From: Chitinophaga niabensis
Lineage (GTDB): Bacteria; Bacteroidota; Bacteroidia; Chitinophagales; Chitinophagaceae
Reading direction: 5' to 3'
Length of the DNA stretch: 64,000 nt
Assembly (NCBI GenBank): GCA_017849435.1
Contig: JAFIGY010000004.1
Span: forward strand, 61,875 to 125,874
Shown here: one piece after another, positions 1 through 64,000 of the stretch
How positions within the stretch are numbered: the first letter of the stretch is position 1
Layout: each line of letters starts with the position of its first letter
Translations under genes and position numbers: made by a program
Notes under the pieces: model-generated
Told to the model about the DNA's origin: nothing
Databases searched by the model: none
Seen by the model: only the letters and a program-made list of their open reading frames with translations

Positions 1-358
1 GGCGGAAGCGAGGGATAACGGCGGTGTAATGGTGAATGGCACTAAAGTGGATGCAAAGGGCTACTACCAGAACCTGACCGGCTCCGGTTCCTCTGCGCTA
101 GCCTTGTATACGTACAGTGCTACTAATGTGCGGTTGCGGGAATTATCCTTCGGATATACTTTCCCTTCCGCTTTATTCAACAACAAGCTCCAGCGGCTGC
201 AGCTTTCGCTTGTGGCGCGGAACCTTTGGCTGATCTACAAAAAAGCACCTTACGATCCGGAAGTGACGGCGTTCACCACCAACCAGTTCCAGGGTTACGA
301 TTACTTCGGCATGCCCAGTCTCCGGAACATCGGTGTAAACCTGAAGGTGACATTCTGA
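1..358 (+). CDS. SusC/RagA-type TonB-dependent outer-membrane transporter, C-terminal end (partial)
   Basis: Only the last ~118 residues are inside the window. The frame is open from base 2, so the first in-frame ATG (29) is internal and the true start lies upstream. The segment reads as the final beta-strands of a SusC barrel: a stretch ending RLRELSFGYTFP, a later strand LSLVARNLWL, and a terminal aromatic strand ending in Phe (NLKVTF), the usual outer-membrane C-terminus. It lies 25 bases before a SusD-like gene, the normal susC-susD order. SusC proteins are TonB-energised importers of oligosaccharides or peptides with a SusD lipoprotein as lid. The substrate cannot be told from this fragment. 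Confidence 0.9.
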   Translation, partial: AEARDNGGVMVNGTKVDAKGYYQNLTGSGSSALALYTYSATNVRLRELSFGYTFPSALFNNKLQRLQLSLVARNLWLIYKKAPYDPEVTAFTTNQFQGYDYFGMPSLRNIGVNLKVTF

Positions 359-383
359 TTCATTCATCCCAAAGCAAAAGATC

Positions 384-1970
384 ATGAAGACGACTATCAA
401 ATCCATACTATATAAAGGGGCGCTGCTGGCTATAGCCATTGTACCGGCGTCCTGCACCAAGAACTTCGAGAAATTCAATACCAATCCCGTTGAGCTGACG
501 GATTCCCTGCTGAAGTACGATTACAAATATGTAGGCGCGTTCATTCCCGGCATGCTCACCAGTATCTATAGCACGATTGTCTGGCAATACCAGTTACAGC
601 AGAACCTGAATGCTGATCTCTATTCCGGATTCATGGGCATTCCCACGCCTTTCAATGCGGGCAAAAACAATTCGAATTATTTCATGCTCGATTGGAACAA
701 CTGGCCTTTTAAAATCGCATATGATAACGTGATGAGCAGCTGGAGACTGGTGAAGGACAGGGGGGAGAAATCCCGTCCGGACCTGTTTGCCGTGGCCTCC
801 ATCATTAAAGTGGCCGCCATGCATCGGGTAACAGACATCTATGGTCCCATTCCTTATTCCAAATTCGGCTCCGGAGGATTTTCCACGCCGTATGATAAAC
901 AGGAAGATATCTATAATTCGTTCTTTGCCGAACTGGATCAATCCATTGCCACATTGACGAATTTCGACAAGACCAACCCGGCCGGTAAAGCACAGTTAAA
1001 ACCTTTCGATCTTGTATATGACGGAGAGTATGGCGACTGGATCCGTTTCGCGAATTCGCTTAAACTCCGGCTGGCCATGCGTATCGCTTATGCCAACGGC
1101 ACATTGGCGAAGAAAAAAGCGGAAGAAGCCGTGGGCAACGAATACGGTGTAATGACGGATAACAAGAAGAACATGCTTGTAAAGGCTGCCAACGGCATCA
1201 CCGTCAGCAATTCCCTTTATGTGATCAGCCAGGAGTATAACGATATCCGCATGGGGGCCTCCATGGAATCCTTCCTCAAAGGTTACAACGATCCCCGCAT
1301 AAAGGCTTACTTCCGTGTGGCTGCAAGAACCGGTGGCGGTTATCAGGGGATCAGGAACGGCATCGATATCAGGAATAATTCTGACTACAAAGGATTTTCC
1401 GCTTTGAACATCGAGCGTTCCACACCCATCCGCGTAATGGCTGCCTCTGAAACCTATTTCCTGCGTGCGGAAGGCGCGATCCGGGGCTGGGACATGAAAG
1501 GCGATGCAAAGTCCCTGTATGAGACCGGTATCCGTACTTCTTTCGCGCAGTATGATCTTGGGGATGCATCCGCTTACGTCACCAATGCCTCCAGTGTACC
1601 TGCCGCCTACACAGATCCCGTGAACGCAACGAATAATGTAGCGTCCAATGCTCCCTATCTGAGCACTATAACAATCAGCTGGAACGAGGGAGATAATTTT
1701 GAAACCAAGCTTGAACGCATCCTCACCCAGAAATGGATCAGCCTGTATCCGGATGGAGAAGAAGCCTGGGCGGAGTTCAGAAGAACCGGCTACCCCAAAC
1801 TGTTCCCCGTGGTAGTGAACTACAGCGGCGGCAGTATCCCGGGATTCATCAACCGGCTGCCTTTCCCGCCGGATGAATACAAGAATAACAAAGACGAGGT
1901 GACCAAAGCGGCGGCGTTGCTGAATGGCGGAGATGTTGGCGGAACGAAACTTTGGTGGCAAAGACCCTGA
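384..1970 (+). CDS. SusD-like substrate-binding lipoprotein (SusD_2 type)
   Basis: A 528-residue outer-membrane lipoprotein. A signal peptide ends in a lipobox (PASC, Cys24), so the mature protein is lipid-anchored. The motif FEKFNTNP directly after it is characteristic of the SusD_2 branch of the SusD/RagB superfamily. The helical TPR-like core covers the rest, with the conserved helix RILTQKWISLYPDGEEAWAE near residues 445-465. It partners with the SusC whose end precedes it, acting as the surface lid that captures ligand. SusD_2 pairs occur in both glycan and peptide uptake loci; the tricorn-type protease downstream makes peptides a possible ligand, but a terminator separates the genes. 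Confidence 0.93.
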   Translation: MKTTIKSILYKGALLAIAIVPASCTKNFEKFNTNPVELTDSLLKYDYKYVGAFIPGMLTSIYSTIVWQYQLQQNLNADLYSGFMGIPTPFNAGKNNSNYFMLDWNNWPFKIAYDNVMSSWRLVKDRGEKSRPDLFAVASIIKVAAMHRVTDIYGPIPYSKFGSGGFSTPYDKQEDIYNSFFAELDQSIATLTNFDKTNPAGKAQLKPFDLVYDGEYGDWIRFANSLKLRLAMRIAYANGTLAKKKAEEAVGNEYGVMTDNKKNMLVKAANGITVSNSLYVISQEYNDIRMGASMESFLKGYNDPRIKAYFRVAARTGGGYQGIRNGIDIRNNSDYKGFSALNIERSTPIRVMAASETYFLRAEGAIRGWDMKGDAKSLYETGIRTSFAQYDLGDASAYVTNASSVPAAYTDPVNATNNVASNAPYLSTITISWNEGDNFETKLERILTQKWISLYPDGEEAWAEFRRTGYPKLFPVVVNYSGGSIPGFINRLPFPPDEYKNNKDEVTKAAALLNGGDVGGTKLWWQRP

Positions 1971-2036
1971 TATGGCTATTATATATCCTTGAAAACCCGC
2001 ATAACGCTTTAATGACGGACTATCAATCATGACAAG

Positions 2037-2070
2037 AAAAGGTCTGCCAATCCTGGCGGGCCTTTTCCCT
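2037..2070 (+). terminator. Rho-independent terminator after the SusCD pair
   Basis: A 13-bp stem (2037-2049 with 2054-2066, containing two G-U wobbles) closes on a 4-base loop ATCC and ends in TTTT. It lies 66 bases after the SusD stop codon and should end the SusCD transcript before the tricorn-type protease gene. Confidence 0.8.
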
Positions 2071-2177
2071 ATAATGCCGTTCGTCATTTTTTCTATATCC
2101 CTGCGGCGTTCGTACCCGTTTTTAAACTATTTTGCGAAACTGCCATATTAGCAGCGTCGTTCTTAATCAACCCGCTT

Positions 2178-5100
2178 ATGATGTCTAACATTTTACGAAT
2201 GTCCATTGGCGCAATGCTCGCCCTTGGCCCTGTTTATTCCCAGGCGCAGGAAACAAAACTGCTCCGCAATCCTGCTGTCAGCGAAAAGCATATTGCCTTT
2301 ATGTATGCCGGCGATATCTGGCTGGCTAACCGTGATGGTTCTTCTCCGCAACGGCTGACCGTTAATCCGGCTTTTGAACAGGATCCTTATTTCTCCCCGG
2401 ATGGGAAATGGATCGCTTTTACAGGAAATTATGATGGGAATACCGATGTGTATATCATTCCAGTTGAAGGCGGCGATCCGAAAAGGATCACCTGGCACCC
2501 GGCGCGGGATGTGGTAAGAGGCTGGATCGATAATGATCATATCCTGTTCGCTTCCGGCGCAGGGTCACCTACCGGACGTACCACACAACTATTCAGCGTA
2601 AGCGTGAAAGGTGGTTTGCCTGAAGTGCATGCAAAGATACCTGAAGCTACGCAGGGAGCCGTATCCCCCGACGGCAGGTTCACGGCTTACATCAAGAATC
2701 CTGATCCCACAGAAGGAGGTTCCACTTACCGCCCGTTCAAAAGATACCGCGGCGGTTACATGCCCCGGATCTGGGTATTTAACAATGCCACCCACCAGAT
2801 CGATGAAGTGCCGGCGGCCAATTCCAATAATGTCCGCCCGGTGTGGGTAGGAAAGAGCGTGTATTTCCTCAGCGACCGCAATCATACCATGAACATCTTC
2901 AGATATGATACAGAAGCAAAGCAGGTTACACAGATCACCCAATACACAAAAGATGATGTGAAAACGCTGACCGGCGATGGCAAAACACTAGCCTTCGAGC
3001 AGGGCGCTACCATCCACCTGCTGGACCCCGTATCCGGCAAGATCACGGATGTGAGCGTAAGCATTCGTGCGGACATTCCATACAGGCGCCCTCATTACGA
3101 GAAAGTAGGGAGCTTCGAGCGGGTGAGCATTTCGCCCACCGGCGCCCGTATGCTCGCACAGGGCAGGGGTGAGATATTTTCTATTCCGAAAGAGAAGGGC
3201 GATGTGCGCAATATCTCCAATTCCCCCGGTACCCATGAAAGAGAGCCCAACTGGTCCCCGGATGGGAAATGGATCGCCTATCTGTCCGACAAAGACGGTA
3301 ATTACAAACTGCTGCTCCGCGATCAGAAAGGCGCGAAAGAACCGGTGGAAATTGAGCTGGGTAAAACAGTCTACTACTTTGGCCTTGGCTGGTCACCAGA
3401 CAGCAAAAAGATCGTTTTCAGTGATGTGCATTTCAACCTGTATTACGTAGACGTACAAACGAAAAAAGTAACACTCATCGATACCAACCGGAACGGCTCC
3501 ATTCCTCCCAATGGCAATGTTTTCGCTCCGTCATGGTCACCGGATTCCAAATGGATCACGTACATAAAAACGCAGACCAACGGGTATGATGCAGTGTATC
3601 TGTACAGCCTCTCGTCCGGCCAGTCTACCATGGTAACAGATGGTATGAGCGATGCGGGTAACCCTACGTTCAGTGCAGACGGGAAATATGTTTTCTTCCC
3701 TGCCAGCACCAATAACGGCGCTTCCCAGAGTGGGCTTCACATGCAAACCTACGACCGTCCGTCCTCTTCCAACATCTACGCCATCCTGCTCGCCAAGAGC
3801 ACGCCCACTATCTTCACGCCGGAAAGCGATGAGGAAACGGTGAAAGGAGAAGATGCGGAGAAAAAGAAAGAGCCGGCCGCGGACAGCAAGGATAATAAAG
3901 ACAAGAAGAAAGATTCTACCAAGCCCGCTACCGCTGCTGCACCCGCAGTAGCAGAAACAAAAATAGACCTGGATGGCATTCAGCGGCGTATTATCGCGCT
4001 TCCTTTACCTGCTGCCGGTTACAGAGGATTGAGCGGCCTTGTGAAGGACAAGCTTTTCTTCATGGTGGCGGACGAGTTGCGGTATTATGATCTGAAAGAC
4101 CGCAAGTCTGAAACCTTTACCAAAGCAGGCGGATATGTTATCAGTGCAGACGGGAAGAAGATACTCGTGATCGCCGGCGGCGGCTACCAGATCGTGAGCG
4201 CTGACCGCAAACCATCACCGGGAGAAGGGAAAGTGGAGGTTTCCGGAGTTACCACTTATGTGGATCCCGTGGCGGAATGGAAACAGATTTTTGATGAAGT
4301 ATATAAGATCGAGAAGGATTACTTCTATGTAAAGAATATGCATGGTGTGGACTGGGATGCCAACCACAAACGGTATGCTGCATTGCTGCCGTATGTGAGC
4401 CATCGTTCTGACCTCAACTACCTGCTCAATGAAATGATGAGTGAGATGGTGGTAGGGCACAATTATGTAGGCGCAGGCGATATGCCTTCCGGCCCGAATG
4501 TGGGCATCGGTCTGCTTGGTGCGGATTACGAGATCAGCAACGGTAAGTACCGCATCCAGAAGATATACGGAACACAGGAATGGAATCCCGGATCGAAAGC
4601 GCCGTTAAGTATCCCTGGTCTTAACGTGAAGGAAGGAGATTATATCCTTGCCGTAAATGGCCGCCCGCTCACGGCAGATATCAGCATTCACAGTCTTCTG
4701 GAGAACCTCGTGAACCGCCAGGTGGTGTTGAAAGTGAACGACCAGCCTTCCGAATCAGGTGCACATGAGATCACCGTGGAGCCGATTGATGCAGGAAGGG
4801 ATTATGAACTGCGCAAGGTGAACTGGATAGAAGACAATCGCAAAAAAGTAGACCAGCTGAGCAATGGTAAGATCGCTTATGTGTATATGCTGAACACCGG
4901 CGAAGAAGGATATACTTCATTCAACCGTTATTACTACGCTCAAACCGACAAACAGGCTTTGTTGCTGGATGAGCGCTTTAACGGCGGTGGTTCTGTAGCG
5001 GATTATGTGATCGACATCCTGGACCGCCAGATATTAAGCTACTGGGGCGTACGCGACGGGCGCAGTTTTACTACCCCGGGCAACGGTATCTATGGTCCCA

Positions 5101-5471
5101 AAGCGATGCTGATCAATGAATACGCCGGCTCGGGCGGCGACATGATGCCCTGGATGTTCCAGCAGAAAAAACTGGGTAAGCTGATCGGGAAACGTACGAT
5201 GGGTATCCTTGTGGGTATCAGCGGTTATCCTTCCCTAATGGACGGTGGCTTTGTGACCTCTCCAAGCTTTGGAGTGTATGATACGAAAGGTAACTGGATC
5301 ATCGAGAATGAAGGAACGCACGCAGATATTGAAGTGGAACAAACGCCGGCGGATGTGATCGCTGGCCGCGATCCGCAGCTGGAGAAGGGCGTGCAGACGT
5401 TATTGGAAGAATTAAAAACGAAAACCGTGCAACCGGTACCGAAGCCGGCAGATCCGGTGAGGATTAAATAG
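2178..5471 (+). CDS. Tricorn-type S41 protease, periplasmic
   Basis: A 1097-residue exported protease. A signal peptide (cleavage near residue 23, SQAQ) is followed by TolB/PD40-like beta-propeller repeats (SPDGKWIAF, SPDSKKIVF and similar, ~50-530). A Lys/Glu-rich low-complexity linker (~555-595), the remaining propeller and C1 region, a PDZ domain (~790-870) and an S41 catalytic core follow. Catalytic candidates by analogy with tricorn are His761 (GHNY), Ser985 in GSGGD with Asp988, and Glu1043/1045 near NEGTHADIE. Tricorn-family enzymes degrade oligopeptides; here the signal peptide implies periplasmic action, probably on imported peptides. The second of two adjacent ATG codons (2181) is an equally possible start. 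Function beyond peptidase is not shown. Confidence 0.92.
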   Translation: MMSNILRMSIGAMLALGPVYSQAQETKLLRNPAVSEKHIAFMYAGDIWLANRDGSSPQRLTVNPAFEQDPYFSPDGKWIAFTGNYDGNTDVYIIPVEGGDPKRITWHPARDVVRGWIDNDHILFASGAGSPTGRTTQLFSVSVKGGLPEVHAKIPEATQGAVSPDGRFTAYIKNPDPTEGGSTYRPFKRYRGGYMPRIWVFNNATHQIDEVPAANSNNVRPVWVGKSVYFLSDRNHTMNIFRYDTEAKQVTQITQYTKDDVKTLTGDGKTLAFEQGATIHLLDPVSGKITDVSVSIRADIPYRRPHYEKVGSFERVSISPTGARMLAQGRGEIFSIPKEKGDVRNISNSPGTHEREPNWSPDGKWIAYLSDKDGNYKLLLRDQKGAKEPVEIELGKTVYYFGLGWSPDSKKIVFSDVHFNLYYVDVQTKKVTLIDTNRNGSIPPNGNVFAPSWSPDSKWITYIKTQTNGYDAVYLYSLSSGQSTMVTDGMSDAGNPTFSADGKYVFFPASTNNGASQSGLHMQTYDRPSSSNIYAILLAKSTPTIFTPESDEETVKGEDAEKKKEPAADSKDNKDKKKDSTKPATAAAPAVAETKIDLDGIQRRIIALPLPAAGYRGLSGLVKDKLFFMVADELRYYDLKDRKSETFTKAGGYVISADGKKILVIAGGGYQIVSADRKPSPGEGKVEVSGVTTYVDPVAEWKQIFDEVYKIEKDYFYVKNMHGVDWDANHKRYAALLPYVSHRSDLNYLLNEMMSEMVVGHNYVGAGDMPSGPNVGIGLLGADYEISNGKYRIQKIYGTQEWNPGSKAPLSIPGLNVKEGDYILAVNGRPLTADISIHSLLENLVNRQVVLKVNDQPSESGAHEITVEPIDAGRDYELRKVNWIEDNRKKVDQLSNGKIAYVYMLNTGEEGYTSFNRYYYAQTDKQALLLDERFNGGGSVADYVIDILDRQILSYWGVRDGRSFTTPGNGIYGPKAMLINEYAGSGGDMMPWMFQQKKLGKLIGKRTMGILVGISGYPSLMDGGFVTSPSFGVYDTKGNWIIENEGTHADIEVEQTPADVIAGRDPQLEKGVQTLLEELKTKTVQPVPKPADPVRIK

Positions 5472-5484
5472 CAGATGAGAGAAA

Positions 5485-5519
5485 GGGTGTCTCAAAAATA
5501 ACGTGAGGCACCCTTTTAT
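5485..5519 (+). terminator. Terminator of the tricorn-type protease gene
   Basis: Stem GGGTGTCTC (5485-5493) pairs with GAGGCACCC (5505-5513) across an 11-base loop, with one G-U pair, followed by TTTT. The same GGGTGTCTC arm recurs in the terminator at 7498. Confidence 0.8.
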
Positions 5520-5547
5520 AATATCCTTCGTACGTATCGCCAAACAA

Positions 5548-6153
5548 CTACGGGTGCCCATTAACAGGCCCTTTCATATTAACAATCGAAATTAAGGAGA
5601 AAACGGTGCTGAGAACATACCCGGTCGTGTCGGCAATATAAGGTGTATTGATAGTATCCCCCTTTAAATAGAACTTAAAATTGATGATCTGCTGCCCAAT
5701 CCGCAATTTTGGCCGAACACTCCTGTTCAGCGTAGCCAGCACAGAATCTTTATTCTTGATAAAAGTTCCTTCCTTCAACCACTCATCCAGTGTTTTGATC
5801 TTCATGATCCCTTTTTTCATAAGAATACCTTTTTCCTTCACGACTACCGTTGGATATGCGTGATAGCAGTCCCCTTTCCACAGTTCATTGATCAGCTCAT
5901 CAATATCAGCCTGTGAAGAAATAGTCTTGCGAAATTCATATGTCAGGGGGCGGACTTCTTCCGTATTTTGTATAAGTGAATCCCAGCGGGAATAAGTAGC
6001 CGCTAATTCTTTCTCTGCAATTGGAAAAATATGTACTGTATCTTTTGCCTGCCTTGGCGAAGACACCCGGCACCCGGCATAAAAGACGGATAGCAGGGAT
6101 AGGAAGATCAGAAAACTCTTACAGGCATATAGCCTTGGAGAATGTTGCATCAT
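5548..6153 (-). CDS. Lipoprotein of unknown function (paralogue of the upstream gene)
   Basis: About 201 residues. I chose the ATG at 6153 (the next codon is also ATG) because it gives a normal signal peptide with lipobox FYAGC. A longer frame opens at 6198 but adds non-signal sequence. No known domain is recognised. The region LRIGQQIINFKFYLKG through VLSTVFSLIS resembles the segment of the next gene around GQRLVKINWQ and IFDQVFSFLS, and an upstream PLTYEFRKTISSQADI matches PLSWSEVGIISNDQDI there. It may therefore share one domain with that gene. It lies 71 bases downstream of it on the same strand. The A+T content looks higher than in neighbouring genes. Likely periplasmic and membrane-anchored. 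Confidence 0.75.
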   Translation of the reverse strand: MMQHSPRLYACKSFLIFLSLLSVFYAGCRVSSPRQAKDTVHIFPIAEKELAATYSRWDSLIQNTEEVRPLTYEFRKTISSQADIDELINELWKGDCYHAYPTVVVKEKGILMKKGIMKIKTLDEWLKEGTFIKNKDSVLATLNRSVRPKLRIGQQIINFKFYLKGDTINTPYIADTTGYVLSTVFSLISIVNMKGPVNGHP

Positions 6154-6224
6154 TGAGTAGGGTAAATGATTAAAAATGCGCACATCCGCATAACACACGA
6201 ATGTGCGCCATATCTCTGAAAAAA

Positions 6225-7259
6225 TTATAAATCTTGTGTATCCCGTGTTTTTGTTCCAGACATGGATCCGCTCATGCTAGAGCCCAATGGGAGGGATTTT
6301 ATCTCGAAATTTCCCCCACCTTGCCAGGAAATGCTAACAGATGCTGTAAGTGGATCATCCGAATAGGCATATGCATAGGCTATTTTTGACTGTCCATCAA
6401 TCCAATAATAGGTCTCATTGGGAATACCAGCTGCATAAATCGATCCTTTAGCTCCATAATAGCTGGCGGAAGAGGTGATATCTGAATTGCGCAATGCCCT
6501 GACCTGCCGGTAGGTATCCATTACCACGTCCTTTATAATCCAGATCTTGCCATATATCGTGTGCACGATGTCAAAAGAAGCAATCGTACTACCCTTCCAA
6601 TTTACCGCATCAAACGGAGTGTTTCCTTCGTGAAAAGTAGCTTCAGCTGTCGATTCAGCCACAATCATCTCGTCTTCACCCAAGTTAGGCAATGGCTCCT
6701 CCTCCCCGGCAATCCGGGCCGCAAGTTCGCTGCCTTTTATTGTTGTCCGTTTTCGTACAGGATCAACAGGTCTACTTTTTCCGGATGACAAAAATGAAAA
6801 TACCTGGTCAAATATAACACCGTTGGCACCTACGATAGCATAGCTTGCAAAATTCTTGTTATCAGCCTGCCAATTGATTTTTACCAGTCGCTGACCGGTT
6901 TTTAAGGTACTATTCAACATCTTGTCTATTACCTCAATAAACCGGTCACCATATTGCTTTTTGGAAATTGATTCAAACCGGACGGAATCTTCTTCTTTGT
7001 TGATGTAAATTGCATCCTCCTTGAGGAAATGCTGTTTGGCCGCGGCAATATCCTGATCATTGGAAATGATGCCTACTTCCGACCAGGACAATGGTTGTTC
7101 CGTCCGTTGCGGATAAGTAGTTTTCCATTTTTCCAACATTCCGGCGATCTGCGTTTGTACTTGTTGAGGAAATGTGGACTTTTGCTGATCATCTTTTTTA
7201 CAAGAATTCAATAACAATAGGGAGCTGGCGAGGGTTAATAGAATTTTCTTTTGGGTCAT
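6225..7259 (-). CDS. Lipoprotein of unknown function, two-part architecture
   Basis: 344 residues with a signal peptide and lipobox LLNSC (Cys20). The first half (~30-165) contains the same pattern as the neighbouring lipoprotein (PLSW...IS...DI, then GQ...N...Y...G...VFSFLS). The second half (~170-330) is Ser/Thr/Tyr-rich, predicted beta, and includes DIVHTIYGKIWIIKDVVMDTYRQV. It ends in a Ser/Met-rich low-complexity tail. No catalytic motif is seen. It is the first gene of a two-gene minus-strand unit. Probably an envelope-exposed protein of restricted distribution; I do not recognise a family. Confidence 0.8.
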   Translation of the reverse strand: MTQKKILLTLASSLLLLNSCKKDDQQKSTFPQQVQTQIAGMLEKWKTTYPQRTEQPLSWSEVGIISNDQDIAAAKQHFLKEDAIYINKEEDSVRFESISKKQYGDRFIEVIDKMLNSTLKTGQRLVKINWQADNKNFASYAIVGANGVIFDQVFSFLSSGKSRPVDPVRKRTTIKGSELAARIAGEEEPLPNLGEDEMIVAESTAEATFHEGNTPFDAVNWKGSTIASFDIVHTIYGKIWIIKDVVMDTYRQVRALRNSDITSSASYYGAKGSIYAAGIPNETYYWIDGQSKIAYAYAYSDDPLTASVSISWQGGGNFEIKSLPLGSSMSGSMSGTKTRDTQDL

Positions 7260-7497
7260 GGGATAACTATTGTGTGTTAAGAAATAAAGAGTAATTTTTG
7301 AAAGCTAAAATCCAATCCGAGGATTTTTTGCATCGTCTTTCGCTTTATAACTGTCCTGTGACACATCCCCGGCAGACCTTATTCCTTTTTTGTCATGCAA
7401 TCGTCGATTGTAAAGATTTCTTCCAGCAGGGCGTAATTATTAAATAAATAGCCCTCACAACAGAAATATTAGTTCAGACATTATCATCAAATCAAAA

Positions 7498-7529
7498 GGG
7501 TGTCTCATTTTACCGAGACACCCTTTTTT
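7498..7529. terminator. Bidirectional terminator
   Basis: A perfect 9-bp stem GGGTGTCTC (7498-7506) / GAGACACCC (7515-7523) is flanked by AAAA on the left and TTTTTT on the right, so it can act on either strand. It lies directly after the minus-strand SusD gene, whose transcript it should end. Confidence 0.85.
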
Positions 7530-7532
7530 GTT

Positions 7533-9281
7533 TTACAATCCGTCTTTCCAGTTCGGATTCTGTGTAAGGTTCCGGTTCAGGAGCCTTTCCTGTATAGGTA
7601 TAGGGAAAAGATAATCTTTTGTTTCATCGAATGTTTTGCCGATCTGTTTGTTGATCAGGATATAGCCGCCCTGTTTATCTTTCTCCAGCACGATCTCACT
7701 GCCCAGTTTCAGGTATTGCGGTCCTTTTTCAGTAGGCTTGGTACCTTCGTAGATCACCACATCGATCTTGCCATCCCGGTCCAGATCATATTTACCGAGT
7801 CCGGGGAAGTACATTCCCTTGAACTGTCTCGTTAACGCCTGACCTTCTTTCCAGCGCATGATATCGTTCCAGCGGTAGCTTTCCATCACCAGCTCTATCC
7901 GGCGTTCCCGGCGGATTTCAAGGATAACGCCCTTGTTATTCGGGAAAAGGTTGATATACTGTGCTGCCATGTAAGGATCGGGGGTAGCGTTAGCGGCTGC
8001 CATGTCGATGTTTGGCATGCCTACTCTGTTGCGAAGCAGTTTGATAGATTTATCAAGGTCTGCTTGGGTGAGGGTGCCGAGCTCTGCCTTTGCTTCTGCA
8101 TAATTCAGCAGCACTTCTGCGTAACGGAAGATCGGCATGGAGTTTACGGAGCGGTTGTAGGAATCTGTGGATTCATCGGTTACAAACTTCACCAGCTGAT
8201 AACCGGTAACGGTGGCGCCAAAGTCCGGTACCAGTTTAACGGTATTGCCAATGCGGGTATATCCCGGTGTACGTACGGTTTGCGCGAGGCGCGGGTCGCG
8301 GTTCTGACATTCTTCGAAGAACTGCAGGGTATCATACCGCGGCCGGTCTGTGAAACGGGAGCCGTCTTTCATCAGATAGCTGTTCACAAGCTGCTTTTCC
8401 AGTCCCGGGCGACCGTAAGAGGCTGTTATCGTGTAGTAGTTGACGTTATGCCATACCTGTAAGTCGTTGCTGAATTTTCGGGCCAGGATGATCTCCGAAG
8501 TGATCGGGTTGGTGGCCGCGAACAGGTCCATGTACGCTCTTTCCGGTGTGCTGGTATAAATACCGTAAGGGCCTTTCATCAGCTCTTCACCGGCCAGTAC
8601 ACATTGTCTTAACAACTCGTCCGCATTCGGCAGGTTGAATTCCGGGTGATACTTGCGGAAAGTGCCTTCAAACAGGCAGATACGGCTTTTCAGTGCAAGG
8701 GCCGTCCATTTCGTCACCTCTTCCACATTTGGCTTTACATCAAGGTTAGCGATCGCATAATCGATGTCTTTCAGCATGGAATCCACTACCACTGTACGCG
8801 GGTCGCGGGGCTTTTTCAATAGTACGGTATCCTGTGGACTGATGGCGGTGGAGTACCAGGGTACATCACCGAAACGCTGCACCTTGTCGAAATAGAAGTA
8901 GGCGCGGAAGAATTTGGCTGTACCGGCGTGTTTGGCGGCTACTTTCTCCTCCACCTTCCTGTTATAGTTCTGCAGGAAGTAGTTGATCTTACGCAATTCT
9001 CCCCAGCTCCATCCACCGCCGTTAACAGGAACGGTGCGTTTGCCGGTGAGGTTGTCACCCAGACTCGTTTTTACGATATTATCGATATCCTCGTTATAGA
9101 TCCCTTCCGCACTGGGTAAGGCGCTGTAAAACGAGTTGGTATATAATTTCAGATCTTTTTCAGAGTTGAAGAACTGATCCGGAGAGATGTCTGACAACGG
9201 CTGCCGGTCCATGAAATCCTTTTTGCAGGCAGTAGCCAGAGCAGCGATGCCGATAAAGAGGAAAGATATATGCTTTTTCAT
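7533..9281 (-). CDS. SusD/RagB family outer-membrane lipoprotein
   Basis: 582 residues with lipobox ATAC (Cys19). The first mature residues KKDFMDRQPLSDIS and QFFNSEKDLKLYTNSFY are typical of the SusD N-terminal domain. RYAEVLLNYAEAKAE (~385-400) and the C-terminal EIRRERRIELVMESYRWNDIMRW (~450-475) are SusD family signatures. It should act as the ligand-capturing lid of the SusC partner encoded 18 bases upstream. An insert with YDLDRDGKIDVVIYEG looks like an acidic calcium-type loop. No degradative enzyme is linked to this pair, so no substrate can be proposed. Confidence 0.95.
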   Translation of the reverse strand: MKKHISFLFIGIAALATACKKDFMDRQPLSDISPDQFFNSEKDLKLYTNSFYSALPSAEGIYNEDIDNIVKTSLGDNLTGKRTVPVNGGGWSWGELRKINYFLQNYNRKVEEKVAAKHAGTAKFFRAYFYFDKVQRFGDVPWYSTAISPQDTVLLKKPRDPRTVVVDSMLKDIDYAIANLDVKPNVEEVTKWTALALKSRICLFEGTFRKYHPEFNLPNADELLRQCVLAGEELMKGPYGIYTSTPERAYMDLFAATNPITSEIILARKFSNDLQVWHNVNYYTITASYGRPGLEKQLVNSYLMKDGSRFTDRPRYDTLQFFEECQNRDPRLAQTVRTPGYTRIGNTVKLVPDFGATVTGYQLVKFVTDESTDSYNRSVNSMPIFRYAEVLLNYAEAKAELGTLTQADLDKSIKLLRNRVGMPNIDMAAANATPDPYMAAQYINLFPNNKGVILEIRRERRIELVMESYRWNDIMRWKEGQALTRQFKGMYFPGLGKYDLDRDGKIDVVIYEGTKPTEKGPQYLKLGSEIVLEKDKQGGYILINKQIGKTFDETKDYLFPIPIQERLLNRNLTQNPNWKDGL

Positions 9282-9299
9282 GCAATACTTTTTAAATGG

Positions 9300-12200
9300 T
9301 TAAAATGTAAGGTCCATGCCGAAGGAGAAAGTTTTGGAGAAAGGATATACCCTTCCGTTGGATTCCGCGGCGGCCATTTCCGGATCGATGTATTTCGTTT
9401 GCAGTTTAGTGAACGTCAACAGATTTTCACCGCTGATATAGAAACGACAGCGGGATATCTTCGCTTTGCCAAGGATACTGGCGGGCAGTGAATAACCGAG
9501 CGTAATGTTCTTCAAACGAATATATGCGAGGTCCTGGATGTATTTATCGTTCACGTTCGTGAGTGGATTATTTCCGTTCAACGCAATGTAACCGCGCAGG
9601 CGGGGGAAGTAAGCATTCGGATTCTCCGGGCTCCATATTTTTGACGGGAAATCTTCGGGAATGAAGGAGTAATAAGGACGGGAGTAAGGTCCCCAGAATT
9701 TATCCGCATTCGCGCCGGGATACCAGTTCTTTTTACCGATGCCCTGGAAGAAGAAAGAGAAATCGAAACCATTCCAGTCGGCACCGCCGGTGATGCCGAA
9801 GGGGTAACGGGTCTGGGAATTGCCCACTATTACAAGATCTCCATGATCATCGAGGGTGTTTTTGCCCACATTGATCACTTTATCACCATTTTTGTCCTTG
9901 AACTTGAGATCACCCGCGCGCAGTTTGCCCCATTCGCCGGGAGCGCTGATGATGTTGGAGCCAACACGATCCTGGTTAATGCTCCAGGCAGCGGCTTCCG
10001 CATCGGAGGCAAAGTATCCGTCGGTTTCATATCCCCACATATCACCGTATTTCTGTCCCACATAATAATCGCTCAACTGTTTGCTGGGGTTGTCGAATTT
10101 GGTGATCACGGAGGAGTAGTCCGCAATGTTGAAGCCTATGTTATAATTGAAAGGTTTGCCGGCCACCTGGAAGCGGTCGTTCCAGTTCACACTCAGCTCA
10201 AACCCCCTCGTCCGCAGGTCCGCCGCATTTTCCTTCGGTTCCCCCGCCCCGAAAACTGCAGGCAGCGTCATACCTTTGGTAAGCATGTCTTTCGTATCGC
10301 GGATATACCAGTCGAAATTCACGTTCAGCCTGTTTTTCAGGAAGCTCGCATCCACACCGAGGTTGGTAGAAGTCGTTTTTTCCCAGGTGAGGTTCGGCGA
10401 AATAGGCGTGGGGACGCTCAGATATTCCGTGCGTTTCCCGTTCATGATATAATCGAGTGTACCGCGACCCATCACCGGAACATAAGCATAGGTGGCTACC
10501 TGCTGATTGCCCAGTGAGCCATAGGATGCACGGAATTTCAGATCGCTGACGATGTTGCGGAGCGGTTCAAAGAATGATTCCTCGCTCAAACGCCAGCCCG
10601 CGGATACGGAAGGGAAGAAGCCGAAGCGGTTGCTTTTCGGGAAGCGTGAAGTACCATCGTAGCGGCCGTTCAGCTCGAGCAGATATTTCCCTTTGTAGTC
10701 GTAATTGGCGCGGTAGAAGAAACCGAGCAGCGCCCACTCGCTGGCTCCACCGCCCACGGTGGATTCTGCAGAACCGAGGTTCAGGTCGTTCAGGTCTTCT
10801 GAGAGCAACCCTTTCCGTTGTGCATAAATGCGTTTGAATTTTTTCAGTTCCTGGTTATAACCGGCCATCAGTTTAACGTGGTGCTTGCCGAACTGCTCGT
10901 CGTAATTGGCGTAAGCGTTCACCACGTGGTATTGGTCCTGGTTTGTTTCTTCGTTCAGGTAATCGTTCCCGATATAACCGATCACGCCCGGGAAGACAGA
11001 CCAGGGCGCTTCCGTTCTGCGAACGGTATAGGAGGTGGGCTGATTACCGTCGCGCGCGGGGTTGAGGGTATAAGTGTAGTTGCCGATGAGGTTAATGTTC
11101 TTCGTCAGCTTAATGGTGGCGCCGACCGTGTTCATCAGTTCGAAGGAACGTTCCATGCCTTTGGATTTGCCGTGCAGCAGGTCCGCGTAAATACCATCAC
11201 CGATAGTATAGTTGTTCAGCTCTGTACGGTAAGTGGCCGTACCGTCAGGATTGACGGGCAGATAGGAGGGGAGGGCGTGTACGGTCACGGAAACGAAGTT
11301 GCTGTTCACTCCCCAACCCGGATAGGTGTAATTGGATGCGTTGAACTGCGTGTTGCTGGTCAATGTCAGCCAGTCCGTCACCTTTGCGTTGATCTTTGCG
11401 CGGAAGTTATAGGAGTTGAATATGTCCTGATTGAGACGCATGATGCCTTTTTTCTGGTACATACGGCCGGAGAGCAGGAAATCCACTTTATCCGTACCGC
11501 CGCTGATACTGAGATTGTGTTCCATCGAAGGTTGCACATCGCGGAACATCACATGCCACCAATCAGTATTACCGTAGTATACATATTGATCTTTACCGTT
11601 CCGGTTGTCGATCACTACGCTGGGCAGGGATTTATCGGTTTGTCTCTTTTTCAGTTCGGCATAATCTTCATCGGTGTAGCCGGTGTAGGTTTTACCGACA
11701 GCTACGAGGAACGCTTCGTCGTTCAATTTGGCAGAAGTATAACCGTCTGTGATGAAGTTCGTTTTCACAGTGGGGCGGGAAGAGCCGAAGTTATTACCAT
11801 AGCTCACGGTCATCTTTCCTTTCTTCGCTTGTCTGGTGGTCACAAGGATTACGCCGAAAGCGCCGCGGGCGCCGTAAATAGCGGAGGAAGCAGCGTCTTT
11901 CAGCAGGGTCACTGTTTCCACATCACGGGGATTGATCGTGTTGATGGAGCCGGGAACACCGTCGATCAATACCAGCGGCGCACCGGTGCTGAGCGGGTTA
12001 TTGCCGCGTACGTTGAAAGTGCCCATGCTGCCCGGCCGTCCGTCGCCAAAGGTTACGTTCAGGTTCGGGATAGCGCCTTGTATCGCCTGTGTAACATTCG
12101 ATACCGGTCTGCTTTCCAGCGTTTTGGCATCTATCTGGCTCACAGCGCCGGTGAGGTTCACTTTCTTCTGGGTACCGTATCCTACTACCACCAGTTCATT

Positions 12201-12548
12201 CAATTTCTGATCCGCATCCTTCAACCGGATGTTCAGGTTGTTCTTCCCGTGTTTCAATGTATGGTCTTTCATCACCTGGCTTTCAAAGCCGATGAAGGAA
12301 AATGTGATCTGCAAAGGTGTGTTGGCAGGGAGACCTGTAAGACTGTACAGGCCGCCGGCATCGCTGGCGGTTCCTTTCCGCTGGCCATCCGGTGTTTTCA
12401 CTTCAATGGAAACACCCGGCAGTGATTCCCCTTTTGTACTTGTAATGACGCCGGTAAGCGTGGCGCCAGGTTGCTGGGCTGAAGCGACTGCCGGGAGCAG
12501 GCATAAGAATAGCAGCCAGCCGCTAAGTGATCGTAGCGTGGTAAGCAT
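9300..12548 (-). CDS. SusC/RagA TonB-dependent outer-membrane transporter
   Basis: 1082 residues. A signal peptide (cut near ASAQ, ~24) is followed by a carboxypeptidase-regulatory-like beta-sandwich (~28-105). The SusC linker LNELVVVGYGTQKKV precedes the plug (~115-235; LVLIDGVPGSINTINP and DAASSAIYGARGAFGVILV are family hallmarks). A 22-strand-type barrel ends in SFGMDLTF. It has no STN domain, so it is not wired to a FecR anti-sigma factor in the usual way, unlike the second SusC of this window. It should form a TonB-powered import pore with the SusD just downstream. The region upstream shows no clear housekeeping promoter. Confidence 0.96.
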   Translation of the reverse strand: MLTTLRSLSGWLLFLCLLPAVASAQQPGATLTGVITSTKGESLPGVSIEVKTPDGQRKGTASDAGGLYSLTGLPANTPLQITFSFIGFESQVMKDHTLKHGKNNLNIRLKDADQKLNELVVVGYGTQKKVNLTGAVSQIDAKTLESRPVSNVTQAIQGAIPNLNVTFGDGRPGSMGTFNVRGNNPLSTGAPLVLIDGVPGSINTINPRDVETVTLLKDAASSAIYGARGAFGVILVTTRQAKKGKMTVSYGNNFGSSRPTVKTNFITDGYTSAKLNDEAFLVAVGKTYTGYTDEDYAELKKRQTDKSLPSVVIDNRNGKDQYVYYGNTDWWHVMFRDVQPSMEHNLSISGGTDKVDFLLSGRMYQKKGIMRLNQDIFNSYNFRAKINAKVTDWLTLTSNTQFNASNYTYPGWGVNSNFVSVTVHALPSYLPVNPDGTATYRTELNNYTIGDGIYADLLHGKSKGMERSFELMNTVGATIKLTKNINLIGNYTYTLNPARDGNQPTSYTVRRTEAPWSVFPGVIGYIGNDYLNEETNQDQYHVVNAYANYDEQFGKHHVKLMAGYNQELKKFKRIYAQRKGLLSEDLNDLNLGSAESTVGGGASEWALLGFFYRANYDYKGKYLLELNGRYDGTSRFPKSNRFGFFPSVSAGWRLSEESFFEPLRNIVSDLKFRASYGSLGNQQVATYAYVPVMGRGTLDYIMNGKRTEYLSVPTPISPNLTWEKTTSTNLGVDASFLKNRLNVNFDWYIRDTKDMLTKGMTLPAVFGAGEPKENAADLRTRGFELSVNWNDRFQVAGKPFNYNIGFNIADYSSVITKFDNPSKQLSDYYVGQKYGDMWGYETDGYFASDAEAAAWSINQDRVGSNIISAPGEWGKLRAGDLKFKDKNGDKVINVGKNTLDDHGDLVIVGNSQTRYPFGITGGADWNGFDFSFFFQGIGKKNWYPGANADKFWGPYSRPYYSFIPEDFPSKIWSPENPNAYFPRLRGYIALNGNNPLTNVNDKYIQDLAYIRLKNITLGYSLPASILGKAKISRCRFYISGENLLTFTKLQTKYIDPEMAAAESNGRVYPFSKTFSFGMDLTF

Positions 12549-13037
12549 AATAATAGGTTTTATGAATTAAAAATGTTGTATTGTGATAAAAGCGTTTCCG
12601 TTCAGTATAGCCTCCTGTACTGTTAGTTTTAACGAATTGATATGCAATGTTGAATTAGCGGCCGCAAGATGGAAAGAATTGCAGACTAATGCATTCTTTT
12701 CAAGGTTAAGGAACCATTAAAGAATTGTTAATCTCGGGATGTTCTCTTGAAATGCTTATTGGTATTGTGTTTTAAAGATTTGTGATATGGAGCGGTGTGA
12801 CTGTTGTTTGTCAGAATGTAATGAAATAAAAAAGATGAACGCTGTTTTTATAGTGTTTGAAAGCTGTGATAGAAGGAAAATAAAAGTTAAATCATCGTAT
12901 CGATTAATAATCGTACATTCAATTTCCTTTCAGCAATTTTTCCTTCGCTTCGAATTCCTCTTGTTAAAAAGTAAAAAAAAATTTGTAAAAAGTTCGCATT
13001 TTGCGAATTGTTTGTTAACTTCGTAAAGTCAAAGGGT
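12549..13037. other. Gene-free interval upstream of two divergent units
   Basis: About 490 bases, clearly A+T-richer than the flanks, separate the SusC start from the HigB start. It includes an A-run at ~12967-12980. A short open frame at 12787-13026 has no signal peptide or family resemblance and I do not accept it. I see no convincing -33/-7 pair for the SusC gene. Near the right edge lies the inverted repeat and candidate promoter described separately. Confidence 0.5.
12993..13023 (+). promoter_or_regulatory. Candidate promoter and operator of the HigBA pair
   Basis: TAACTTCG (13016-13023) differs from the Bacteroidota -7 box TAnnTTTG at one base and stands 15 bases before the HigB start. 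TTCG at 12993-12996 is 19 bases upstream of it, as a weak -33 element. An inverted repeat TTCGC-N5-GCGAA (12993-13007) covers the -33 element, where an HTH antitoxin such as HigA could bind to repress its own operon. Predicted from sequence only. Confidence 0.4.
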
Positions 13038-13370
13038 ATGAAAGTACACCTGATCAGGAAAGAGACGATTGAAAATTTTAAAAGAATTTATCCTGGCAGC
13101 AGGGCGCCGTTCAGAGCCTGGCTGTCCATGATCAAACAGGTAGTATGGTATACACCTGAAGATATGCTGAAAACATTTGCTTCCGCAGATCTTCTGGGAG
13201 ATGGTTCAAACAGGGTCGTATTTGATATCGGCGGTAATAATTACCGGATGATCTGTCACTATGTTTTTGGAGAGAAAGAAATACACCTGTTCATTTGCTG
13301 GATAGGCACACACGATGCTTATGACCGCTTATGCATGGAGAACAAACAATATTCCGTCAGTGCGTATTAA
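13038..13370 (+). CDS. higB: HigB-type mRNA interferase toxin
   Basis: 110 residues, RelE/HigB superfamily. Toxins of this kind are ribosome-dependent RNases that cut translated mRNA. Visible family features are a basic N-terminus (KVHLIRKETIENF), the core strand NRVVFDIGGNNYRMICHYVF and the C-terminal ...HLFICWIGTHDAYDRL. Position 13008 is another possible start, but 13038 gives the usual HigB N-terminus and leaves room for the promoter. The toxin gene precedes the antitoxin gene by 12 bases, the reversed order typical of higBA. The host may be a chromosome-borne stress module or a leftover of a mobile element; no mobile genes are seen nearby. Confidence 0.9.
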   Translation: MKVHLIRKETIENFKRIYPGSRAPFRAWLSMIKQVVWYTPEDMLKTFASADLLGDGSNRVVFDIGGNNYRMICHYVFGEKEIHLFICWIGTHDAYDRLCMENKQYSVSAY

Positions 13371-13382
13371 ATTATTCTACAT

Positions 13383-13784
13383 ATGGAACCACTCAGGTAC
13401 AAAGTGATCAAAACTCCGGCACAGTATAACCAGTATTGTAATCAACTGGAGGAGCTGGTAATGGTGAAAAAGAAAACCAAACACCATCAGGATGCCATCG
13501 AGCTGTTGCAACTGCTGATTGAAAAATGGGATGAGGCGCATAATACTTTTGCGGATGCTGATCCCATCCAGGTGTTGCGTTACCTGATGAACGAGCACGG
13601 GCTTAAATCCGTGGATATTTCCAAAACTTTTGATATCAGCCCGAGTCTTGTTTCTGATATCCTGCATTACCGCAGAAGCTTGTCCAAAGAGATCATCCGG
13701 AAGCTGGCCGCACACTTTTCCGTATCGCAGGAATTATTCAACCGGCCCTATCCGCTGAAGGAGAAGGAACGGGTGAAGGCATAG
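13383..13784 (+). CDS. higA: HigA-type antitoxin with C-terminal HTH
   Basis: 133 residues. The N-terminal helical part (~1-55) would neutralise the toxin. The C-terminal XRE-like helix-turn-helix (~65-120) contains LKSVDISKTFDISPSLVSDI followed by a Ser-Lys-Glu-Ile-Ile recognition region. Antitoxins of this type bind HigB and repress the operon promoter. The gene starts 12 bases after higB and must be co-transcribed. It is longer than minimal HigA (~100 residues), fitting the Bacteroidota variant that carries an N-terminal extension. Confidence 0.9.
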   Translation: MEPLRYKVIKTPAQYNQYCNQLEELVMVKKKTKHHQDAIELLQLLIEKWDEAHNTFADADPIQVLRYLMNEHGLKSVDISKTFDISPSLVSDILHYRRSLSKEIIRKLAAHFSVSQELFNRPYPLKEKERVKA

Positions 13785-13795
13785 CGGTATATATT

Positions 13796-15061
13796 TTATT
13801 TCATCACCATCTGCACGGTGCTGTCTGATCGTTGTTCGAGCAATATCTTCCTGCCTTTCGTCAGCTCTTCCAATAACCCGTTCTTGTAGTGTCTTACGGT
13901 CAACAGTTCAAGTCCTTCGTTGTAGGATATCTTAAATCCGCTGTGCAGGGCTTTGATGAGCAGCTCGATCTTTTCCGGGTTATTGTCGATGCAGCAACTG
14001 AAACTGATGGCCGCATTTTGCGTGAGGTTGATCTTGATCTTGTTGGCATGGAAGATCTCATAGATATCGCTGATCTTGTCTTCCGTGATGAATCCGAAAT
14101 CCCGGGAAGTAATGGTGATCAGCACCTGGTTCTTTTTAAGTACGATGATGGGCGGCAGTTTGCGGTTATCCGCATCTTCCCGGATCACGGTACCGGGCAG
14201 ATCTTTATTCAGGAAGCATTTTACTAATAAAGGGATACCCTTGTTCTGTAAAGGCTTGATGGTTTTGGGGTGGATCACCTGCGCCCCGTAGTAAGCCATC
14301 TCGATCACTTCATTGAACCCGATCTCCGGAATATTAATGGTGTTGGGAAAGAGTTTAGGGTCTGCATTCTTCAATCCTTCCACATCTTTCCAGATAGTCT
14401 GGCTGTCCGCATTGAGCAGGTTGGCGAACACGGCGGCGGAGAAGTCGCTTCCCTCGCGGCCGAGGGTAACGCTTTCATTCTGATCCGTGCTGCCGATGAA
14501 GCCCTGTGCGATCACAATATTCACGGTATTGAACAGCGGCAGCACTTTTTCGTTCACCTGCCGTTGTGTTACTTCCCAGTTGATGTTTGCATCGCGGAAG
14601 TTATCGTCGGTTCTGAACACATCCCGTACATCCACCCAGGTATTGGTAATGCCGGCCTGGTTAAAATAGGCACTGACGATAGCCGTGCTGAGCAATTCAC
14701 CCAGCCCTACGATCTGATCATAATAATAGTCATATGTCCGCATCGGTTTCTCACCGAGCGTCCATTCCACTTCTGTGAAGAACTGCTGCAATTGTGTGAA
14801 GAGCGCATGGTCCCGGCTGCCGAGCAGCTGCTCGGCCACCTGCAGGTGATGCTGCTCCACATTGAACAATAGCTGCGCGGCGATCTCGCGCTTGCGCATG
14901 AAGAAGTTCTGCGCTACTTTTTCCAGCTCATTGGTCGTTTTGCCCATAGCAGAGATCACAACCAGCAGTTTATCGTCCGGGAATGACTGGATGATTTTGC
15001 CCACTTGTTGAATGCGCTCAATAGTTTCTAAACTTGCGCCGCCAAATTTGAAAACCTTCAT
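13796..15061 (-). CDS. lysC: Aspartate kinase (monofunctional)
   Basis: 421 residues. It phosphorylates aspartate, the first step toward lysine, threonine, methionine and diaminopimelate. The N-terminal KFGGAS motif (residues 5-10) binds substrate and nucleotide. LGREGSDFSAAVFANLL lies near residue 200, and KDVEGLKNADPKLFPN and YYGAQVIHPKTIKPL follow. The C-terminus (~300-405) carries ACT-type regulatory segments (VLITITSRDFGFITEDKISD), so feedback inhibition is expected. It stands alone, divergent from fbp. No homoserine dehydrogenase domain is fused. Confidence 0.94.
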   Translation of the reverse strand: MKVFKFGGASLETIERIQQVGKIIQSFPDDKLLVVISAMGKTTNELEKVAQNFFMRKREIAAQLLFNVEQHHLQVAEQLLGSRDHALFTQLQQFFTEVEWTLGEKPMRTYDYYYDQIVGLGELLSTAIVSAYFNQAGITNTWVDVRDVFRTDDNFRDANINWEVTQRQVNEKVLPLFNTVNIVIAQGFIGSTDQNESVTLGREGSDFSAAVFANLLNADSQTIWKDVEGLKNADPKLFPNTINIPEIGFNEVIEMAYYGAQVIHPKTIKPLQNKGIPLLVKCFLNKDLPGTVIREDADNRKLPPIIVLKKNQVLITITSRDFGFITEDKISDIYEIFHANKIKINLTQNAAISFSCCIDNNPEKIELLIKALHSGFKISYNEGLELLTVRHYKNGLLEELTKGRKILLEQRSDSTVQMVMK

Positions 15062-15200
15062 AAGGAGAAACCTCTTCTTTTAAAAAATTATTTGGCAAAG
15101 TACGGCAACTTTAGAATTGTTTAAAAATCTGTTTTCAGGGAAATGACAGTTTCCTTAAAATAGCCCTGATTCCCTTAATTTAGCCCACCCAAACACGTTA

Positions 15201-16208
15201 ATGAAAATGAATCAAAGAGTGATGACGCTGGATGAATTCACCATCCAGGAACTTCGTAACTACCCCGGCGCCACCGGCCAGCTTTCAGGCCTGTTGCGGG
15301 ACATTGGACTGGCGGCCAAGCGCGTGAATGTGGAGGTGAACAAGGCCGGCATTGCGGACATCCTCGGGGAAGTCGGTAAAACCAATGTACAGGGAGAGTC
15401 CGTGAAGAAGCTGGATGAATTTGCCAATGACCAGCTGATCAATTCCCTCGGCACCAGTATTTACTGCTGTGGCGTGGCTTCCGAAGAGAATGAGGATTTC
15501 ATTCCCTTTACGGACGAGCACTCCATGAATTCGAAATACATAGTGCTGATAGACCCGCTGGATGGTTCGGGGAATATTGATGTGAATGTATCCATCGGAA
15601 CCATCTTCGCGGTATACCGCCGGTTGTCGCCGAATGGCAGCCCCTGCACCCGGGAGGACTTCCTACAGCCCGGCAACCAGCAGATCGCAGCGGGCTACAT
15701 CATCTATGGCTCTTCCACCATGCTCGTATATGCTACCCGCCGGAGCGTACAGGGATTTACACTGGATCCCAGCATCGGGGAGTTTTGCCTTTCGCATCCC
15801 AACCTCCGTGTTCCGGAAGAAAGTGATATCTTTTCCGTAAACGTAGGGTACTACCATCTCTACGAAGAGAAGGTAAGGCATGCGATTGACAGCTTTATGG
15901 CGAAAGACGCATCTCAAAAAGTCTACCGCCATCGTTTTGTGGGCTGCATGGTGTCAGAGATACACAGAACCCTTATCCAGGGCGGTATCTTTATGTATCC
16001 GGCTTTCGGTAAATATATCAACGGGCGTTTGCGGCTTTGCTATGAGTGCAACCCCATGTCTTTCCTGATGGAGAAAGCGGGAGGGATGGCTTTGGCCGAT
16101 GGGGAGAGGAGGTTGCTGGACATCAAGCCGGATGAGCTGCATCAACGCATTCCCATCTTCATCGGTTCCAAAAAAATGGTGGAGGCTGTTCAGACGATCA
16201 TTCGCTAA
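15201..16208 (+). CDS. fbp: Class I fructose-1,6-bisphosphatase
   Basis: 335 residues. It hydrolyses fructose-1,6-bisphosphate to fructose-6-phosphate in gluconeogenesis, in the cytosol. Metal-site motifs are visible: ASEENED (~93-99), IDPLDGSGNIDVNVSIGT (~115-132), and the active-site segment RFVGCMVSEIHRTLIQGGIFMYPA near residue 240. LRLCYECNPMSFLMEKAGG (~280) is the conserved Mg-binding Glu region. Length and motif order match the family. A weak -7 box (TAATTTAG at 15176) lies upstream. It is the natural partner of glycogen metabolism (GlgB at 51375) but is not linked to it. Confidence 0.96.
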   Translation: MKMNQRVMTLDEFTIQELRNYPGATGQLSGLLRDIGLAAKRVNVEVNKAGIADILGEVGKTNVQGESVKKLDEFANDQLINSLGTSIYCCGVASEENEDFIPFTDEHSMNSKYIVLIDPLDGSGNIDVNVSIGTIFAVYRRLSPNGSPCTREDFLQPGNQQIAAGYIIYGSSTMLVYATRRSVQGFTLDPSIGEFCLSHPNLRVPEESDIFSVNVGYYHLYEEKVRHAIDSFMAKDASQKVYRHRFVGCMVSEIHRTLIQGGIFMYPAFGKYINGRLRLCYECNPMSFLMEKAGGMALADGERRLLDIKPDELHQRIPIFIGSKKMVEAVQTIIR

Positions 16209-16267
16209 ACTTTTGGCGCGATATTGGATCATACAATTTTCAGTATTATTAAACCGTTTTAAAAAAC

Positions 16268-16798
16268 ATGTTTAACCATCGTTATTGTAAGATCCTTTTC
16301 ATTTCCGCTGCGGTACTTGTTGGCACACAAGCCGGTGCCTGCAGCAAGTCTGTTTCTTCTTCCGGCAGCCGTACTGCCACCCGTACCGTCAGGGAATCCG
16401 GCGGGATGGAAGAAGATATCCTTTATTATGTGAACAAATTCCGCAAATCCAAGGGGCTGTCTGCATTGACGCTGAACGAGACCCTGAGTGCTGAAGCAAG
16501 AGGGCACAGCCGGTCCATGGCGAGCGGTCGCACTGCTTTCGGACATGATGGCTTTGAATCACGTATTGATGACATCTCTAAAAAGCTGGGCCGCGTGAGC
16601 GCCGCTGCAGAGAATGTAGCATATGGTAACCTCGATGCGGAAGGCGTGGTGAACGGATGGATCAAAAGTCCGGGCCACCGCAAGAACATGCTGGGCAATT
16701 TCAACCTGATTGGTATCGGAACAGCCCCGGGTAGAGGGAATATCACCTACTTCACGCAGATATTTGTCAGCAAATCCGCTGCTACGGCATCCAAATAA
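16268..16798 (+). CDS. CAP/SCP-domain lipoprotein
   Basis: 176 residues. The signal peptide ends in a lipobox (TQAGAC, Cys25). The CAP domain (~50-170) shows the standard motifs: YYVNKFRKSKGLSALTLNETL, the cavity His residues in GHSRSMAS and FGHDGF, AENVAYG, WIKSPGHRKNML and YFTQIFV. CAP proteins of bacteria are secreted or surface-bound, and their function is usually unknown (lipid binding or envelope roles have been proposed). It is a single-gene unit with a terminator downstream. Confidence 0.92.
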   Translation: MFNHRYCKILFISAAVLVGTQAGACSKSVSSSGSRTATRTVRESGGMEEDILYYVNKFRKSKGLSALTLNETLSAEARGHSRSMASGRTAFGHDGFESRIDDISKKLGRVSAAAENVAYGNLDAEGVVNGWIKSPGHRKNMLGNFNLIGIGTAPGRGNITYFTQIFVSKSAATASK

Positions 16799-16824
16799 CT
16801 ACTTACTGTCTGTTCATTCAAGTA

Positions 16825-16858
16825 GTAGAGGCGCAATGTTTTGCGTCTCTACGCTTTT
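16825..16858 (+). terminator. Terminator made of a REP-like palindrome
   Basis: Stem AGAGGCGCAA (16827-16836) pairs with TTGCGTCTCT (16841-16850), with one G-U pair, and loop TGTT. The arms extend to GTAG...CTAC with little mismatch, and a CTTTTG run follows. It ends the CAP gene. The palindrome resembles a dispersed repeat seen in many bacterial genomes (see findings). Confidence 0.7.
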
Positions 16859-16874
16859 GTAGTAAATTGGTCCC

Positions 16875-17639
16875 ATGGAAAAACGCAAAATCATTGAGGT
16901 AAAAGACCTTGTAAAGCAATATGGGGAGTTTACGGCCGTGAAGGGTATCAGCTTTGACGTATATGAGCACGAGATATTCGGGTTGCTCGGGCCGAACGGC
17001 GCCGGGAAATCCACTACGCTGGAGATCATAGAAACCCTGCGGGATAAAACATCCGGTACCGTGCATGTGGATGGTATTGACCTGGACAAGGATCCCGAGG
17101 CTATCAAAAAGATCATCGGGGTGCAATTGCAGACTTCCGGTTATTACCCCGGTCTGAACCTCGTTGAACTGATCGAGCTTTTCGGAGGTCTCTATAACCA
17201 GCCTGTAGAGCCGCGCGCATTGTTAATGGCCTTCAACCTGGAGGATAAGGCAGGCGCGAAATACAAATCGCTCTCCGGCGGCCAGAAACAGCGTTTTTCC
17301 ATCGCTACCACACTTATCAACAAGCCCAGGATCATTTTCCTGGATGAGCCCACCACCGGTCTTGACCCCCAGGCCCGCCGCAACCTCTGGACGTTGATCC
17401 AGCAAGTGCGTGCGCAGGGGACTACCGTTGTGATCACTACTCACTATATGGATGAGGCGGAATTCCTTTGCGACCGCTGTGCCATTGTGGACAGTGGAAA
17501 GATCATCGCACTGGATTCCCCGGATACCCTGATCGATCAGCTGGTGGCAGGCGGATTTGAACGGAAGAAAGAAGTGAAGAAAGCGAACCTGGAAGATGTG
17601 TTCATTCACCTGACAGGCAAAGAACTCCGGGAAGAATAA
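16875..17639 (+). CDS. ABC transporter ATP-binding protein (no linked permease)
   Basis: 254 residues. Walker A GPNGAGKST (39-47), signature LSGGQ (133-137), Walker B IIFLDEP (153-159) and the switch His190 are all intact, so it should hydrolyse ATP. The order of motifs and the truncated C-terminus fit the CcmA/DrrA-like exporter subfamily, with a DEAEFLCDRCAIVDSGKI D-loop region. The usual permease gene is not next to it; the following genes encode unrelated enzymes 14 and 11 bases apart, so these three may be one operon. The cargo is unknown. Confidence 0.93.
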   Translation: MEKRKIIEVKDLVKQYGEFTAVKGISFDVYEHEIFGLLGPNGAGKSTTLEIIETLRDKTSGTVHVDGIDLDKDPEAIKKIIGVQLQTSGYYPGLNLVELIELFGGLYNQPVEPRALLMAFNLEDKAGAKYKSLSGGQKQRFSIATTLINKPRIIFLDEPTTGLDPQARRNLWTLIQQVRAQGTTVVITTHYMDEAEFLCDRCAIVDSGKIIALDSPDTLIDQLVAGGFERKKEVKKANLEDVFIHLTGKELREE

Positions 17640-17653
17640 AATCCACATACACG

Positions 17654-18184
17654 ATGGAAGACCTTCGCTATCCTATCGGCCGCTTTGAAGCGCCGGCAGT
17701 AGTCACCGCAGAGATGCGCAAACACTTTATCAATGACATCCGCCATCTGCCGTCACTGATAGAGACCGCCGTACAACACCTGGACGCACATCAGCTGCAA
17801 ACCCCCTACAGGCCAGGCGGCTGGACGGTAGCCCAGGTAATCCACCACCTGGCGGATTCGCACATGAACGGCTTCACCCGCGTGAAACTGGCACTGACGG
17901 AGGATAATCCTACCATCAAACCTTACGATGAAGCCGCCTGGGCCGAACTGCCCGACGTACAATATGTTCCCATCAACGTTTCCATCACCTTCCTGCACGC
18001 ACTGCATGCCCGGTGGGTGGCTATTCTGGAGCATCTGGAACCACGGCACTGGGATCGTACGTTCTTTCATCCCGGTAATAATTCTTCCTACACATTGTCG
18101 AAACACCTGGCTACCTACTCCTGGCACGGACTGCATCACCTCGCACATATCGAGCGACTAAAGGAAAGGGAAGGGTGGCTGTAA
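17654..18184 (+). CDS. DinB-fold YfiT/BstA-like bacillithiol transferase family protein
   Basis: 176 residues, a four-helix DinB fold. The sequence YRPGGWTVAQVIHHLADSHM (~50-70) and the C-terminal YSWHGLHHLAHIE (~155-170) provide the metal-binding His residues seen in the YfiT/BstA family. BstA-type enzymes conjugate bacillithiol to electrophiles. The window also encodes BshB1, a bacillithiol biosynthesis enzyme, which supports that role. The exact substrate and even the transferase activity are inferred. It lies between an ABC ATPase and a NUDIX hydrolase. Confidence 0.85.
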   Translation: MEDLRYPIGRFEAPAVVTAEMRKHFINDIRHLPSLIETAVQHLDAHQLQTPYRPGGWTVAQVIHHLADSHMNGFTRVKLALTEDNPTIKPYDEAAWAELPDVQYVPINVSITFLHALHARWVAILEHLEPRHWDRTFFHPGNNSSYTLSKHLATYSWHGLHHLAHIERLKEREGWL

Positions 18185-18195
18185 AAAATGACCAC

Positions 18196-18759
18196 ATGGA
18201 ATGGAAACTCCTGGAATCTACTTACCTGCATAAAGAACCCTGGCTGACCTTGCGGATTGACAAATGCCAGGCGCCGGATGGCAGGATCATTGAGCCTTAT
18301 TATGTGTTGGAGTACCCGGACTGGGTCAATGCCATGGCGATGACGGAAGATGGTAAAGTGATATTGATCCGGCAATACCGGCATGCACTGGGCCGAACGC
18401 TGATAGAAATACCAGGCGGCGTGATGGATGATACGGATGAAAGTCCCGAAGTGGCCATCCGCCGGGAGCTGCTGGAAGAAACAGGTTATGCCTTCACCCA
18501 TTTGTATACCCTCGGCGCCGTATCCGCCAATCCTTCCACTACCACCAATCTCACACACATGTTCCTCGCAACGGGTGGCAAGAAAGTACAGGAGCAGCAG
18601 CTGGATCATAATGAAGAAATAGAAGTGATGCCGGTAACGCTCGAAGAAGTGGAGCGGATGTTACAGGAACGGGAATTCCTGCAAAGTCTGCATGTTACCT
18701 GCCTGTATTACGGGATGCAGCAGCTGAAGGCGATTGCACAGGCATATCCCCCACAATAA
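18196..18759 (+). CDS. NUDIX hydrolase, ADP-sugar pyrophosphatase type
   Basis: 187 residues. The Nudix box occupies ~75-98 (GVMDDTDESPE followed by RELLEETGY), with one extra residue between the first Gly and Glu compared with the plainest form. The N-terminus and the phrase ALGRTLIEIPGG resemble ADP-ribose pyrophosphatases, which clear ADP-ribose and related nucleotides. I chose ATG 18196 because an upstream frame start (18175) overlaps the preceding gene. Its 3' end runs 65 bases into folC on the other strand, so the two genes overlap tail to tail. Confidence 0.9.
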   Translation: MEWKLLESTYLHKEPWLTLRIDKCQAPDGRIIEPYYVLEYPDWVNAMAMTEDGKVILIRQYRHALGRTLIEIPGGVMDDTDESPEVAIRRELLEETGYAFTHLYTLGAVSANPSTTTNLTHMFLATGGKKVQEQQLDHNEEIEVMPVTLEEVERMLQEREFLQSLHVTCLYYGMQQLKAIAQAYPPQ

Positions 18760-20023
18760 AGCAACTGCCGCAAACCAATATCATATCCCCGGCGGCGGCC
18801 TGTATCTGTGCCGCTTTATAAGCTTCCGGCACATTCGGATAAGCCTTTCCCTGCAAGCCCGCAAGGCTTGCGAGTTGCAGCAGTTCGTTCTCATCCATGG
18901 CGCGGGGGATCTGCGCCTTGGTAAAGTAGTAACGGGCAGCAGAGGGGAGCAAAGCCAGCGCGGCAGGTACATCCTTGTCCTTCACAAATCCTGTTACAAT
19001 ATGCAGCTGTTGGTATTGTACCAGTGCAAGCTGTTCAAGAATAGCCCGGATGCCGGCTTCATTGTGTCCCACATCCAGTACGGTGTATGGTTGCCGGTTG
19101 ATCACCTCCCATCTTCCTCCTAAACCGGTCAGCCGTTTTACCTGTTTCAGTGCGCTGCGGATATGGCCTGTATTGATCTTCCAGCCGGCGGATTGCAACT
19201 GTTGCACGGAGGAAAGCACGCCCAGCAGGTTCTTTTCCTGGTAATGCCCGGGAAGGTCCAGAGTATAAGACTGTATTTCGTTATTTCGTTTATTCTTCAC
19301 CGTTACCTCCAGCTCTTCCGTACCCGGTTGTTGCCCGATGATCTCCCATTCCTGATCGGCAAACCGGATAGAAGATTGTTGCTGTGCAGCGGCAGATTCA
19401 AATACATTGGCCACTTCCGGTTGCGTTTCGCTGATTACTACGGGTACGCCGGGTTTGATGATCCCTGCTTTTTCAGTGGCAATGAGGGGCAGGGTGTTCC
19501 CCAATATGCTCATATGATCGTAACTGATATTGGTGATGAGAGACAGGAGGGGAGTGATGATATTGGTACTATCCAGCCGCCCGCCCAGCCCGGTTTCTAT
19601 AACAGCGATGTCTGCTTTTTCCTGAACAAAATGATCAAAGGCCATCGCCACGGTAAGCTCGAAAAAAGACGGTTGTATCTCTTCTATTTTCGGCCGCAGA
19701 TTTTCCACGAATGTTACGATGGCATCTTCCGGCATCATTTCTCCGTTCACCCGGATCCTTTCCCGGAAATCGTGGAGATGGGGGGAAGTGTAGAGTCCCG
19801 TTTTATATCCGGCCTGTTGCAGGATAGCGCTGATCATGTGGCTGGAAGACCCTTTCCCGTTGGTTCCCGCAATATGTACGGTGGGGAACCTGTCCTCAGG
19901 ATGGCCGAGCAGGCTGCACAGTTTTTGGATGTTATGCAGATCATGCTTCAATGCGGAAGCGCCCACTTTACTGAACATGGGCAGCTGCTGGTAAAGGTAT
20001 TCAATGGTTTGCTGGTAGTTCAT
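18695..20023 (-). CDS. folC: Folylpolyglutamate / dihydrofolate synthase
   Basis: 442 residues, Mur-ligase superfamily. The ATP loop GTNGKGSS is at 53-60, with SPHLHDFRERIRVNG after it, ETGLGGRLDSTN (~140-152) and the DVGHNEAGIRAI segment (~310). It adds glutamate tails to folates, which keeps them in the cell and active. It is the last gene of a minus-strand unit with a TonB-like and a DUF5723 gene upstream (9-base spacing to the nearer one). Its last ~22 codons overlap the NUDIX gene. Confidence 0.95.
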   Translation of the reverse strand: MNYQQTIEYLYQQLPMFSKVGASALKHDLHNIQKLCSLLGHPEDRFPTVHIAGTNGKGSSSHMISAILQQAGYKTGLYTSPHLHDFRERIRVNGEMMPEDAIVTFVENLRPKIEEIQPSFFELTVAMAFDHFVQEKADIAVIETGLGGRLDSTNIITPLLSLITNISYDHMSILGNTLPLIATEKAGIIKPGVPVVISETQPEVANVFESAAAQQQSSIRFADQEWEIIGQQPGTEELEVTVKNKRNNEIQSYTLDLPGHYQEKNLLGVLSSVQQLQSAGWKINTGHIRSALKQVKRLTGLGGRWEVINRQPYTVLDVGHNEAGIRAILEQLALVQYQQLHIVTGFVKDKDVPAALALLPSAARYYFTKAQIPRAMDENELLQLASLAGLQGKAYPNVPEAYKAAQIQAAAGDMILVCGSCFIVGDMPVQSPSAAASRNTGR

Positions 20024-20032
20024 GGTGCCTTG

Positions 20033-21523
20033 CTATATGCTGGGGCAGCCGAGCTTTCCTTTCCGCTTGCGGAAAATGCCGCCGCTGCCTTTATCCCAAC
20101 TCCATTTGGAGAAATGGATCGGAATTACCCGCAAAGCTACGAATACATCCGCATGATTCACATCGGAGCGGAAGAGGGTGGTGAAAAGGCTGGCGGAGCC
20201 GATCACGAGGGGGCCGGCACGCAGGCCAAAGCCGGCGTCTGCCTGCCCGAAGCGGTTGACGGAAAAAGGCAGGTAAGCGCCGAGATGCCGGGTTTCGTAA
20301 CGGGGCGTAATGATCAGCTGCGTCAGTGCCTGCGTCTTGCTGTTGTCATGCGTGCCGCCATTGAGCGCGATGGTGGCGCTGGCGCTTAAAAAGAAACGGT
20401 CGTTAAGATTGTAATCTCCCATCAGGTTGACAGACGTGGGGAGGTTCATGAAGAATTTTCCATCCGTGTCCAGATGCGTGAACATGCTGTTCAGCCGCTG
20501 AGTGTATTGGGTGATGCTTTCTCCCTTTCTTTTATTGAGCTGAGTGGCGGGAAAGTTCAGTGCTCGCATATCAAGGTTGGTATTGAAAGCGGATTTGGTA
20601 TAATTGATACCCCCGATGTCTACAACGGAAACGCCTATACGAGCTTTCCAGGTGTCTGCATCCGGGTTCCAGGTATCTTTATCGCCTTCATAAGTGCTGC
20701 CCATCAGCCCGTCCGACTCCGGCCGCCATTCGTAGATCACGCCAATGTCTGCGCCAATGCCGGGATTCTGAAAAGGGCTGTAAAGTGATTGCCAGCTGCC
20801 GTCCCATTTGTCCAGCGCCTCGTTATAACCATAAAAAAGCTGTCCGCTGTTGATATCCACCAGGTTGCGGCCCTTGAAGGTGAAAGAGGCATCCCGGCCA
20901 ACGGCGTATCCTGCTGCCTGGCCTGCCAGGTATTTCAGGGTGATGCCCGCTTTCCAGCGATGATCCCCTTCGTCTTTGATCACCCGCGCATAGCTGAACC
21001 CGAACTCGTTCCAGGCATGCCCGAAAGCGGCGCCATAGGAGTCTGCATAGTTGCGGTTGAAGAAACGGGGATTCGGATAATTGAGCGTGAAGAAGTTGGC
21101 AGTATTGGTTTCCACGCCGCCACCGTTCATGGAAGCCCTCACGCGCCAGGTAAAGGCAATGGATTGCTTTTCATCAATGGCGTAAAGAGCGGAGGGAAGC
21201 ATCACATCTACGCTGCCCCAGGCGTACTGCTTGCGGGTAGCGCTGGTATCGGGAAAATAGTCTTTGAACCTCCGCAACGAATCACCGGAAAGCAGTGAGG
21301 ATTTTTTTACCTTGATATAGGTATTACCGGCTTTTGCATCCAGTCCCACAATATTCACATCCCAACGGTAACGGCTACCCGCAGCACTGGCCGGATTGAA
21401 GGGTACAGCGTGGATGCCTGCATATTGGCTGGTATGATAGCCGGAAAAGCTTTGGGCCTGCGCAGTAGCCGCAGTAAGCATCACCGCTGTCAACAGTAAG
21501 ATACAGTTCTTGTAATGAGCCAT
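20033..21523 (-). CDS. DUF5723 family outer-membrane protein
   Basis: About 496 residues. The chosen start (21523) gives a clean signal peptide (cut near AQAQ, residue 24). The open frame continues to 21682 but the extra N-terminus is not signal-like. The mature protein begins SFSGYHTSQYAGIHAVPFNP, a hallmark of DUF5723, and is rich in alternating aromatic strands (beta-barrel). Function is unknown; the family is Bacteroidota-specific. It is placed between a TonB-like gene and folC, so it may be expressed with them. It ends in a basic tail. Confidence 0.82.
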   Translation of the reverse strand: MAHYKNCILLLTAVMLTAATAQAQSFSGYHTSQYAGIHAVPFNPASAAGSRYRWDVNIVGLDAKAGNTYIKVKKSSLLSGDSLRRFKDYFPDTSATRKQYAWGSVDVMLPSALYAIDEKQSIAFTWRVRASMNGGGVETNTANFFTLNYPNPRFFNRNYADSYGAAFGHAWNEFGFSYARVIKDEGDHRWKAGITLKYLAGQAAGYAVGRDASFTFKGRNLVDINSGQLFYGYNEALDKWDGSWQSLYSPFQNPGIGADIGVIYEWRPESDGLMGSTYEGDKDTWNPDADTWKARIGVSVVDIGGINYTKSAFNTNLDMRALNFPATQLNKRKGESITQYTQRLNSMFTHLDTDGKFFMNLPTSVNLMGDYNLNDRFFLSASATIALNGGTHDNSKTQALTQLIITPRYETRHLGAYLPFSVNRFGQADAGFGLRAGPLVIGSASLFTTLFRSDVNHADVFVALRVIPIHFSKWSWDKGSGGIFRKRKGKLGCPSI

Positions 21524-21584
21524 AGTGGACGTAGGGATGAAGTAATAATAACGGGAAATATGGAGGAATATTCTCCTATGCTGA

Positions 21585-22472
21585 TTATTGTGCTTTGAAA
21601 TAAAAGCGGATCGGCCCGAACTGTTCTTCGGGGGCATCCGTACTGGCATTATATTTAAGACGTTTTGCAGCTTCAATGGCAATCCGGATAGCCTGCTGGT
21701 TATTGATCGTGGAATTTTTCAGCGTATAAACCGCGCTCACCACATTCCCCTGGCGGTCCACCTTTATGTTTACGGCAACATAACCGGTTTCGTTGCCATC
21801 CCAGGTAACGGAGGGACGAGTTACCAGATTGCGGCCTCTCAGCCGGAAGTCGGATGCTCCTCTGCCGGCGCCGGGTGTTCCCGTGTATCCGGTTGCATTA
21901 GGGTCTCCGTCGATTACGCCACGGTCGCCGGGGCGGCCGGTGTTACCTTCACCGGTGGAGTTATTGCTGCCGTTGGCGCCATTGCCGCTGTTGGCATTGT
22001 GTGCGGTACCGCCGGTGAAAACAGCTTTAGGAACGGGCCTGGGAGCCGGTGCTTCCGGTTTGGGCTCAACGGCTTTCGGCTTTTTGGGCGTTTTTTCCGT
22101 TTTTGTTTCCAGTGTTTTCGCAATTTCTTTCGGCTTGGGCGCGGGCTTTACGGGTTGCTTTACTTCAGGAGCTTCTTCTTCATTCTGTGTGGCAAGGTCC
22201 TGCGTGTTGCCTTCCTCGGTGGCCGGAGAAGGTGTGTTTTGCGGGGTAGATGGCACGGGCTGGCTGGCAGCAGGAGGATTGGGGTTGAGGGGTTGTTCAT
22301 TCCCCATACCATCGTCGGATGTACCGAGATTCACCTCCATGCCCAGATCCTGATCGGGCAACGGCGGCGGTGCCGAAAAACTGATCAGGAACAGCGCTAC
22401 TAACAGCAACGCATGCACGGCGATGGTGACGCCAAGCGCTTTTATATTTTTCTGTTGTTGTTTCTCTGCCAT
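21585..22472 (-). CDS. TonB-like energy transducer
   Basis: 295 residues. An N-terminal membrane helix (~12-32, VTIAVHALLLVALFLISFSA) follows a short basic stretch. A long Pro/Ala/Lys linker (~45-150) with KPAPKPKEIAK-like repeats is followed by a Gly/Asn-rich stretch (~150-190). The C-terminal TonB-type domain (~215-295) contains GYVAVNIKVDRQGNVVSAVY. Such proteins link ExbB/ExbD proton-motive energy to SusC-type receptors. ExbB and ExbD are not encoded beside it in this window, so the partner genes lie elsewhere (an MFS gene is divergent on the other side). Confidence 0.85.
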   Translation of the reverse strand: MAEKQQQKNIKALGVTIAVHALLLVALFLISFSAPPPLPDQDLGMEVNLGTSDDGMGNEQPLNPNPPAASQPVPSTPQNTPSPATEEGNTQDLATQNEEEAPEVKQPVKPAPKPKEIAKTLETKTEKTPKKPKAVEPKPEAPAPRPVPKAVFTGGTAHNANSGNGANGSNNSTGEGNTGRPGDRGVIDGDPNATGYTGTPGAGRGASDFRLRGRNLVTRPSVTWDGNETGYVAVNIKVDRQGNVVSAVYTLKNSTINNQQAIRIAIEAAKRLKYNASTDAPEEQFGPIRFYFKAQ

Positions 22473-22622
22473 CTTGATTCCAAAGTTAATCTTTTTTTGT
22501 TAGGAGGTATCCCCCGCCGGAGGAAAGCAAAATGTTAAATCTCATTCGTCCGCTCATGTCCGCTATTGGCCACAAACCCCTTGGAATTTGCAGCATGTAT
22601 ATTTAGCTTGCAGGTACGCATT

Positions 22623-23870
22623 ATGTTCAACCAAACGCTTACGCTTTACAGGAATGCCTATGGCGGCATTTCCCGGCCGGTCTGGTGGCTGGCTACCGTG
22701 CTCCTGATCAACCGCAGCGGCACGATGGTGATCCCTTTTTTAACGGTTTATCTTACGTTTCAATTGCATTTACCCCTGGAACAGGCCGGGATGATCATGA
22801 CGGTGTACGGCACCGGCGCTATTCTCGGCGCCATGCTGGGAGGCAGATTGTCTGACCGTATCGGCTTTTACCCGGTTCAGTTCTGGAGCCTTGTGCTGAA
22901 TGGGGTGATGTTTATTGTACTTGGACAAATGCGCACATTCGCACAGATTGCTGTAACGATCTTTGCACTGGGCATTGTGGGCGAGGCATTTCGGCCTGCG
23001 AACGCCACGGCCGTAGTGTATTACAGCGATGAAGCCAGCAGGTTGCGCTCATATTCCCTGCAACGGCTGGCCGCAAACCTTGGCTGGGCTGTTGGTCCGG
23101 CCGTAGGAGGATTGCTGGCTACTTTCAGCTATCAGCTGTTGTTCTGGGTGGATGGACTTACCTGTATCTCTGCCGCCCTGCTGCTGCGTGTTTTTCTGCC
23201 ACCCATTTACGCGAAAAAAGAGAAGAAAGCGGTGGATGACGGACAGGCGGATAAAGGTTCCGCGTATACAGATACGACGTATCTCATTTTTATTTCATTG
23301 GTGACGATCAACGCGATCTGTCTTTTTCAGATGTTCAATATCGTGCCGGTATTCTTCAAGGAAAAGCTTCATATGTCGGAGGCCATGATCGGGATGAGCA
23401 TGTCCGTGAATGGGGTGCTGATCGCTTTGCTGGAAATGGTATTGGTCTACAAGCTGGAAGGAAAGCGCCCTGATCTCCTCTATATCTGCTACGGCGCCAT
23501 TGCCATGAGTTGCGCTTACCTGGTCTTCAATTTATTTCCGCCGCAAGCGTTCGTCGCATTTCTTTTTGCTATTGTGTTCACGATGTCGGAAATGCTGACA
23601 ATGCCTTTCATGAATAATTTCTGGATCCATCGCAGCCAGTCGCACAACCGCGGGGAATATGCAGCGCTCTATACGGTGTCCTATTGCGTGGCCACCATTG
23701 TTGCGCCCACACTGGGCGCTTATGTGGTGAAGGAATATGGGTATGGCAACTGGTGGTTTGCGGTGAGTGGCATCTGCCTGCTGTCTTTTGCAGGTTTTCG
23801 CTGGCTGTTGACTAAGCGTGTGCAAAGTCCTGCTCATAATCCCCCAGCATCCGTTCCATTGGCGGATTAA
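22623..23870 (+). CDS. MFS transporter, 12-TM type
   Basis: 415 residues with about twelve hydrophobic segments. ATG 22623 is preferred over 22566, which adds a non-membrane leader. The MFS loop motif is visible as GGRLSDRIGFYPVQFW (~78-93). A cytosolic loop (~195-230; KKEKKAVDDGQADKG) separates the two halves. It resembles the drug/sugar efflux permeases of the family, but the substrate is unknown. The 3' end overlaps the radical SAM gene on the other strand by 59 bases. Confidence 0.92.
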   Translation: MFNQTLTLYRNAYGGISRPVWWLATVLLINRSGTMVIPFLTVYLTFQLHLPLEQAGMIMTVYGTGAILGAMLGGRLSDRIGFYPVQFWSLVLNGVMFIVLGQMRTFAQIAVTIFALGIVGEAFRPANATAVVYYSDEASRLRSYSLQRLAANLGWAVGPAVGGLLATFSYQLLFWVDGLTCISAALLLRVFLPPIYAKKEKKAVDDGQADKGSAYTDTTYLIFISLVTINAICLFQMFNIVPVFFKEKLHMSEAMIGMSMSVNGVLIALLEMVLVYKLEGKRPDLLYICYGAIAMSCAYLVFNLFPPQAFVAFLFAIVFTMSEMLTMPFMNNFWIHRSQSHNRGEYAALYTVSYCVATIVAPTLGAYVVKEYGYGNWWFAVSGICLLSFAGFRWLLTKRVQSPAHNPPASVPLAD

Positions 23871-25107
23871 AGTAGCCGAACCTGAGGTCGGGGAATTCTT
23901 CGCGCAGTAATTCTATCATCTGTTTTACACCGATGCATTCACCGGTTTCCGTAACGCCTACTTTGCCGAGGTACCAGTCGGGATCAATATTGAAATTCCG
24001 CCACTGGATCATACTAAGACCGGTTTCCCGGATCAGTTTGCGCAGTGCTTCATATTCTTCCACCCGGTCTGTCATACCCGGGAATACGAAGTAGTTGATA
24101 GAAGCCCATCCACCATGTTCACGCACGACCCTGATACTTTCCACGATATCGTTGAATACGTAATTATTAGGCCGGTAATACGGTGTATAGGTTTGTTCCA
24201 GCACGGAGTTGAGACTTACACGGATGCTGTTGAGACCGGCTTTGCACAGTTCCCGTACAGCATTGGGTTTGCTGCCATTCGTGTTGATATTGATGCTGCC
24301 TTTGGAAGTATGCTTGCGTATCTCGATGATCGCTTCACGGATCGTTTCCCACATCAGCAAAGGCTCGCCTTCACAGCCCTGTCCGAAACTGACGATGGGA
24401 TAGGGAGCCGTTTCCAGGTGAGGCACTGTGAATTCCACAATCTCCGCTGCAGTGGGTTTGAATGTAAGACGGTCCTGTGTGGATACGATGCCCTCTTCCT
24501 CCGGCTGAAAAGAAATACAACCAATGCAATTGGCATTGCAGGCGGGAGAGGAAGGGATGGGGCATTCCCAGCGGCCCATGAAATAGTTACGGGCGGCGGG
24601 ACAATGATACGTTAACGCGCAATTATCGGCCAGGTGTTTGACCAGGCGGTTATGCGGGTAAGCTTCGAGCATTTGCTGAACGCCGCTTTTCACTTTCCTG
24701 TCGTCGAACCCGGCGCATTCCTGACGGATATCCTGCTCAATACGCATGGCGGGCACATAGAATTTATCGTTGTACCATCCGGCGGCTGTGTAACAGAAGA
24801 GCGGGAGGGTGGGGGCGTCCGGGGCCGTTTCGTAGGCTGCCAGGTAGAACCCGGTATGCGCGGGAGGGATGAAAGCGGCTACTGCCCAGCCTTTTTCACA
24901 CAATCGCATTTCGCCGGTATGCACATCTATGCCGATGCCGCGTCTGCCGGGCAGTTCGTACAGATTGCCGCCTTCGGGCAGCTCGATCCACTCGTCTTCC
25001 GGGATAGGCAATGCATCCCAGCCACTACGGCCGGTTACATAGAGGGAGGTATCTTCAAAGATGTTCCCTTTCCCGTCAGAATACAATATATAAGGCGATA
25101 CGTTCAT
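23812..25107 (-). CDS. Radical SAM protein of unknown function
   Basis: 431 residues. The radical SAM cluster C-x3-C-x2-C lies at Cys190-Cys194-Cys197, in SPACNANCIGC. Supporting motifs include FGQGCEGEPLL (GGE-like) at ~245, ININTNGSKP, and SIRVSLNS. The N-terminal ~170 residues do not match a domain I know; they contain Gly/Pro-rich strands and several Cys. It is coupled to the upstream gene by a TGATG stop/start overlap, so the two are likely translated together. The substrate is unknown. Confidence 0.9.
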   Translation of the reverse strand: MNVSPYILYSDGKGNIFEDTSLYVTGRSGWDALPIPEDEWIELPEGGNLYELPGRRGIGIDVHTGEMRLCEKGWAVAAFIPPAHTGFYLAAYETAPDAPTLPLFCYTAAGWYNDKFYVPAMRIEQDIRQECAGFDDRKVKSGVQQMLEAYPHNRLVKHLADNCALTYHCPAARNYFMGRWECPIPSSPACNANCIGCISFQPEEEGIVSTQDRLTFKPTAAEIVEFTVPHLETAPYPIVSFGQGCEGEPLLMWETIREAIIEIRKHTSKGSININTNGSKPNAVRELCKAGLNSIRVSLNSVLEQTYTPYYRPNNYVFNDIVESIRVVREHGGWASINYFVFPGMTDRVEEYEALRKLIRETGLSMIQWRNFNIDPDWYLGKVGVTETGECIGVKQMIELLREEFPDLRFGYFNPPMERMLGDYEQDFAHA

Positions 25108-25694
25108 CAGCTGATCCTTTGTTGAAAGAAAGTGTTCATGTCGGCAGTCTGCGAAGGAGAAATATCGTCCAGCACTTCCAGCTGCAGTATTTTATTGTTT
25201 TTGAAATCCAGCGTAAGCAGGTCGTTGCGCAAAATTACGTTTTTCATCTCGTTCCATCCGAACCGCCTGTTGGAGAAAATAGTGGGCAGTACGATCCCGG
25301 TAGTGTCTATCGTAACAAAGGCCGGCTGCAGGATGCGGTATTCCGCATACCCGATGTAAGCAATGCCGAGTCCGGACAGGAACAGCGCGATGGCTACGAT
25401 CGGCTGCATATGGGACAAAAAGTAAAGGCATCCGCTTAACAGCGTGAAAGCCTGAAGCATCCTCAACACGGAGTTGGTTTCGGAAAAACGGCGGATCCGC
25501 TTCATCATAAAAGGGAATCCCACGCTGGCGATACCCATCACAATGAACAAAAAAGCCATGAACCAGTTCGGTTCCGGCATTTTGTAGGTACCCACCACGT
25601 TGAAAAGGAAAAGGATACCGGTCATACCATGCATAACAGGCTGCAAACGCAGGCGGGTCATGGCATTTGGATGTAATATGCGGAACTTGTACAT
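25107..25694 (-). CDS. Small membrane protein with PH-like C-terminus
   Basis: 195 residues. Three to four hydrophobic segments span ~20-130 (ILFLFNVVG, WFMAFLFIVMG, IVAIALFLSGLGIAY). After these, TGIVLPTIFSNRRFGWNEMKNVILRND... resembles a bacterial PH-like (YcxB/bPH_2-type) fold in the cytosol. No catalytic motif. Its stop codon overlaps the start of the radical SAM gene as TGATG, suggesting translational coupling. Function unknown. Confidence 0.75.
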   Translation of the reverse strand: MYKFRILHPNAMTRLRLQPVMHGMTGILFLFNVVGTYKMPEPNWFMAFLFIVMGIASVGFPFMMKRIRRFSETNSVLRMLQAFTLLSGCLYFLSHMQPIVAIALFLSGLGIAYIGYAEYRILQPAFVTIDTTGIVLPTIFSNRRFGWNEMKNVILRNDLLTLDFKNNKILQLEVLDDISPSQTADMNTFFQQRIS

Positions 25695-25697
25695 ATC

Positions 25698-26732
25698 CTA
25701 TTTCACCATAAGGTTACACAATTTGAACAGCATGCGGGCACCTACATTGGCGTCCCATTCATCATGCCCTGCGCTTACTTCGTTCAGATCAAACCCGATC
25801 AGTCTGCGCCCGCTTTCAAGCACTTTCCGGAAGAGGTAGCATACCTGCTGCCCTTCCAGGCCGCCTGCCACCGGTGTGCCGGTGTGTGGACAGAGTTTCG
25901 GATCCAGCCCGTCGATATCGAAACTGATATAAACCTGTTGCGGCAGCGCATTTATAATATCGTCGCAGATGCTCTTCCAGGTTTCTCCTTCGTATTGCCG
26001 TTCTTTGATATCCTGATCGAAATACGTCACCACCCGCCCATGGCTGTTGCGGATGTATTCCACTTCCTCTTCGCAGTAGTCGCGGATGCCCACCTGTACC
26101 AGCTTTTTAAGCTGTGGTACATCCTTGAGGGCGTTGTACATAATGGAAGCGTGAGAGTACTCAAACCCTTCATAGCGCTGGCGGAGATCGCAATGCGCAT
26201 CTATCTGCAGGATACCGAAATCGCCCTTATGCTCGCCAATAGCCCTGAAATAGCCGAGAGGAGTGCTGTGATCGCCGCCCACCAGGCCCACCAGCTTACC
26301 TTTTTGTAATAAGGCCCTTGTTTGCTGGTACACCCAATCGTTCATTTTTTGGGTGCCTTTGTTCACATCTTCCACAGACCGGCGCATGAAATCGTTTTCT
26401 TCCACATTGCCGCCTTCGGTGAGGAATTTAAGGTAAAGCTCCGCCTCCTTGCGGAGGTAATCACTGCGAAGCAGCAGCTGCTTATCACTTTCGCGCATGT
26501 AAAAACCCTGCTTCCATCCATCTTTCACATCCGGATCATACAGGTCGATCTGCAGCGATGCTTTGAAAATATGCTCCGGGCCACGGGCTGTACCATTGTT
26601 GTAAGACACCGTCACTTCCCAGGGAACCGGTAATAATACAAGGCGTGCCTCTTCCTCGCTGAAGGGGAGCCCAAAGATGTTATTCGACAATAAACCCGGT
26701 GAATTGGGATCAAATTGCGATAGATCTGCCAT
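25698..26732 (-). CDS. Arginase/agmatinase-family ureohydrolase
   Basis: 344 residues. The Mn-binding motifs are GGDHS (152-156), DAHCD (178-182) and SFDIDGLDP (270-278), which identify the ureohydrolase superfamily. Members hydrolyse guanidino groups (arginine, agmatine or formiminoglutamate) releasing urea or formamide. The Bacteroidota form with this N-terminus (SPGLLSNNIFGLPFSEEEA) is usually annotated as an agmatinase family or formimidoylglutamase-like protein; sequence alone does not fix the substrate. It precedes the PH-like membrane gene by 3 bases and may share its transcript. Confidence 0.9.
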   Translation of the reverse strand: MADLSQFDPNSPGLLSNNIFGLPFSEEEARLVLLPVPWEVTVSYNNGTARGPEHIFKASLQIDLYDPDVKDGWKQGFYMRESDKQLLLRSDYLRKEAELYLKFLTEGGNVEENDFMRRSVEDVNKGTQKMNDWVYQQTRALLQKGKLVGLVGGDHSTPLGYFRAIGEHKGDFGILQIDAHCDLRQRYEGFEYSHASIMYNALKDVPQLKKLVQVGIRDYCEEEVEYIRNSHGRVVTYFDQDIKERQYEGETWKSICDDIINALPQQVYISFDIDGLDPKLCPHTGTPVAGGLEGQQVCYLFRKVLESGRRLIGFDLNEVSAGHDEWDANVGARMLFKLCNLMVK

Positions 26733-26836
26733 GATAGATCAGTACTTTGCTTATTTCGGCGCAAAGGTAAAGATAAAAAACCGGTACCCACAGATAAACC
26801 TGACGAATATCAGCCCCCGCCATTCAGTTTTTTGGC

Positions 26837-26844
26837 TACCTTTG
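26837..26844 (+). promoter_or_regulatory. -7 box of the ccmE promoter
   Basis: TACCTTTG is a perfect match to TAnnTTTG, with its end 20 bases before the ccmE ATG. No clear TTTG stands at the expected -33 spacing. The ATG at 26865 is preferred over an in-frame TTG (26856). Confidence 0.55.
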
Positions 26845-26864
26845 TTCATTAATATTTGGTAAGG

Positions 26865-27266
26865 ATGAAGAAAACAAGTATTATTTTACTGGTTGTAATA
26901 GCTGCCTGCGTTGCCGGGATGGTGATGATGGTGGGGGACTTTAGTACCTATGAGACCTTCGCCACCGCCCGTAAGAAAGAAGGGAAGCAAATTCACGTGA
27001 TCGGCGCACTGGACAAGGGAAAAGAAGTGATATATGATCCGGCAAAGGATGCCAATTATTTCAGCTTTTTTATGAAGGACAAGAGTGGAGAAGTGACCAA
27101 AGTGATCTTCAACGGCACCCGGCCCACGGATTTCGATAAATCCACCGAGCTGGTGCTCACCGGTAGTATGAAGGGGGGCGAGTTCCACTGTACCAAGATA
27201 CTTATGAAGTGCCCTTCCAAGTACAAGGACGAACAAACGACCTATAGCGCTAATAAGAATAGCTAA
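26865..27266 (+). CDS. ccmE: Cytochrome c maturation protein CcmE (Cys-type heme chaperone)
   Basis: 133 residues. An N-terminal anchor helix (~5-24) is followed by an OB-fold (~45-112; QIHVIGALDKGKEVIYDP, IFNGTRPTDFDKSTELVLTG). CcmE holds heme in the periplasm and hands it to CcmF. In the classic enzyme the covalent ligand is a His in H-x3-Y. Here that position is Cys116 in C-P-S-K-Y (Cys116, Tyr120), the C-x3-Y variant known from some bacteria and archaea. ccmF follows 110 bases downstream, separated by a hairpin. Confidence 0.93.
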   Translation: MKKTSIILLVVIAACVAGMVMMVGDFSTYETFATARKKEGKQIHVIGALDKGKEVIYDPAKDANYFSFFMKDKSGEVTKVIFNGTRPTDFDKSTELVLTGSMKGGEFHCTKILMKCPSKYKDEQTTYSANKNS

Positions 27267-27302
27267 CGTTAACTGTATATCATTCGTAACACGTTCCGCA
27301 GA

Positions 27303-27353
27303 AACGGAATGAGGCAGTCCCCGGGCAACACCGGATTGTTTCATTCCGTTTTA
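27303..27353 (+). promoter_or_regulatory. Long-loop hairpin between ccmE and ccmF
   Basis: A perfect 10-bp stem, AACGGAATGA (27303-27312) with TCATTCCGTT (27341-27350), encloses a 28-base loop and is followed by TTAAC. The T-run is short, so it might be a weak terminator, attenuator or RNA-stability element that sets the CcmE/CcmF ratio. No known riboswitch is recognised. Confidence 0.5.
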
Positions 27354-27376
27354 ACTTAAACCTTACGCCAAACACA

Positions 27377-29881
27377 TTGGAAAATATTAAATACATAGGA
27401 GAACATCTGCTGCCTGGTCAGCTCGGACATTTTTTCAGCATCCTGGCTTTCGTTGCTTCCACAGTGGCCGCCATCGCTTATTTTAACAGCGTTCGCGCGA
27501 AAGAAGAGTTGAAAAAGGCCTCCTGGCTTAAGATGGGCCGTTGGGCTTTTATCATCCAGGCCATCTCCGTATTCGCCGTATTCGGTTCCCTGTATTACAT
27601 CATTTCCAACCACTATTTTGAATATAAGTACGCCTGGCAGCACTCTTCCCGGGATATGGAAATGAAATATCTCCTGAGCTGCTTCTGGGAAGGGCAGGAG
27701 GGTAGCTTCATTCTCTGGAGCATGTGGCACAGCATACTGGGCCTGATCCTCATCAATACTACCAAAAAATGGGAAGCCCCGGTAATGGCCATCCTGGCTT
27801 TTGCGCAGATATGCCTGGCTTCCATGGTGCTGGGTATTTATATCGATTTGCCGGGATTTGAGTACCGGTTAGGAAGCAATCCTTTTATCCTCATGCGGCA
27901 GGATGCGCCGGATTCTCCGATCTTCCAAAACCCTAACTACCTGCAGTTCAAACAGTTTGCAGAAGGTCGCGGTTTGAACGAACTGCTGCGTAACTACTGG
28001 ATGGTGATCCACCCGCCCGTATTGTTCCTCGGCTTTGCTTCCGTGATCGTTCCTTTTGCTTTTGCCGTGGCCGGTCTCTGGACCAAACAATACGGCGATT
28101 GGGTAAAGCCCGCTATGCCCTGGACGCTCTTCGCCACGATGGTGCTGGGAACCGGTATCATGATGGGGGCGGCCTGGGCCTATGAATCCCTGACATTCGG
28201 CGGTTACTGGGCCTGGGATCCCGTAGAGAACGCTTCCCTCGTACCCTGGCTGACACTTGTGGCGGCTATACATACCATGCTCGCTTACCGCAGCTCCGGG
28301 CATGCACTTCGCTCTACTTTTTTCTTCCTCATTATATCCTTCGTGCTGATCCTGTATTCCACTTTCCTGACGAGGAGCGGCGTACTGGGACAAACCTCCG
28401 TGCATTCGTTCACAGATCTGGGCATGAGCGGGCAGCTGCTCATCTACATGGGCATCTTCACCATTCCCGCATTCTGGTTATTGATCAGGCGAAACAAGCA
28501 CATTCCGAAGATACAGAAGGAAGAAAGCTCCTATTCCCGGGAATTCTGGCTGTTCGTAGGCGCCCTCATCCTCATGGTGTCCGCCATTCAGGTGACGTTC
28601 ACTACATCCATCCCGGTATGGAACAAGCTGCTCGCGCTGTTCGGACTGAAAAAACTTTTCAACCTGGAAGACTTTGCTCCTCCCGCCAATCCCGTTTTTC
28701 ACTATAACCAGATACAGATCTGGCTGGCTACCGTGATCGGGCTGCTCACGGCGGTGGTGCAATACCTGAAATATAAGGATACGCCCAAAGGCACAGTGCT
28801 GAAGAAGCTGGCTGTGCCCACGCTTGTGTCGCTGCTGATCACCATCCTCATCGGCTGGTTCGGAAAGATCGATTTTATTAAATACGGCGCCGGCTTCCTC
28901 GTAGCTATTTTTATCATGCTGTTTGCCAGTGTGTACGCCGTTGTAGCGAACAGCTGGTATATCATGACCGCGCTCAAAGGAAAGATGAAATCTGCCGGCG
29001 CTTCCGTGGCGCATATCGGCTTCGGGCTGGTACTGCTGGGTGTGCTGATCTCTTCTTCCAAAATGGAAATATTGTCAATAGACAGTATGGGTATGCTCAC
29101 CGGGTACTTCACTAAAGAAAGCGGTCAGAACTCAAGGGAGAATATCATGCTGCCGAAAGGCATGCCGGTACAGATGGGACCTTATTTTGTCACCTATCGC
29201 GGGGATTCCGTTGGAACGGCGGACAGGTCCAAAACGTTCTTTGTAATGGATTACGAGCGGAAGGAGCATATGGAGGCCGATGTGAAAGAGCGCTTCACCC
29301 TGTATCCGGACGCGTTCATGGAAGTACGCGGACAAGAGGGGATCACTCCCAACCCGGATTCCAAGCATTACCTTACGAAAGACATCTTCACTTATATCAC
29401 AGCAGTGCCGAAGAAAGGAGTAGTAACCGATACCCTGCCTTACACGCCACATATTGTGAAACAGGGAGATACCATTTTCTTCTCCAGGGGCTTCATGGTG
29501 CTTACCGGCCTGAAAACGCCTCCTGTACAGCATAATAACTATCAGCCTGAGCCGGGAGATATTGCCGTTGGCGCACAAATACAGGTACATACCCGGGACA
29601 ACAGGGAGTTCCGGCTGCAGCCCATTTATTTTATCAGGGACAGCAGTTTCCAGTCCAACGTACCGGATACGCTCGGCCAGTTCTCCATGGCAGTACGTTT
29701 CACCAGGATATTGCCGAATGAGAATAAAGTAGAACTGGAGGTCAAGGAAAGCCGTGAGCCAATGGATTACGTGGTGATGAAAGCCCTCGTATTCCCGTAC
29801 ATCAATGTGCTGTGGATCGGTATCCTCGTGATGATCGCCGGGTTTATCATGAGCATCCGGCAACGCTTCAGGAGATCATAA
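27377..29881 (+). CDS. ccmF: CcmF-type heme lyase subunit
   Basis: 834 residues, polytopic. It attaches heme to apocytochrome c with CcmE as donor. Visible motifs are the first helices (GQLGHFFSILAF), WMVIHPPVLFLGFA (~205-218; external His), the tryptophan-rich WWD-type segment FGGYWAWDPVENASL (~275-290), and later helices followed by a periplasmic beta-rich domain (~590-800) and a final helix. The frame opens with TTG (27377); the product start ENIKYIGEHLLPG fits family members, so a non-ATG start is likely. A terminator follows the gene. Confidence 0.93.
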   Translation: MENIKYIGEHLLPGQLGHFFSILAFVASTVAAIAYFNSVRAKEELKKASWLKMGRWAFIIQAISVFAVFGSLYYIISNHYFEYKYAWQHSSRDMEMKYLLSCFWEGQEGSFILWSMWHSILGLILINTTKKWEAPVMAILAFAQICLASMVLGIYIDLPGFEYRLGSNPFILMRQDAPDSPIFQNPNYLQFKQFAEGRGLNELLRNYWMVIHPPVLFLGFASVIVPFAFAVAGLWTKQYGDWVKPAMPWTLFATMVLGTGIMMGAAWAYESLTFGGYWAWDPVENASLVPWLTLVAAIHTMLAYRSSGHALRSTFFFLIISFVLILYSTFLTRSGVLGQTSVHSFTDLGMSGQLLIYMGIFTIPAFWLLIRRNKHIPKIQKEESSYSREFWLFVGALILMVSAIQVTFTTSIPVWNKLLALFGLKKLFNLEDFAPPANPVFHYNQIQIWLATVIGLLTAVVQYLKYKDTPKGTVLKKLAVPTLVSLLITILIGWFGKIDFIKYGAGFLVAIFIMLFASVYAVVANSWYIMTALKGKMKSAGASVAHIGFGLVLLGVLISSSKMEILSIDSMGMLTGYFTKESGQNSRENIMLPKGMPVQMGPYFVTYRGDSVGTADRSKTFFVMDYERKEHMEADVKERFTLYPDAFMEVRGQEGITPNPDSKHYLTKDIFTYITAVPKKGVVTDTLPYTPHIVKQGDTIFFSRGFMVLTGLKTPPVQHNNYQPEPGDIAVGAQIQVHTRDNREFRLQPIYFIRDSSFQSNVPDTLGQFSMAVRFTRILPNENKVELEVKESREPMDYVVMKALVFPYINVLWIGILVMIAGFIMSIRQRFRRS

Positions 29882-29900
29882 CGATAAAATAAATAGCGAA

Positions 29901-29928
29901 GGGCGGCCTAATTAGGCCGCCCTTTCTT
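29901..29928 (+). terminator. Strong terminator after ccmF
   Basis: A perfect 9-bp GC-rich stem (29901-29909 with 29914-29922), loop AATT, followed by TTTCTT. It closes the ccm unit. Confidence 0.9.
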
Positions 29929-29963
29929 ATATTGTGAAGGTTCATCATGCAAAACCCTCGTCC

Positions 29964-30959
29964 ATGCGTCGTTTTTTAAAAGCATTTTTCCTGGTGGTCG
30001 CATTACTGGCTATCATTTATTTCCTCGGGCCTAAACCCGCTCCACCCGTAGTTTCCGGCGCATTGCCGGAAGTGCCCGCCACTGCTGTCGACCTGCAGCA
30101 GTATGTGGAGCATAAGGAGGCGAAATTCAGGCTGAAGCCGGAGAACGAAGCCAGGATCGTATGGGAGGATTCCCTCCATCGCAAAACGCCCTACAGCATC
30201 GTGTACCTGCATGGCTTCTCCGCCAGCGAAAAGGAAGGAGATCCGGTGCATCTCAACTTTGCCAGAAGGTTCGGGTATAACCTGTATCTCTCCCGGCTGG
30301 ATCAACACGGACTCGATACCGCGGACGCCCTCGTGGGTATGACCGCCTCCGGCTTGCTCCGCGATGCCCGGGAGGCGCTGGCGATCGGGAAGCAGTTGGG
30401 GGACAAGGTGATCCTGATGGGCACCTCCACCGGCGGCACCCTCGCATTGTTGATGGCTGCCGAATATCCGAATGACGTGGCCGCTGTAATTAACATGTCT
30501 CCCAACATCGCCATCAATGAGTCGATGATATGGATGCTGGATAAGCCCTGGGGACTTGAAATAGCACGACTCGTGAAAGGAGGAAAGTATAATGAATACA
30601 AACCGGAGAATCCTGAAAAAGCCAAATACTGGGATACGAAATACCGGCTGGAGGCCGTTGTAGAACTGGAGAACCTGGTGGATCACACCATGACGCATGA
30701 GAACTTTGCCCGCGTGCACCAGCCTGTACTCAACCTGTACTATTACAAGAATGAAAAAGAGCAGGATCCTACAGTAAAGGTTTCCGCTATCCTGGATATG
30801 CACAATGCCCTTGGAACGCCGGACAGTCTGAAAAAGGCCGTGGCCATTCCGAATGCAGGCGCGCATGTACTAGGCTCCAACGTAGTTTCGAAAGACATTC
30901 CCGCCGTGGAATCGGCCATAGCCCTGTGGTGGAAGCAGATAAGCGGGAATCAGAACTAA
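29964..30959 (+). CDS. Alpha/beta hydrolase, membrane-anchored
   Basis: About 331 residues. An N-terminal hydrophobic segment (~4-21) after basic residues gives a membrane anchor or signal. The alpha/beta-hydrolase core shows the oxyanion segment YLHGFS (~76-82), the nucleophile elbow GTSTGG (Ser155) and a C-terminal GAHVLGS with catalytic His301. The ATG at 29964 is chosen over a GTG at 29934. It is probably an esterase or lipase of the envelope; the substrate is unknown. No clear operon partner. Confidence 0.88.
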   Translation: MRRFLKAFFLVVALLAIIYFLGPKPAPPVVSGALPEVPATAVDLQQYVEHKEAKFRLKPENEARIVWEDSLHRKTPYSIVYLHGFSASEKEGDPVHLNFARRFGYNLYLSRLDQHGLDTADALVGMTASGLLRDAREALAIGKQLGDKVILMGTSTGGTLALLMAAEYPNDVAAVINMSPNIAINESMIWMLDKPWGLEIARLVKGGKYNEYKPENPEKAKYWDTKYRLEAVVELENLVDHTMTHENFARVHQPVLNLYYYKNEKEQDPTVKVSAILDMHNALGTPDSLKKAVAIPNAGAHVLGSNVVSKDIPAVESAIALWWKQISGNQN

Positions 30960-31002
30960 TTCGTAACTTGGCTTTATCGGAATTACAATAAATCACAGGC
31001 CC

Positions 31003-31602
31003 GTGTTTCGTTTTTTGATCATCGCTACGATATGTATCCTGTGCCAGACCTATACCGCTGCTGCGCAGCAACGTACGGCTACAGATACAGTCGCGCTACG
31101 GGCCGTTATATACGGAAACGATACCATCCCTTCCATCACCCTGCAGATATTCGAAGTAGTGGACAGGCTGCCCAAACGCCTGCGTAAAGAGCGCGAACGC
31201 TGGACGCGCCTGCGGAATGCCGTTTATGTCACTTATCCTTACGCCGTTTCCGCCGGCCGTATTCTCAAAGATGTGAATCACCAGCTGGATGTGTTGCCTG
31301 ATAAGAAGCAACGCAAGGCCTATCTGGCTTCTAAAGAAAAAGAGCTAAGGGCTGAATTCGGCAACAAGCTGGAAAACCTCTCCATGTACCAGGGTAAAGT
31401 GCTCATGAAGCTGATCCACCGGGAAACCGGAGAGAATTGTTACGAGATCATCAAGGAAATGAAAGGCGGTTTCAATGCCCGCGTGTATCAAACCGTCGCT
31501 TTCTTCTTCGGCGGTAATCTGAAAAGCGAATTCAATGCGGAAGATGATAAGGATATTGAGATGATCGTGCAGGAGATACAGTTGTATAATCGGTTTAATT
31601 GA
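31003..31602 (+). CDS. DUF4294 family secreted protein
   Basis: 199 residues starting from GTG. Signal peptide cut near AAAQ (residue 21). The mature protein has the DUF4294 pattern: PSITLQIFEVVDRLPKRLRK, RLRNAVYVTYPYA, RKAYLASKEKELRAEFGNKL and LIHRETGENCYEIIKEMKGGF. The family is Bacteroidota-restricted and of unknown function, probably periplasmic. The upstream region holds a weak TAACTTGG -7-like box (30964-30971). Confidence 0.85.
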   Translation: MFRFLIIATICILCQTYTAAAQQRTATDTVALRAVIYGNDTIPSITLQIFEVVDRLPKRLRKERERWTRLRNAVYVTYPYAVSAGRILKDVNHQLDVLPDKKQRKAYLASKEKELRAEFGNKLENLSMYQGKVLMKLIHRETGENCYEIIKEMKGGFNARVYQTVAFFFGGNLKSEFNAEDDKDIEMIVQEIQLYNRFN

Positions 31603-31627
31603 TGCTTTCTTTGTACCTTCAGGTTAT

Positions 31628-31921
31628 ATGTATACAATAAATCAAATATTATCGAAGCTTCGGTTGAAGAAACCGGAACTGGAACGTAAATATGCCGTTT
31701 CAGAATTAGGGGTGTTTGGTTCCTATGTACGGGGAGATTTTAATGAAGGAAGCGACATAGATATTTTAGTTGATTTTAGCAAGCGGATAGATGGATTTCA
31801 GTATATAAGGCTGGCACATGAACTGGAAGATATGTTCGACTGTAAAATAGACGTGGTTTCCCGTGGTGGGATCAAGCAAACCTATTTGCCATATGTTGAA
31901 AATAGCCTGATTCATGTCTGA
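31628..31921 (+). CDS. MNT-type nucleotidyltransferase (antitoxin-like)
   Basis: 97 residues, a minimal nucleotidyltransferase. The active-site strand is complete: GSYVRG (31-36) and SDIDILVD (42-49) with Asp43 and Asp45. In HEPN-MNT systems such proteins neutralise the HEPN RNase, often by adding adenylates to it. The partner gene starts inside this gene's stop region but is broken (see the next entry), so this is now probably an orphan antitoxin. Confidence 0.88.
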   Translation: MYTINQILSKLRLKKPELERKYAVSELGVFGSYVRGDFNEGSDIDILVDFSKRIDGFQYIRLAHELEDMFDCKIDVVSRGGIKQTYLPYVENSLIHV

Positions 31922-32062
31922 AAGAGAAGTTTCGCTATTACTCTCCGATATTGTAAGTGCCATTGACAAAATCAAAACTTACACATACGGATACACCTTC
32001 AATTTCGCCTGAACGATCTGAGGGAGCAAACCTGTAGTTTGCAGGAAGAATTGAAGGATTAG
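31914..32062 (+). pseudogene. HEPN (HepT/DUF86-type) toxin remnant with internal deletion
   Basis: An ATG at 31914 overlaps the MNT stop codon, as in intact HEPN-MNT pairs. The frame reads MSEREVSLLLSDIVSAIDKI... then KTYTYGYTFNFA and stops at 32010-32012 after 32 residues, matching only the N-terminus of DUF86 proteins (normally ~110-120). The next frame over, from 32003 to 32062, reads RLNDLREQTCSLQEELKD and a stop, which looks like the C-terminus of the family. The middle, including the catalytic R-x4-6-H motif, is absent. I read this as an inactivating internal deletion, not a sequencing slip, because too much is missing. Confidence 0.65.
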
Positions 32063-32073
32063 CATCCTTACGA

Positions 32074-32105
32074 TTTGGTACATCCCCCCATAACCCCGAA
32101 CTTCG
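32074..32105 (+). promoter_or_regulatory. Candidate promoter of bshB1
   Basis: TTTG (32074-32077), a 20-base spacer, and GAACTTCG (32098-32105), which has two mismatches to TAnnTTTG. It ends 21 bases before the bshB1 ATG, a reasonable distance. A weak call. Confidence 0.35.
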
Positions 32106-32126
32106 CCCTGCAAAAATTCAAGAAAC

Positions 32127-32858
32127 ATGAAGCTGGATATACTCGCAATTGCCGCCCATCCGGACGATGTGGAACTCTCCTGTGCCGGAACCCTTATGGT
32201 GCACGCATTACAAGGTATGAAAGTAGGGGTGGTGGATCTCACCCAGGGAGAACTTGGAACCCGCGGTACGCCCGAAGGCCGGTTAAAGGAAGCGCAGGAT
32301 GCTGCACAACTGATGGGACTGGAGATAAGGGAAAATCTCGGACTGGCGGACGGATTCTTTCAAAACACCCGGGAAGACCAGATGGCCGTGATCCGTGTCA
32401 TCCGCAAGTTCCGGCCGGACATTATACTGGCGAACGCGATCGACGACAGGCATCCTGATCATGGTCGCGCAGCGCGACTCATTGCAGACAGCTGTTTTCT
32501 GGCGGGGCTCCGCAAGATAGAAACATTCGACAGCAACGGGCAACCGCAAATCGCCTGGCGTCCCAAACAGGTATTTCATTTCCTGCAGGATCGTTTCCAT
32601 CAGCCGGATTTTGTAGTGGATATTTCCACAGTGATCGACCGGAAGATTGAAAGCATCAAATGCTTCAAAAGCCAGTTCCTCGCAGATAAAGATCATGAGC
32701 CGCAAACCTATATCTCATCTCCCGAATTCTTTGACAGTGTGATCTATCGCTCCAAGATGCTGGGGAAAATGGTGGGCGTAACGCATGCAGAAGGCTATAC
32801 TTCCGCGAAGATGCTGGGAGTGCGGAGCCTGAAGGATTTCATCAACGAAACTACCTGA
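32127..32858 (+). CDS. bshB1: Bacillithiol biosynthesis deacetylase BshB1
   Basis: 243 residues, LmbE/PIG-L zinc deacetylase family. The metal motif AHPDDVE is at 10-16 (His11, Asp13, Asp14) and HPDH at 109-112. BshB1 removes acetate from N-acetylglucosaminyl malate in the bacillithiol pathway. The sequence GELGTRGTPEGR and the C-terminal ESIKCFKSQFLADKD..EPQTYISSP pattern support BshB1 instead of other LmbE proteins. Bacillithiol use fits the YfiT/BstA-like protein at 17654. Confidence 0.92.
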   Translation: MKLDILAIAAHPDDVELSCAGTLMVHALQGMKVGVVDLTQGELGTRGTPEGRLKEAQDAAQLMGLEIRENLGLADGFFQNTREDQMAVIRVIRKFRPDIILANAIDDRHPDHGRAARLIADSCFLAGLRKIETFDSNGQPQIAWRPKQVFHFLQDRFHQPDFVVDISTVIDRKIESIKCFKSQFLADKDHEPQTYISSPEFFDSVIYRSKMLGKMVGVTHAEGYTSAKMLGVRSLKDFINETT

Positions 32859-32868
32859 TCTTTATAAG

Positions 32869-32903
32869 GCCGGAACAGTATAGACTGCTTCCGGCTTTTT
32901 TAT
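32869..32903 (+). terminator. Terminator of bshB1, possibly shared with the convergent sigma gene
   Basis: Stem GCCGGAA-CAG (32869-32878) pairs with CTG-TTCCGGC (32885-32895), with one bulged C, and is followed by a run of seven T. The T-run reaches the stop codon of the convergent sigma-factor gene. Confidence 0.75.
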
Positions 32904-33484
32904 TTCAGAAGGATCCATATCCATATACCCACGGAAATATCTTTCAGCAATGTCCGCAAATGATGCAGGGCATGTGTCAGCTGATTCTCCACTGTTCTTT
33001 TAGATATCCCCAGTTTCCCCGCGATCTGATCATTGGTAAGATGTTGGCGCCGGCTCAGAATAAAGATCTCGCGACAACGTTTGGGCAAAGTGTGCAGGAA
33101 TTCTTCCACACTGTTTTCCAGTTCGCGGTAGCGCAGGTTTTCATCTCCTTCATTTCCACTGGTATGCTGACTGTAAGCTTCCAGGTTCTCCGGATGTGTT
33201 ACCGGCTGGGCTTTTGCACTCTTGAGATATTTATAGACATGATATCTTCCGGCTGCACGCAGATAAGCAGAGAAGGAAAGGATGCGCAGATGATCGCGTT
33301 TCAGCCAGATGTTGAGGAAGATGTCGTGCGTGATCTCCTTACTCGCCCCCTCGTCCCGCAAATACCTGTAAACCGTTGTATACACCTGCTCCCAGTAACG
33401 ATCGAAGAAAACGGCAAAAGCGTTATGATCGCCATTTAGAATGGAATCCCATAAAACGTGGTCAGTTGGATAATGCCGGTGCAT
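32900..33484 (-). CDS. ECF-type RNA polymerase sigma factor (PUL-associated)
   Basis: 194 residues from ATG 33484; an upstream frame to 33553 adds a poor leader. Sigma region 2 covers ~20-90 (NAFAVFFDRYWEQVYTTVYR, ASKEITHDIFLNIW) and region 4 covers ~130-180 (LPKRCREIFILSRRQHLTND, GKLGISKRTVENQL). The C-terminal hydrophobic tail (VGIWIWILL) is common in the Bacteroidota PUL sigma group. It is divergent from the FecR gene 116 bases away, so the pair likely governs the SusCD-DUF3823-enzyme operon to the right. Confidence 0.93.
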   Translation of the reverse strand: MHRHYPTDHVLWDSILNGDHNAFAVFFDRYWEQVYTTVYRYLRDEGASKEITHDIFLNIWLKRDHLRILSFSAYLRAAGRYHVYKYLKSAKAQPVTHPENLEAYSQHTSGNEGDENLRYRELENSVEEFLHTLPKRCREIFILSRRQHLTNDQIAGKLGISKRTVENQLTHALHHLRTLLKDISVGIWIWILLK

Positions 33485-33600
33485 AGAAAGGATGGTAGTT
33501 AAAGGTAGAAACTTTGTACTGGATTTCCAATGCAGAAATTTTTTTGTTTTCATGTGTGTGCTGCTCCAAAAAAGTCTCTTACTCTATATAAACTGCTCGA

Positions 33601-34734
33601 ATGACTCGCGAAGAGTATCTCTCATTATATGAAAAATTCCTGGCAGGCAACTGCTCTGAAGAGGAAAAGGAACTTCTGGCCAATTATATGGACGAGTTCC
33701 GGCTGGAGCAGCATTCGTGGGAAGAAGGAATGGGAGATCATGAAGCGGTGAAAACGGAGATATATGAAAGGCTGCAGGCATCGGTTCAACCCGCACGTCA
33801 GGCTCGCCTTCGCTTCATCACAAGGGCAGCCGCAGCTGTTCTGGCGATAGTAGCAGCAGGAACATTATTGCAAATAGTCTTTCATCCATTTTTCCATAAA
33901 AAAAATGAGCCATCCGTAGCAACCGTGCCTTCTCCTTCCATTACTCCCGGGGGTAACAAGGCTACGTTAACACTCGCGAATGGACAGGTAATTGTGCTGG
34001 ACAGTACCAGGAGCGGGGTGCTCGCCATGCAGAACGGTGTGGAAGTAAGACAGACAGGAGAAGGACAGGTGATATATGGTGATCTGCAATCGCTGACCGG
34101 CGCATCCGCTTTCAATACCATTTCCACGCCGATCGGCGGCCAGTTCCAGGTAACATTGGAAGATGGCACGAAAGTATGGCTGAATGCCACATCATCGCTG
34201 CGTTTCCCTGCAAGGTTCAGCGCAAATGAAAGAGCGGTACAGATCACCGGTGAAGCATATTTCGAAGTGACGAAGAACGAAGCGAAACCTTTCCGCGTAA
34301 CATTCAACGGCAATATCGTAACGGTGCTCGGCACACATTTTAATATCATGGCCTATCCGGATGAAGCCCGAAGTAAGGTGACCCTGCTGGAAGGTGCGGT
34401 GGACGTCAGTAATCAAAGCAGTCATCAGGTGTTGAAACCCGGCATGCAGGCGGTGATCGGCGACCTCATAACGGTCCGCAAGGCCAATACGGAAGAAGCC
34501 GTGGCCTGGAAGAACGGTTACTTTGTATTTGATCAGGAAAACATTCAAAGCATCATGCGAAAAATAGCCCGGTGGTACGATGTAACGGTCGTATATGAAG
34601 GAGATATGAGGGGGAGGGAATTCTCGGGAACGATTTCACGTTTTAAAAATGTATCCGAAGTGCTGGACATGCTCGAACTCACAGAAAGTGTCCATTTTCA
34701 TCTGCAAGGAAAAAACATAAAAGTTACCCCATAA
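33601..34734 (+). CDS. FecR-family anti-sigma regulator
   Basis: 377 residues, inner-membrane. The cytosolic N-terminus (~1-70) should bind the sigma factor encoded divergently. One membrane helix (~71-95) follows. The periplasmic FecR domain (~140-230; STPIGGQFQVTLEDGTKVWLNA) and DUF4974 (~308-375) sense the STN domain of the SusC protein encoded 44 bases downstream. This is the normal layout for cell-surface signalling: bound ligand shifts STN, FecR then releases or activates sigma. Confidence 0.93.
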   Translation: MTREEYLSLYEKFLAGNCSEEEKELLANYMDEFRLEQHSWEEGMGDHEAVKTEIYERLQASVQPARQARLRFITRAAAAVLAIVAAGTLLQIVFHPFFHKKNEPSVATVPSPSITPGGNKATLTLANGQVIVLDSTRSGVLAMQNGVEVRQTGEGQVIYGDLQSLTGASAFNTISTPIGGQFQVTLEDGTKVWLNATSSLRFPARFSANERAVQITGEAYFEVTKNEAKPFRVTFNGNIVTVLGTHFNIMAYPDEARSKVTLLEGAVDVSNQSSHQVLKPGMQAVIGDLITVRKANTEEAVAWKNGYFVFDQENIQSIMRKIARWYDVTVVYEGDMRGREFSGTISRFKNVSEVLDMLELTESVHFHLQGKNIKVTP

Positions 34735-34778
34735 TTAACGTAAGCCAAAACTAGTACATAAACCAAAATCAGAGCTGT

Positions 34779-37700
34779 ATGCAACGCTACCTCAACAACA
34801 AGTTCCGGGGGTATGGGAAACTGATGTCTATATTTTGCATGACCATCTTTATGCAGATCAGCGCATCAGGCTTTGCCCAAAAGATTACCCTCTCCGTAAA
34901 AGACGCTTCTATGGAAAGCGTGCTATCGGAATTGAAAAAACAAAGCGGGTACAACATCCTCTACAACACGCGTGCGCTGGAAGGTGCGAAACCCGTTAAC
35001 CTGAACCTGAAAGGCTCTTCGCTGGATGAAGCGCTGAAACGGGTTTTCTGGGAGCAGCCGCTGGACTACATCGTGAAAGCGAATACGATCGTAGTGAAAC
35101 CAAGATCGGAAGTAACGGCCGTGATCACCGTGAAAGGCCGGGTCACGGACGAGAAAGGCAATCCGCTCCCCGGCGTAAGTGTGGCAGTGAAAGGATCGAA
35201 CAAAGGCACTGCTACGGATGCGAACGGGATGTATAGTATCACTGTGCCGGAAGGTACGGAAACACTGGTCTTCTCCTATGTTGGTTATGCTTCGAAAGAG
35301 GTGCCGGTCAACAAACGCACAACCATCGACATACTGCTACAGGTGGAAAACAAGTCGCTGGAAGCAGTAGTAGTGGTGGGATATGGTGTGCAGAAGAGAG
35401 TCTCGCTCACCGGCGCGGTATCTGCAGTTCGCGGGGATGAGATCGTTACTACCAAAAATGAGAACGTGCTGAACATGTTGACCGGTAAAGTGGCTGGTTT
35501 GCGTGTGGTACAGAATACAGCAGAACCGGGCTCATTCAACAACGCGTTCGATATTCGCGGGCTGGGCGGACCACTCATCGTTATTGACGGTATCCCCCGC
35601 GATAACATCACCCGTCTCGATCCGAATGATATTGAAAGCATCTCCGTTTTGAAAGACGCGTCCGCAGCGGTGTATGGGGTAAGGGCCGCTAACGGTGTGG
35701 TATTGGTAACCACCAAGAAAGGCCGCAAGGGTGCATTGGAACTGAACTACTCCGGGAACTACACCTGGCAGGTACCTTCCGGTTTGCCAAGATCGCTGGA
35801 TGCTATCGGGTATATGACGCTGGTGAATGAAAAACTGATGCACAACGTGAATGGTGGACGAAAAGCTTATACCGATGCCGATTTTGCAGCATACAGGAAT
35901 GGTACGAAGACGAGTACGGACTGGTATACGCCTTCCATCCGGAATGTGGTGCCGCAGATGCAGCATAATCTGAGCGCCACCGGTGGCAATGAAAATATCA
36001 GCTATTTCCTCAGCCTGGGATATACATCGCAGGAGGGTTTCCTGCGGAGCGGCGATCTGAACTACAAACGGTACAATGTTCGCTCCAACATCACCAGCAA
36101 GGTCACAAAAGATCTGACAGTGGATCTGAACCTCAACGGTATCTTCGATCAGAAGAACCAACCCTACCAGGATTCCTGGTGGATCATCCGTTCCTTCTGG
36201 CGGCAAAACCCCCTCGAACCGGTATACGCTAACAACAACCCGGATTACCTCGCCCACACGCCGGTGGACGGCACCAACCCGGTAGCCATGTCCAACCAGG
36301 CTACATCCGGATACAAGATATTCTACAACCGCTGGTTCCAGTCGTCTGTAAGCCTTACCTGGCAAGTACCCTACGTGGAAGGTCTGAAAGCGAAAGCGCT
36401 CTTCAGCTACGATTACAACACCGCTAACAATAAATTCTACCAGCGGCAGTATAATCAATATGTTTATGATGCTTCTTCCAATACCTACACCCCCAAAGCA
36501 CAACAATCCCCCTCTAATGTGAGAAGGGAATTCTTTGAGAAGCCAAACTCATTGTTCCAGCTTTCCGTGAACTACGACAGGAGCTTCCTCAATGGCAAGC
36601 ACAACGTGAATGCCCTGTTACTGTACGAGAACAGCGTTCGCAAAGGAGATAACTTCTATGCCGTGCGGGAGCTCTCTCTGCCGGTAGATCAGCTGCTGGC
36701 GGGTAACAGTCTCAACCAGGTGGGTAACATGAATGTGGGCGACCTCTACAAAGACGCTAACCGCGCATTGGTAGGCAGGTTGAACTACGCCTTCAAATCG
36801 AAATACCTGGCAGAGTTCAGCTTCAGAAGGGATGGCTCTTCTAAATTCCCGACATCGAAGCAATTCGGGTTCTTCCCCTCCGCATCCCTCGGATGGCGGA
36901 TCTCGGAAGAAAGTTTCTGGAAAGATACCCGGGTACTTGCCTTTATCGATAACCTGAAGCTGCGTGGCTCTTATGGCGAATTGGGCGATGACCGCGCTTC
37001 CAGTTACCAGTTCATTACAGGTTATTCATACCCCGCCGGCGGCTCGAATAACCAGCTGCCGCCGGGATCAGTGTTTGACGGCAATTTCGTGAACTCGCTG
37101 GAGAGCAAAGGCATTCCCAATCCCAATATCACCTGGTACGTTGCCAAAACAGTAGACGTGGGGATCGATATCGAAGCCTGGAAAGGATTGCTCGGCATCT
37201 CCCTCGACCTTTTCCGCCGCGATCGCACAGGTCTGCTGGCCACCCGCGCTTTGAGCCTGCCCGGTGTTGTAGGCGCCAACCTGCCACAGGAGAACCTCAA
37301 CAGCGATATGACGAGGGGAATAGATTTTGAACTGAATCACCGGAACACGATCGGTGAAGTGAACTACTACGCCAAATTCATCTTCGGCTTCGCCCGCACG
37401 GAGAACAAATATATAGAACGCTCCAAAGCAGGTAACTCTTACGAGAACTGGCGGAATAATTCCAATAACCGCTATAACAACGCGAAATGGGGATACGGAT
37501 CAGGCGGACGTTTCAATTCATACAACGATATCCTGAACAGCAACGTGTTTGTGCCAAGAGGAACAGTGGTGGGAGATTACCGGTATGAAGACTGGAACGG
37601 GGATGGCATCATCGATGACCACGATATACATCCCATTGCATTCACCGGCACCCCGCTGGTAACCTACGGCCTCACGCTGGGCGCCGACTATAAAGGTATT

Positions 37701-38159
37701 GACCTGAACGTGCTCATCCAGGGCAGCGGGATGGTGAACCAGGGCTATGTGGAACAGCTCCGGGAATCCCTCTGGGGCGGCGGTAGCGGTCTTGCCATGT
37801 TCCTCGACCGCTGGCATCCTGCCGACCCTAATGCAGATCCTTATGATCCGAACACTCAATGGATCGCCGGTAAGTATGGATACACCGGTTCCAACCCGGA
37901 TGAAAATTCCGCCTTCAATATTCAGAACGCGGCCTATGTGCGCCTGAAAAGCATAGAGCTCGGTTATTCCCTGCCGAAAGGGATCGTGAGGAGGATAGGG
38001 ATTAAAGGGGCGAGGGTGTTTGTGAACGGATACAACATCGTCACCATCTCCGATGTGAAATTCGTAGACCCGGAACATCCTACCGAATCCAACCGCGCCT
38101 ACGGATACCTCTATCCGCTCAATAAAACCTATTCCGCTGGCTTAAATGTTAAATTCTGA
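34779..38159 (+). CDS. SusC-type TonB-dependent transporter with STN signalling domain
   Basis: 1126 residues. Signal peptide (cut near GFAQ, ~34). An STN domain (~36-107; ITLSVKDASMESVLSELKKQ, SLDEALKRVF) distinguishes it from the other SusC proteins and pairs with the FecR upstream. A carboxypeptidase-like sandwich (~117-195), the SusC linker AVVVVGYGVQKRVSL, plug (~210-320; IVIDGIPRDNITRLDP, LKDASAAVYGVRAANGVVLV) and the barrel follow, ending in SAGLNVKF. It should import the same glycan whose presence it reports. Confidence 0.96.
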   Translation: MQRYLNNKFRGYGKLMSIFCMTIFMQISASGFAQKITLSVKDASMESVLSELKKQSGYNILYNTRALEGAKPVNLNLKGSSLDEALKRVFWEQPLDYIVKANTIVVKPRSEVTAVITVKGRVTDEKGNPLPGVSVAVKGSNKGTATDANGMYSITVPEGTETLVFSYVGYASKEVPVNKRTTIDILLQVENKSLEAVVVVGYGVQKRVSLTGAVSAVRGDEIVTTKNENVLNMLTGKVAGLRVVQNTAEPGSFNNAFDIRGLGGPLIVIDGIPRDNITRLDPNDIESISVLKDASAAVYGVRAANGVVLVTTKKGRKGALELNYSGNYTWQVPSGLPRSLDAIGYMTLVNEKLMHNVNGGRKAYTDADFAAYRNGTKTSTDWYTPSIRNVVPQMQHNLSATGGNENISYFLSLGYTSQEGFLRSGDLNYKRYNVRSNITSKVTKDLTVDLNLNGIFDQKNQPYQDSWWIIRSFWRQNPLEPVYANNNPDYLAHTPVDGTNPVAMSNQATSGYKIFYNRWFQSSVSLTWQVPYVEGLKAKALFSYDYNTANNKFYQRQYNQYVYDASSNTYTPKAQQSPSNVRREFFEKPNSLFQLSVNYDRSFLNGKHNVNALLLYENSVRKGDNFYAVRELSLPVDQLLAGNSLNQVGNMNVGDLYKDANRALVGRLNYAFKSKYLAEFSFRRDGSSKFPTSKQFGFFPSASLGWRISEESFWKDTRVLAFIDNLKLRGSYGELGDDRASSYQFITGYSYPAGGSNNQLPPGSVFDGNFVNSLESKGIPNPNITWYVAKTVDVGIDIEAWKGLLGISLDLFRRDRTGLLATRALSLPGVVGANLPQENLNSDMTRGIDFELNHRNTIGEVNYYAKFIFGFARTENKYIERSKAGNSYENWRNNSNNRYNNAKWGYGSGGRFNSYNDILNSNVFVPRGTVVGDYRYEDWNGDGIIDDHDIHPIAFTGTPLVTYGLTLGADYKGIDLNVLIQGSGMVNQGYVEQLRESLWGGGSGLAMFLDRWHPADPNADPYDPNTQWIAGKYGYTGSNPDENSAFNIQNAAYVRLKSIELGYSLPKGIVRRIGIKGARVFVNGYNIVTISDVKFVDPEHPTESNRAYGYLYPLNKTYSAGLNVKF

Positions 38160-38163
38160 TACA

Positions 38164-40080
38164 ATGAAACGCAAAATATACACGCTGGTCGCGGTACTCG
38201 CATATTGCCTGACCGCCTGCACCAAGCTCGATATTCCGCCGATGAACGTGATACAGGACAAAGATGTGTTCACCAGCGAAGGCGGGATCAGGATCTATAT
38301 GGCACGTGCGTACAGCGAGCTGCCGCTCGAAGATTTCCGCTATTCGCAGACAAGGGGTCTGAATTTCTTCTGGATCATCAGTCCGCCCAGTGCCAACACC
38401 GGCGAAGCGCTCAGCCGTGATCTCGGCAGTTCCACCACCGAAACGTTCAATCCGGCCTATTGGGAACTGGGCTACAGGCTCATCCGGGAAATGAACTACT
38501 TCATGCAAACATTGCCGCAGTATGCCAAAAATTTTCAGGACGCCGATGTGAAACACTGGCTGGGGGAAGCGCGTTTCATTCGCGCTGTAACCTATATGGC
38601 ACTCGTAAAACGCTATGGTGGCGTACCGATTGTGGATAAAGTATTGCAGTACCCGGATCAGAAGCCCGAGGAACTCAAGATACCACGGGCATCAGAAGAA
38701 GCGGTGTACGACTTCATTGCAGCGGATCTGGATTATGCTTACAACAATATGCAGGCTACCAGCGTATCCGGCCGTGCGAACAAATACACTGCCGCCGCAT
38801 TCAAGTCAAGGGCGATGGTATATGCCGGATCTATCGCAAAATATAATCAGGTAACGCTCTTCGACGGCAGTCAGCAACGCCTCTGTGGTATTCCCGCCAC
38901 AAAAGCAAATACCTATTTCAAAGCCGCCTATGATGCAGCATTGCTGCTGGAAGGCAAATACAGCCTGTATAAAAAAGCCTGGGCGGCAGGAGACAAACAG
39001 GCGCAGATGCAGAATTACATCAACATGTTCTTTGATGCCGGTAGTCCGGAAAACATCCTCATCAAAGGATATCATTATCCTGAATCCGTGCACGGCTACG
39101 ATGCCTACAATGTGCCAAGGCAGCTGATGGGAGGGAACGGATATTCCGCGGAAGTGAATCCCACCCTGAACTTTGTGGAGATGTTCGATGGTTTGCCGAA
39201 GAACCCCGATGGCACCATCCAGACCCTCGACGCTTCCGGCAAATACATCATGTATAACAATACCATGGACCTTTTCGCCAATGCGGAACCCCGGCTCAGA
39301 GCCACGGTGATCGTTCCCGGCGATGAGTTCAAGAAAGAGAAGATCGAAATATATCGCGGAATTTATACCGGCGATGCTACAAACGGTATCAGCCGCCTGC
39401 TTCCGGACGGTTCTACTTCCAACTATCCTACCGCTAATATCGTTGCTTCTCCCAACGGTAATCAAACACCCTACAAACTGCCGGACGGTACCCTCAGGAA
39501 TCCCGCAGGCAAAAGCGGTGTGTTCACTGCTGACGGTACCTGCGCGATCTCCGGATTTACGGTAAGAAAATACCTCGTGCCGGATAAACCAACCGCGGAA
39601 GTGCTGGAAAACAGGGCGGACCAGACCTGGATAGAAATGCGCTACGCGGAAGTGTTGCTGAACCGTGCCGAAGCGGCGTATGAATTGTATGCGGCAGGAC
39701 AAACAGGCGCTAATTATTTGCAGGATGCGTTCAATGCCGTCAACCAGATCCGTGACAGGGCAGGGGCCAATCTGCTGGCTACCACTGCCGACCTGAACAG
39801 CATCAATATCGTTCGGAATGAAAGAAGAAAAGAGCTCGCCTTCGAAAACAAGACCTGGTGGGACCTTAAACGCTGGCGGATCATTGACAAGGAACAGAAC
39901 GGCACCTTGTATCGTGTGCTCATGCCTTTCTACGTAGCACAGACCGGCAAGTATTTCTTCGATGCCCGTACCGATGAAAGGAATAACCGCTACACTTTTG
40001 ATACACGCTGGTATTATCAACAGATACCGGCGGATCAGATATCCAAGAGCCAGAACCTTGTGCAGAACCTGGGTTATTAA
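38164..40080 (+). CDS. SusD/RagB family lipoprotein of the PUL
   Basis: 638 residues. ATG 38164 (4 bases after the susC stop) gives a lipobox LTAC (Cys19); the frame also has an earlier ATG inside susC. SusD signatures are LDIPPMNVIQDKDVFTSE near the N-terminus, YFDA..AR.. in the middle, AEVLLNRAEAAYEL (~500) and NIVRNERRKELAFENKTWWDLKRW (~565-590). It is longer than the usual ~520-580 residues, with an insert around residues 390-460. It is the surface lid for the SusC just before it. Confidence 0.95.
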   Translation: MKRKIYTLVAVLAYCLTACTKLDIPPMNVIQDKDVFTSEGGIRIYMARAYSELPLEDFRYSQTRGLNFFWIISPPSANTGEALSRDLGSSTTETFNPAYWELGYRLIREMNYFMQTLPQYAKNFQDADVKHWLGEARFIRAVTYMALVKRYGGVPIVDKVLQYPDQKPEELKIPRASEEAVYDFIAADLDYAYNNMQATSVSGRANKYTAAAFKSRAMVYAGSIAKYNQVTLFDGSQQRLCGIPATKANTYFKAAYDAALLLEGKYSLYKKAWAAGDKQAQMQNYINMFFDAGSPENILIKGYHYPESVHGYDAYNVPRQLMGGNGYSAEVNPTLNFVEMFDGLPKNPDGTIQTLDASGKYIMYNNTMDLFANAEPRLRATVIVPGDEFKKEKIEIYRGIYTGDATNGISRLLPDGSTSNYPTANIVASPNGNQTPYKLPDGTLRNPAGKSGVFTADGTCAISGFTVRKYLVPDKPTAEVLENRADQTWIEMRYAEVLLNRAEAAYELYAAGQTGANYLQDAFNAVNQIRDRAGANLLATTADLNSINIVRNERRKELAFENKTWWDLKRWRIIDKEQNGTLYRVLMPFYVAQTGKYFFDARTDERNNRYTFDTRWYYQQIPADQISKSQNLVQNLGY

Positions 40081-40101
40081 TTCATGTAAAGCGTATTTTT
40101 T

Positions 40102-40863
40102 ATGAAAAGACAATTATATCTCGCAGGATTATGCTTCGCATTATTGTTGAACAACGCCTGCTCCAAAAAATATGATAACTATCCCGAGCCGGACGCTACA
40201 CTGACCGGTAGTATCACAGACCTGGCTACGGGAAAACCAGTGCAAACGGAAGCCGGCAGCAATGGTGCCCGCATTCGCCTGGATGAACTGAGCTGGAGCG
40301 CCACGCCAACACCCTACTATTTTTACGCCATGCAGGACGGTACTTATCGAAATACCAAGATATTTTCAGCGAAATACCGCATTTCCGTAGAAGGCGCTTT
40401 TGTGCCGCTTATTCAATATGATGGCGCGGGGAATATTACGGTGGATAAAAGTCAGACGCTGGACGTCAAAGGTTCTGCCAAAGTGGATTTCAAAGTAGAG
40501 CCTTTCCTGAATGTAGACTGGGTATCGGATCCGGTGTATAACAGTGCCGACAGTACGATTACGGTGAAAGTGAAGTTCACCCGGGGCAACAGCAATCCTT
40601 CCTTCCAGAACAACGTAACAGATGTATTCCTCTTCGTGAATGCCACAACGTATGTAGGTAACAATAACTACGATAACCGGTATTCCAACAAGATCAGCTA
40701 TGGCGGTACTGCCGGGAACAGCCAGATTGGGCAGACGATCACCATTACAACACGTGACAAGCTACCCGGTAAAAGGAGCTATTTTATCAGAGTGGGCGCC
40801 AGGGTAGATTATGGGTTGAAGTATTACAACTATACAGATATTAAAACCGTTGCCGTACCTTAA
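40102..40863 (+). CDS. DUF3823 family lipoprotein
   Basis: 253 residues with lipobox NNAC (Cys20). The mature part begins SKKYDNYPEPDATLTGSITD, which is the DUF3823 start, followed by a beta-rich domain of the Ig/transthyretin-like type and a second beta domain (~130-250). DUF3823 proteins are PUL companions of SusCD pairs and are thought to bind ligand on the cell surface; this is inferred. Spacing to SusD is 21 bases. Confidence 0.85.
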   Translation: MKRQLYLAGLCFALLLNNACSKKYDNYPEPDATLTGSITDLATGKPVQTEAGSNGARIRLDELSWSATPTPYYFYAMQDGTYRNTKIFSAKYRISVEGAFVPLIQYDGAGNITVDKSQTLDVKGSAKVDFKVEPFLNVDWVSDPVYNSADSTITVKVKFTRGNSNPSFQNNVTDVFLFVNATTYVGNNNYDNRYSNKISYGGTAGNSQIGQTITITTRDKLPGKRSYFIRVGARVDYGLKYYNYTDIKTVAVP

Positions 40864-40881
40864 CGCTATATCAACCGACTG

Positions 40882-43035
40882 ATGAAAAAAACGTTTATCC
40901 TTTCCTGTTGCCTGTATGCCGGTATGGTGCAGGCGCAGCAGAAAACCGCTTTTCAAACGGGTAGCCCCTGGATCCCCGAGATTGACATAAGGTCCGATAT
41001 TGCCATTATATATGGCGCCAACGACCGTCCGGGTCTCACTTTCGCAGAACGCGTGAAATCCTGGCGGGATCATGGGTATCAGACGCATTTTATGACCGGC
41101 ATTGCCTGGGGGCAATACGGAGATTATTTTTTCGGGAAATGGGATGGGAAGAACCATCTCGGGGTAGGACAGGTAGACAGGAAAGGAGATACCATCTGGC
41201 ACGGAAAGAACATTCCGTATATCGTGCCTGAGCAGTCTTTCGTTGAATACATGCAAACGGCCGTCATTAAAAAAGTGATCGATGCGGGAATTACTTCCAT
41301 CTACCTCGAAGAGCCGGAATTCTGGGCGCGGGCCGGGTACAGCGAAGTGTTTAAGGCGGAATGGCAGCGTTATTACGGCTTTCCCTGGAGGCCGCAGCAT
41401 GAATCTCCCAACAACACTTATCTCTCCAGCAAGCTCAAATACCATCTTTACTATCATGCCATTAAGGAAGTATCTGCTTACGCGAAAACATATGGTAAAA
41501 GCAAAGGTCTGGATGTGAAGGTTTATATTCCTACGCATTCGCTGGTAAACTATTCCTCCTGGCGGATCGTAAGCCCCGAGGCCAGCCTGGCTTCCTTACC
41601 CGGTATTGATGGATACATCGCGCAGGTCTGGACGGGAACGGCCCGGGAACCCACGTTCTTCAATGGCGTAAGCAGGGAAAGAGTATTTGAGAACGCGTTC
41701 CTGGAATATGGTTCCATGATCTCCATGACCGCTCCCACAAAGCGGAAGATCTTTTTACTGACGGATCCGATCGAGGACTGGCCGCGGGACTGGAGCGATT
41801 ACAAAAGGAACTACGAGGCTACGTTCACGGCCAAGCTGCTATACCCCATGGTAGCGGATTATGAGGTAATGCCCTGGCCCGAACGCATCTACACCCGCCC
41901 TTACAAGATCGCGCACAGTGATTCCAGCGTCCTGATCCCGAAGTTCTATGCCACGCAAATGCAGATCATGGTCAATGCGCTGAATGATATGCCGGTATCG
42001 CAGAATCGGGTTTCCGGCCCTGGCGGCATCGGAGTGTTGATGGGGAATTCGCTGATGTTCCAGCGTTTCCCCACGCATGATGGATTCGAAGATCCCCGGT
42101 TCTCCAACTTCTACGGACAAACCCTGCCGCTCGTTAAACGGGGCGTACCAGTGGAAACAGTGCACATGGAAAACCTTTCTTTTGATGCTACGTTGAAAAA
42201 CATCCGCGTACTGGTGATGAGCTACTCCAACATGAAGCCGATGTCCCCGGATGTGCATCAGCACCTCGCGGCCTGGGTGAAAAAAGGAGGTGTGCTGATC
42301 TATTGCGGCAAGGATGATGATCCTTACCAGTCCGTGATGGAATGGTGGAATACAAAAGGGATGCAATACAAAGCCCCGTCCGCACACCTTTTCGAGTTAC
42401 TGGGCGTAAACCCTGACGCGGGAAAGCAGCCTTTCAGGGTGGGGAAAGGTACGGTGTATGTAGTGCGGCAGAATCCCAAAGAGTTTGTGATGGAAACCAA
42501 TGGCGATGCGGCGTATGTGAATCTGCTGAAGAATGCTTACGAGCGCAGCGCAAAAGCAGGAAAACTTCAGTTTAAGAATAATTTTTATGTATCTAGAGGG
42601 CCTTATGTTATTGTGTCTGTAATGGATGAAAGCGAGGGTGCGCAGCCTTATGTGGTCAAAGGTCCGGTGATCGATCTGTTTGATCATAAACTGCCGGTGC
42701 TGGCGGAGAAGACGGTTGCGACCGGTACGCAGGCCCTGCTGTATGATCTCGGACGGTTAAAGGGCAGAACAAAGCCGGGAGTGCTGGCAGCGGCGGCAAG
42801 GGTGTATGATGAGAAGACGGGGCCGGACAGTTATACGTTTGTGGTGAAGGGACCGGCTAAAACCACCAATGCCATGCGCGTATGGCTGCCGCAGAAGCCG
42901 CGGGCGACGGTCATTACAGACAGTAGGGGAGGGAACGTGGCGGATGCGGAGGTGTTGTGGGATGAGGGATCACATACGGGTTACTTCGAGTTTGGAAATA
43001 GTCCGGAGGGGATTAAAGTCAGTATTTCCTGGTAA
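40882..43035 (+). CDS. Large secreted protein with glycosidase-like plan, family not recognised
   Basis: 717 residues. A signal peptide is cut near MVQAQ (~19). The N-terminal ~340 residues look like a TIM-barrel: alternating strand motifs, an acidic cluster on one strand (Glu143, Glu144, Glu146 in SIYLEEPEFW), and later strand-end acids (Asp295, Glu299, Glu328, Glu334). Residues ~382-480 (GVLMGNS..., IRVLVMSYSN, VKKGGVLIYCGKDDDP) resemble the glutamine-amidotransferase-like domain of GH42-type beta-galactosidases. The C-terminus (~640-717) is beta-sandwich-like. It is the last gene of the PUL, so it is a likely enzyme for the imported glycan. Catalytic residues are guesses. Confidence 0.7.
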   Translation: MKKTFILSCCLYAGMVQAQQKTAFQTGSPWIPEIDIRSDIAIIYGANDRPGLTFAERVKSWRDHGYQTHFMTGIAWGQYGDYFFGKWDGKNHLGVGQVDRKGDTIWHGKNIPYIVPEQSFVEYMQTAVIKKVIDAGITSIYLEEPEFWARAGYSEVFKAEWQRYYGFPWRPQHESPNNTYLSSKLKYHLYYHAIKEVSAYAKTYGKSKGLDVKVYIPTHSLVNYSSWRIVSPEASLASLPGIDGYIAQVWTGTAREPTFFNGVSRERVFENAFLEYGSMISMTAPTKRKIFLLTDPIEDWPRDWSDYKRNYEATFTAKLLYPMVADYEVMPWPERIYTRPYKIAHSDSSVLIPKFYATQMQIMVNALNDMPVSQNRVSGPGGIGVLMGNSLMFQRFPTHDGFEDPRFSNFYGQTLPLVKRGVPVETVHMENLSFDATLKNIRVLVMSYSNMKPMSPDVHQHLAAWVKKGGVLIYCGKDDDPYQSVMEWWNTKGMQYKAPSAHLFELLGVNPDAGKQPFRVGKGTVYVVRQNPKEFVMETNGDAAYVNLLKNAYERSAKAGKLQFKNNFYVSRGPYVIVSVMDESEGAQPYVVKGPVIDLFDHKLPVLAEKTVATGTQALLYDLGRLKGRTKPGVLAAAARVYDEKTGPDSYTFVVKGPAKTTNAMRVWLPQKPRATVITDSRGGNVADAEVLWDEGSHTGYFEFGNSPEGIKVSISW

Positions 43036-43059
43036 AGCTCACCGGCAGTAATATAAAAA

Positions 43060-43092
43060 GGGGAGGGAACTGGAAGTCCCGCCCCTTTTTAC
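43060..43092 (+). terminator. Terminator of the PUL operon
   Basis: GGGGAGGGA (43060-43068) pairs with TCCCGCCCC (43077-43085) around one A-G mismatch, loop of eight bases, then TTTTT. It closes the PUL. Confidence 0.8.
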
Positions 43093-43275
43093 GTAAGAAA
43101 ATGTTTAGGGGAAAACAATTCCGAAAGCGCCTGTCCACCTCATTTCATAATGGGCAAAAGCGCACCCTTTGCCTGCTCAGAGGCAAATCTCAAAATACGG
43201 TACAATGGAACCCGCTGCCGTCAAGCTACAAATTTCAGGGCTGTCCTGCATTTGATGCTTCATGACCGGCCTAAA

Positions 43276-43395
43276 CTAGATGAATAAATCCTGTGTAGCG
43301 TCAAATTCATCTTGTTTGTTGATGCTGTTTTTGATAAACGGAATCAAAGCAAGGCCTACCGTAAGAATCACTAAAAGTACGTGTCTCAATTTCAT
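43276..43395 (-). CDS. Putative small membrane peptide, 39 residues
   Basis: ATG (43393-43395) to TAG (43276-43278). The product is MKLRHVLLVILTVGLALIPF followed by IKNSINKQDEFDATQDLFI. It has a basic start, one hydrophobic helix (~6-20) and an acidic tail, like known small membrane proteins. There is no family assignment, and a chance frame is possible. It is below the size usually annotated. The gene stands alone. Confidence 0.4.
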   Translation of the reverse strand: MKLRHVLLVILTVGLALIPFIKNSINKQDEFDATQDLFI

Positions 43396-43599
43396 ATCCA
43401 GTCGTTTTAAATCTTGCTACTTATATAACTAAATAGCGTGCCAAAAGGTTACGCGGAGGTGTTAAAAAAAGATGTCTTCCGGCGAGCTGAAGCCGCAGTA
43501 AAGCTGGAAGTGCTTGTTGCTAAAGGGTTTAGCAGATAGCGTGTCTATGAAAAAATGAAAAACTATAGAAAAAGTCGATATGATGTGTTGAGAAATCTA

Positions 43600-43631
43600 T
43601 TTGATTAATACGCTCCGGAAGATGACCTTTG
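43600..43631 (+). promoter_or_regulatory. Promoter of ahpC
   Basis: TTTG (43600-43603), a 20-base spacer and GACCTTTG (43624-43631), one base from TAnnTTTG. The distance to the ahpC ATG is 52 bases. The rpmB promoter has the same G in place of the first T of the -7 box. Confidence 0.6.
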
Positions 43632-43683
43632 CGGCGGCTTTACCGATCAGCTTAGCGTGAAATCAATAAATCGACATAGTATC

Positions 43684-44238
43684 ATGAAAAATGCAGTTTT
43701 GTCCGTAGGGGCACAGTTCCCCGGGTTTGCTAAAAAGGCAGTTGTATCGATCGAAAAAGGGAAGGAATTTTACGAGATCTCTTCCGAAGAAATTAAAGGT
43801 TCCGGCAAATGGATGGTGATGTTCTGGTGGCCTAAGGACTTTACGTTTGTTTGTCCTACCGAGATCGCCGAATTCAACAAACACTACCAGGATTTTGCTG
43901 ACCGTGACGCCATCCTCATCGGCGCTTCCACGGATTCCGAGTTTGTGCATCTCGCCTGGAGGAAAGATCATGAAGACCTCCGCGGCCTTCAGTTCCCCAT
44001 GCTGGCAGATACTTCCAAGAGCCTCGCTGACGAGCTCGGTATTCTGCAATCCGACGAGAAGATCGCTTACCGAGCTACTTTCGTGGTAGACCCTCAGGGC
44101 ATCGTACGCTGGACTTCCGTATACGACCTCTCCGTAGGCCGTAACGTGAAAGAAGTGATCCGTGTGCTGGATGCGCTGCAAACAGATGAGCTCTGCCCCT
44201 GCAACTGGCAGAAAGGCGAAGCTACCCTGCAGGCTTAA
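43684..44238 (+). CDS. ahpC: Peroxiredoxin AhpC, AhpD-linked type
   Basis: 184 residues. The peroxidatic Cys57 lies in TFVCPTE. The C-terminal resolving pair is Cys171 and Cys173 in ELCPCNW, the arrangement of actinobacterial AhpC that is reduced by AhpD and not by AhpF. It reduces H2O2 and organic hydroperoxides in the cytosol. I prefer ATG 43684 to a GTG at 43657. ahpD follows, but a strong terminator stands between them. Confidence 0.94.
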   Translation: MKNAVLSVGAQFPGFAKKAVVSIEKGKEFYEISSEEIKGSGKWMVMFWWPKDFTFVCPTEIAEFNKHYQDFADRDAILIGASTDSEFVHLAWRKDHEDLRGLQFPMLADTSKSLADELGILQSDEKIAYRATFVVDPQGIVRWTSVYDLSVGRNVKEVIRVLDALQTDELCPCNWQKGEATLQA

Positions 44239-44256
44239 TCGAATCCTATTCTCACA

Positions 44257-44292
44257 GGGAGCGGGCAGGAAGCTTGCCCGCTCCCTCTTTTT
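44257..44292 (+). terminator. Strong terminator between ahpC and ahpD
   Basis: A perfect 11-bp stem GGGAGCGGGCA (44257-44267) / TGCCCGCTCCC (44275-44285), 7-base loop, then TCTTTTT. It should largely uncouple ahpD from the ahpC promoter unless read through. Confidence 0.9.
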
Positions 44293-44312
44293 AAACCTCT
44301 AATGCCATAACG

Positions 44313-44900
44313 ATGTTTGCTACCAATACGCAGGATACTGCAAAACAATTACTGGAGACGGTAGGACTTTCCACCGCAGAAGTGCCGGCTAAGCTCGCTG
44401 CCCTTGCAGCTATGGATGCCCGTTACCTGAAAGATCTGAAGATCAATGTCACCAACGCCCTTGAAGTGGCCACGCTCTCCAAAAAAGAAGCGAACCTGCT
44501 GGGACTGGCTGTAGCGGTCAATGAGAAGCTGCCTGCCCTTCAACAAGGCTTTGAACAGCTGGCTGTTGCCACCGGCGCCACGGAAAAGGAAATTGCGGAA
44601 GTAGTGAGCTGCACTTCCCTGATGAATGCCAATAATGTGTTTTACCGTTTCCGGCATTTTGTGGGGAAAGAATTTTATAATACAGCCCCTGCGGGCATCC
44701 GGATGAGCATCATGGCCAATCCGGTGATCGGGAAGGAGTTTTTTGAGCTGGTGAGCCTGGTCGTGTCTGCCCTGAACGGTTGCGAAATGTGCGTAACCTC
44801 CCACGAGGCCGCCGTGCTGCAACATGGCAGTGAGCCACAGCGGATACTGGATGCAGTGCGACTGGGGGCCGTGGTGAAAAGTCTGGGTGTACTGCTCTGA
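44313..44900 (+). CDS. ahpD: Alkylhydroperoxidase AhpD-type protein
   Basis: 195 residues. The redox motif is CEMC (Cys157, Cys160) with His164 in VTSHEA, the AhpD proton-relay pattern. AhpD reduces AhpC, linking it to lipoyl-bearing proteins in mycobacteria. The all-helical fold and length match that family. It starts 74 bases after ahpC; a terminator lies between, and no clear promoter is seen in front of it. Confidence 0.93.
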   Translation: MFATNTQDTAKQLLETVGLSTAEVPAKLAALAAMDARYLKDLKINVTNALEVATLSKKEANLLGLAVAVNEKLPALQQGFEQLAVATGATEKEIAEVVSCTSLMNANNVFYRFRHFVGKEFYNTAPAGIRMSIMANPVIGKEFFELVSLVVSALNGCEMCVTSHEAAVLQHGSEPQRILDAVRLGAVVKSLGVLL

Positions 44901-44963
44901 TAGGGCTATTTGTCCAAAAAAATAGACAGTCCGGAATTATGTGAATAAAAACACCCCGGAGAA

Positions 44964-44995
44964 TTTGATATTTACACAAATTAATGCGACTTTTG
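44964..44995 (+). promoter_or_regulatory. Promoter of the rpmB-rpmG-DUF4295 unit
   Basis: TTTG (44964-44967), a 20-base spacer and GACTTTTG (44988-44995), one base from TAnnTTTG, end 21 bases before the rpmB ATG. It is a well-spaced Bacteroidota promoter. Confidence 0.7.
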
Positions 44996-45016
44996 CAGTC
45001 CAAAATTTTTTAGAAC

Positions 45017-45256
45017 ATGGCAAGAGTATGTCAGGTGACAGGGAAAAAACCGATTACAGGTCATCACGTATCTTTTTCGAACATTAAGACAAAGAGAAGG
45101 TTTCTGCCGAATCTGCAAACCAAACGCTTCTTTTTGGCGGAAGAAGATCGTTGGATCACTTTGAAAGTGTCTGCCGATGGTCTGAGAACCATCAACAAGC
45201 GTGGTTTGTATGCCGTAGTGAAAGAACTGCGTGCAGGTGGAAACAAAGACATCTAA
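45017..45256 (+). CDS. rpmB: 50S ribosomal protein bL28
   Basis: 79 residues, starting [20 protein letters not shown], the classic bL28 N-terminus, with the conserved [13 protein letters not shown] and LRTINKRGL segments. It is part of the large subunit near the exit region. First gene of the ribosomal unit; bL33 follows 32 bases later. Confidence 0.98.
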
Positions 45257-45288
45257 TTCTTTAAGGATCAACTTAATAAGAATAAAAA

Positions 45289-45471
45289 ATGGCAAAGAAA
45301 GGTAACAGGGTGCAGGTAATTCTGGAATGCACGGAACATAAGAACTCCGGCCAGCCAGGTACTTCCCGCTACATCAGCACCAAGAACAAGAAAAACACTC
45401 CGGAGCGTCTGGAGCTGAAAAAGTACAACCCTATCCTCCGGAAGGTGACTGTACACAAAGAAATTAAATAA
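45289..45471 (+). CDS. rpmG: 50S ribosomal protein bL33
   Basis: 60 residues, starting [20 protein letters not shown], with [17 protein letters not shown]. It has only one Cys (in ECTE) in place of the four of the zinc-binding form, so it is the zinc-independent type. It contacts the E-site region of the large subunit. Spacing to bL28 is 32 bases. Confidence 0.98.
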
Positions 45472-45496
45472 GGTCAATTTTAATTGCTAAGCAGTT

Positions 45497-45533
45497 AATC
45501 GTTTAGAGTTCATACGATTAGCGCTAAACGATT
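45497..45533 (+). promoter_or_regulatory. Hairpin in the rpmG-DUF4295 spacer
   Basis: A perfect 10-bp stem AATCGTTTAG (45497-45506) / CTAAACGATT (45524-45533), 17-base loop, followed by GACATTTTTC. It may be a partial terminator or a regulatory element in the ribosomal operon. ACGATTA also recurs as direct copies at 45514 and 45547. Confidence 0.55.
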
Positions 45534-45566
45534 GACATTTTTCTTAACGATTAATATTTATATAAG

Positions 45567-45740
45567 ATGGCAAAACAAGCTTCTAAAAACGCGAAAGTAA
45601 AGGATACGAAAGCTGCTGCTGACGCCAAAGTGTGGACGAAAGTGATCAGAGCGGTGCGTTCTCCCAAGTCCGGTGCCTATACCTTCAAAGAGGCAATCGT
45701 GCACAAGGATAAAGTGCAGGAGTACATTAACCAAAAGTAA
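45567..45740 (+). CDS. DUF4295 (Bacteroidota-specific small ribosomal-type protein)
   Basis: 57 residues: MAKQASKNAKVKDTKAAADA then KVWTKVIRAVRSPKSGAYTF and a Lys-rich end. It is too short for most gene finders but is conserved behind rpmG in Bacteroidota. It is very basic, as a ribosomal protein should be. I recall this family being identified as a Bacteroidota-specific large-subunit protein (bL38), but I cannot verify that here. It completes the rpmB-rpmG unit before a terminator. Confidence 0.88.
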   Translation: MAKQASKNAKVKDTKAAADAKVWTKVIRAVRSPKSGAYTFKEAIVHKDKVQEYINQK

Positions 45741-45766
45741 TTCGGCTTTACTAATCATACTACATG

Positions 45767-45799
45767 AAAGCTGTTCCGCTATCCGGGACGGCTTTTGTG
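45767..45799 (+). terminator. Terminator of the rpmB-rpmG-DUF4295 unit
   Basis: AAAGCTGTTCC (45767-45777) pairs with GGGACGGCTTT (45785-45795), with two G-U pairs and a 7-base loop, and ends TTTTGTG. ftsY is therefore not on the main ribosomal transcript. Confidence 0.75.
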
Positions 45800-45882
45800 T
45801 TATTTGCCAATACTTCAGTATGCCGCATAACCCTTATTTTTGTACCCATTACCCGTTTTGAGCAGACCTTACCATACCACTC

Positions 45883-45958
45883 AATTCGTAATTATTCGCA
45901 TTCATGTCTGTCTTTCATTTGATCTCATGAATGTTTCACATTTCATAATTCGTAATTA
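45883..45958 (+). repeat. 12-base direct repeat upstream of ftsY
   Basis: AATTCGTAATTA occurs at 45883-45894 and 45947-45958, 64 bases apart. Each copy is near-palindromic. The second lies 4 bases before the ftsY ATG. It may be a binding site or a low-complexity repeat. Confidence 0.6.
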
Positions 45959-45962
45959 ACCT

Positions 45963-46925
45963 ATGGGTTTTTTCAATAAACTCTTTTCCCGGGAAAAGAA
46001 AGAAAGTCTCGATCAGGGCCTGCAGAAAACCAAAGAAAACTTCTTCTCCCGTATTGGTCGTGCTATTGCCGGTAAATCCACCGTAGACGCGGAAGTGTTG
46101 GATGAGCTCGAAGAGGCGCTTGTTGGCGCGGATGTAGGCGTGGATACCACTGTGCGGATCATCAAACGGATCGAAGATCGGGTATCGAAAGATAAATATC
46201 TGAACACGAGTGAATTAAACAGGATACTGCAAGAAGAAGTTGCGGCGTTGCTGGTGGATGCACCGGAAAGTGGTTATCGCGATTTTGAAGTGCCGGAAGG
46301 GAAAAAACCTTATGTGATCATGGTGGTGGGCGTGAATGGCGTTGGAAAGACCACCACTATCGGGAAGCTGGCTTATAACTTTAAGAAAGCCGGCAAGTCC
46401 GTTTTGTTAGGGGCTGCAGATACCTTTCGGGCGGCTGCGGTGGATCAGCTGACGATTTGGAGCGACCGGGTAGGGGTGCCCATCGTGAAGCAGCAAATGG
46501 GATCAGATCCCGCGGCCGTGGCGTTTGATACCGTGCAAAGCGGTGTAGCCCGCAACGCGGATGTGATCATCATCGATACCGCAGGTCGCCTGCACAACAA
46601 GCTCCACCTGATGGAGGAGCTGAGCAAGATCAAAAGAGTGATGAATAAAGTGATCCCGGACGCCCCGCATGAAGTGCTGCTGGTACTGGATGGCTCTACT
46701 GGTCAGAATGCCCTGGAGCAGGCGAGGCAGTTCACCGCAGCCACGGAAGTGAGCGCGTTGGCGATCACCAAGCTGGACGGTACGGCGAAAGGCGGAGTAG
46801 TGCTGGCTATTGCCAATCAGTTCAAAATACCGGTAAAATACATTGGAGTGGGAGAAAAAATGGAAGATTTACAGGTATTTGATAAGGTGGAGTTTGTTGA
46901 CTCCTTATTTAGTTTAAATAGCTGA
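45963..46925 (+). CDS. ftsY: Signal recognition particle receptor FtsY
   Basis: 320 residues, essentially the NG domain with only a short leader (MGFFNKLFSREKKE), no acidic A domain. The GTPase P-loop GVNGVGKT is at 123-130; DTAGRLHNK, and TKLDGTAKGG follow. It docks SRP-bound ribosomes at the membrane. The short N-terminus is usual for Bacteroidota. It is placed after the ribosomal unit, separated from it by a terminator. Confidence 0.97.
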   Translation: MGFFNKLFSREKKESLDQGLQKTKENFFSRIGRAIAGKSTVDAEVLDELEEALVGADVGVDTTVRIIKRIEDRVSKDKYLNTSELNRILQEEVAALLVDAPESGYRDFEVPEGKKPYVIMVVGVNGVGKTTTIGKLAYNFKKAGKSVLLGAADTFRAAAVDQLTIWSDRVGVPIVKQQMGSDPAAVAFDTVQSGVARNADVIIIDTAGRLHNKLHLMEELSKIKRVMNKVIPDAPHEVLLVLDGSTGQNALEQARQFTAATEVSALAITKLDGTAKGGVVLAIANQFKIPVKYIGVGEKMEDLQVFDKVEFVDSLFSLNS

Positions 46926-46948
46926 TATTAAATTAATTATATTGTATG

Positions 46949-46976
46949 GCCGGAAGCAATGCTTCCGGCTATTTTT
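46949..46976 (+). terminator. Terminator of ftsY
   Basis: A perfect 9-bp stem GCCGGAAGC (46949-46957) / GCTTCCGGC (46961-46969) with a 3-base loop AAT, then TATTTTT. The GCCGGAA arm is shared with the bshB1 terminator. Confidence 0.85.
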
Positions 46977-47092
46977 ATGCCCGGTGCCGAAATGGTAACA
47001 CCCGCCGTGGCCGCCTTTCCGGAGGAGTTATAGCATTAATCGCCCAATTATCAACCTTTTATGCACCCCGTTTTCTAATTGTGGCAATTCCT

Positions 47093-47100
47093 TAAATTTG
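47093..47100 (+). promoter_or_regulatory. -7 box of the cupin-gene promoter
   Basis: TAAATTTG fits TAnnTTTG exactly and ends 40 bases before the cupin ATG. A weak TTTT/GTTT stands at the -33 spacing. It shows that the cupin gene is independently transcribed. Confidence 0.5.
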
Positions 47101-47140
47101 GATATATTTATATTTCACATTCATACAACAATTCGTTTTT

Positions 47141-48025
47141 ATGCAAGTACAATCCATAGATCGAGTTGAGAACATATCTGCAGAGGACTTCAGGACCCAA
47201 TATTATGAACCACGCAAACCCTTGATCATTACAGGATTGTCCAAAACCTGGCCCGCTTACGAGAAATGGACATGGGAATACTTTAAATCCATCGTAGGGG
47301 ATAAAACGGTAGGGGTTTATAACAACGAAAGGGCCGGCGCCAAAACCCTTGTAAATGGGGCTGACGATTACATCCCTTTCGGAGAATACCTGGACATGAT
47401 CCAGCAGGGACCCGTAAAGCTTCGCATCTTCCTTTTTAACATCTTCCAACACGCTCCTCAACTCGTTGATGACTTTACCTGGCCTGATTTCCTGGCCAAA
47501 GGATTTCTAAAGAAATACCCGATGCTCTTTGTGGGCGGCGCAGGATCTGTCGCGCATATGCATTATGACATTGACCTGAGCCACATCTTCCACACCCAGT
47601 TCATCGGTCGAAAGCGGGTGCTGCTCCTGGAAAATAACCAGTCGAAGCTTATCTATCGCATGCCCATGACCGTGGAAAGCGCTGCCAGCTTCGTGAACTG
47701 GAAGGAACAGCTTGATGAGCAGACCTTCCCGGCATTGAAGTACGCCAAAGGCTATACCACCATTCTTGAGCATGGAGAAATGATGTTCATGCCCGGCGGT
47801 TACTGGCACCACATGGAGTATATGGACGGCGGCTTCGCCATGAGCCTGCGCGCACTGGATCAAACTATCGGCGGGAAGCTCAACGGACTCTATCACATCG
47901 CTGGTCTGCGGAGTGTGAATAACCTGCTGATCAAGATGGCGCCGGAATGGTGGTATCATTACAAACGGAAAGTAGCGAACGAAAGAGCGGAAAAGGCCAT
48001 ACGACGCTTGGCCGACGTTAAATAA
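47141..48025 (+). CDS. JmjC/cupin_8-like dioxygenase candidate
   Basis: 294 residues, double-stranded beta-helix fold. The iron-binding triad appears as H-x-D (His141, Asp143 in HMHYDIDLSHIFH) with a distal His (His223 or His224 in GGYWHHMEY). PRKPLIITGLSKTWPAY at the N-terminus is the JmjC-like/cupin_8 start. Members are Fe(II)/2-oxoglutarate protein hydroxylases in characterised cases. It sits between ftsY and rimO, so a ribosomal or translation-related target is possible; this is an inference. It is transcribed from its own promoter. Confidence 0.85.
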   Translation: MQVQSIDRVENISAEDFRTQYYEPRKPLIITGLSKTWPAYEKWTWEYFKSIVGDKTVGVYNNERAGAKTLVNGADDYIPFGEYLDMIQQGPVKLRIFLFNIFQHAPQLVDDFTWPDFLAKGFLKKYPMLFVGGAGSVAHMHYDIDLSHIFHTQFIGRKRVLLLENNQSKLIYRMPMTVESAASFVNWKEQLDEQTFPALKYAKGYTTILEHGEMMFMPGGYWHHMEYMDGGFAMSLRALDQTIGGKLNGLYHIAGLRSVNNLLIKMAPEWWYHYKRKVANERAEKAIRRLADVK

Positions 48026-48057
48026 ATGTGAATGTGCACATTGTGAATAATATTTGC

Positions 48058-48065
48058 TACCTTTG
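48058..48065 (+). promoter_or_regulatory. -7 box of the rimO promoter
   Basis: TACCTTTG fits TAnnTTTG exactly. It lies 127 bases before the TTG start at 48192, which leaves a leader of ~120 bases, or 46 bases before the alternative ATG at 48111. TGTG at 48033 is a weak -33 element. Confidence 0.55.
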
Positions 48066-48191
48066 CACCTTCTCATAGACCTCCACTTAGGCTCATAGTC
48101 ACTCAACAGCTTGCCTGCTGTCAATTCTGAGCGTGTCTGCGTGTCTTCGTGGCAAACTCCGGTAAACCGGGGGAACTTAAAAAATTGCTGT

Positions 48192-49511
48192 TTGAAGACA
48201 AGAACTTTAAAGAAGGACAAGGTTAATATTATCACGCTGGGTTGCTCCAAGAACATGGTGGATTCCGAGGTATTAAGCGGACAGCTGAAAGCCAACGACA
48301 TCGACGTGGTGCATGAAAACGCCAAACGCGATCATAATATCGTAGTGGTGAACACCTGTGGTTTTATTGACAAGGCCAAAGAAGAATCTATCAATACCAT
48401 CCTCGAACAGGTGGAGCTCAAGCAAAGGGGAAAACTGGAAAAGGTTTTCGTTACCGGCTGCCTGAGCGAACGTTACCGCGGCGATCTGGAGAAAGAGATC
48501 CCCGGTGTGGACGCCTGGTTCGGCACGATGGAGTTGCCCCTCATCCTGAAAAGACTGGATGCAGATTATAAGGCGGAGCTGATCGGCGAACGCCTGCTGA
48601 GCACACCTTCTCATTATGCTTATCTGAAAATATCCGAAGGCTGCAACCGCACCTGCGCTTTCTGCGCCATTCCACTGATGCGCGGCCAGCATGTGTCCAA
48701 ACCCATCGAAGCGGTGGTGGCGGAAGCGGAAAAACTGGTAAAGAGCGGTGTGAAGGAGATCATGCTCATCGCGCAGGAACTAACCTATTATGGTCTCGAT
48801 CTCTACAAACAGCGCCGCCTGGCCGATCTGCTGCATGCGCTGGCGGATATCAAGGGCCTGGAGTGGATCCGCCTGCATTACGCATATCCTGCTAAATTCC
48901 CCATGGAAATACTGGACGTGATGCGGGAACGGGATAATATCTGCAAGTACCTGGACATGCCCCTGCAGCACATCGCAGATCCCATGCTCAAAGCGATGAA
49001 ACGCCAGATCACCCGTCAGGAGATACTGGACCTCATCGCTGATATCCGGGAGAAAGTGCCCGGCATTTGTCTGCGTACTACGCTGATCGCAGGTTTCCCC
49101 GGTGAAACGCTCGAAGATGTGGAAGATGTGAAGCGCTTCCTCGAAGAAGTACGTTTTGACAGGGTAGGCGTGTTCACCTACAGTCACGAGGAAAACACTT
49201 CTGCCCACGCCATGGAAGACGACATTCCGGCGGAAGAGAAGGAGCGGAGGGCGCAGGATATTATGGAAACACAGCAGGAGATCTCCCTGGAAAAGAACCA
49301 GGAGAAAGTTGGAAAAGTATTTAAAGTTATCGTAGATAAAAAAGAATCCGGCCGTTACCTGGGCCGTACGGAGTTCGATTCGGTGGAGGTGGATAATGAA
49401 GTGATCATTAACACAGACAGGAAGTTGAAACCCGGCGATTTTGTACAGGTTAAAATTACCAGGGCGTTCGACTATGACCTGGAAGGAGAATTGATCACAC
49501 AGCCTGTATAA
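48192..49511 (+). CDS. rimO: Ribosomal protein uS12 methylthiotransferase RimO
   Basis: About 439 residues. It methylthiolates an Asp of uS12. The UPF0004 domain has Cys18, Cys56 and Cys90; the radical SAM cluster has Cys151, Cys155 and Cys158 (GCNRTCAFCAI); a TRAM domain ends the protein. The open frame has ATG at 48111, but its extra 27 residues do not look like RimO. The TTG at 48192 gives KTRTLKKDKVNIITLGCSKN, the normal N-terminus, so I choose it. No ATG lies between, except one inside the first Cys motif. Confidence 0.94.
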   Translation: MKTRTLKKDKVNIITLGCSKNMVDSEVLSGQLKANDIDVVHENAKRDHNIVVVNTCGFIDKAKEESINTILEQVELKQRGKLEKVFVTGCLSERYRGDLEKEIPGVDAWFGTMELPLILKRLDADYKAELIGERLLSTPSHYAYLKISEGCNRTCAFCAIPLMRGQHVSKPIEAVVAEAEKLVKSGVKEIMLIAQELTYYGLDLYKQRRLADLLHALADIKGLEWIRLHYAYPAKFPMEILDVMRERDNICKYLDMPLQHIADPMLKAMKRQITRQEILDLIADIREKVPGICLRTTLIAGFPGETLEDVEDVKRFLEEVRFDRVGVFTYSHEENTSAHAMEDDIPAEEKERRAQDIMETQQEISLEKNQEKVGKVFKVIVDKKESGRYLGRTEFDSVEVDNEVIINTDRKLKPGDFVQVKITRAFDYDLEGELITQPV

Positions 49512-49538
49512 AATCGGCGGGCTAACGAAAACAAACAA

Positions 49539-51287
49539 ATGACAACATTCGAATCATTAGGATTACAGGAAACATTACTGAAAGCAGTTACAGACCTCGG
49601 CTTCGTAAATCCTACCCCCATTCAGGAAAAAGCAATCCCGGTGCTGCTTGGCGGCGATCGTGATTTTGTAGGTCTGGCGCAGACCGGTACCGGTAAAACT
49701 GCCGCATTCGGCCTGCCTTTGCTGCATCAGCTGGATGTTAAATTGCGCCAGCCGCAGGGCCTTATCCTCTGCCCCACACGTGAATTGTGCCTGCAGATCA
49801 CCAACGACCTTAACAATTTTTCAAAATACCTCGGTGATGTAAGCATCGTAGCTGTTTATGGCGGTACCAGCATCGGCCTGCAATTGCGCGAGCTGAAGCG
49901 CGGCGCCCACATTGTAGTGGCCACGCCGGGCCGCCTGCTCGACATCATTGAACGCGGCGCTATCAACTTCGAGAAAGTACGGTATGCCGTATTGGATGAA
50001 GCGGATGAAATGCTGAACATGGGCTTCCAGGAAGACATCAACAGCATCCTCTCCAACACGCCCGAAGAAAAGACCACCTGGCTCTTCTCCGCTACTATGC
50101 CTTCGGAAGTACGCCGCATTGCACAGAAGTACATGACCGATCCGTTCGAGCTGACCGTAGGAAGCAAGAACAGCGGGAATGCGAATATCGAGCATGAATA
50201 TTATGTGGTAAGGCCCCGGGACAAGTATGCGGCGCTGAAGCGCATTGTGGACTTCAACCCCGAAATCTTCGGCATCATCTTTACCCGTACCAAGATCGAA
50301 TCACAGGAGATCGCAGAATCCCTCATCCGGGACGGGTATAATGCAGATGCCCTGCATGGCGACCTTACCCAGCAGCAGCGCGATAAAGTAATGAAACGCT
50401 TCCGCGAGAAATCCCTGCAGGTGCTCGTTGCAACAGACGTAGCCGCCCGCGGTATTGACGTGGATAACGTAACGCATGTGATCAACTACGAACTGCCGGA
50501 TGATGTGGAAAACTACACCCACAGAAGCGGTCGTACTGCGCGCGCAGGCCGTTCCGGCGTTTCCATCGCCATCATCGGCGGCCGCGATATCGGGAAGATC
50601 CGCCAGATCGAACGCGTGATCGGTAAGAAATTCGTGAAGGCAGAAGTGCCGGACGGATTCTCCGTTTGTGAAAAGCAATTGTTCGCGCTGGTGCATAAAG
50701 TGCACAATGTGACCGTGAATGAAGAACAGATCGATCCCTATCTGACACGCATATACGAAGAGTTCGCGGACCTGAGCAAGGAAGATCTGATCCGCCGTTT
50801 CGCCTCCCTGGAATTCAACGAGTTCCTGGAATACTACAAAGATGCGCCGGATCTGAACGTGAAAGAAGACCGCCGTGGGGATGAGCATTCCATGCGCGCG
50901 CGCAGCAATGGCAAGTTCGCCCGCCTGTTCATCAATCTTGGTTCTGTGGATAACTTTACCCGCGGGGATATGCTCCGTTTCCTCTGCGACAATACCGGCC
51001 TTCGCGGTAACAAGATCGGCCGTATTGATCTGAAAGGTGTATATTCTTTCTTTGAGGTAGAGAACGATGTGGTGGAAAAAGTGCAACAGAGCTTCAGGAA
51101 AGTAGAATATAACGGTCGTTCTGTAAGGATCGAAACCTCTCAGGATGGCGATAAACGTAAATCCGGCGGTAGCCGCCCGTATTCCGACCGTCCGAAAAAG
51201 AGCTGGTCTGGCAGCGAAGAAGGTGGTTTCCATGCGCGTCGTGAGTTTTCGCGGTCCGGCGGTGGTTTCCGCGGCAAACGCTCATAA
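49539..51287 (+). CDS. DEAD-box RNA helicase with DbpA-like RNA-binding domain
   Basis: 582 residues. Motif I AQTGTGKT (47-54), PTREL, DEAD in LDEADEML, SAT and HRSGRTARAGRSG are all present. The C-terminal part (~455-530; RLFINLGSVDNF...) is a DbpA/CsdA-like RNA-binding domain, and a Gly/Arg/Ser-rich basic tail follows. It likely aids ribosome assembly or mRNA turnover in the cold. It follows rimO by 27 bases and may share its transcript. Confidence 0.95.
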   Translation: MTTFESLGLQETLLKAVTDLGFVNPTPIQEKAIPVLLGGDRDFVGLAQTGTGKTAAFGLPLLHQLDVKLRQPQGLILCPTRELCLQITNDLNNFSKYLGDVSIVAVYGGTSIGLQLRELKRGAHIVVATPGRLLDIIERGAINFEKVRYAVLDEADEMLNMGFQEDINSILSNTPEEKTTWLFSATMPSEVRRIAQKYMTDPFELTVGSKNSGNANIEHEYYVVRPRDKYAALKRIVDFNPEIFGIIFTRTKIESQEIAESLIRDGYNADALHGDLTQQQRDKVMKRFREKSLQVLVATDVAARGIDVDNVTHVINYELPDDVENYTHRSGRTARAGRSGVSIAIIGGRDIGKIRQIERVIGKKFVKAEVPDGFSVCEKQLFALVHKVHNVTVNEEQIDPYLTRIYEEFADLSKEDLIRRFASLEFNEFLEYYKDAPDLNVKEDRRGDEHSMRARSNGKFARLFINLGSVDNFTRGDMLRFLCDNTGLRGNKIGRIDLKGVYSFFEVENDVVEKVQQSFRKVEYNGRSVRIETSQDGDKRKSGGSRPYSDRPKKSWSGSEEGGFHARREFSRSGGGFRGKRS

Positions 51288-51312
51288 TCAATTTTTCCGG
51301 ATAATTAATTTC

Positions 51313-51346
51313 AACCCGCAGGCTTTTGTTTGCGGGTTATTTTTTA
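51313..51346 (+). terminator. Terminator after the helicase gene
   Basis: AACCCGCA (51313-51320) pairs with TGCGGGTT (51331-51338) with a 10-base loop, then TTTTTT. An alternative glgB start at 51330 lies in this stem, which argues against it. Confidence 0.85.
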
Positions 51347-51374
51347 TCTTGTAAAAAAGCCCACTGCATCAGGT

Positions 51375-53336
51375 ATGACGACCCAGCGAAAGAAAAATAT
51401 CATTCCACAGGATGAAGAACCCTTCCGTAATCTAAAATCCGTTGAATCATTCTCGTTATTTTCTGCACGGGACATCCAGTTGTTCCAGGAAGGGAAACAC
51501 GACCGGTTATACGAAAAATTCGGATCACATGCCGTTACCTATGAGGGGGTGGCCGGTATGTACTTTGCCGTGTGGGCTCCCAATGCGGCTTTCGTGTCCG
51601 TGATCGGGGATTTTAACGGATGGAACACTTACAGTCATACCCTGTTCCCACGATGGGACCGATCCGGTATCTGGGAAGGTTTTATACCGCATATGAAGGA
51701 ACAGCAGCTGTACAAATATTTTATCCGCTCTAATTCCGGCGAAGAACTGCAGAAGGGCGACCCGTTTGCCAATCAATGGGAGGTACGGCCCAAAACGGCT
51801 TCCATCACTACCCACCTGCAATACAAATGGAAAGATGCGGCCTGGATGCAGAGCCGGGGTAAAAAGAACAGTCTGAAAAGCCCTTTTGCTGTATACGAAG
51901 TGCATCTTGGTTCCTGGCGCAGGCCCAACCCCGATGATCACGAAATCTTTTACTCCTATAAGGAAATAGCGGCCATGCTGGTGCCCTATGTGAAGGAAAT
52001 GGGCTTTACACACGTAGAGCTTATGCCCATTATGGAACATCCCTTTGATGGTTCCTGGGGATATCAGCTCACAGGTTTTTATGCGCCTACTTCCCGGTAC
52101 GGCACACCACAGGAGTTCATGGCCTTTATTGATGCTTTTCACCATGCCGGTATCGGGGTGATCCTCGACTGGGTGCCGTCTCATTTCCCTTATGACGCGC
52201 ATGGCCTTTACCGTTTTGATGGCACGCATACTTATGAATATGCCGATATGCGCAAAGGGTTTCATCCTGACTGGAACAGTTATGTGTTTAACTATGCGCG
52301 GAACGAGGTGAAATCCTTTTTGCTCAGTAATGCGCTTTTCTGGTTGGACAAGTTTCATGTGGACGGGTTGCGGGTAGATGCCGTTGCTTCCATGATCCAC
52401 CTGGATTACTCACGTAAGCCCGGTACCTGGGAGCCCAACGAGCACGGTGGCAATGAGAACCTGGAAGCGATCGCTTTCCTGAAGGAGATGAACACGGTGG
52501 TGTATACCCGTTTCCCTGATGTGCAGACCATCGCAGAGGAATCTACTTCCTTTTACGGCGTGTCCCGCCCGGTTTTTATGGGGGGGCTGGGCTTTGGTAT
52601 GAAATGGATGATGGGATGGATGAACGACACCCTGGATTACTTTTCCAAAGACCCCTACTTCCGGAAATGGTATCATAACCAGATCACTTTCAGTATCATG
52701 TATACGTTCAGCGAGAATTTTATGTTACCCCTCAGTCATGATGAAGTGGTACATGGGAAAAGTCCGCTGATCTACAAAATGCCCGGGGACGACTGGCAGC
52801 GTTTTGCCAATCTCCGGTTGTTATACAGCTACATGTATACCCATCCCGGTACGAAATTATTATTCATGGGAGGGGAGATCGGGGATACGAAAGAATGGAA
52901 TTACAAATCAGAGCTGAACTGGAAGCTGTTGCAACACCCTACCCACAAGGGGCTCCAGCATTTCGTAAAAGCCCTCAACCATCTGTACACTACCACACCC
53001 GCCCTGTATCACAGCCAGTTCGACGGGAACGGGTTTGAATGGATCAATGCATCGGATCAGGAAAACAGTATATTGGTATATGCGCGTAAAGGCCCGGATG
53101 ATGAAGTGATCCTCATTGCGCTGAACATGACCCCTGTACCCCGGGAGTCCTACCCGGTCGCCATACCCTGGAAAGACAGCTTTACGGAGATACTCAACAG
53201 CGACGCTCCTGAATTCTACGGCAGCGGAGTGGTCAATACCGGCGAACTACAACCACAGCCCGGCCAGTTTGGTAAGCCCTACGATCTTATCCTCCGTCTT
53301 CCACCACTGGGGGCTACGATATTAAAAAAGCATTAG
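51375..53336 (+). CDS. glgB: 1,4-alpha-glucan branching enzyme
   Basis: 653 residues, GH13 family. An N-terminal CBM48 domain (~65-165; FAVWAPNAAFVSVIGDFNGW) precedes the barrel (~190-560). Catalytic candidates are Asp335 in DGLRVDAV and Glu388 in QTIAEES, with LSHDEVVHGK for the third acid. It forms alpha-1,6 branches in glycogen. The ATG 51375 is preferred because the frame start at 51330 is in a terminator stem. It is transcribed alone; no glgA or glgC is linked. Confidence 0.96.
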   Translation: MTTQRKKNIIPQDEEPFRNLKSVESFSLFSARDIQLFQEGKHDRLYEKFGSHAVTYEGVAGMYFAVWAPNAAFVSVIGDFNGWNTYSHTLFPRWDRSGIWEGFIPHMKEQQLYKYFIRSNSGEELQKGDPFANQWEVRPKTASITTHLQYKWKDAAWMQSRGKKNSLKSPFAVYEVHLGSWRRPNPDDHEIFYSYKEIAAMLVPYVKEMGFTHVELMPIMEHPFDGSWGYQLTGFYAPTSRYGTPQEFMAFIDAFHHAGIGVILDWVPSHFPYDAHGLYRFDGTHTYEYADMRKGFHPDWNSYVFNYARNEVKSFLLSNALFWLDKFHVDGLRVDAVASMIHLDYSRKPGTWEPNEHGGNENLEAIAFLKEMNTVVYTRFPDVQTIAEESTSFYGVSRPVFMGGLGFGMKWMMGWMNDTLDYFSKDPYFRKWYHNQITFSIMYTFSENFMLPLSHDEVVHGKSPLIYKMPGDDWQRFANLRLLYSYMYTHPGTKLLFMGGEIGDTKEWNYKSELNWKLLQHPTHKGLQHFVKALNHLYTTTPALYHSQFDGNGFEWINASDQENSILVYARKGPDDEVILIALNMTPVPRESYPVAIPWKDSFTEILNSDAPEFYGSGVVNTGELQPQPGQFGKPYDLILRLPPLGATILKKH

Positions 53337-53646
53337 GTCCCATATGATCTTTTCAATAAACCAGGCTTTGCGTATCCTTTACGCAACAGATTGGAACGAA
53401 GATTGCTGTGATACCCCATAACCATATCTTCGCGCCGATGAAATAAATTTTAACAACGTTTAAACTTTTACTTTCCGGCCATATCTAAACATATCATGTA
53501 ACAGAACACAACTAGTAAGAAATGCTCATGCATCATGCAATAAGCATTCTCAGACAGGCGTTAAAATTACCATGATCTGAAGTCTAACAAGTTCGAAAGG
53601 TTGAAAAACAAACAATCACTCTCATCTTAAAACCAGTCTTTAATTT
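53337..53646. other. Gene-free interval after glgB
   Basis: 310 bases, A+T-rich. It carries a short hairpin (GCGTA...TACGC, ~53370) and an imperfect inverted repeat (53522-53547, arms around ATGCT and AGCAT). No clear promoter box was found for the DUF4382 gene. Confidence 0.5.
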
Positions 53647-54555
53647 ATGAAAAGCTTGTTCCGCAAAATGGGCCTGCCAATCTTGCTTTTGGGCGCCCTC
53701 TCGATGATCATCTATGCTTGCAGCAAGAACAATTCTGACGAGCCGGCTCCCGTTCCTCAGGGACAGCAGAGAGTAAGCCTCATGCTGACGGATGCCCCCG
53801 GCCTCTTTGACAAGGTAAACATCGACATCCGCAAAGTGGAATTGTTGATCGATACCTGCTCCAGCCCCATGACAAATAAAGACGACGATTGGGATGACCA
53901 CGATCGTTGTGGCTGGTGGGAAGACAAGCATGATAAGGACAAGGACGACAACAAGTGCAATGTTTGGGATTCACTCCCCGTTCGTCCGGGTGTTTATGAC
54001 CTGTTGCAATTCCGCAATGGTTTAGACACCAGCCTGGCTACCGGTACTGTTCGCAAGGGGCACATCCTGAGCATCCGTATCACGCTGGGTAACAACAACT
54101 CCCTCGTGAAGAACAACGTGACTTATCCGCTGAAATCACTCAATGGCCAGGTGAAGATCGTGATCAAAGTACGTAAAGGCGAATGGGACGAAACCACACC
54201 GGGTAACCTGCAGCTGTGGCTTGATTTCGACATCTCCCGCTCTATCATCCAGGTAAGGGATGGTATGTTCGTGCTGAAGCCTTTCATCCAGGTATGGACG
54301 CTGGCTAAGACCGGTTCCGTTTCCGGCAGAATATTGCCGAAAGACGCAATGTCTGTTGTGACTGTGCACAACGCTACAGATTCCATGTATGCGATCCCGG
54401 GCCGCGAAGGAGAATTCAAAGTGCGTGGCTTGAAACCGGGTACTTACAGCATCTTTGTAAATGCCGGTAATGGTTATAAAGACACTACGATCACTGGTGT
54501 GCAGGTAATGCGTAACCAGGACACGAAGGTGCCGACCATCACATTGAAGAAATAA
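53647..54555 (+). CDS. DUF4382 lipoprotein with acidic insert
   Basis: 302 residues, lipobox IIYAC (Cys25). The DUF4382 domain (~40-225; RVSLMLTDAPGLFDKVNIDI, ...YDLLQFRNGLDTSL) and a C-terminal Ig/carboxypeptidase-like domain (~225-300) form the mature protein. Between residues ~77 and ~104 there is a run of Asp/His/Lys residues (DDDWDDHDRC, then KHDKDKDDNKC) with two Cys. This may bind metal ions. DUF4382 is of unknown function; the protein is probably surface-exposed or periplasmic. Confidence 0.88.
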   Translation: MKSLFRKMGLPILLLGALSMIIYACSKNNSDEPAPVPQGQQRVSLMLTDAPGLFDKVNIDIRKVELLIDTCSSPMTNKDDDWDDHDRCGWWEDKHDKDKDDNKCNVWDSLPVRPGVYDLLQFRNGLDTSLATGTVRKGHILSIRITLGNNNSLVKNNVTYPLKSLNGQVKIVIKVRKGEWDETTPGNLQLWLDFDISRSIIQVRDGMFVLKPFIQVWTLAKTGSVSGRILPKDAMSVVTVHNATDSMYAIPGREGEFKVRGLKPGTYSIFVNAGNGYKDTTITGVQVMRNQDTKVPTITLKK

Positions 54556-54577
54556 TATGTAGAACCGTCTCAATAAA

Positions 54578-54608
54578 GGGTCCCGTTATAGAACGGGATC
54601 CTTTTTAT
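54578..54608 (+). terminator. Terminator of the DUF4382 gene
   Basis: GGGTCCCGTT (54578-54587) pairs with AACGGGATCC (54592-54601) with one mismatch and a 4-base loop, then TTTTTATTTT. Confidence 0.85.
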
Positions 54609-54651
54609 TTTAGGAAAATTCTTAATTTGTGTTCAGATTAAAAACGTTCCT

Positions 54652-55254
54652 GTGAAAAAACTTAGTTGGCTCATTTTATTTGTTGCCGTGATGCAATCCG
54701 CTGTTGCCCAGGAGAAGCGGATGAAATACGTACAGGAGAAGACCAATGCGGTGGATGCGAAGAACCGCAAACAGGGACCCTGGATCGAGCAGGTGGAATC
54801 CATCCGTGGGGAGCCCGGGTTCAGCTGGGAGGGTGTTTATAAGAATGACCGGAAGGAAGGGGTGTGGAAGAAGTATGCGGTATCGGGGGATCTGCTGGCC
54901 GAGGAGACCTACCAGAATGGAGCGCTTAATGGTCTTTGCAAATACTATTTCCCCGATGGAAAGCTCAATGCAGCAGGCAATATGATGGCCGTGGATATAG
55001 AAGGACAAAAGGATACCGTGGTGGTAGTAGACCCCGTGACAGGTGCGGAAACGCTTACGGAAGTGGTGCGGAAGGGCAATTCCGTGAAGCAGGGCGAATG
55101 GAAGGTTTATGATGAGGACGGGAATATGGTCAGGGAAACCTACGAACGCGGAGAACTGAGCAACACCGAAAACTCTCCCCGCCGTCAAAAGGCGGCCCCT
55201 TTACCCCATGAACAGCAGGCCGGCGGCAGAAAGAAAAAAGGGAAAGACGAATAA
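54652..55254 (+). CDS. YwqK/MORN-repeat-like secreted protein
   Basis: 200 residues from a GTG start. Signal peptide (cut near AVAQ, ~20). The body has MORN-variant repeats (KQGPWIEQ, GVYKNDRKEGVWKKY, YQNGALNGLCKYYFPDGKL, KQGEWKVYDEDG). Such repeats are structural. The C-terminus is low-complexity and basic (RRQKAAPLPHEQQAGGRKKK). Databases often call these YwqK-family antitoxins, but no toxin is linked and the protein is exported, so that label is doubtful here. Confidence 0.8.
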   Translation: MKKLSWLILFVAVMQSAVAQEKRMKYVQEKTNAVDAKNRKQGPWIEQVESIRGEPGFSWEGVYKNDRKEGVWKKYAVSGDLLAEETYQNGALNGLCKYYFPDGKLNAAGNMMAVDIEGQKDTVVVVDPVTGAETLTEVVRKGNSVKQGEWKVYDEDGNMVRETYERGELSNTENSPRRQKAAPLPHEQQAGGRKKKGKDE

Positions 55255-55442
55255 TGGCAATCCGGATACCCGGGTTCATCGTATATAACGTTTTTCGGCG
55301 TTTATTCCGTAAATTCAGGCCAGAACAATTTAGTTTTAAGCATGGCTCAACCAAAATACGCCGCCGCTTATATATTGAAAAACCATAATTTCCAGGACCT
55401 TATTGTTGTTTTCTATCCGTTTGTTGATTTAAACCTGTTGAG

Positions 55443-57344
55443 ATGGCGAATATTTTATCCCAGTCAATCTATGCAAAGATGCAAAGGATCTATCGGATGG
55501 GCATCCTGCAAACCTCTAGCAAGGAAGATGCCCGCAGGATCAAGGTCGTTAACATTGTCAGTTTTGCTACCGGCATCCTTGTAACACTGTATGGAATTGC
55601 TTTCTATCTGCTGCTGCATTCACTTTACATTCTCATACCCGCCGTGCTGGTCTTTTGTCCGGCTTTTTTCAGCATGATCTGGCTGAATCATAAAAAGAAG
55701 TACAATGCTTCACGGATAGGGATACACGCAATTTTCATCGCGATCATACTCTATTATGGCAGCATTCTGGGGAGAGTCACAGAAGTGCAGCTGCTGGCAG
55801 TTTTTCTTATGAGTGTGGCATTGCTGATCTGGCGGCCACAGGAGAAGATTCCGCGGTTTATTTGCGCATTGATGCCCATCGCATGCCTCGTAATACTCGA
55901 GTTTATCTATTATTATCATCTCGTAGATGCCCTGCCGCTAACGGAAACCACCCAGAACATGTACCGCTGGATGGTGATGCCGGTGGTGCTCTTCCTCAAT
56001 TATCTCGCCATCAGCCTGTATCAGAACAATATTATGGACCTGCTGAGAACATTGCGGAGCAGGAATACTTCCCTGATCAAAAGCAGGAACGAAAATGAAC
56101 GGCAGCGCAAGCAGCTGGAAATATACAGCCAACAGCTCGAGCGGCTGGTAGAGGAACGTACGGCCGAGCTGAACAGGGCGAATGTTGCCAAAACACAGTT
56201 CATCAGCGAACTGAGCCAGGAAATACGCACGCCGCTGAACACGATCATCAACATGGGAGAGGAGCTGGGTAATGTGCTCAGCAAATCAGGGGGTGATCCG
56301 CAGGCCCGCCAGCTGGTGAAGAGCATGGGGGCAACCGGTCATAATATCATGGAACTGATCAATAACGTATTGGAGCTTTCCCGGATCGAGACGGGTAAAG
56401 GGAATGAGATCAGAATGGAGCCCGTTGCATTGAAGGACTGGCTGCGGAGCACGGTCAGCATTTACCAAAGTATTGCCAGCACCAGGTCGGTAGTATTACA
56501 CCTGGAAGTGGACGGCCGTTTCCCGGACATGGTGATCAGCGACCGGCTGATACTGGCGCAGATAGTGAACAACCTTTTATCTAACGCTATCAAATTCACC
56601 CCGCCGGAAAAGAACATCCGTATTCGCTGCTTTCACAACAATAACAATTTATTTGTGCAGATCTGCGATGAAGGGATTGGTATCTCCGCACAGCAACTGG
56701 ACGCCATTTTCCGTCCGTTTGAGTTGGGGGACCGGGAGGTATATCGTCAGTTCGGCGGCAGCGGGCTTGGTCTTGCCATCGCCAAACGAAAGGCGGAACT
56801 GATGGGAGGCTCTATTCAGGTGAGCAGTATGCCGGATGAAGGCAGCAACTTCCTGGTATCGTTACCGCTGATACTACCCGAAGCTGAAACGGAAGCAGCG
56901 TTTGTGATGGAAGAACTGCCTTTGTTGCCGGCAGATACCCGGGTAGTAATGATGGACGACAATGAGATCGATCATACCATCATGAAACATTTCCTGGCCC
57001 GTATCGGCATCACACAGGTAAGCTATGCGCATGACGGTGCGGAAGGCATTGCCATGGTACGGCAGATGAAGCCGGATGTGATCCTGATGGACCTGCATAT
57101 GCCTGTGCTGAATGGCCGGGAGACCTTCCTGATATTACGGCAGGACGATCAGCTGAAACATATCCCGGTCATTGCCATTTCTTCGGATGCGTTCAAGGAG
57201 CAGGAACAGGAATTTATACGGATGGGAGTGGATGGATATATCCGCAAACCTGTAGAGATCAAAGTATTGCATGCGGTGCTGCAAAAACTCCTGCTGTTTG
57301 AAACACGGCACATTAACGCCGCACTGGGGAAAGTGGAGGTCTGA
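55443..57344 (+). CDS. Hybrid histidine kinase/response regulator with degenerate H-box
   Basis: 633 residues. An N-terminal membrane part with about six helices (~35-200), a coiled-coil (~205-245), HisKA (~247-315), HATPase_c (~355-475; NNLLSNAIKF, DEGIGIS, GGSGLGLAI) and a receiver (~500-615; MMDDNEIDH, phospho-acceptor Asp550 in ILMDLHMP, then Lys in RKPVE). In the H-box the phospho-acceptor His is replaced by Gln259 (LSQEIRTPLN against the usual SHEIRTPLN), codon CAG. Autophosphorylation by the usual route should fail. It may be a pseudokinase or regulate by ATP binding. Convergent with a LuxR gene. Confidence 0.9.
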   Translation: MANILSQSIYAKMQRIYRMGILQTSSKEDARRIKVVNIVSFATGILVTLYGIAFYLLLHSLYILIPAVLVFCPAFFSMIWLNHKKKYNASRIGIHAIFIAIILYYGSILGRVTEVQLLAVFLMSVALLIWRPQEKIPRFICALMPIACLVILEFIYYYHLVDALPLTETTQNMYRWMVMPVVLFLNYLAISLYQNNIMDLLRTLRSRNTSLIKSRNENERQRKQLEIYSQQLERLVEERTAELNRANVAKTQFISELSQEIRTPLNTIINMGEELGNVLSKSGGDPQARQLVKSMGATGHNIMELINNVLELSRIETGKGNEIRMEPVALKDWLRSTVSIYQSIASTRSVVLHLEVDGRFPDMVISDRLILAQIVNNLLSNAIKFTPPEKNIRIRCFHNNNNLFVQICDEGIGISAQQLDAIFRPFELGDREVYRQFGGSGLGLAIAKRKAELMGGSIQVSSMPDEGSNFLVSLPLILPEAETEAAFVMEELPLLPADTRVVMMDDNEIDHTIMKHFLARIGITQVSYAHDGAEGIAMVRQMKPDVILMDLHMPVLNGRETFLILRQDDQLKHIPVIAISSDAFKEQEQEFIRMGVDGYIRKPVEIKVLHAVLQKLLLFETRHINAALGKVEV

Positions 57345-57347
57345 GGG

Positions 57348-58151
57348 TTAGATAATGTTGTTGCGGATCACAAAGGCAATGAGTTCAGCCATGTTTTTGG
57401 TATTGGTTTTGGCGAACATATTCTTGCGATGATTCGCCACGGTATTTTCCGTAATACCCAGTTTGGTGCTGATCTGTTTGATGCTCAGTCCCTGGGCCAT
57501 GAACCCCACCACATCCCGTTCGCGTTCTGAGAGCAGGGCGTCTTCTTCATTCGGGAAAAAGTAATTCTGCTGCACTACTTCCCCGCCCTGTAACATCCCT
57601 TCGGCAGCTGTTTTCTGGATAGAATGGAACATCCTGTGTTCATCGTACAGGCCGGAGATATTCATCACCATACCGATGCTGTACAGCGGCTGTTTAGTGA
57701 CCGGAGAAGTGATGTATCCACCCCGCTGGTAAATATGGATCAGCTGGTTCCTGCCGTTCCTGACCCGGAAAGTATAATTGAAGATATAGTCCTGATGCGC
57801 TTCATAAGGGGTTTTCTCGAGGAACTGTTTATTGGCGGAAAATATCTTTTCGTTATATACCTTAAAATCATCTTTATGATAGATGTGCATCAACAAGTTT
57901 AATCCGCCATCCATAAAATCCCTTGGATGATAGAGTCCCTGGTATTTTGAGCCTTCGGACATCATCACATAATCCCTGCTCGTATAGTCGATGACGTAAA
58001 AGGCTGGCAGCATGCCGAAAGGCATCGCATTAAATTCCCGGAATCGTGCAACGAAAGGCGCTATCTGAGAAGGCTCGATTTCATTCTTGGCGTAATGCAC
58101 TTCCTGGAGGTGATTCAGGAATGACAGCTTGGTGGAACGGACCTGGCTCAT
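57348..58151 (-). CDS. LuxR-family transcriptional regulator
   Basis: 267 residues. The N-terminal part (~30-190) is PAS-like. The C-terminal GerE helix-turn-helix (~205-262; SERERDVVGFMAQGLSIKQI, then GITENTVANHRKNM) binds DNA. Its 3' end is 3 bases from the kinase stop, so the two face each other. The ligand or signal is not recognised, and no target gene is evident. Confidence 0.9.
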   Translation of the reverse strand: MSQVRSTKLSFLNHLQEVHYAKNEIEPSQIAPFVARFREFNAMPFGMLPAFYVIDYTSRDYVMMSEGSKYQGLYHPRDFMDGGLNLLMHIYHKDDFKVYNEKIFSANKQFLEKTPYEAHQDYIFNYTFRVRNGRNQLIHIYQRGGYITSPVTKQPLYSIGMVMNISGLYDEHRMFHSIQKTAAEGMLQGGEVVQQNYFFPNEEDALLSERERDVVGFMAQGLSIKQISTKLGITENTVANHRKNMFAKTNTKNMAELIAFVIRNNII

Positions 58152-58259
58152 GGTACGGGTGGTATTCGGTAGCCAAATATAGCAGTTTTATCCGGCAAAA
58201 TATAGTTGCCGGAGGAGGGTATTTTTCCCCTTGACAGGTATTGAAAAATGTGTTTCTGT

Positions 58260-58553
58260 TTACCAGGTCTGGTATATCTCCCGGGATCCGGTCAGGTACA
58301 TCTCGTGGTACCCGGCCATCGCCTCATTCATTTTCTTCATCGCTTCCGGATTCGCTTTCATTTTTTCCCAGCTTTGCTCGTAAGCGGTGAGGTTCTCGTA
58401 TTGGGTCACCATCACTACTCTGTTGTACTGGCCTGTCATATCCGTCAGAATATTGACCAGGTTGCTGTCGCCGGCCATGGCTTCCTTGAACTTCTTCGCG
58501 AGCTTTGAAGCGTTGCCGGGTTTACAGATAAAAATGTCGTGTACGATGATCAT
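58260..58553 (-). CDS. Small dimeric alpha/beta-barrel (ABM/NIPSNAP-like) protein
   Basis: 97 residues. The pattern MIIVHDIFICKPGNASKL and the closing YHEMYLTGSREIYQTW fit ferredoxin-like dimeric barrels of the ABM/NIPSNAP class. Such proteins often bind heme or small polyketides or have unknown roles. It is divergent from the AraC gene, which may control it. Confidence 0.65.
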   Translation of the reverse strand: MIIVHDIFICKPGNASKLAKKFKEAMAGDSNLVNILTDMTGQYNRVVMVTQYENLTAYEQSWEKMKANPEAMKKMNEAMAGYHEMYLTGSREIYQTW

Positions 58554-58713
58554 AACAGTAGTTTTTGAGGTGGAAGGAGTGCGTGTTAAAATTACTGAAT
58601 TTTGATATTTCCGGAGCCTCTTCGTCCGGGATATTCAGACCCCGACTTCAGGTAATTCTACGCTTTGCCATCCGTTCTTCTTTCCGTACTTTTAGAAGGA
58701 AAATAACCCCGTG

Positions 58714-59535
58714 ATGGATCAGTCATATCTTTCCCTTACACCTTGTCCGGAGCTTGCTCCCTTCATCAGCCGTTATTGGTATTCAAAGATGGATATACCG
58801 CAGGGCTTCTGCCTGGAATTACTGCCTGCAAATGTGCAGTGTATCTGTTTTGTGCTCAATGGCCCGGTAAAGCAGCAACTGGTAACAGAGCGGGGAATGA
58901 TTCAAACGGCGGATTGTTATGTGACCGGCCAGCTTACGCGCCATGCCACAGGGTTTATAGACGGCGCAGTGGAGTTATTGTCCGCGCAAATGAAGGCGTT
59001 CGGGATGTATGCGCTGTTTGGCGTTCCCATGCATTACTTTACGGATTATACGATATCGCTGGAGGATATCATCCGGCCGGATGAGAAGGCATTTCTTGAT
59101 CAGATCCGATATGCGTCTGGTATTACAGGCAAAATAAAGGCGATGGAGGCTTTCTTCCTGCAACGGCTCCGGCGCAGCAGATGCGCTGATAAAACAGACC
59201 GGGTAGCCTATGCACATGATCTTATTATTGAAATGGAAGGCAATGTGACCGTGCAGCAGCTGCTATCTGAAGTGAACATGTCTGAAAGAACCCTGCAGCG
59301 CTCTTTTTCGGAGCAGATAGGCGTTAATCCGAAAATGTTCAGCAGCATCATCCGTATTAAAAAGATCATGCAGATGGTAGAAGGCAGGGCTTCCCTTCGC
59401 TGGCGGGATGTATCTTATGAGCTGGGGTATACGGACCCGGCGCATATGGCAAAGGATTTCAAAAGGCTCGTCGGGAAAACACCTTCCGCCTATTTCGATA
59501 CGAAAGGCGATTTTGAAGCCTTCTTCAGTGTTTGA
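58714..59535 (+). CDS. AraC-family transcriptional regulator
   Basis: 273 residues. The N-terminal ~150 residues are of the kind found in small-molecule-sensing AraC proteins (PCPELAPFISRYWYSKMDIP). The C-terminal HTH_18 (~170-260; VTVQQLLSEVNMSERTLQR, LGYTDPAHMAKDFKRLVGKT) binds DNA. ATG 58714 is preferred to GTG 58711. The divergent neighbour at 58260 is a candidate target. The end overlaps the CPBP gene on the other strand by 11 bases. Confidence 0.9.
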   Translation: MDQSYLSLTPCPELAPFISRYWYSKMDIPQGFCLELLPANVQCICFVLNGPVKQQLVTERGMIQTADCYVTGQLTRHATGFIDGAVELLSAQMKAFGMYALFGVPMHYFTDYTISLEDIIRPDEKAFLDQIRYASGITGKIKAMEAFFLQRLRRSRCADKTDRVAYAHDLIIEMEGNVTVQQLLSEVNMSERTLQRSFSEQIGVNPKMFSSIIRIKKIMQMVEGRASLRWRDVSYELGYTDPAHMAKDFKRLVGKTPSAYFDTKGDFEAFFSV

Positions 59536-60352
59536 CTTCCGCGGAAACAACCCGGTTATTCCGGGGCTTATAGTAATAAAAGAGCAGGATGGCTACAGCC
59601 ATGATCAGAAGGTAACTTATCCACCCGTTCCGGTCAACAACGTTCTCAAAACCGGGATCGGCCGTACCCTGAAGGATACCTGTTTCTTTCTTGAACCCCC
59701 AACACCATTGCCCGAAATTCCAGGCGGCGTGAAGCCCTGCCGGCAGCGCAATGCCGTTTGTTCTCAAAGCTGCAAATCCGAACAGCAGTGCGCCTGTTCC
59801 GGCGCCGAAGAATGCCTGTGGCCAGGTCATGCCGCCGGCAACGTGTTCCAATGAGAATATAACAAATATGATGGCCTGTGCAGGCCATAATCCCCAACGA
59901 TGGTAGAGACTGAATAAAGGATAGCCACGGAACGCCAGTTCTTCACGGATGGCTACGAGAATGTAAAGCGTAAGGTAAAAGATGATCGTATAGGCAGAAA
60001 CGTTAGGAACCACCGACATTTTAAAATGGCCCAACAACAGAACAAACACCGGCTGCAGGGACGCCATCAACATCCCAATCGCGAAGCCCGCCAATACTTT
60101 CTGTAAGGAGGCACTGCGCGGAACAATCCCGATACTGCTTAAAGGAAGTTTTTCCCATTTCGCAAACAGCACGCTGAGGCCATAGGTGATCACCACCAGT
60201 ATAACAAGCTGCAAATGCTGGTTCCATGCAACGGGCAGGCCCTTTACCAACCCGGAAAAGGCTGCAAGAAGGATGGCGCAGAGCAAACAAAACGCGACCA
60301 CCCTGATAAGCGTGAATTTTCGGTTGACCATGGCGAAGGGATTTACCTGCAA
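59525..60352 (-). CDS. CPBP-family intramembrane metalloprotease
   Basis: 275 residues with about eight hydrophobic segments. The EELAFRG motif (~138-144) with the later FSLEHVAGG and HAAWNFGQW motifs match the CPBP (Abi) protease family. These membrane proteases act on prenylated or other peptides in known cases; in bacteria roles include self-immunity. The start could also be the ATG at 60331. It is followed on the same strand only by the AraC overlap; the next gene upstream encodes a sterol desaturase-family protein 15 bases away. Confidence 0.88.
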   Translation of the reverse strand: MQVNPFAMVNRKFTLIRVVAFCLLCAILLAAFSGLVKGLPVAWNQHLQLVILVVITYGLSVLFAKWEKLPLSSIGIVPRSASLQKVLAGFAIGMLMASLQPVFVLLLGHFKMSVVPNVSAYTIIFYLTLYILVAIREELAFRGYPLFSLYHRWGLWPAQAIIFVIFSLEHVAGGMTWPQAFFGAGTGALLFGFAALRTNGIALPAGLHAAWNFGQWCWGFKKETGILQGTADPGFENVVDRNGWISYLLIMAVAILLFYYYKPRNNRVVSAEVKH

Positions 60353-60367
60353 TATAGGGAAAAGCGT

Positions 60368-61591
60368 TTACCGCGCCCGTTGAAACAGCCACCGGTGCAC
60401 GGACCGCTCGATCCTTGAGAAATAGAAGGTCAGCAGCCCCACAAAGATCAATACGCTGGTGAAAACATAAAGATGCGGAACGTAGAACATGAACGTAACG
60501 GCCAGCAATAATACCCGCGCATATTCGAGGTAGAAGAACCATTTTTTCTGCTCAAGGATGGCGCCCGTGTTAACAAGACTGATGAGGATGAACAATACGA
60601 TGAAAACAAACAACCCCGCGGGAATGTAGGCTTCCAGCAAAGTAGCCAGAAAAAGCAGGACGATGCTGAGTGTGGTCTGGATGATAATATAGATACGCTG
60701 ACCTTTTGTTTGTTTGCGCGTGATGGTGGTATGCAGCAGTTTTTTCTCCAGGTACGGCCTGATCTCCGGATCAATGTCATCCGGTTTCCCGAAAACGACC
60801 TTCCAGCGGGCTTTCCAGGAGTTGGCTCTGCCGAAGGCCGTGATCAGCTCCAGCATAAAATGGAATTGCTGCCAGAGGAAGCTGTGGCTCTTCAGCGGCT
60901 TGGTGAGGCCATACACACAGGGTTCCGCATTATCTTCCTTTACAAAAGTCCCGAACATTTTATCCCATATGATCAATACATCGCCATAATTCTTATCGAG
61001 GTATTTTTCGTTGGAAGAATGATGCACACGGTGATGGGAAGGAGTGACCATAAAGTATTCCAATATACCCAGCCTGCCGATCGTTTGCGTATGGATGAAG
61101 AAAGGATAAAGCCCATGTACCAGTAATAAGGCCGTGATCATGACAGGAGGGAAGCCGATGAGCGGTAATACGGACCAGAACAGGGAACGCGCGGCTGCCT
61201 GAAAAACGGTGATGCGGGCGGACACGGTGTAATTGAAATCTTCACTCTGGTGATGCACCACATGCGCGGCCCAGAGGATGTTCACTTCATGCGCCAGCCG
61301 GTGATACCAGTACCATACCAGATCCGTAGCGAGGAACAGCAGGAACCAGGTGTACCATGTGGGCCTGATATGCGACAGCGCGAAATTGCGATAGATGAAA
61401 TCAAAAAAGAAATAGAATAGTCCCGTCACAAAAATATCCAGTAAGCGTTCTGCGATGCCAACATTAAGATTGGCGACGGATTCGGCAAACTGAAAGTAAT
61501 TCCTGCCGGTCCTGCGGGCAAGCAGGTATTCCAGCCCGATAAAGAGCAAAAATCCCCCGATGGAGAGGGCTATCCAATTCAAATGATCCAT
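60368..61591 (-). CDS. Sterol desaturase/fatty-acid hydroxylase family protein (AGMO-like)
   Basis: 407 residues, polytopic. The diiron His motifs are YHRLAH (HxxxH), AAHVVHH (HxxHH) and SHHRVHH, in the correct order for the family. The length and the C-terminal extra helices resemble alkylglycerol monooxygenase (AGMO/TMEM195). It likely hydroxylates a lipid in the inner membrane; which lipid is not known. It starts 15 bases upstream of the CPBP gene, so these may share a transcript. Confidence 0.88.
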   Translation of the reverse strand: MDHLNWIALSIGGFLLFIGLEYLLARRTGRNYFQFAESVANLNVGIAERLLDIFVTGLFYFFFDFIYRNFALSHIRPTWYTWFLLFLATDLVWYWYHRLAHEVNILWAAHVVHHQSEDFNYTVSARITVFQAAARSLFWSVLPLIGFPPVMITALLLVHGLYPFFIHTQTIGRLGILEYFMVTPSHHRVHHSSNEKYLDKNYGDVLIIWDKMFGTFVKEDNAEPCVYGLTKPLKSHSFLWQQFHFMLELITAFGRANSWKARWKVVFGKPDDIDPEIRPYLEKKLLHTTITRKQTKGQRIYIIIQTTLSIVLLFLATLLEAYIPAGLFVFIVLFILISLVNTGAILEQKKWFFYLEYARVLLLAVTFMFYVPHLYVFTSVLIFVGLLTFYFSRIERSVHRWLFQRAR

Positions 61592-61643
61592 ATTAGTTTA
61601 GTTAGTCTATGGTATATGTAGACAAATATAAAGGTTTACCGGG

Positions 61644-61710
61644 ATAAAAAAACCGGCGGATGCAGCTGTAAGGGATTTACTCCTTTATACAACCGCGTAC
61701 GCCGGCCTCT
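61644..61710 (-). terminator. Possible terminator of the GH31 gene
   Basis: Read on the minus strand: CCGGCG (plus 61705-61700), a long loop, CGCCGG (plus 61658-61653), then seven T. The stem is short and the loop is long (41 bases), so this is a modest call. Confidence 0.45.
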
Positions 61711-61764
61711 TATGCCGTAAATGCATGGTATCGGATAAGTTGTTTTCAGCTACATCTTGTACAC

Positions 61765-64000
61765 CTAGCGGATCACGATCTCCTCGAAATTCCTTTCCAG
61801 CAGCAACTCCACTACACCGTTCACCACCTGGTTCGGTTGGAGCGGGAGCTTTTTCCCGTCCAGCACATACTCTTTCGGGGTGAAGGGCAAACCGTGTATG
61901 CGTACCCGGTGGTGCGTATAATCCGCTTCAAACCGCCCCACAAATTTCTTTTTCAGCCGGAACAACTGCGCGTCCGACGTCTGTTTGAAGCGCACCAGGT
62001 TATATTGCCCTGTTTTGTAAGCGTAGTGATCGCCGGCATCTTCATAAAGGATACTGTGTGTAGTGCCTTCACCGTGATATACCTGCAGGATCATCTCCAT
62101 GATCTTGCGTTCGCCTACATATTGCAGGTCCGGATATTGTGGTACCACCGCGCCGCCTTTCACAAACACGGGCATTTCTGCCAACGGGGTGGGGATGGTG
62201 ACCGTTTGTCCGCCTTTATAACGCTGATCATTGAAATAATAGTACCAGGTACCTTCCGGCAGGTAGACATTTTTTTCCTTCATGGAAGCTTCACTGACGT
62301 GGCTTATCAAGATGCTGTCTCCCAGCAGGAACTCGTGATTGAGATCATGCGTATGTTCGTCCTGCTGCGCTACGAAAGCCAGCGGCCGCAGCATGGGTGT
62401 GCCATAGGCGGCGTATTGCCAGAAGGTGGTATAGATGTAGGGCAGAAGCCTGTAACGGAGCTGGATAAACGATTTTACCACCGCTTCATATTCGGGGCCG
62501 AAGCTCCAGGGGTCCTGGTCAAACCCGGTTTCGTTACTGGCGGAGTGGGTGCGCATGAGCGGGTGGAAGGTGCCGAGTTGTATCCAGCGGGTATACAGTT
62601 CTCCGTCCGGTTCGCCGATGAAGCCGCCGATATCGCTGCCGGCGAAGGAAAGGCCGGAAACGGCGAGGCGCTGGCATTGCATGGACGCCAGCCAGAGATG
62701 TTCCCAGGAAGCGATATTATCACCGGTCCAAACGGAGCTCCAGCGCTGCGTGCCGGAATATGCCGAGCGGGTGATCACAAAGGGGCGGTTGGGCATGAGG
62801 TGTTTTTTCAGGCCTGCCGCGGTGGCTTTGCTCATCAAATGTCCGTATACGTTATGTGCTTTCCGGTGGCTGACATTTTCGCCATCATAATCATGACGAA
62901 CGTCTTCGGGGAAAGTGCCCATTTCAAATACGGCAGGTTCGTTCATATCATTCCACACGCCGCGAACGCCGGTGTCGGTGAGGTCCTGGAACAATCCGCT
63001 CCACCATTCCCGTACTTTGGGATCGGTAAAATCGGGGAACACGCATTTGCCGGGCCATACATCGCCTTCCATGAGGGCGCCGTCCGCCCGTTTGCAGGCG
63101 AAGCCCTTCTGCACGAGTTCCTGGTAAACCGGATAATCCGGATCTACCTTGATACCGGGATCGATGATCACCACGGTTTTAAACCCCTGCCGGGCTAAAT
63201 CTCCCAGAAGGGCCTTCGGATCAGGGAATCCTTCCTTGCTCCAGGTGAAGCAGCGGAACCCTTCCATATAATCGATATCGAGATAGAGCGCGTCACAGGG
63301 AATACCCTTGTCCCGGAACTTCTTCGCAACTTCCTTCACTTTCTCGTCCGGATAATAACTCCACCGGCACTGATGGTACCCGAGAGCCCAAAGTGGCGGC
63401 AGTTCTGCGGTACCGGTGATACGCGCATATGATTCCGCCACCTGCAGGAGCTGCGGACCGTAAATGAAATAGTAGTTCATTTCCCCGCCTCTGGCCCAGA
63501 AGCTGGACACATCCTCCCGTTCATGCCCGAAATCGAAAAGTGTGCGGAAGGTATTGTCGAAGAAAATACCGTATCCAATGCCGTTATGCAGGCCGTAGTA
63601 GAAAGGAATATTGCGGTAGAGCGGGTCGGTGTCTTTGTTAAAGCCGTAGGCGTCCGTTCCGTAGTTCTCGACGCGTTTCCCGCGGAGATTGAGTTCGGTG
63701 GGTTTATCGCCCAGTCCGTAGAAAGCCTCGCCTTCCTGCACGAGCTTGGTACAGTACACGATCTTCCCGCCTTTCTGCAGGTAGTACTGCCAGTGGAAAC
63801 CGGTCTCATCCTGGTTAATGATCTGTCCGTCCTTATCCGTAATGGTGATGCGCAGGTTTTCCCGGGCTACGAATACCCGTATAACGGTGGTGATGATCTC
63901 GAAGGAGTCCGCCCATTCGCGGATATCGAAGAATTCAGGAGATTCTTCGAGCTTTTCACTGACGGCATAGGAGAAATCCCGCTGGAACTGTCCATCTGCC
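61765..64000 (-). CDS. GH31 alpha-glucosidase, 5' end outside the window (partial)
   Basis: The frame stays open to the window edge (from base 63999 downwards), so the N-terminus is missing; ~744 residues are visible. The GH31 signatures are GLGDKPTELNLRGKR, SYYPDEKVKE, the nucleophile Asp in WNDMNEPAVFEMG, and FAGSDIGGFIGEPD for the acid/base Asp. The C-terminal beta domain ends ...RNFEEIVIR. It releases glucose from the non-reducing ends of alpha-glucans, which fits glycogen and starch use beside GlgB. An internal GTG (63759) is not the true start. No signal peptide can be judged. Confidence 0.94.
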   Translation of the reverse strand, partial: ADGQFQRDFSYAVSEKLEESPEFFDIREWADSFEIITTVIRVFVARENLRITITDKDGQIINQDETGFHWQYYLQKGGKIVYCTKLVQEGEAFYGLGDKPTELNLRGKRVENYGTDAYGFNKDTDPLYRNIPFYYGLHNGIGYGIFFDNTFRTLFDFGHEREDVSSFWARGGEMNYYFIYGPQLLQVAESYARITGTAELPPLWALGYHQCRWSYYPDEKVKEVAKKFRDKGIPCDALYLDIDYMEGFRCFTWSKEGFPDPKALLGDLARQGFKTVVIIDPGIKVDPDYPVYQELVQKGFACKRADGALMEGDVWPGKCVFPDFTDPKVREWWSGLFQDLTDTGVRGVWNDMNEPAVFEMGTFPEDVRHDYDGENVSHRKAHNVYGHLMSKATAAGLKKHLMPNRPFVITRSAYSGTQRWSSVWTGDNIASWEHLWLASMQCQRLAVSGLSFAGSDIGGFIGEPDGELYTRWIQLGTFHPLMRTHSASNETGFDQDPWSFGPEYEAVVKSFIQLRYRLLPYIYTTFWQYAAYGTPMLRPLAFVAQQDEHTHDLNHEFLLGDSILISHVSEASMKEKNVYLPEGTWYYYFNDQRYKGGQTVTIPTPLAEMPVFVKGGAVVPQYPDLQYVGERKIMEMILQVYHGEGTTHSILYEDAGDHYAYKTGQYNLVRFKQTSDAQLFRLKKKFVGRFEADYTHHRVRIHGLPFTPKEYVLDGKKLPLQPNQVVNGVVELLLERNFEEIVIR

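Follow-up and report, generated by a model that had tools for sequence, protein, structure and literature searches.

Positions 32900-43035 of the window, by which we mean the whole 64,000-nt stretch of DNA analysed, hold a compact locus of six genes, defined from the list of open reading frames (ORFs) together with Pfam and NCBIfam matches. All gene positions given in an earlier sequence-only reading agreed with our ORF check, and the order that it described, with sigma factor and FecR genes divergent and followed by STN-SusC, SusD and DUF3823, was borne out by domain matches for each gene. The features are the following:

32900..33553, minus strand: divergent ECF sigma factor, Bacteroidota Sig70 type (TIGR02985 E 4.4e-37; Sigma70_r4_2 E 6e-13)
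33601..34734, plus strand: FecR-type anti-sigma factor (FecR E 7.9e-19; FecR_C E 3.3e-20)
34779..38159, plus strand: STN-SusC TonB-dependent transporter (TIGR04056 E 1.3e-255; STN E 1.6e-9; Plug)
38146..40080, plus strand: SusD-like lipoprotein (SusD_RagB E 5.3e-41; SusD-like_3 E 1.6e-17)
40102..40863, plus strand: DUF3823 protein (DUF3823 E 1.1e-11; DUF3823_C E 1.6e-11)
40882..43035, plus strand: 717-aa protein, predicted periplasmic glycosidase (AlphaFold2 model; GH42/GH164-like three-domain fold)
40882..40938, plus strand: signal peptide, residues 1-19, by eye from the sequence
40939..42006, plus strand: barrel domain, about residues 20-375, limits by eye (model strands and helices; barrel-only fold matches)
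41308..41319, plus strand: Glu143-Glu144-Pro-Glu146 after the strand read as strand 4, candidate acid/base (invariant in 33/33 and in Paenibacillus)
41764..41778, plus strand: Asp295-Pro-Ile-Glu298-Asp299 after the strand read as strand 7, candidate nucleophile or base (invariant in 33/33 and in Paenibacillus)
42007..42561, plus strand: GATase-like (trimerisation-type) middle domain, about residues 376-560 (weak DUF4350 and GLMA_2nd matches; inside the GH42/GH164 alignment)
42562..43032, plus strand: C-terminal beta region, about residues 561-717 (13 strands in the AlphaFold2 model)

With a SusC and SusD pair, a sigma factor, FecR and the STN extension all present, the locus has the make-up of a Sus-type polysaccharide utilisation locus (PUL) under ECF sigma/FecR control. 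Measured from the ORF starts, the plus-strand gaps from FecR through SusC, SusD and DUF3823 to the 717-aa gene are 44, -14, 21 and 18 bp, a spacing like that of an operon. The DUF3823 protein is a probable surface glycan-binding lipoprotein. The absence of any other CAZyme, as first described, held for the six scanned genes, but related loci of other genera do have GH92 or GH76 neighbours.

The 717-aa protein is strongly conserved in the 80 fetched loci of many Bacteroidota species and in one Paenibacillus. Searches of genome contigs confirmed 116 relatives, the best 80 of which were kept, two of them (L009 and L019) from one assembly. Its ORF is not a chance one, because these relatives cover it near-fully to fully from end to end and mean column identity reaches 68% for the whole protein and 82% for the barrel fragment alone, in an alignment of 33 sequences (32 of the fetched loci plus the window protein) whose members are 59-75% identical to the window protein. 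By record title the kept relatives are Bacteroidota, with the exception of a MAG labelled Williamsia (L042), in whose locus SusC, SusD-like, DUF3823 and GH92 genes are nevertheless present. Matches occur in 17 of 79 genomes of the genus Chitinophaga, in one of which (G407) the gene lies in two pieces on two contigs, and in 4 of 395 genomes across the phylum, its own included, all at 1096 bits or more and with no weaker intermediates at E<=0.001. Among 72,556 plasmid records the sole match was a homologue on a Paenibacillus cellulositrophicus plasmid, 40-42% identical and annotated "hypothetical protein"; a search for distant relatives in viral contigs gave 15 pattern matches, none of them confirmed.

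By sequence, neither the 717-aa protein (against Pfam, NCBIfam and PDB sequences) nor a profile of the 33 members (against PDB sequences) found a significant match. A match to a non-glycosidase family, which the sequence-only reading had named among the results that would speak against it, was looked for in all three sets and none appeared. The matches to PDB chains at E<=10 (best E 0.033 and 0.12) were chance-like, antibody light chains for example, and we rejected them as signs of kinship. When the 33 members were compared one by one with Pfam, 12 families were matched by any of them at E<=1, the sole glycosidase family being a weak GLMA_2nd (5/33, best E 0.13). DUF4350 matched residues 417-481 at E 0.028 in the 717-aa protein and 12/33 members at E<=1 (best 0.001), and we read this as a hint of the GATase-like domain that had been proposed at about residues 382-480. 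Zona_CL1 (two members, best E 6.7e-4), Redoxin (two members, best E 0.0082) and others above 0.01 were taken as chance among 33 members. We call the family unassigned in the sense of Pfam and NCBIfam; it may already have a CAZy number. Titles and abstract openings of the open-access literature searched yielded no description of it.

The AlphaFold2 model (pLDDT 82) has the architecture of GH42, that is, a barrel, a GATase-like domain and a beta-rich C-terminal region, the last as anticipated from the sequence, and its best matches in the fold search are GH42/GH164-like three-domain enzymes. In its predicted fold it shares the three-domain plan of the GH42 beta-galactosidase of Thermus A4 (1kwg) and of the GH164 beta-mannosidase Bs164 (6t5o, 6t7g). 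Both the GH42 and the GH164 alignments stop at model residues 622-625, and the last ~90 residues reach beyond them. A barrel-like N-terminus is likewise predicted, though where the (beta/alpha)8 barrel of clan GH-A has eight strands, only seven are clear by our reading of the full model and six of at least 3 residues in a barrel-only model (pLDDT 72, pTM 0.76) whose second half is weak (fragment residues 201-310, pLDDT blocks of 42-59 and one of 71); the contrary outcome, a structure with no barrel, did not appear. All 50 barrel-only matches listed are barrel glycosidases by title, and they are mixed, with PgaB, beta-amylase (presumably GH14), GH35, GH156 and GH42 among them. GH164 is not among the barrel-only matches listed, an absence that carries no evidential weight. 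The hydrolase domain of PgaB/BpsB (which we take to be GH153), Cwp19 and the GH168 fucanase were matched over the barrel only and not by sequence: the GH153/Cwp19 type is absent from the 12 Pfam families matched by the 33 members at E<=1, and no such PDB sequence was matched. The GH42-like three-domain glycosidase serving the SusCD glycan, as originally put forward, finds support in the predicted fold, the fold searches and the gene context in two phyla; a place in clan GH-A is conceivable, but the barrel-only matches are mixed. The signal peptide, of type I, was called by eye.

As for the catalytic residues, the Glu-rich strand end noted in the earlier reading is real, and Glu143, Glu144, Glu146, Asp295, Glu298 and Asp299 are all invariant in the 33 sequences and in the Paenibacillus homologue. 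The strand ahead of the first group spans residues 139-141 in the full model and 139-143 (fragment 121-125) in the barrel-only model, and that ahead of the second group spans 289-295 and 292-295 (fragment 274-277), respectively; the numbers 4 and 7 are our own reading of the strand order. Clan GH-A enzymes are retaining and carry the acid/base on strand 4 and the nucleophile on strand 7; in our models invariant acids, as candidates for such roles, follow both of the strands so read. The residue formerly given as Glu299 is in fact Asp, with Glu298 beside it. Glu334, also proposed, exists but is not conserved, and it was dropped as a catalytic residue because that position holds 27 Glu, 5 Asp and 1 Pro in the 33 sequences and Trp in Paenibacillus. 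The catalytic acids would be Glu144 (or Glu143) after strand 4 and Asp295 (or Glu298/Asp299) after strand 7. In GH42 the catalytic residues are an Asn-Glu pair that follows strand 4 and a Glu that follows strand 7, whereas the present family has, by strand order only, Glu143-Glu144 and Asp295. Bs164 carries Glu160, with Asn159 before it, on strand 4 and Glu297 on strand 7 as its catalytic pair (excerpted text of PMC7105311). If our strand register is right, Glu-Glu would stand in this family for the Asn-Glu of GH164, and Asp would occupy the position of the nucleophile; the family may use another nearby acid instead of Asp295.

These comparisons bear on one alternative, namely that GH42 or GH164 itself reaches as far as this protein, which would then be a very distant member acting on beta-galactosides or beta-mannosides by the usual Glu/Glu retaining chemistry. 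The same three-domain plan and the best fold matches argue for it. Bs164 itself was first reported as an alpha-mannosidase and later shown to be a beta-mannosidase (excerpted text of PMC7105311). However, the key acids appear different, and membership of GH42 or GH164 is not supported by sequence, the likeness being one of predicted fold. None of the 33 members matched the GH42 Pfam models at E<=1, and profile comparison with 12 same-genus GH42 proteins gave a probability of 1.2%, a weak test, as both profiles are shallow; for these two reasons direct GH42 membership was dropped. Moreover, neither phmmer nor the profile of 33 found at E<=10 the GH42 chains present in the PDB sequence set or Bs164, whose presence there is assumed from the stated scope of the set. 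The ~90 extra C-terminal residues and the DUF3823/SusCD or ABC context further set the family apart from GH42. We therefore regard this alternative as unlikely.

The gene context speaks for an enzyme of sugar uptake in two unrelated settings. In the Paenibacillus stretch, a GntR/LacI-type regulator and two ABC permeases precede a solute-binding protein gene, which is directly followed by the homologue; the latter has no obvious signal peptide (by eye), and no GH92 or GH76 is annotated in that stretch. With this one Paenibacillus record to go by, the protein thus lies next to a sugar importer in each of the two phyla, in the predicted periplasm of the Bacteroidota and seemingly in the cytoplasm of Paenibacillus, which is the pattern to be expected if it acts on an imported oligosaccharide.

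For the Bacteroidota side we compared 81 loci (the 80 fetched ones and the window), with about 9 kb on each side where available, in which a simple script that takes the longest ORF supplied the neighbour ORFs, which were then grouped by linkage clustering. Several loci are cut by contig ends, so that neighbour counts are lower bounds, and the CAZyme scan took in a minority of the other neighbour genes. Clusters 1 (SusC), 3 (SusD-like) and 2 (DUF3823) occur in 56, 47 and 48 of the loci and all three together in 46, the DUF3823 cluster lying immediately upstream of the 717-aa-family gene in 47; labels of the SusC (1, 12), SusD-like (3, 37, 47) and DUF3823 (2) clusters rest on members from the window for 1, 2 and 3 and on gene size and position for 12, 37 and 47. 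GH92 is found nearby in 37/81 loci, in 35/81 as one of the next two co-directional genes, GH76 in 13/81, and one or the other in 42/81, the GH92 cluster (4) and the GH76 clusters (8/26) having been confirmed member by member (43/43 and 13/13). The GH92 neighbours come from Mucilaginibacter (27 of 37 loci), Flavisolibacter, Parafilimonas, Pontibacter, Arcticibacter and several MAGs; GH76 neighbours also occur in Echinicola and Algoriphagus. As a background, 2 of 56 scored SusC genes in the window genome lie within 9 kb of GH92, a figure from one genome (56 scored out of 136 first-look candidates) to be set against related loci that are not independent. Neither GH92 nor GH76 accompanies the gene in the window locus or in any of the six loci labelled Chitinophaga, and the seven GH92 genes of the window genome all lie on contigs other than that of the 717-aa gene. 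Fourteen of the 81 loci have no SusC, SusD, DUF3823, GH92 or GH76 cluster, at least two of them being short contigs; in one locus (L078), the three scanned of 13 neighbours are not carbohydrate-uptake genes.

Two further explanations should be weighed against this context. A transglycosidase or phosphorylase-like enzyme, rearranging imported oligosaccharides instead of hydrolysing them, is suggested by the beta-1,2-glucosyltransferase 7vl3, second in the Foldseek search with the full model, and by a lacto-N-biose phosphorylase among the matches listed; nevertheless, hydrolases have the same fold, which is hence not decisive, and the GH92 and GH76 neighbours suggest a degradative pathway, making such an enzyme rather improbable. 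A part of the Sus apparatus that binds glycans or serves as a scaffold and has lost catalysis would accord with the non-canonical look of the residues at the expected catalytic positions and with the tight coupling of the gene to DUF3823, but it is the least likely of all, given that the barrel is more conserved than the whole protein and that the acids at the strand ends stay invariant between two phyla whose import systems are unrelated.

We consequently favour, with reasonable though not full confidence, a periplasmic glycoside hydrolase of unassigned sequence family and GH42/GH164-like architecture. In this scheme an oligosaccharide would be bound and taken up by SusC, SusD and the DUF3823 lipoprotein, FecR would relay the occupancy of SusC to the sigma factor, and the 717-aa enzyme would cleave a sugar off the oligosaccharide after import, probably by exo action. 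Should the protein prove to be a glycosidase, it would define a family and account for the sole enzyme of a class of minimal SusCD-DUF3823 loci.

What the substrate might be is suggested by the company the gene keeps. Bacteroidota use alpha-mannan with the help of GH92, GH76 and GH38 enzymes (excerpted text of PMC9213526), and the many loci in which GH92/GH76 genes accompany this one point to mannose-rich glycans, e.g., fungal mannan or N-glycans. We hold it nearly an even call, leaning slightly against, that the substrate contains mannose, and the link to mannose rests on genera other than Chitinophaga. More tentatively, and with considerable doubt, one may conceive of a new GH family common to Bacteroidota and Paenibacillus, with the GH42/GH164 architecture but a catalytic centre rebuilt around Glu-Glu behind strand 4 and Asp behind strand 7, in a barrel with one strand reduced, which would cleave a mannose-containing linkage left uncut by GH92/GH76. 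The fungal alpha-mannan PULs of B. thetaiotaomicron and Salegentibacter (GH92, GH76, GH38) have these enzymes in common with the family loci, but the window locus lacks all three, and the excerpted text of PMC9213526 mentions no enzyme of the 717-aa kind. GH38 adjoins the 717-aa-family gene in one locus (L065), and a ROK kinase cluster, of which one member was checked, is present in five.

Among the 81 loci compared (the window locus and 80 fetched relatives), three further kinds of neighbouring gene accompany, in some loci, the family gene, which encodes the predicted GH42/GH164-like glycosidase; they are represented by the following members.

L006, 377-2914: 845-aa Kelch/BTAD-like protein (neighbour cluster 5, 24 of 81 loci)
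L011, 11222-12241: 339-aa putative lipoprotein (cluster 10, 8 loci)
L043, 7490-8842: PF10091 glycoamylase-type protein (cluster 13, 5 loci; family assigned from this one member)

In many Mucilaginibacter loci the cluster 5 gene lies upstream of SusC, and in the single member scanned for families (L006) the protein carries Kelch repeats and a BTAD-like match at its C-terminus, together with a hydrophobic segment around residue 557. Judged from these sequence features, it is perhaps a membrane-spanning SARP-type regulator that would replace sigma/FecR. The L011 putative lipoprotein, the one member of its cluster searched, is placed between the family gene and GH92 and had no match in Pfam, NCBIfam or PDB sequences, and the PF10091-type gene stands close to the family gene in loci without the SusD-DUF3823 set.

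Two flanks of the window locus are probably unrelated to it.

32127-32858: PIG-L type deacetylase, before the sigma gene (Pfam, E 8.1e-23)
43657-44900: AhpC/TSA peroxiredoxin and carboxymuconolactone decarboxylase-type protein, after the locus (Pfam)

The former resembles a bacillithiol biosynthesis deacetylase, and the latter two probably form a peroxide-defence pair.

A DUF3823 family search of the window's own genome, run as a loose first look, returned no match, although direct hmmscan of the window's DUF3823 protein scores E 1.1e-11; short diverged domains can thus escape such a search.

Elsewhere in the same genome, outside the window, a frame of about 606 aa gave a partial GH42 match (contig C20, 38837-39247; E 3.7e-7), and similar frames, each some 600 aa long and likewise matching GH42 in part, were found repeatedly across Chitinophaga; by sequence, these may constitute another GH42-like group. 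Besides an intact copy, the Chitinophaga genomes G479 (C46) and G408 (C1) hold a short family-gene remnant with an internal stop codon, and in G407 the gene is split into two pieces on two contigs (C8/C4); these cases apparently reflect gene duplication with later decay, or else a break in the assembly.
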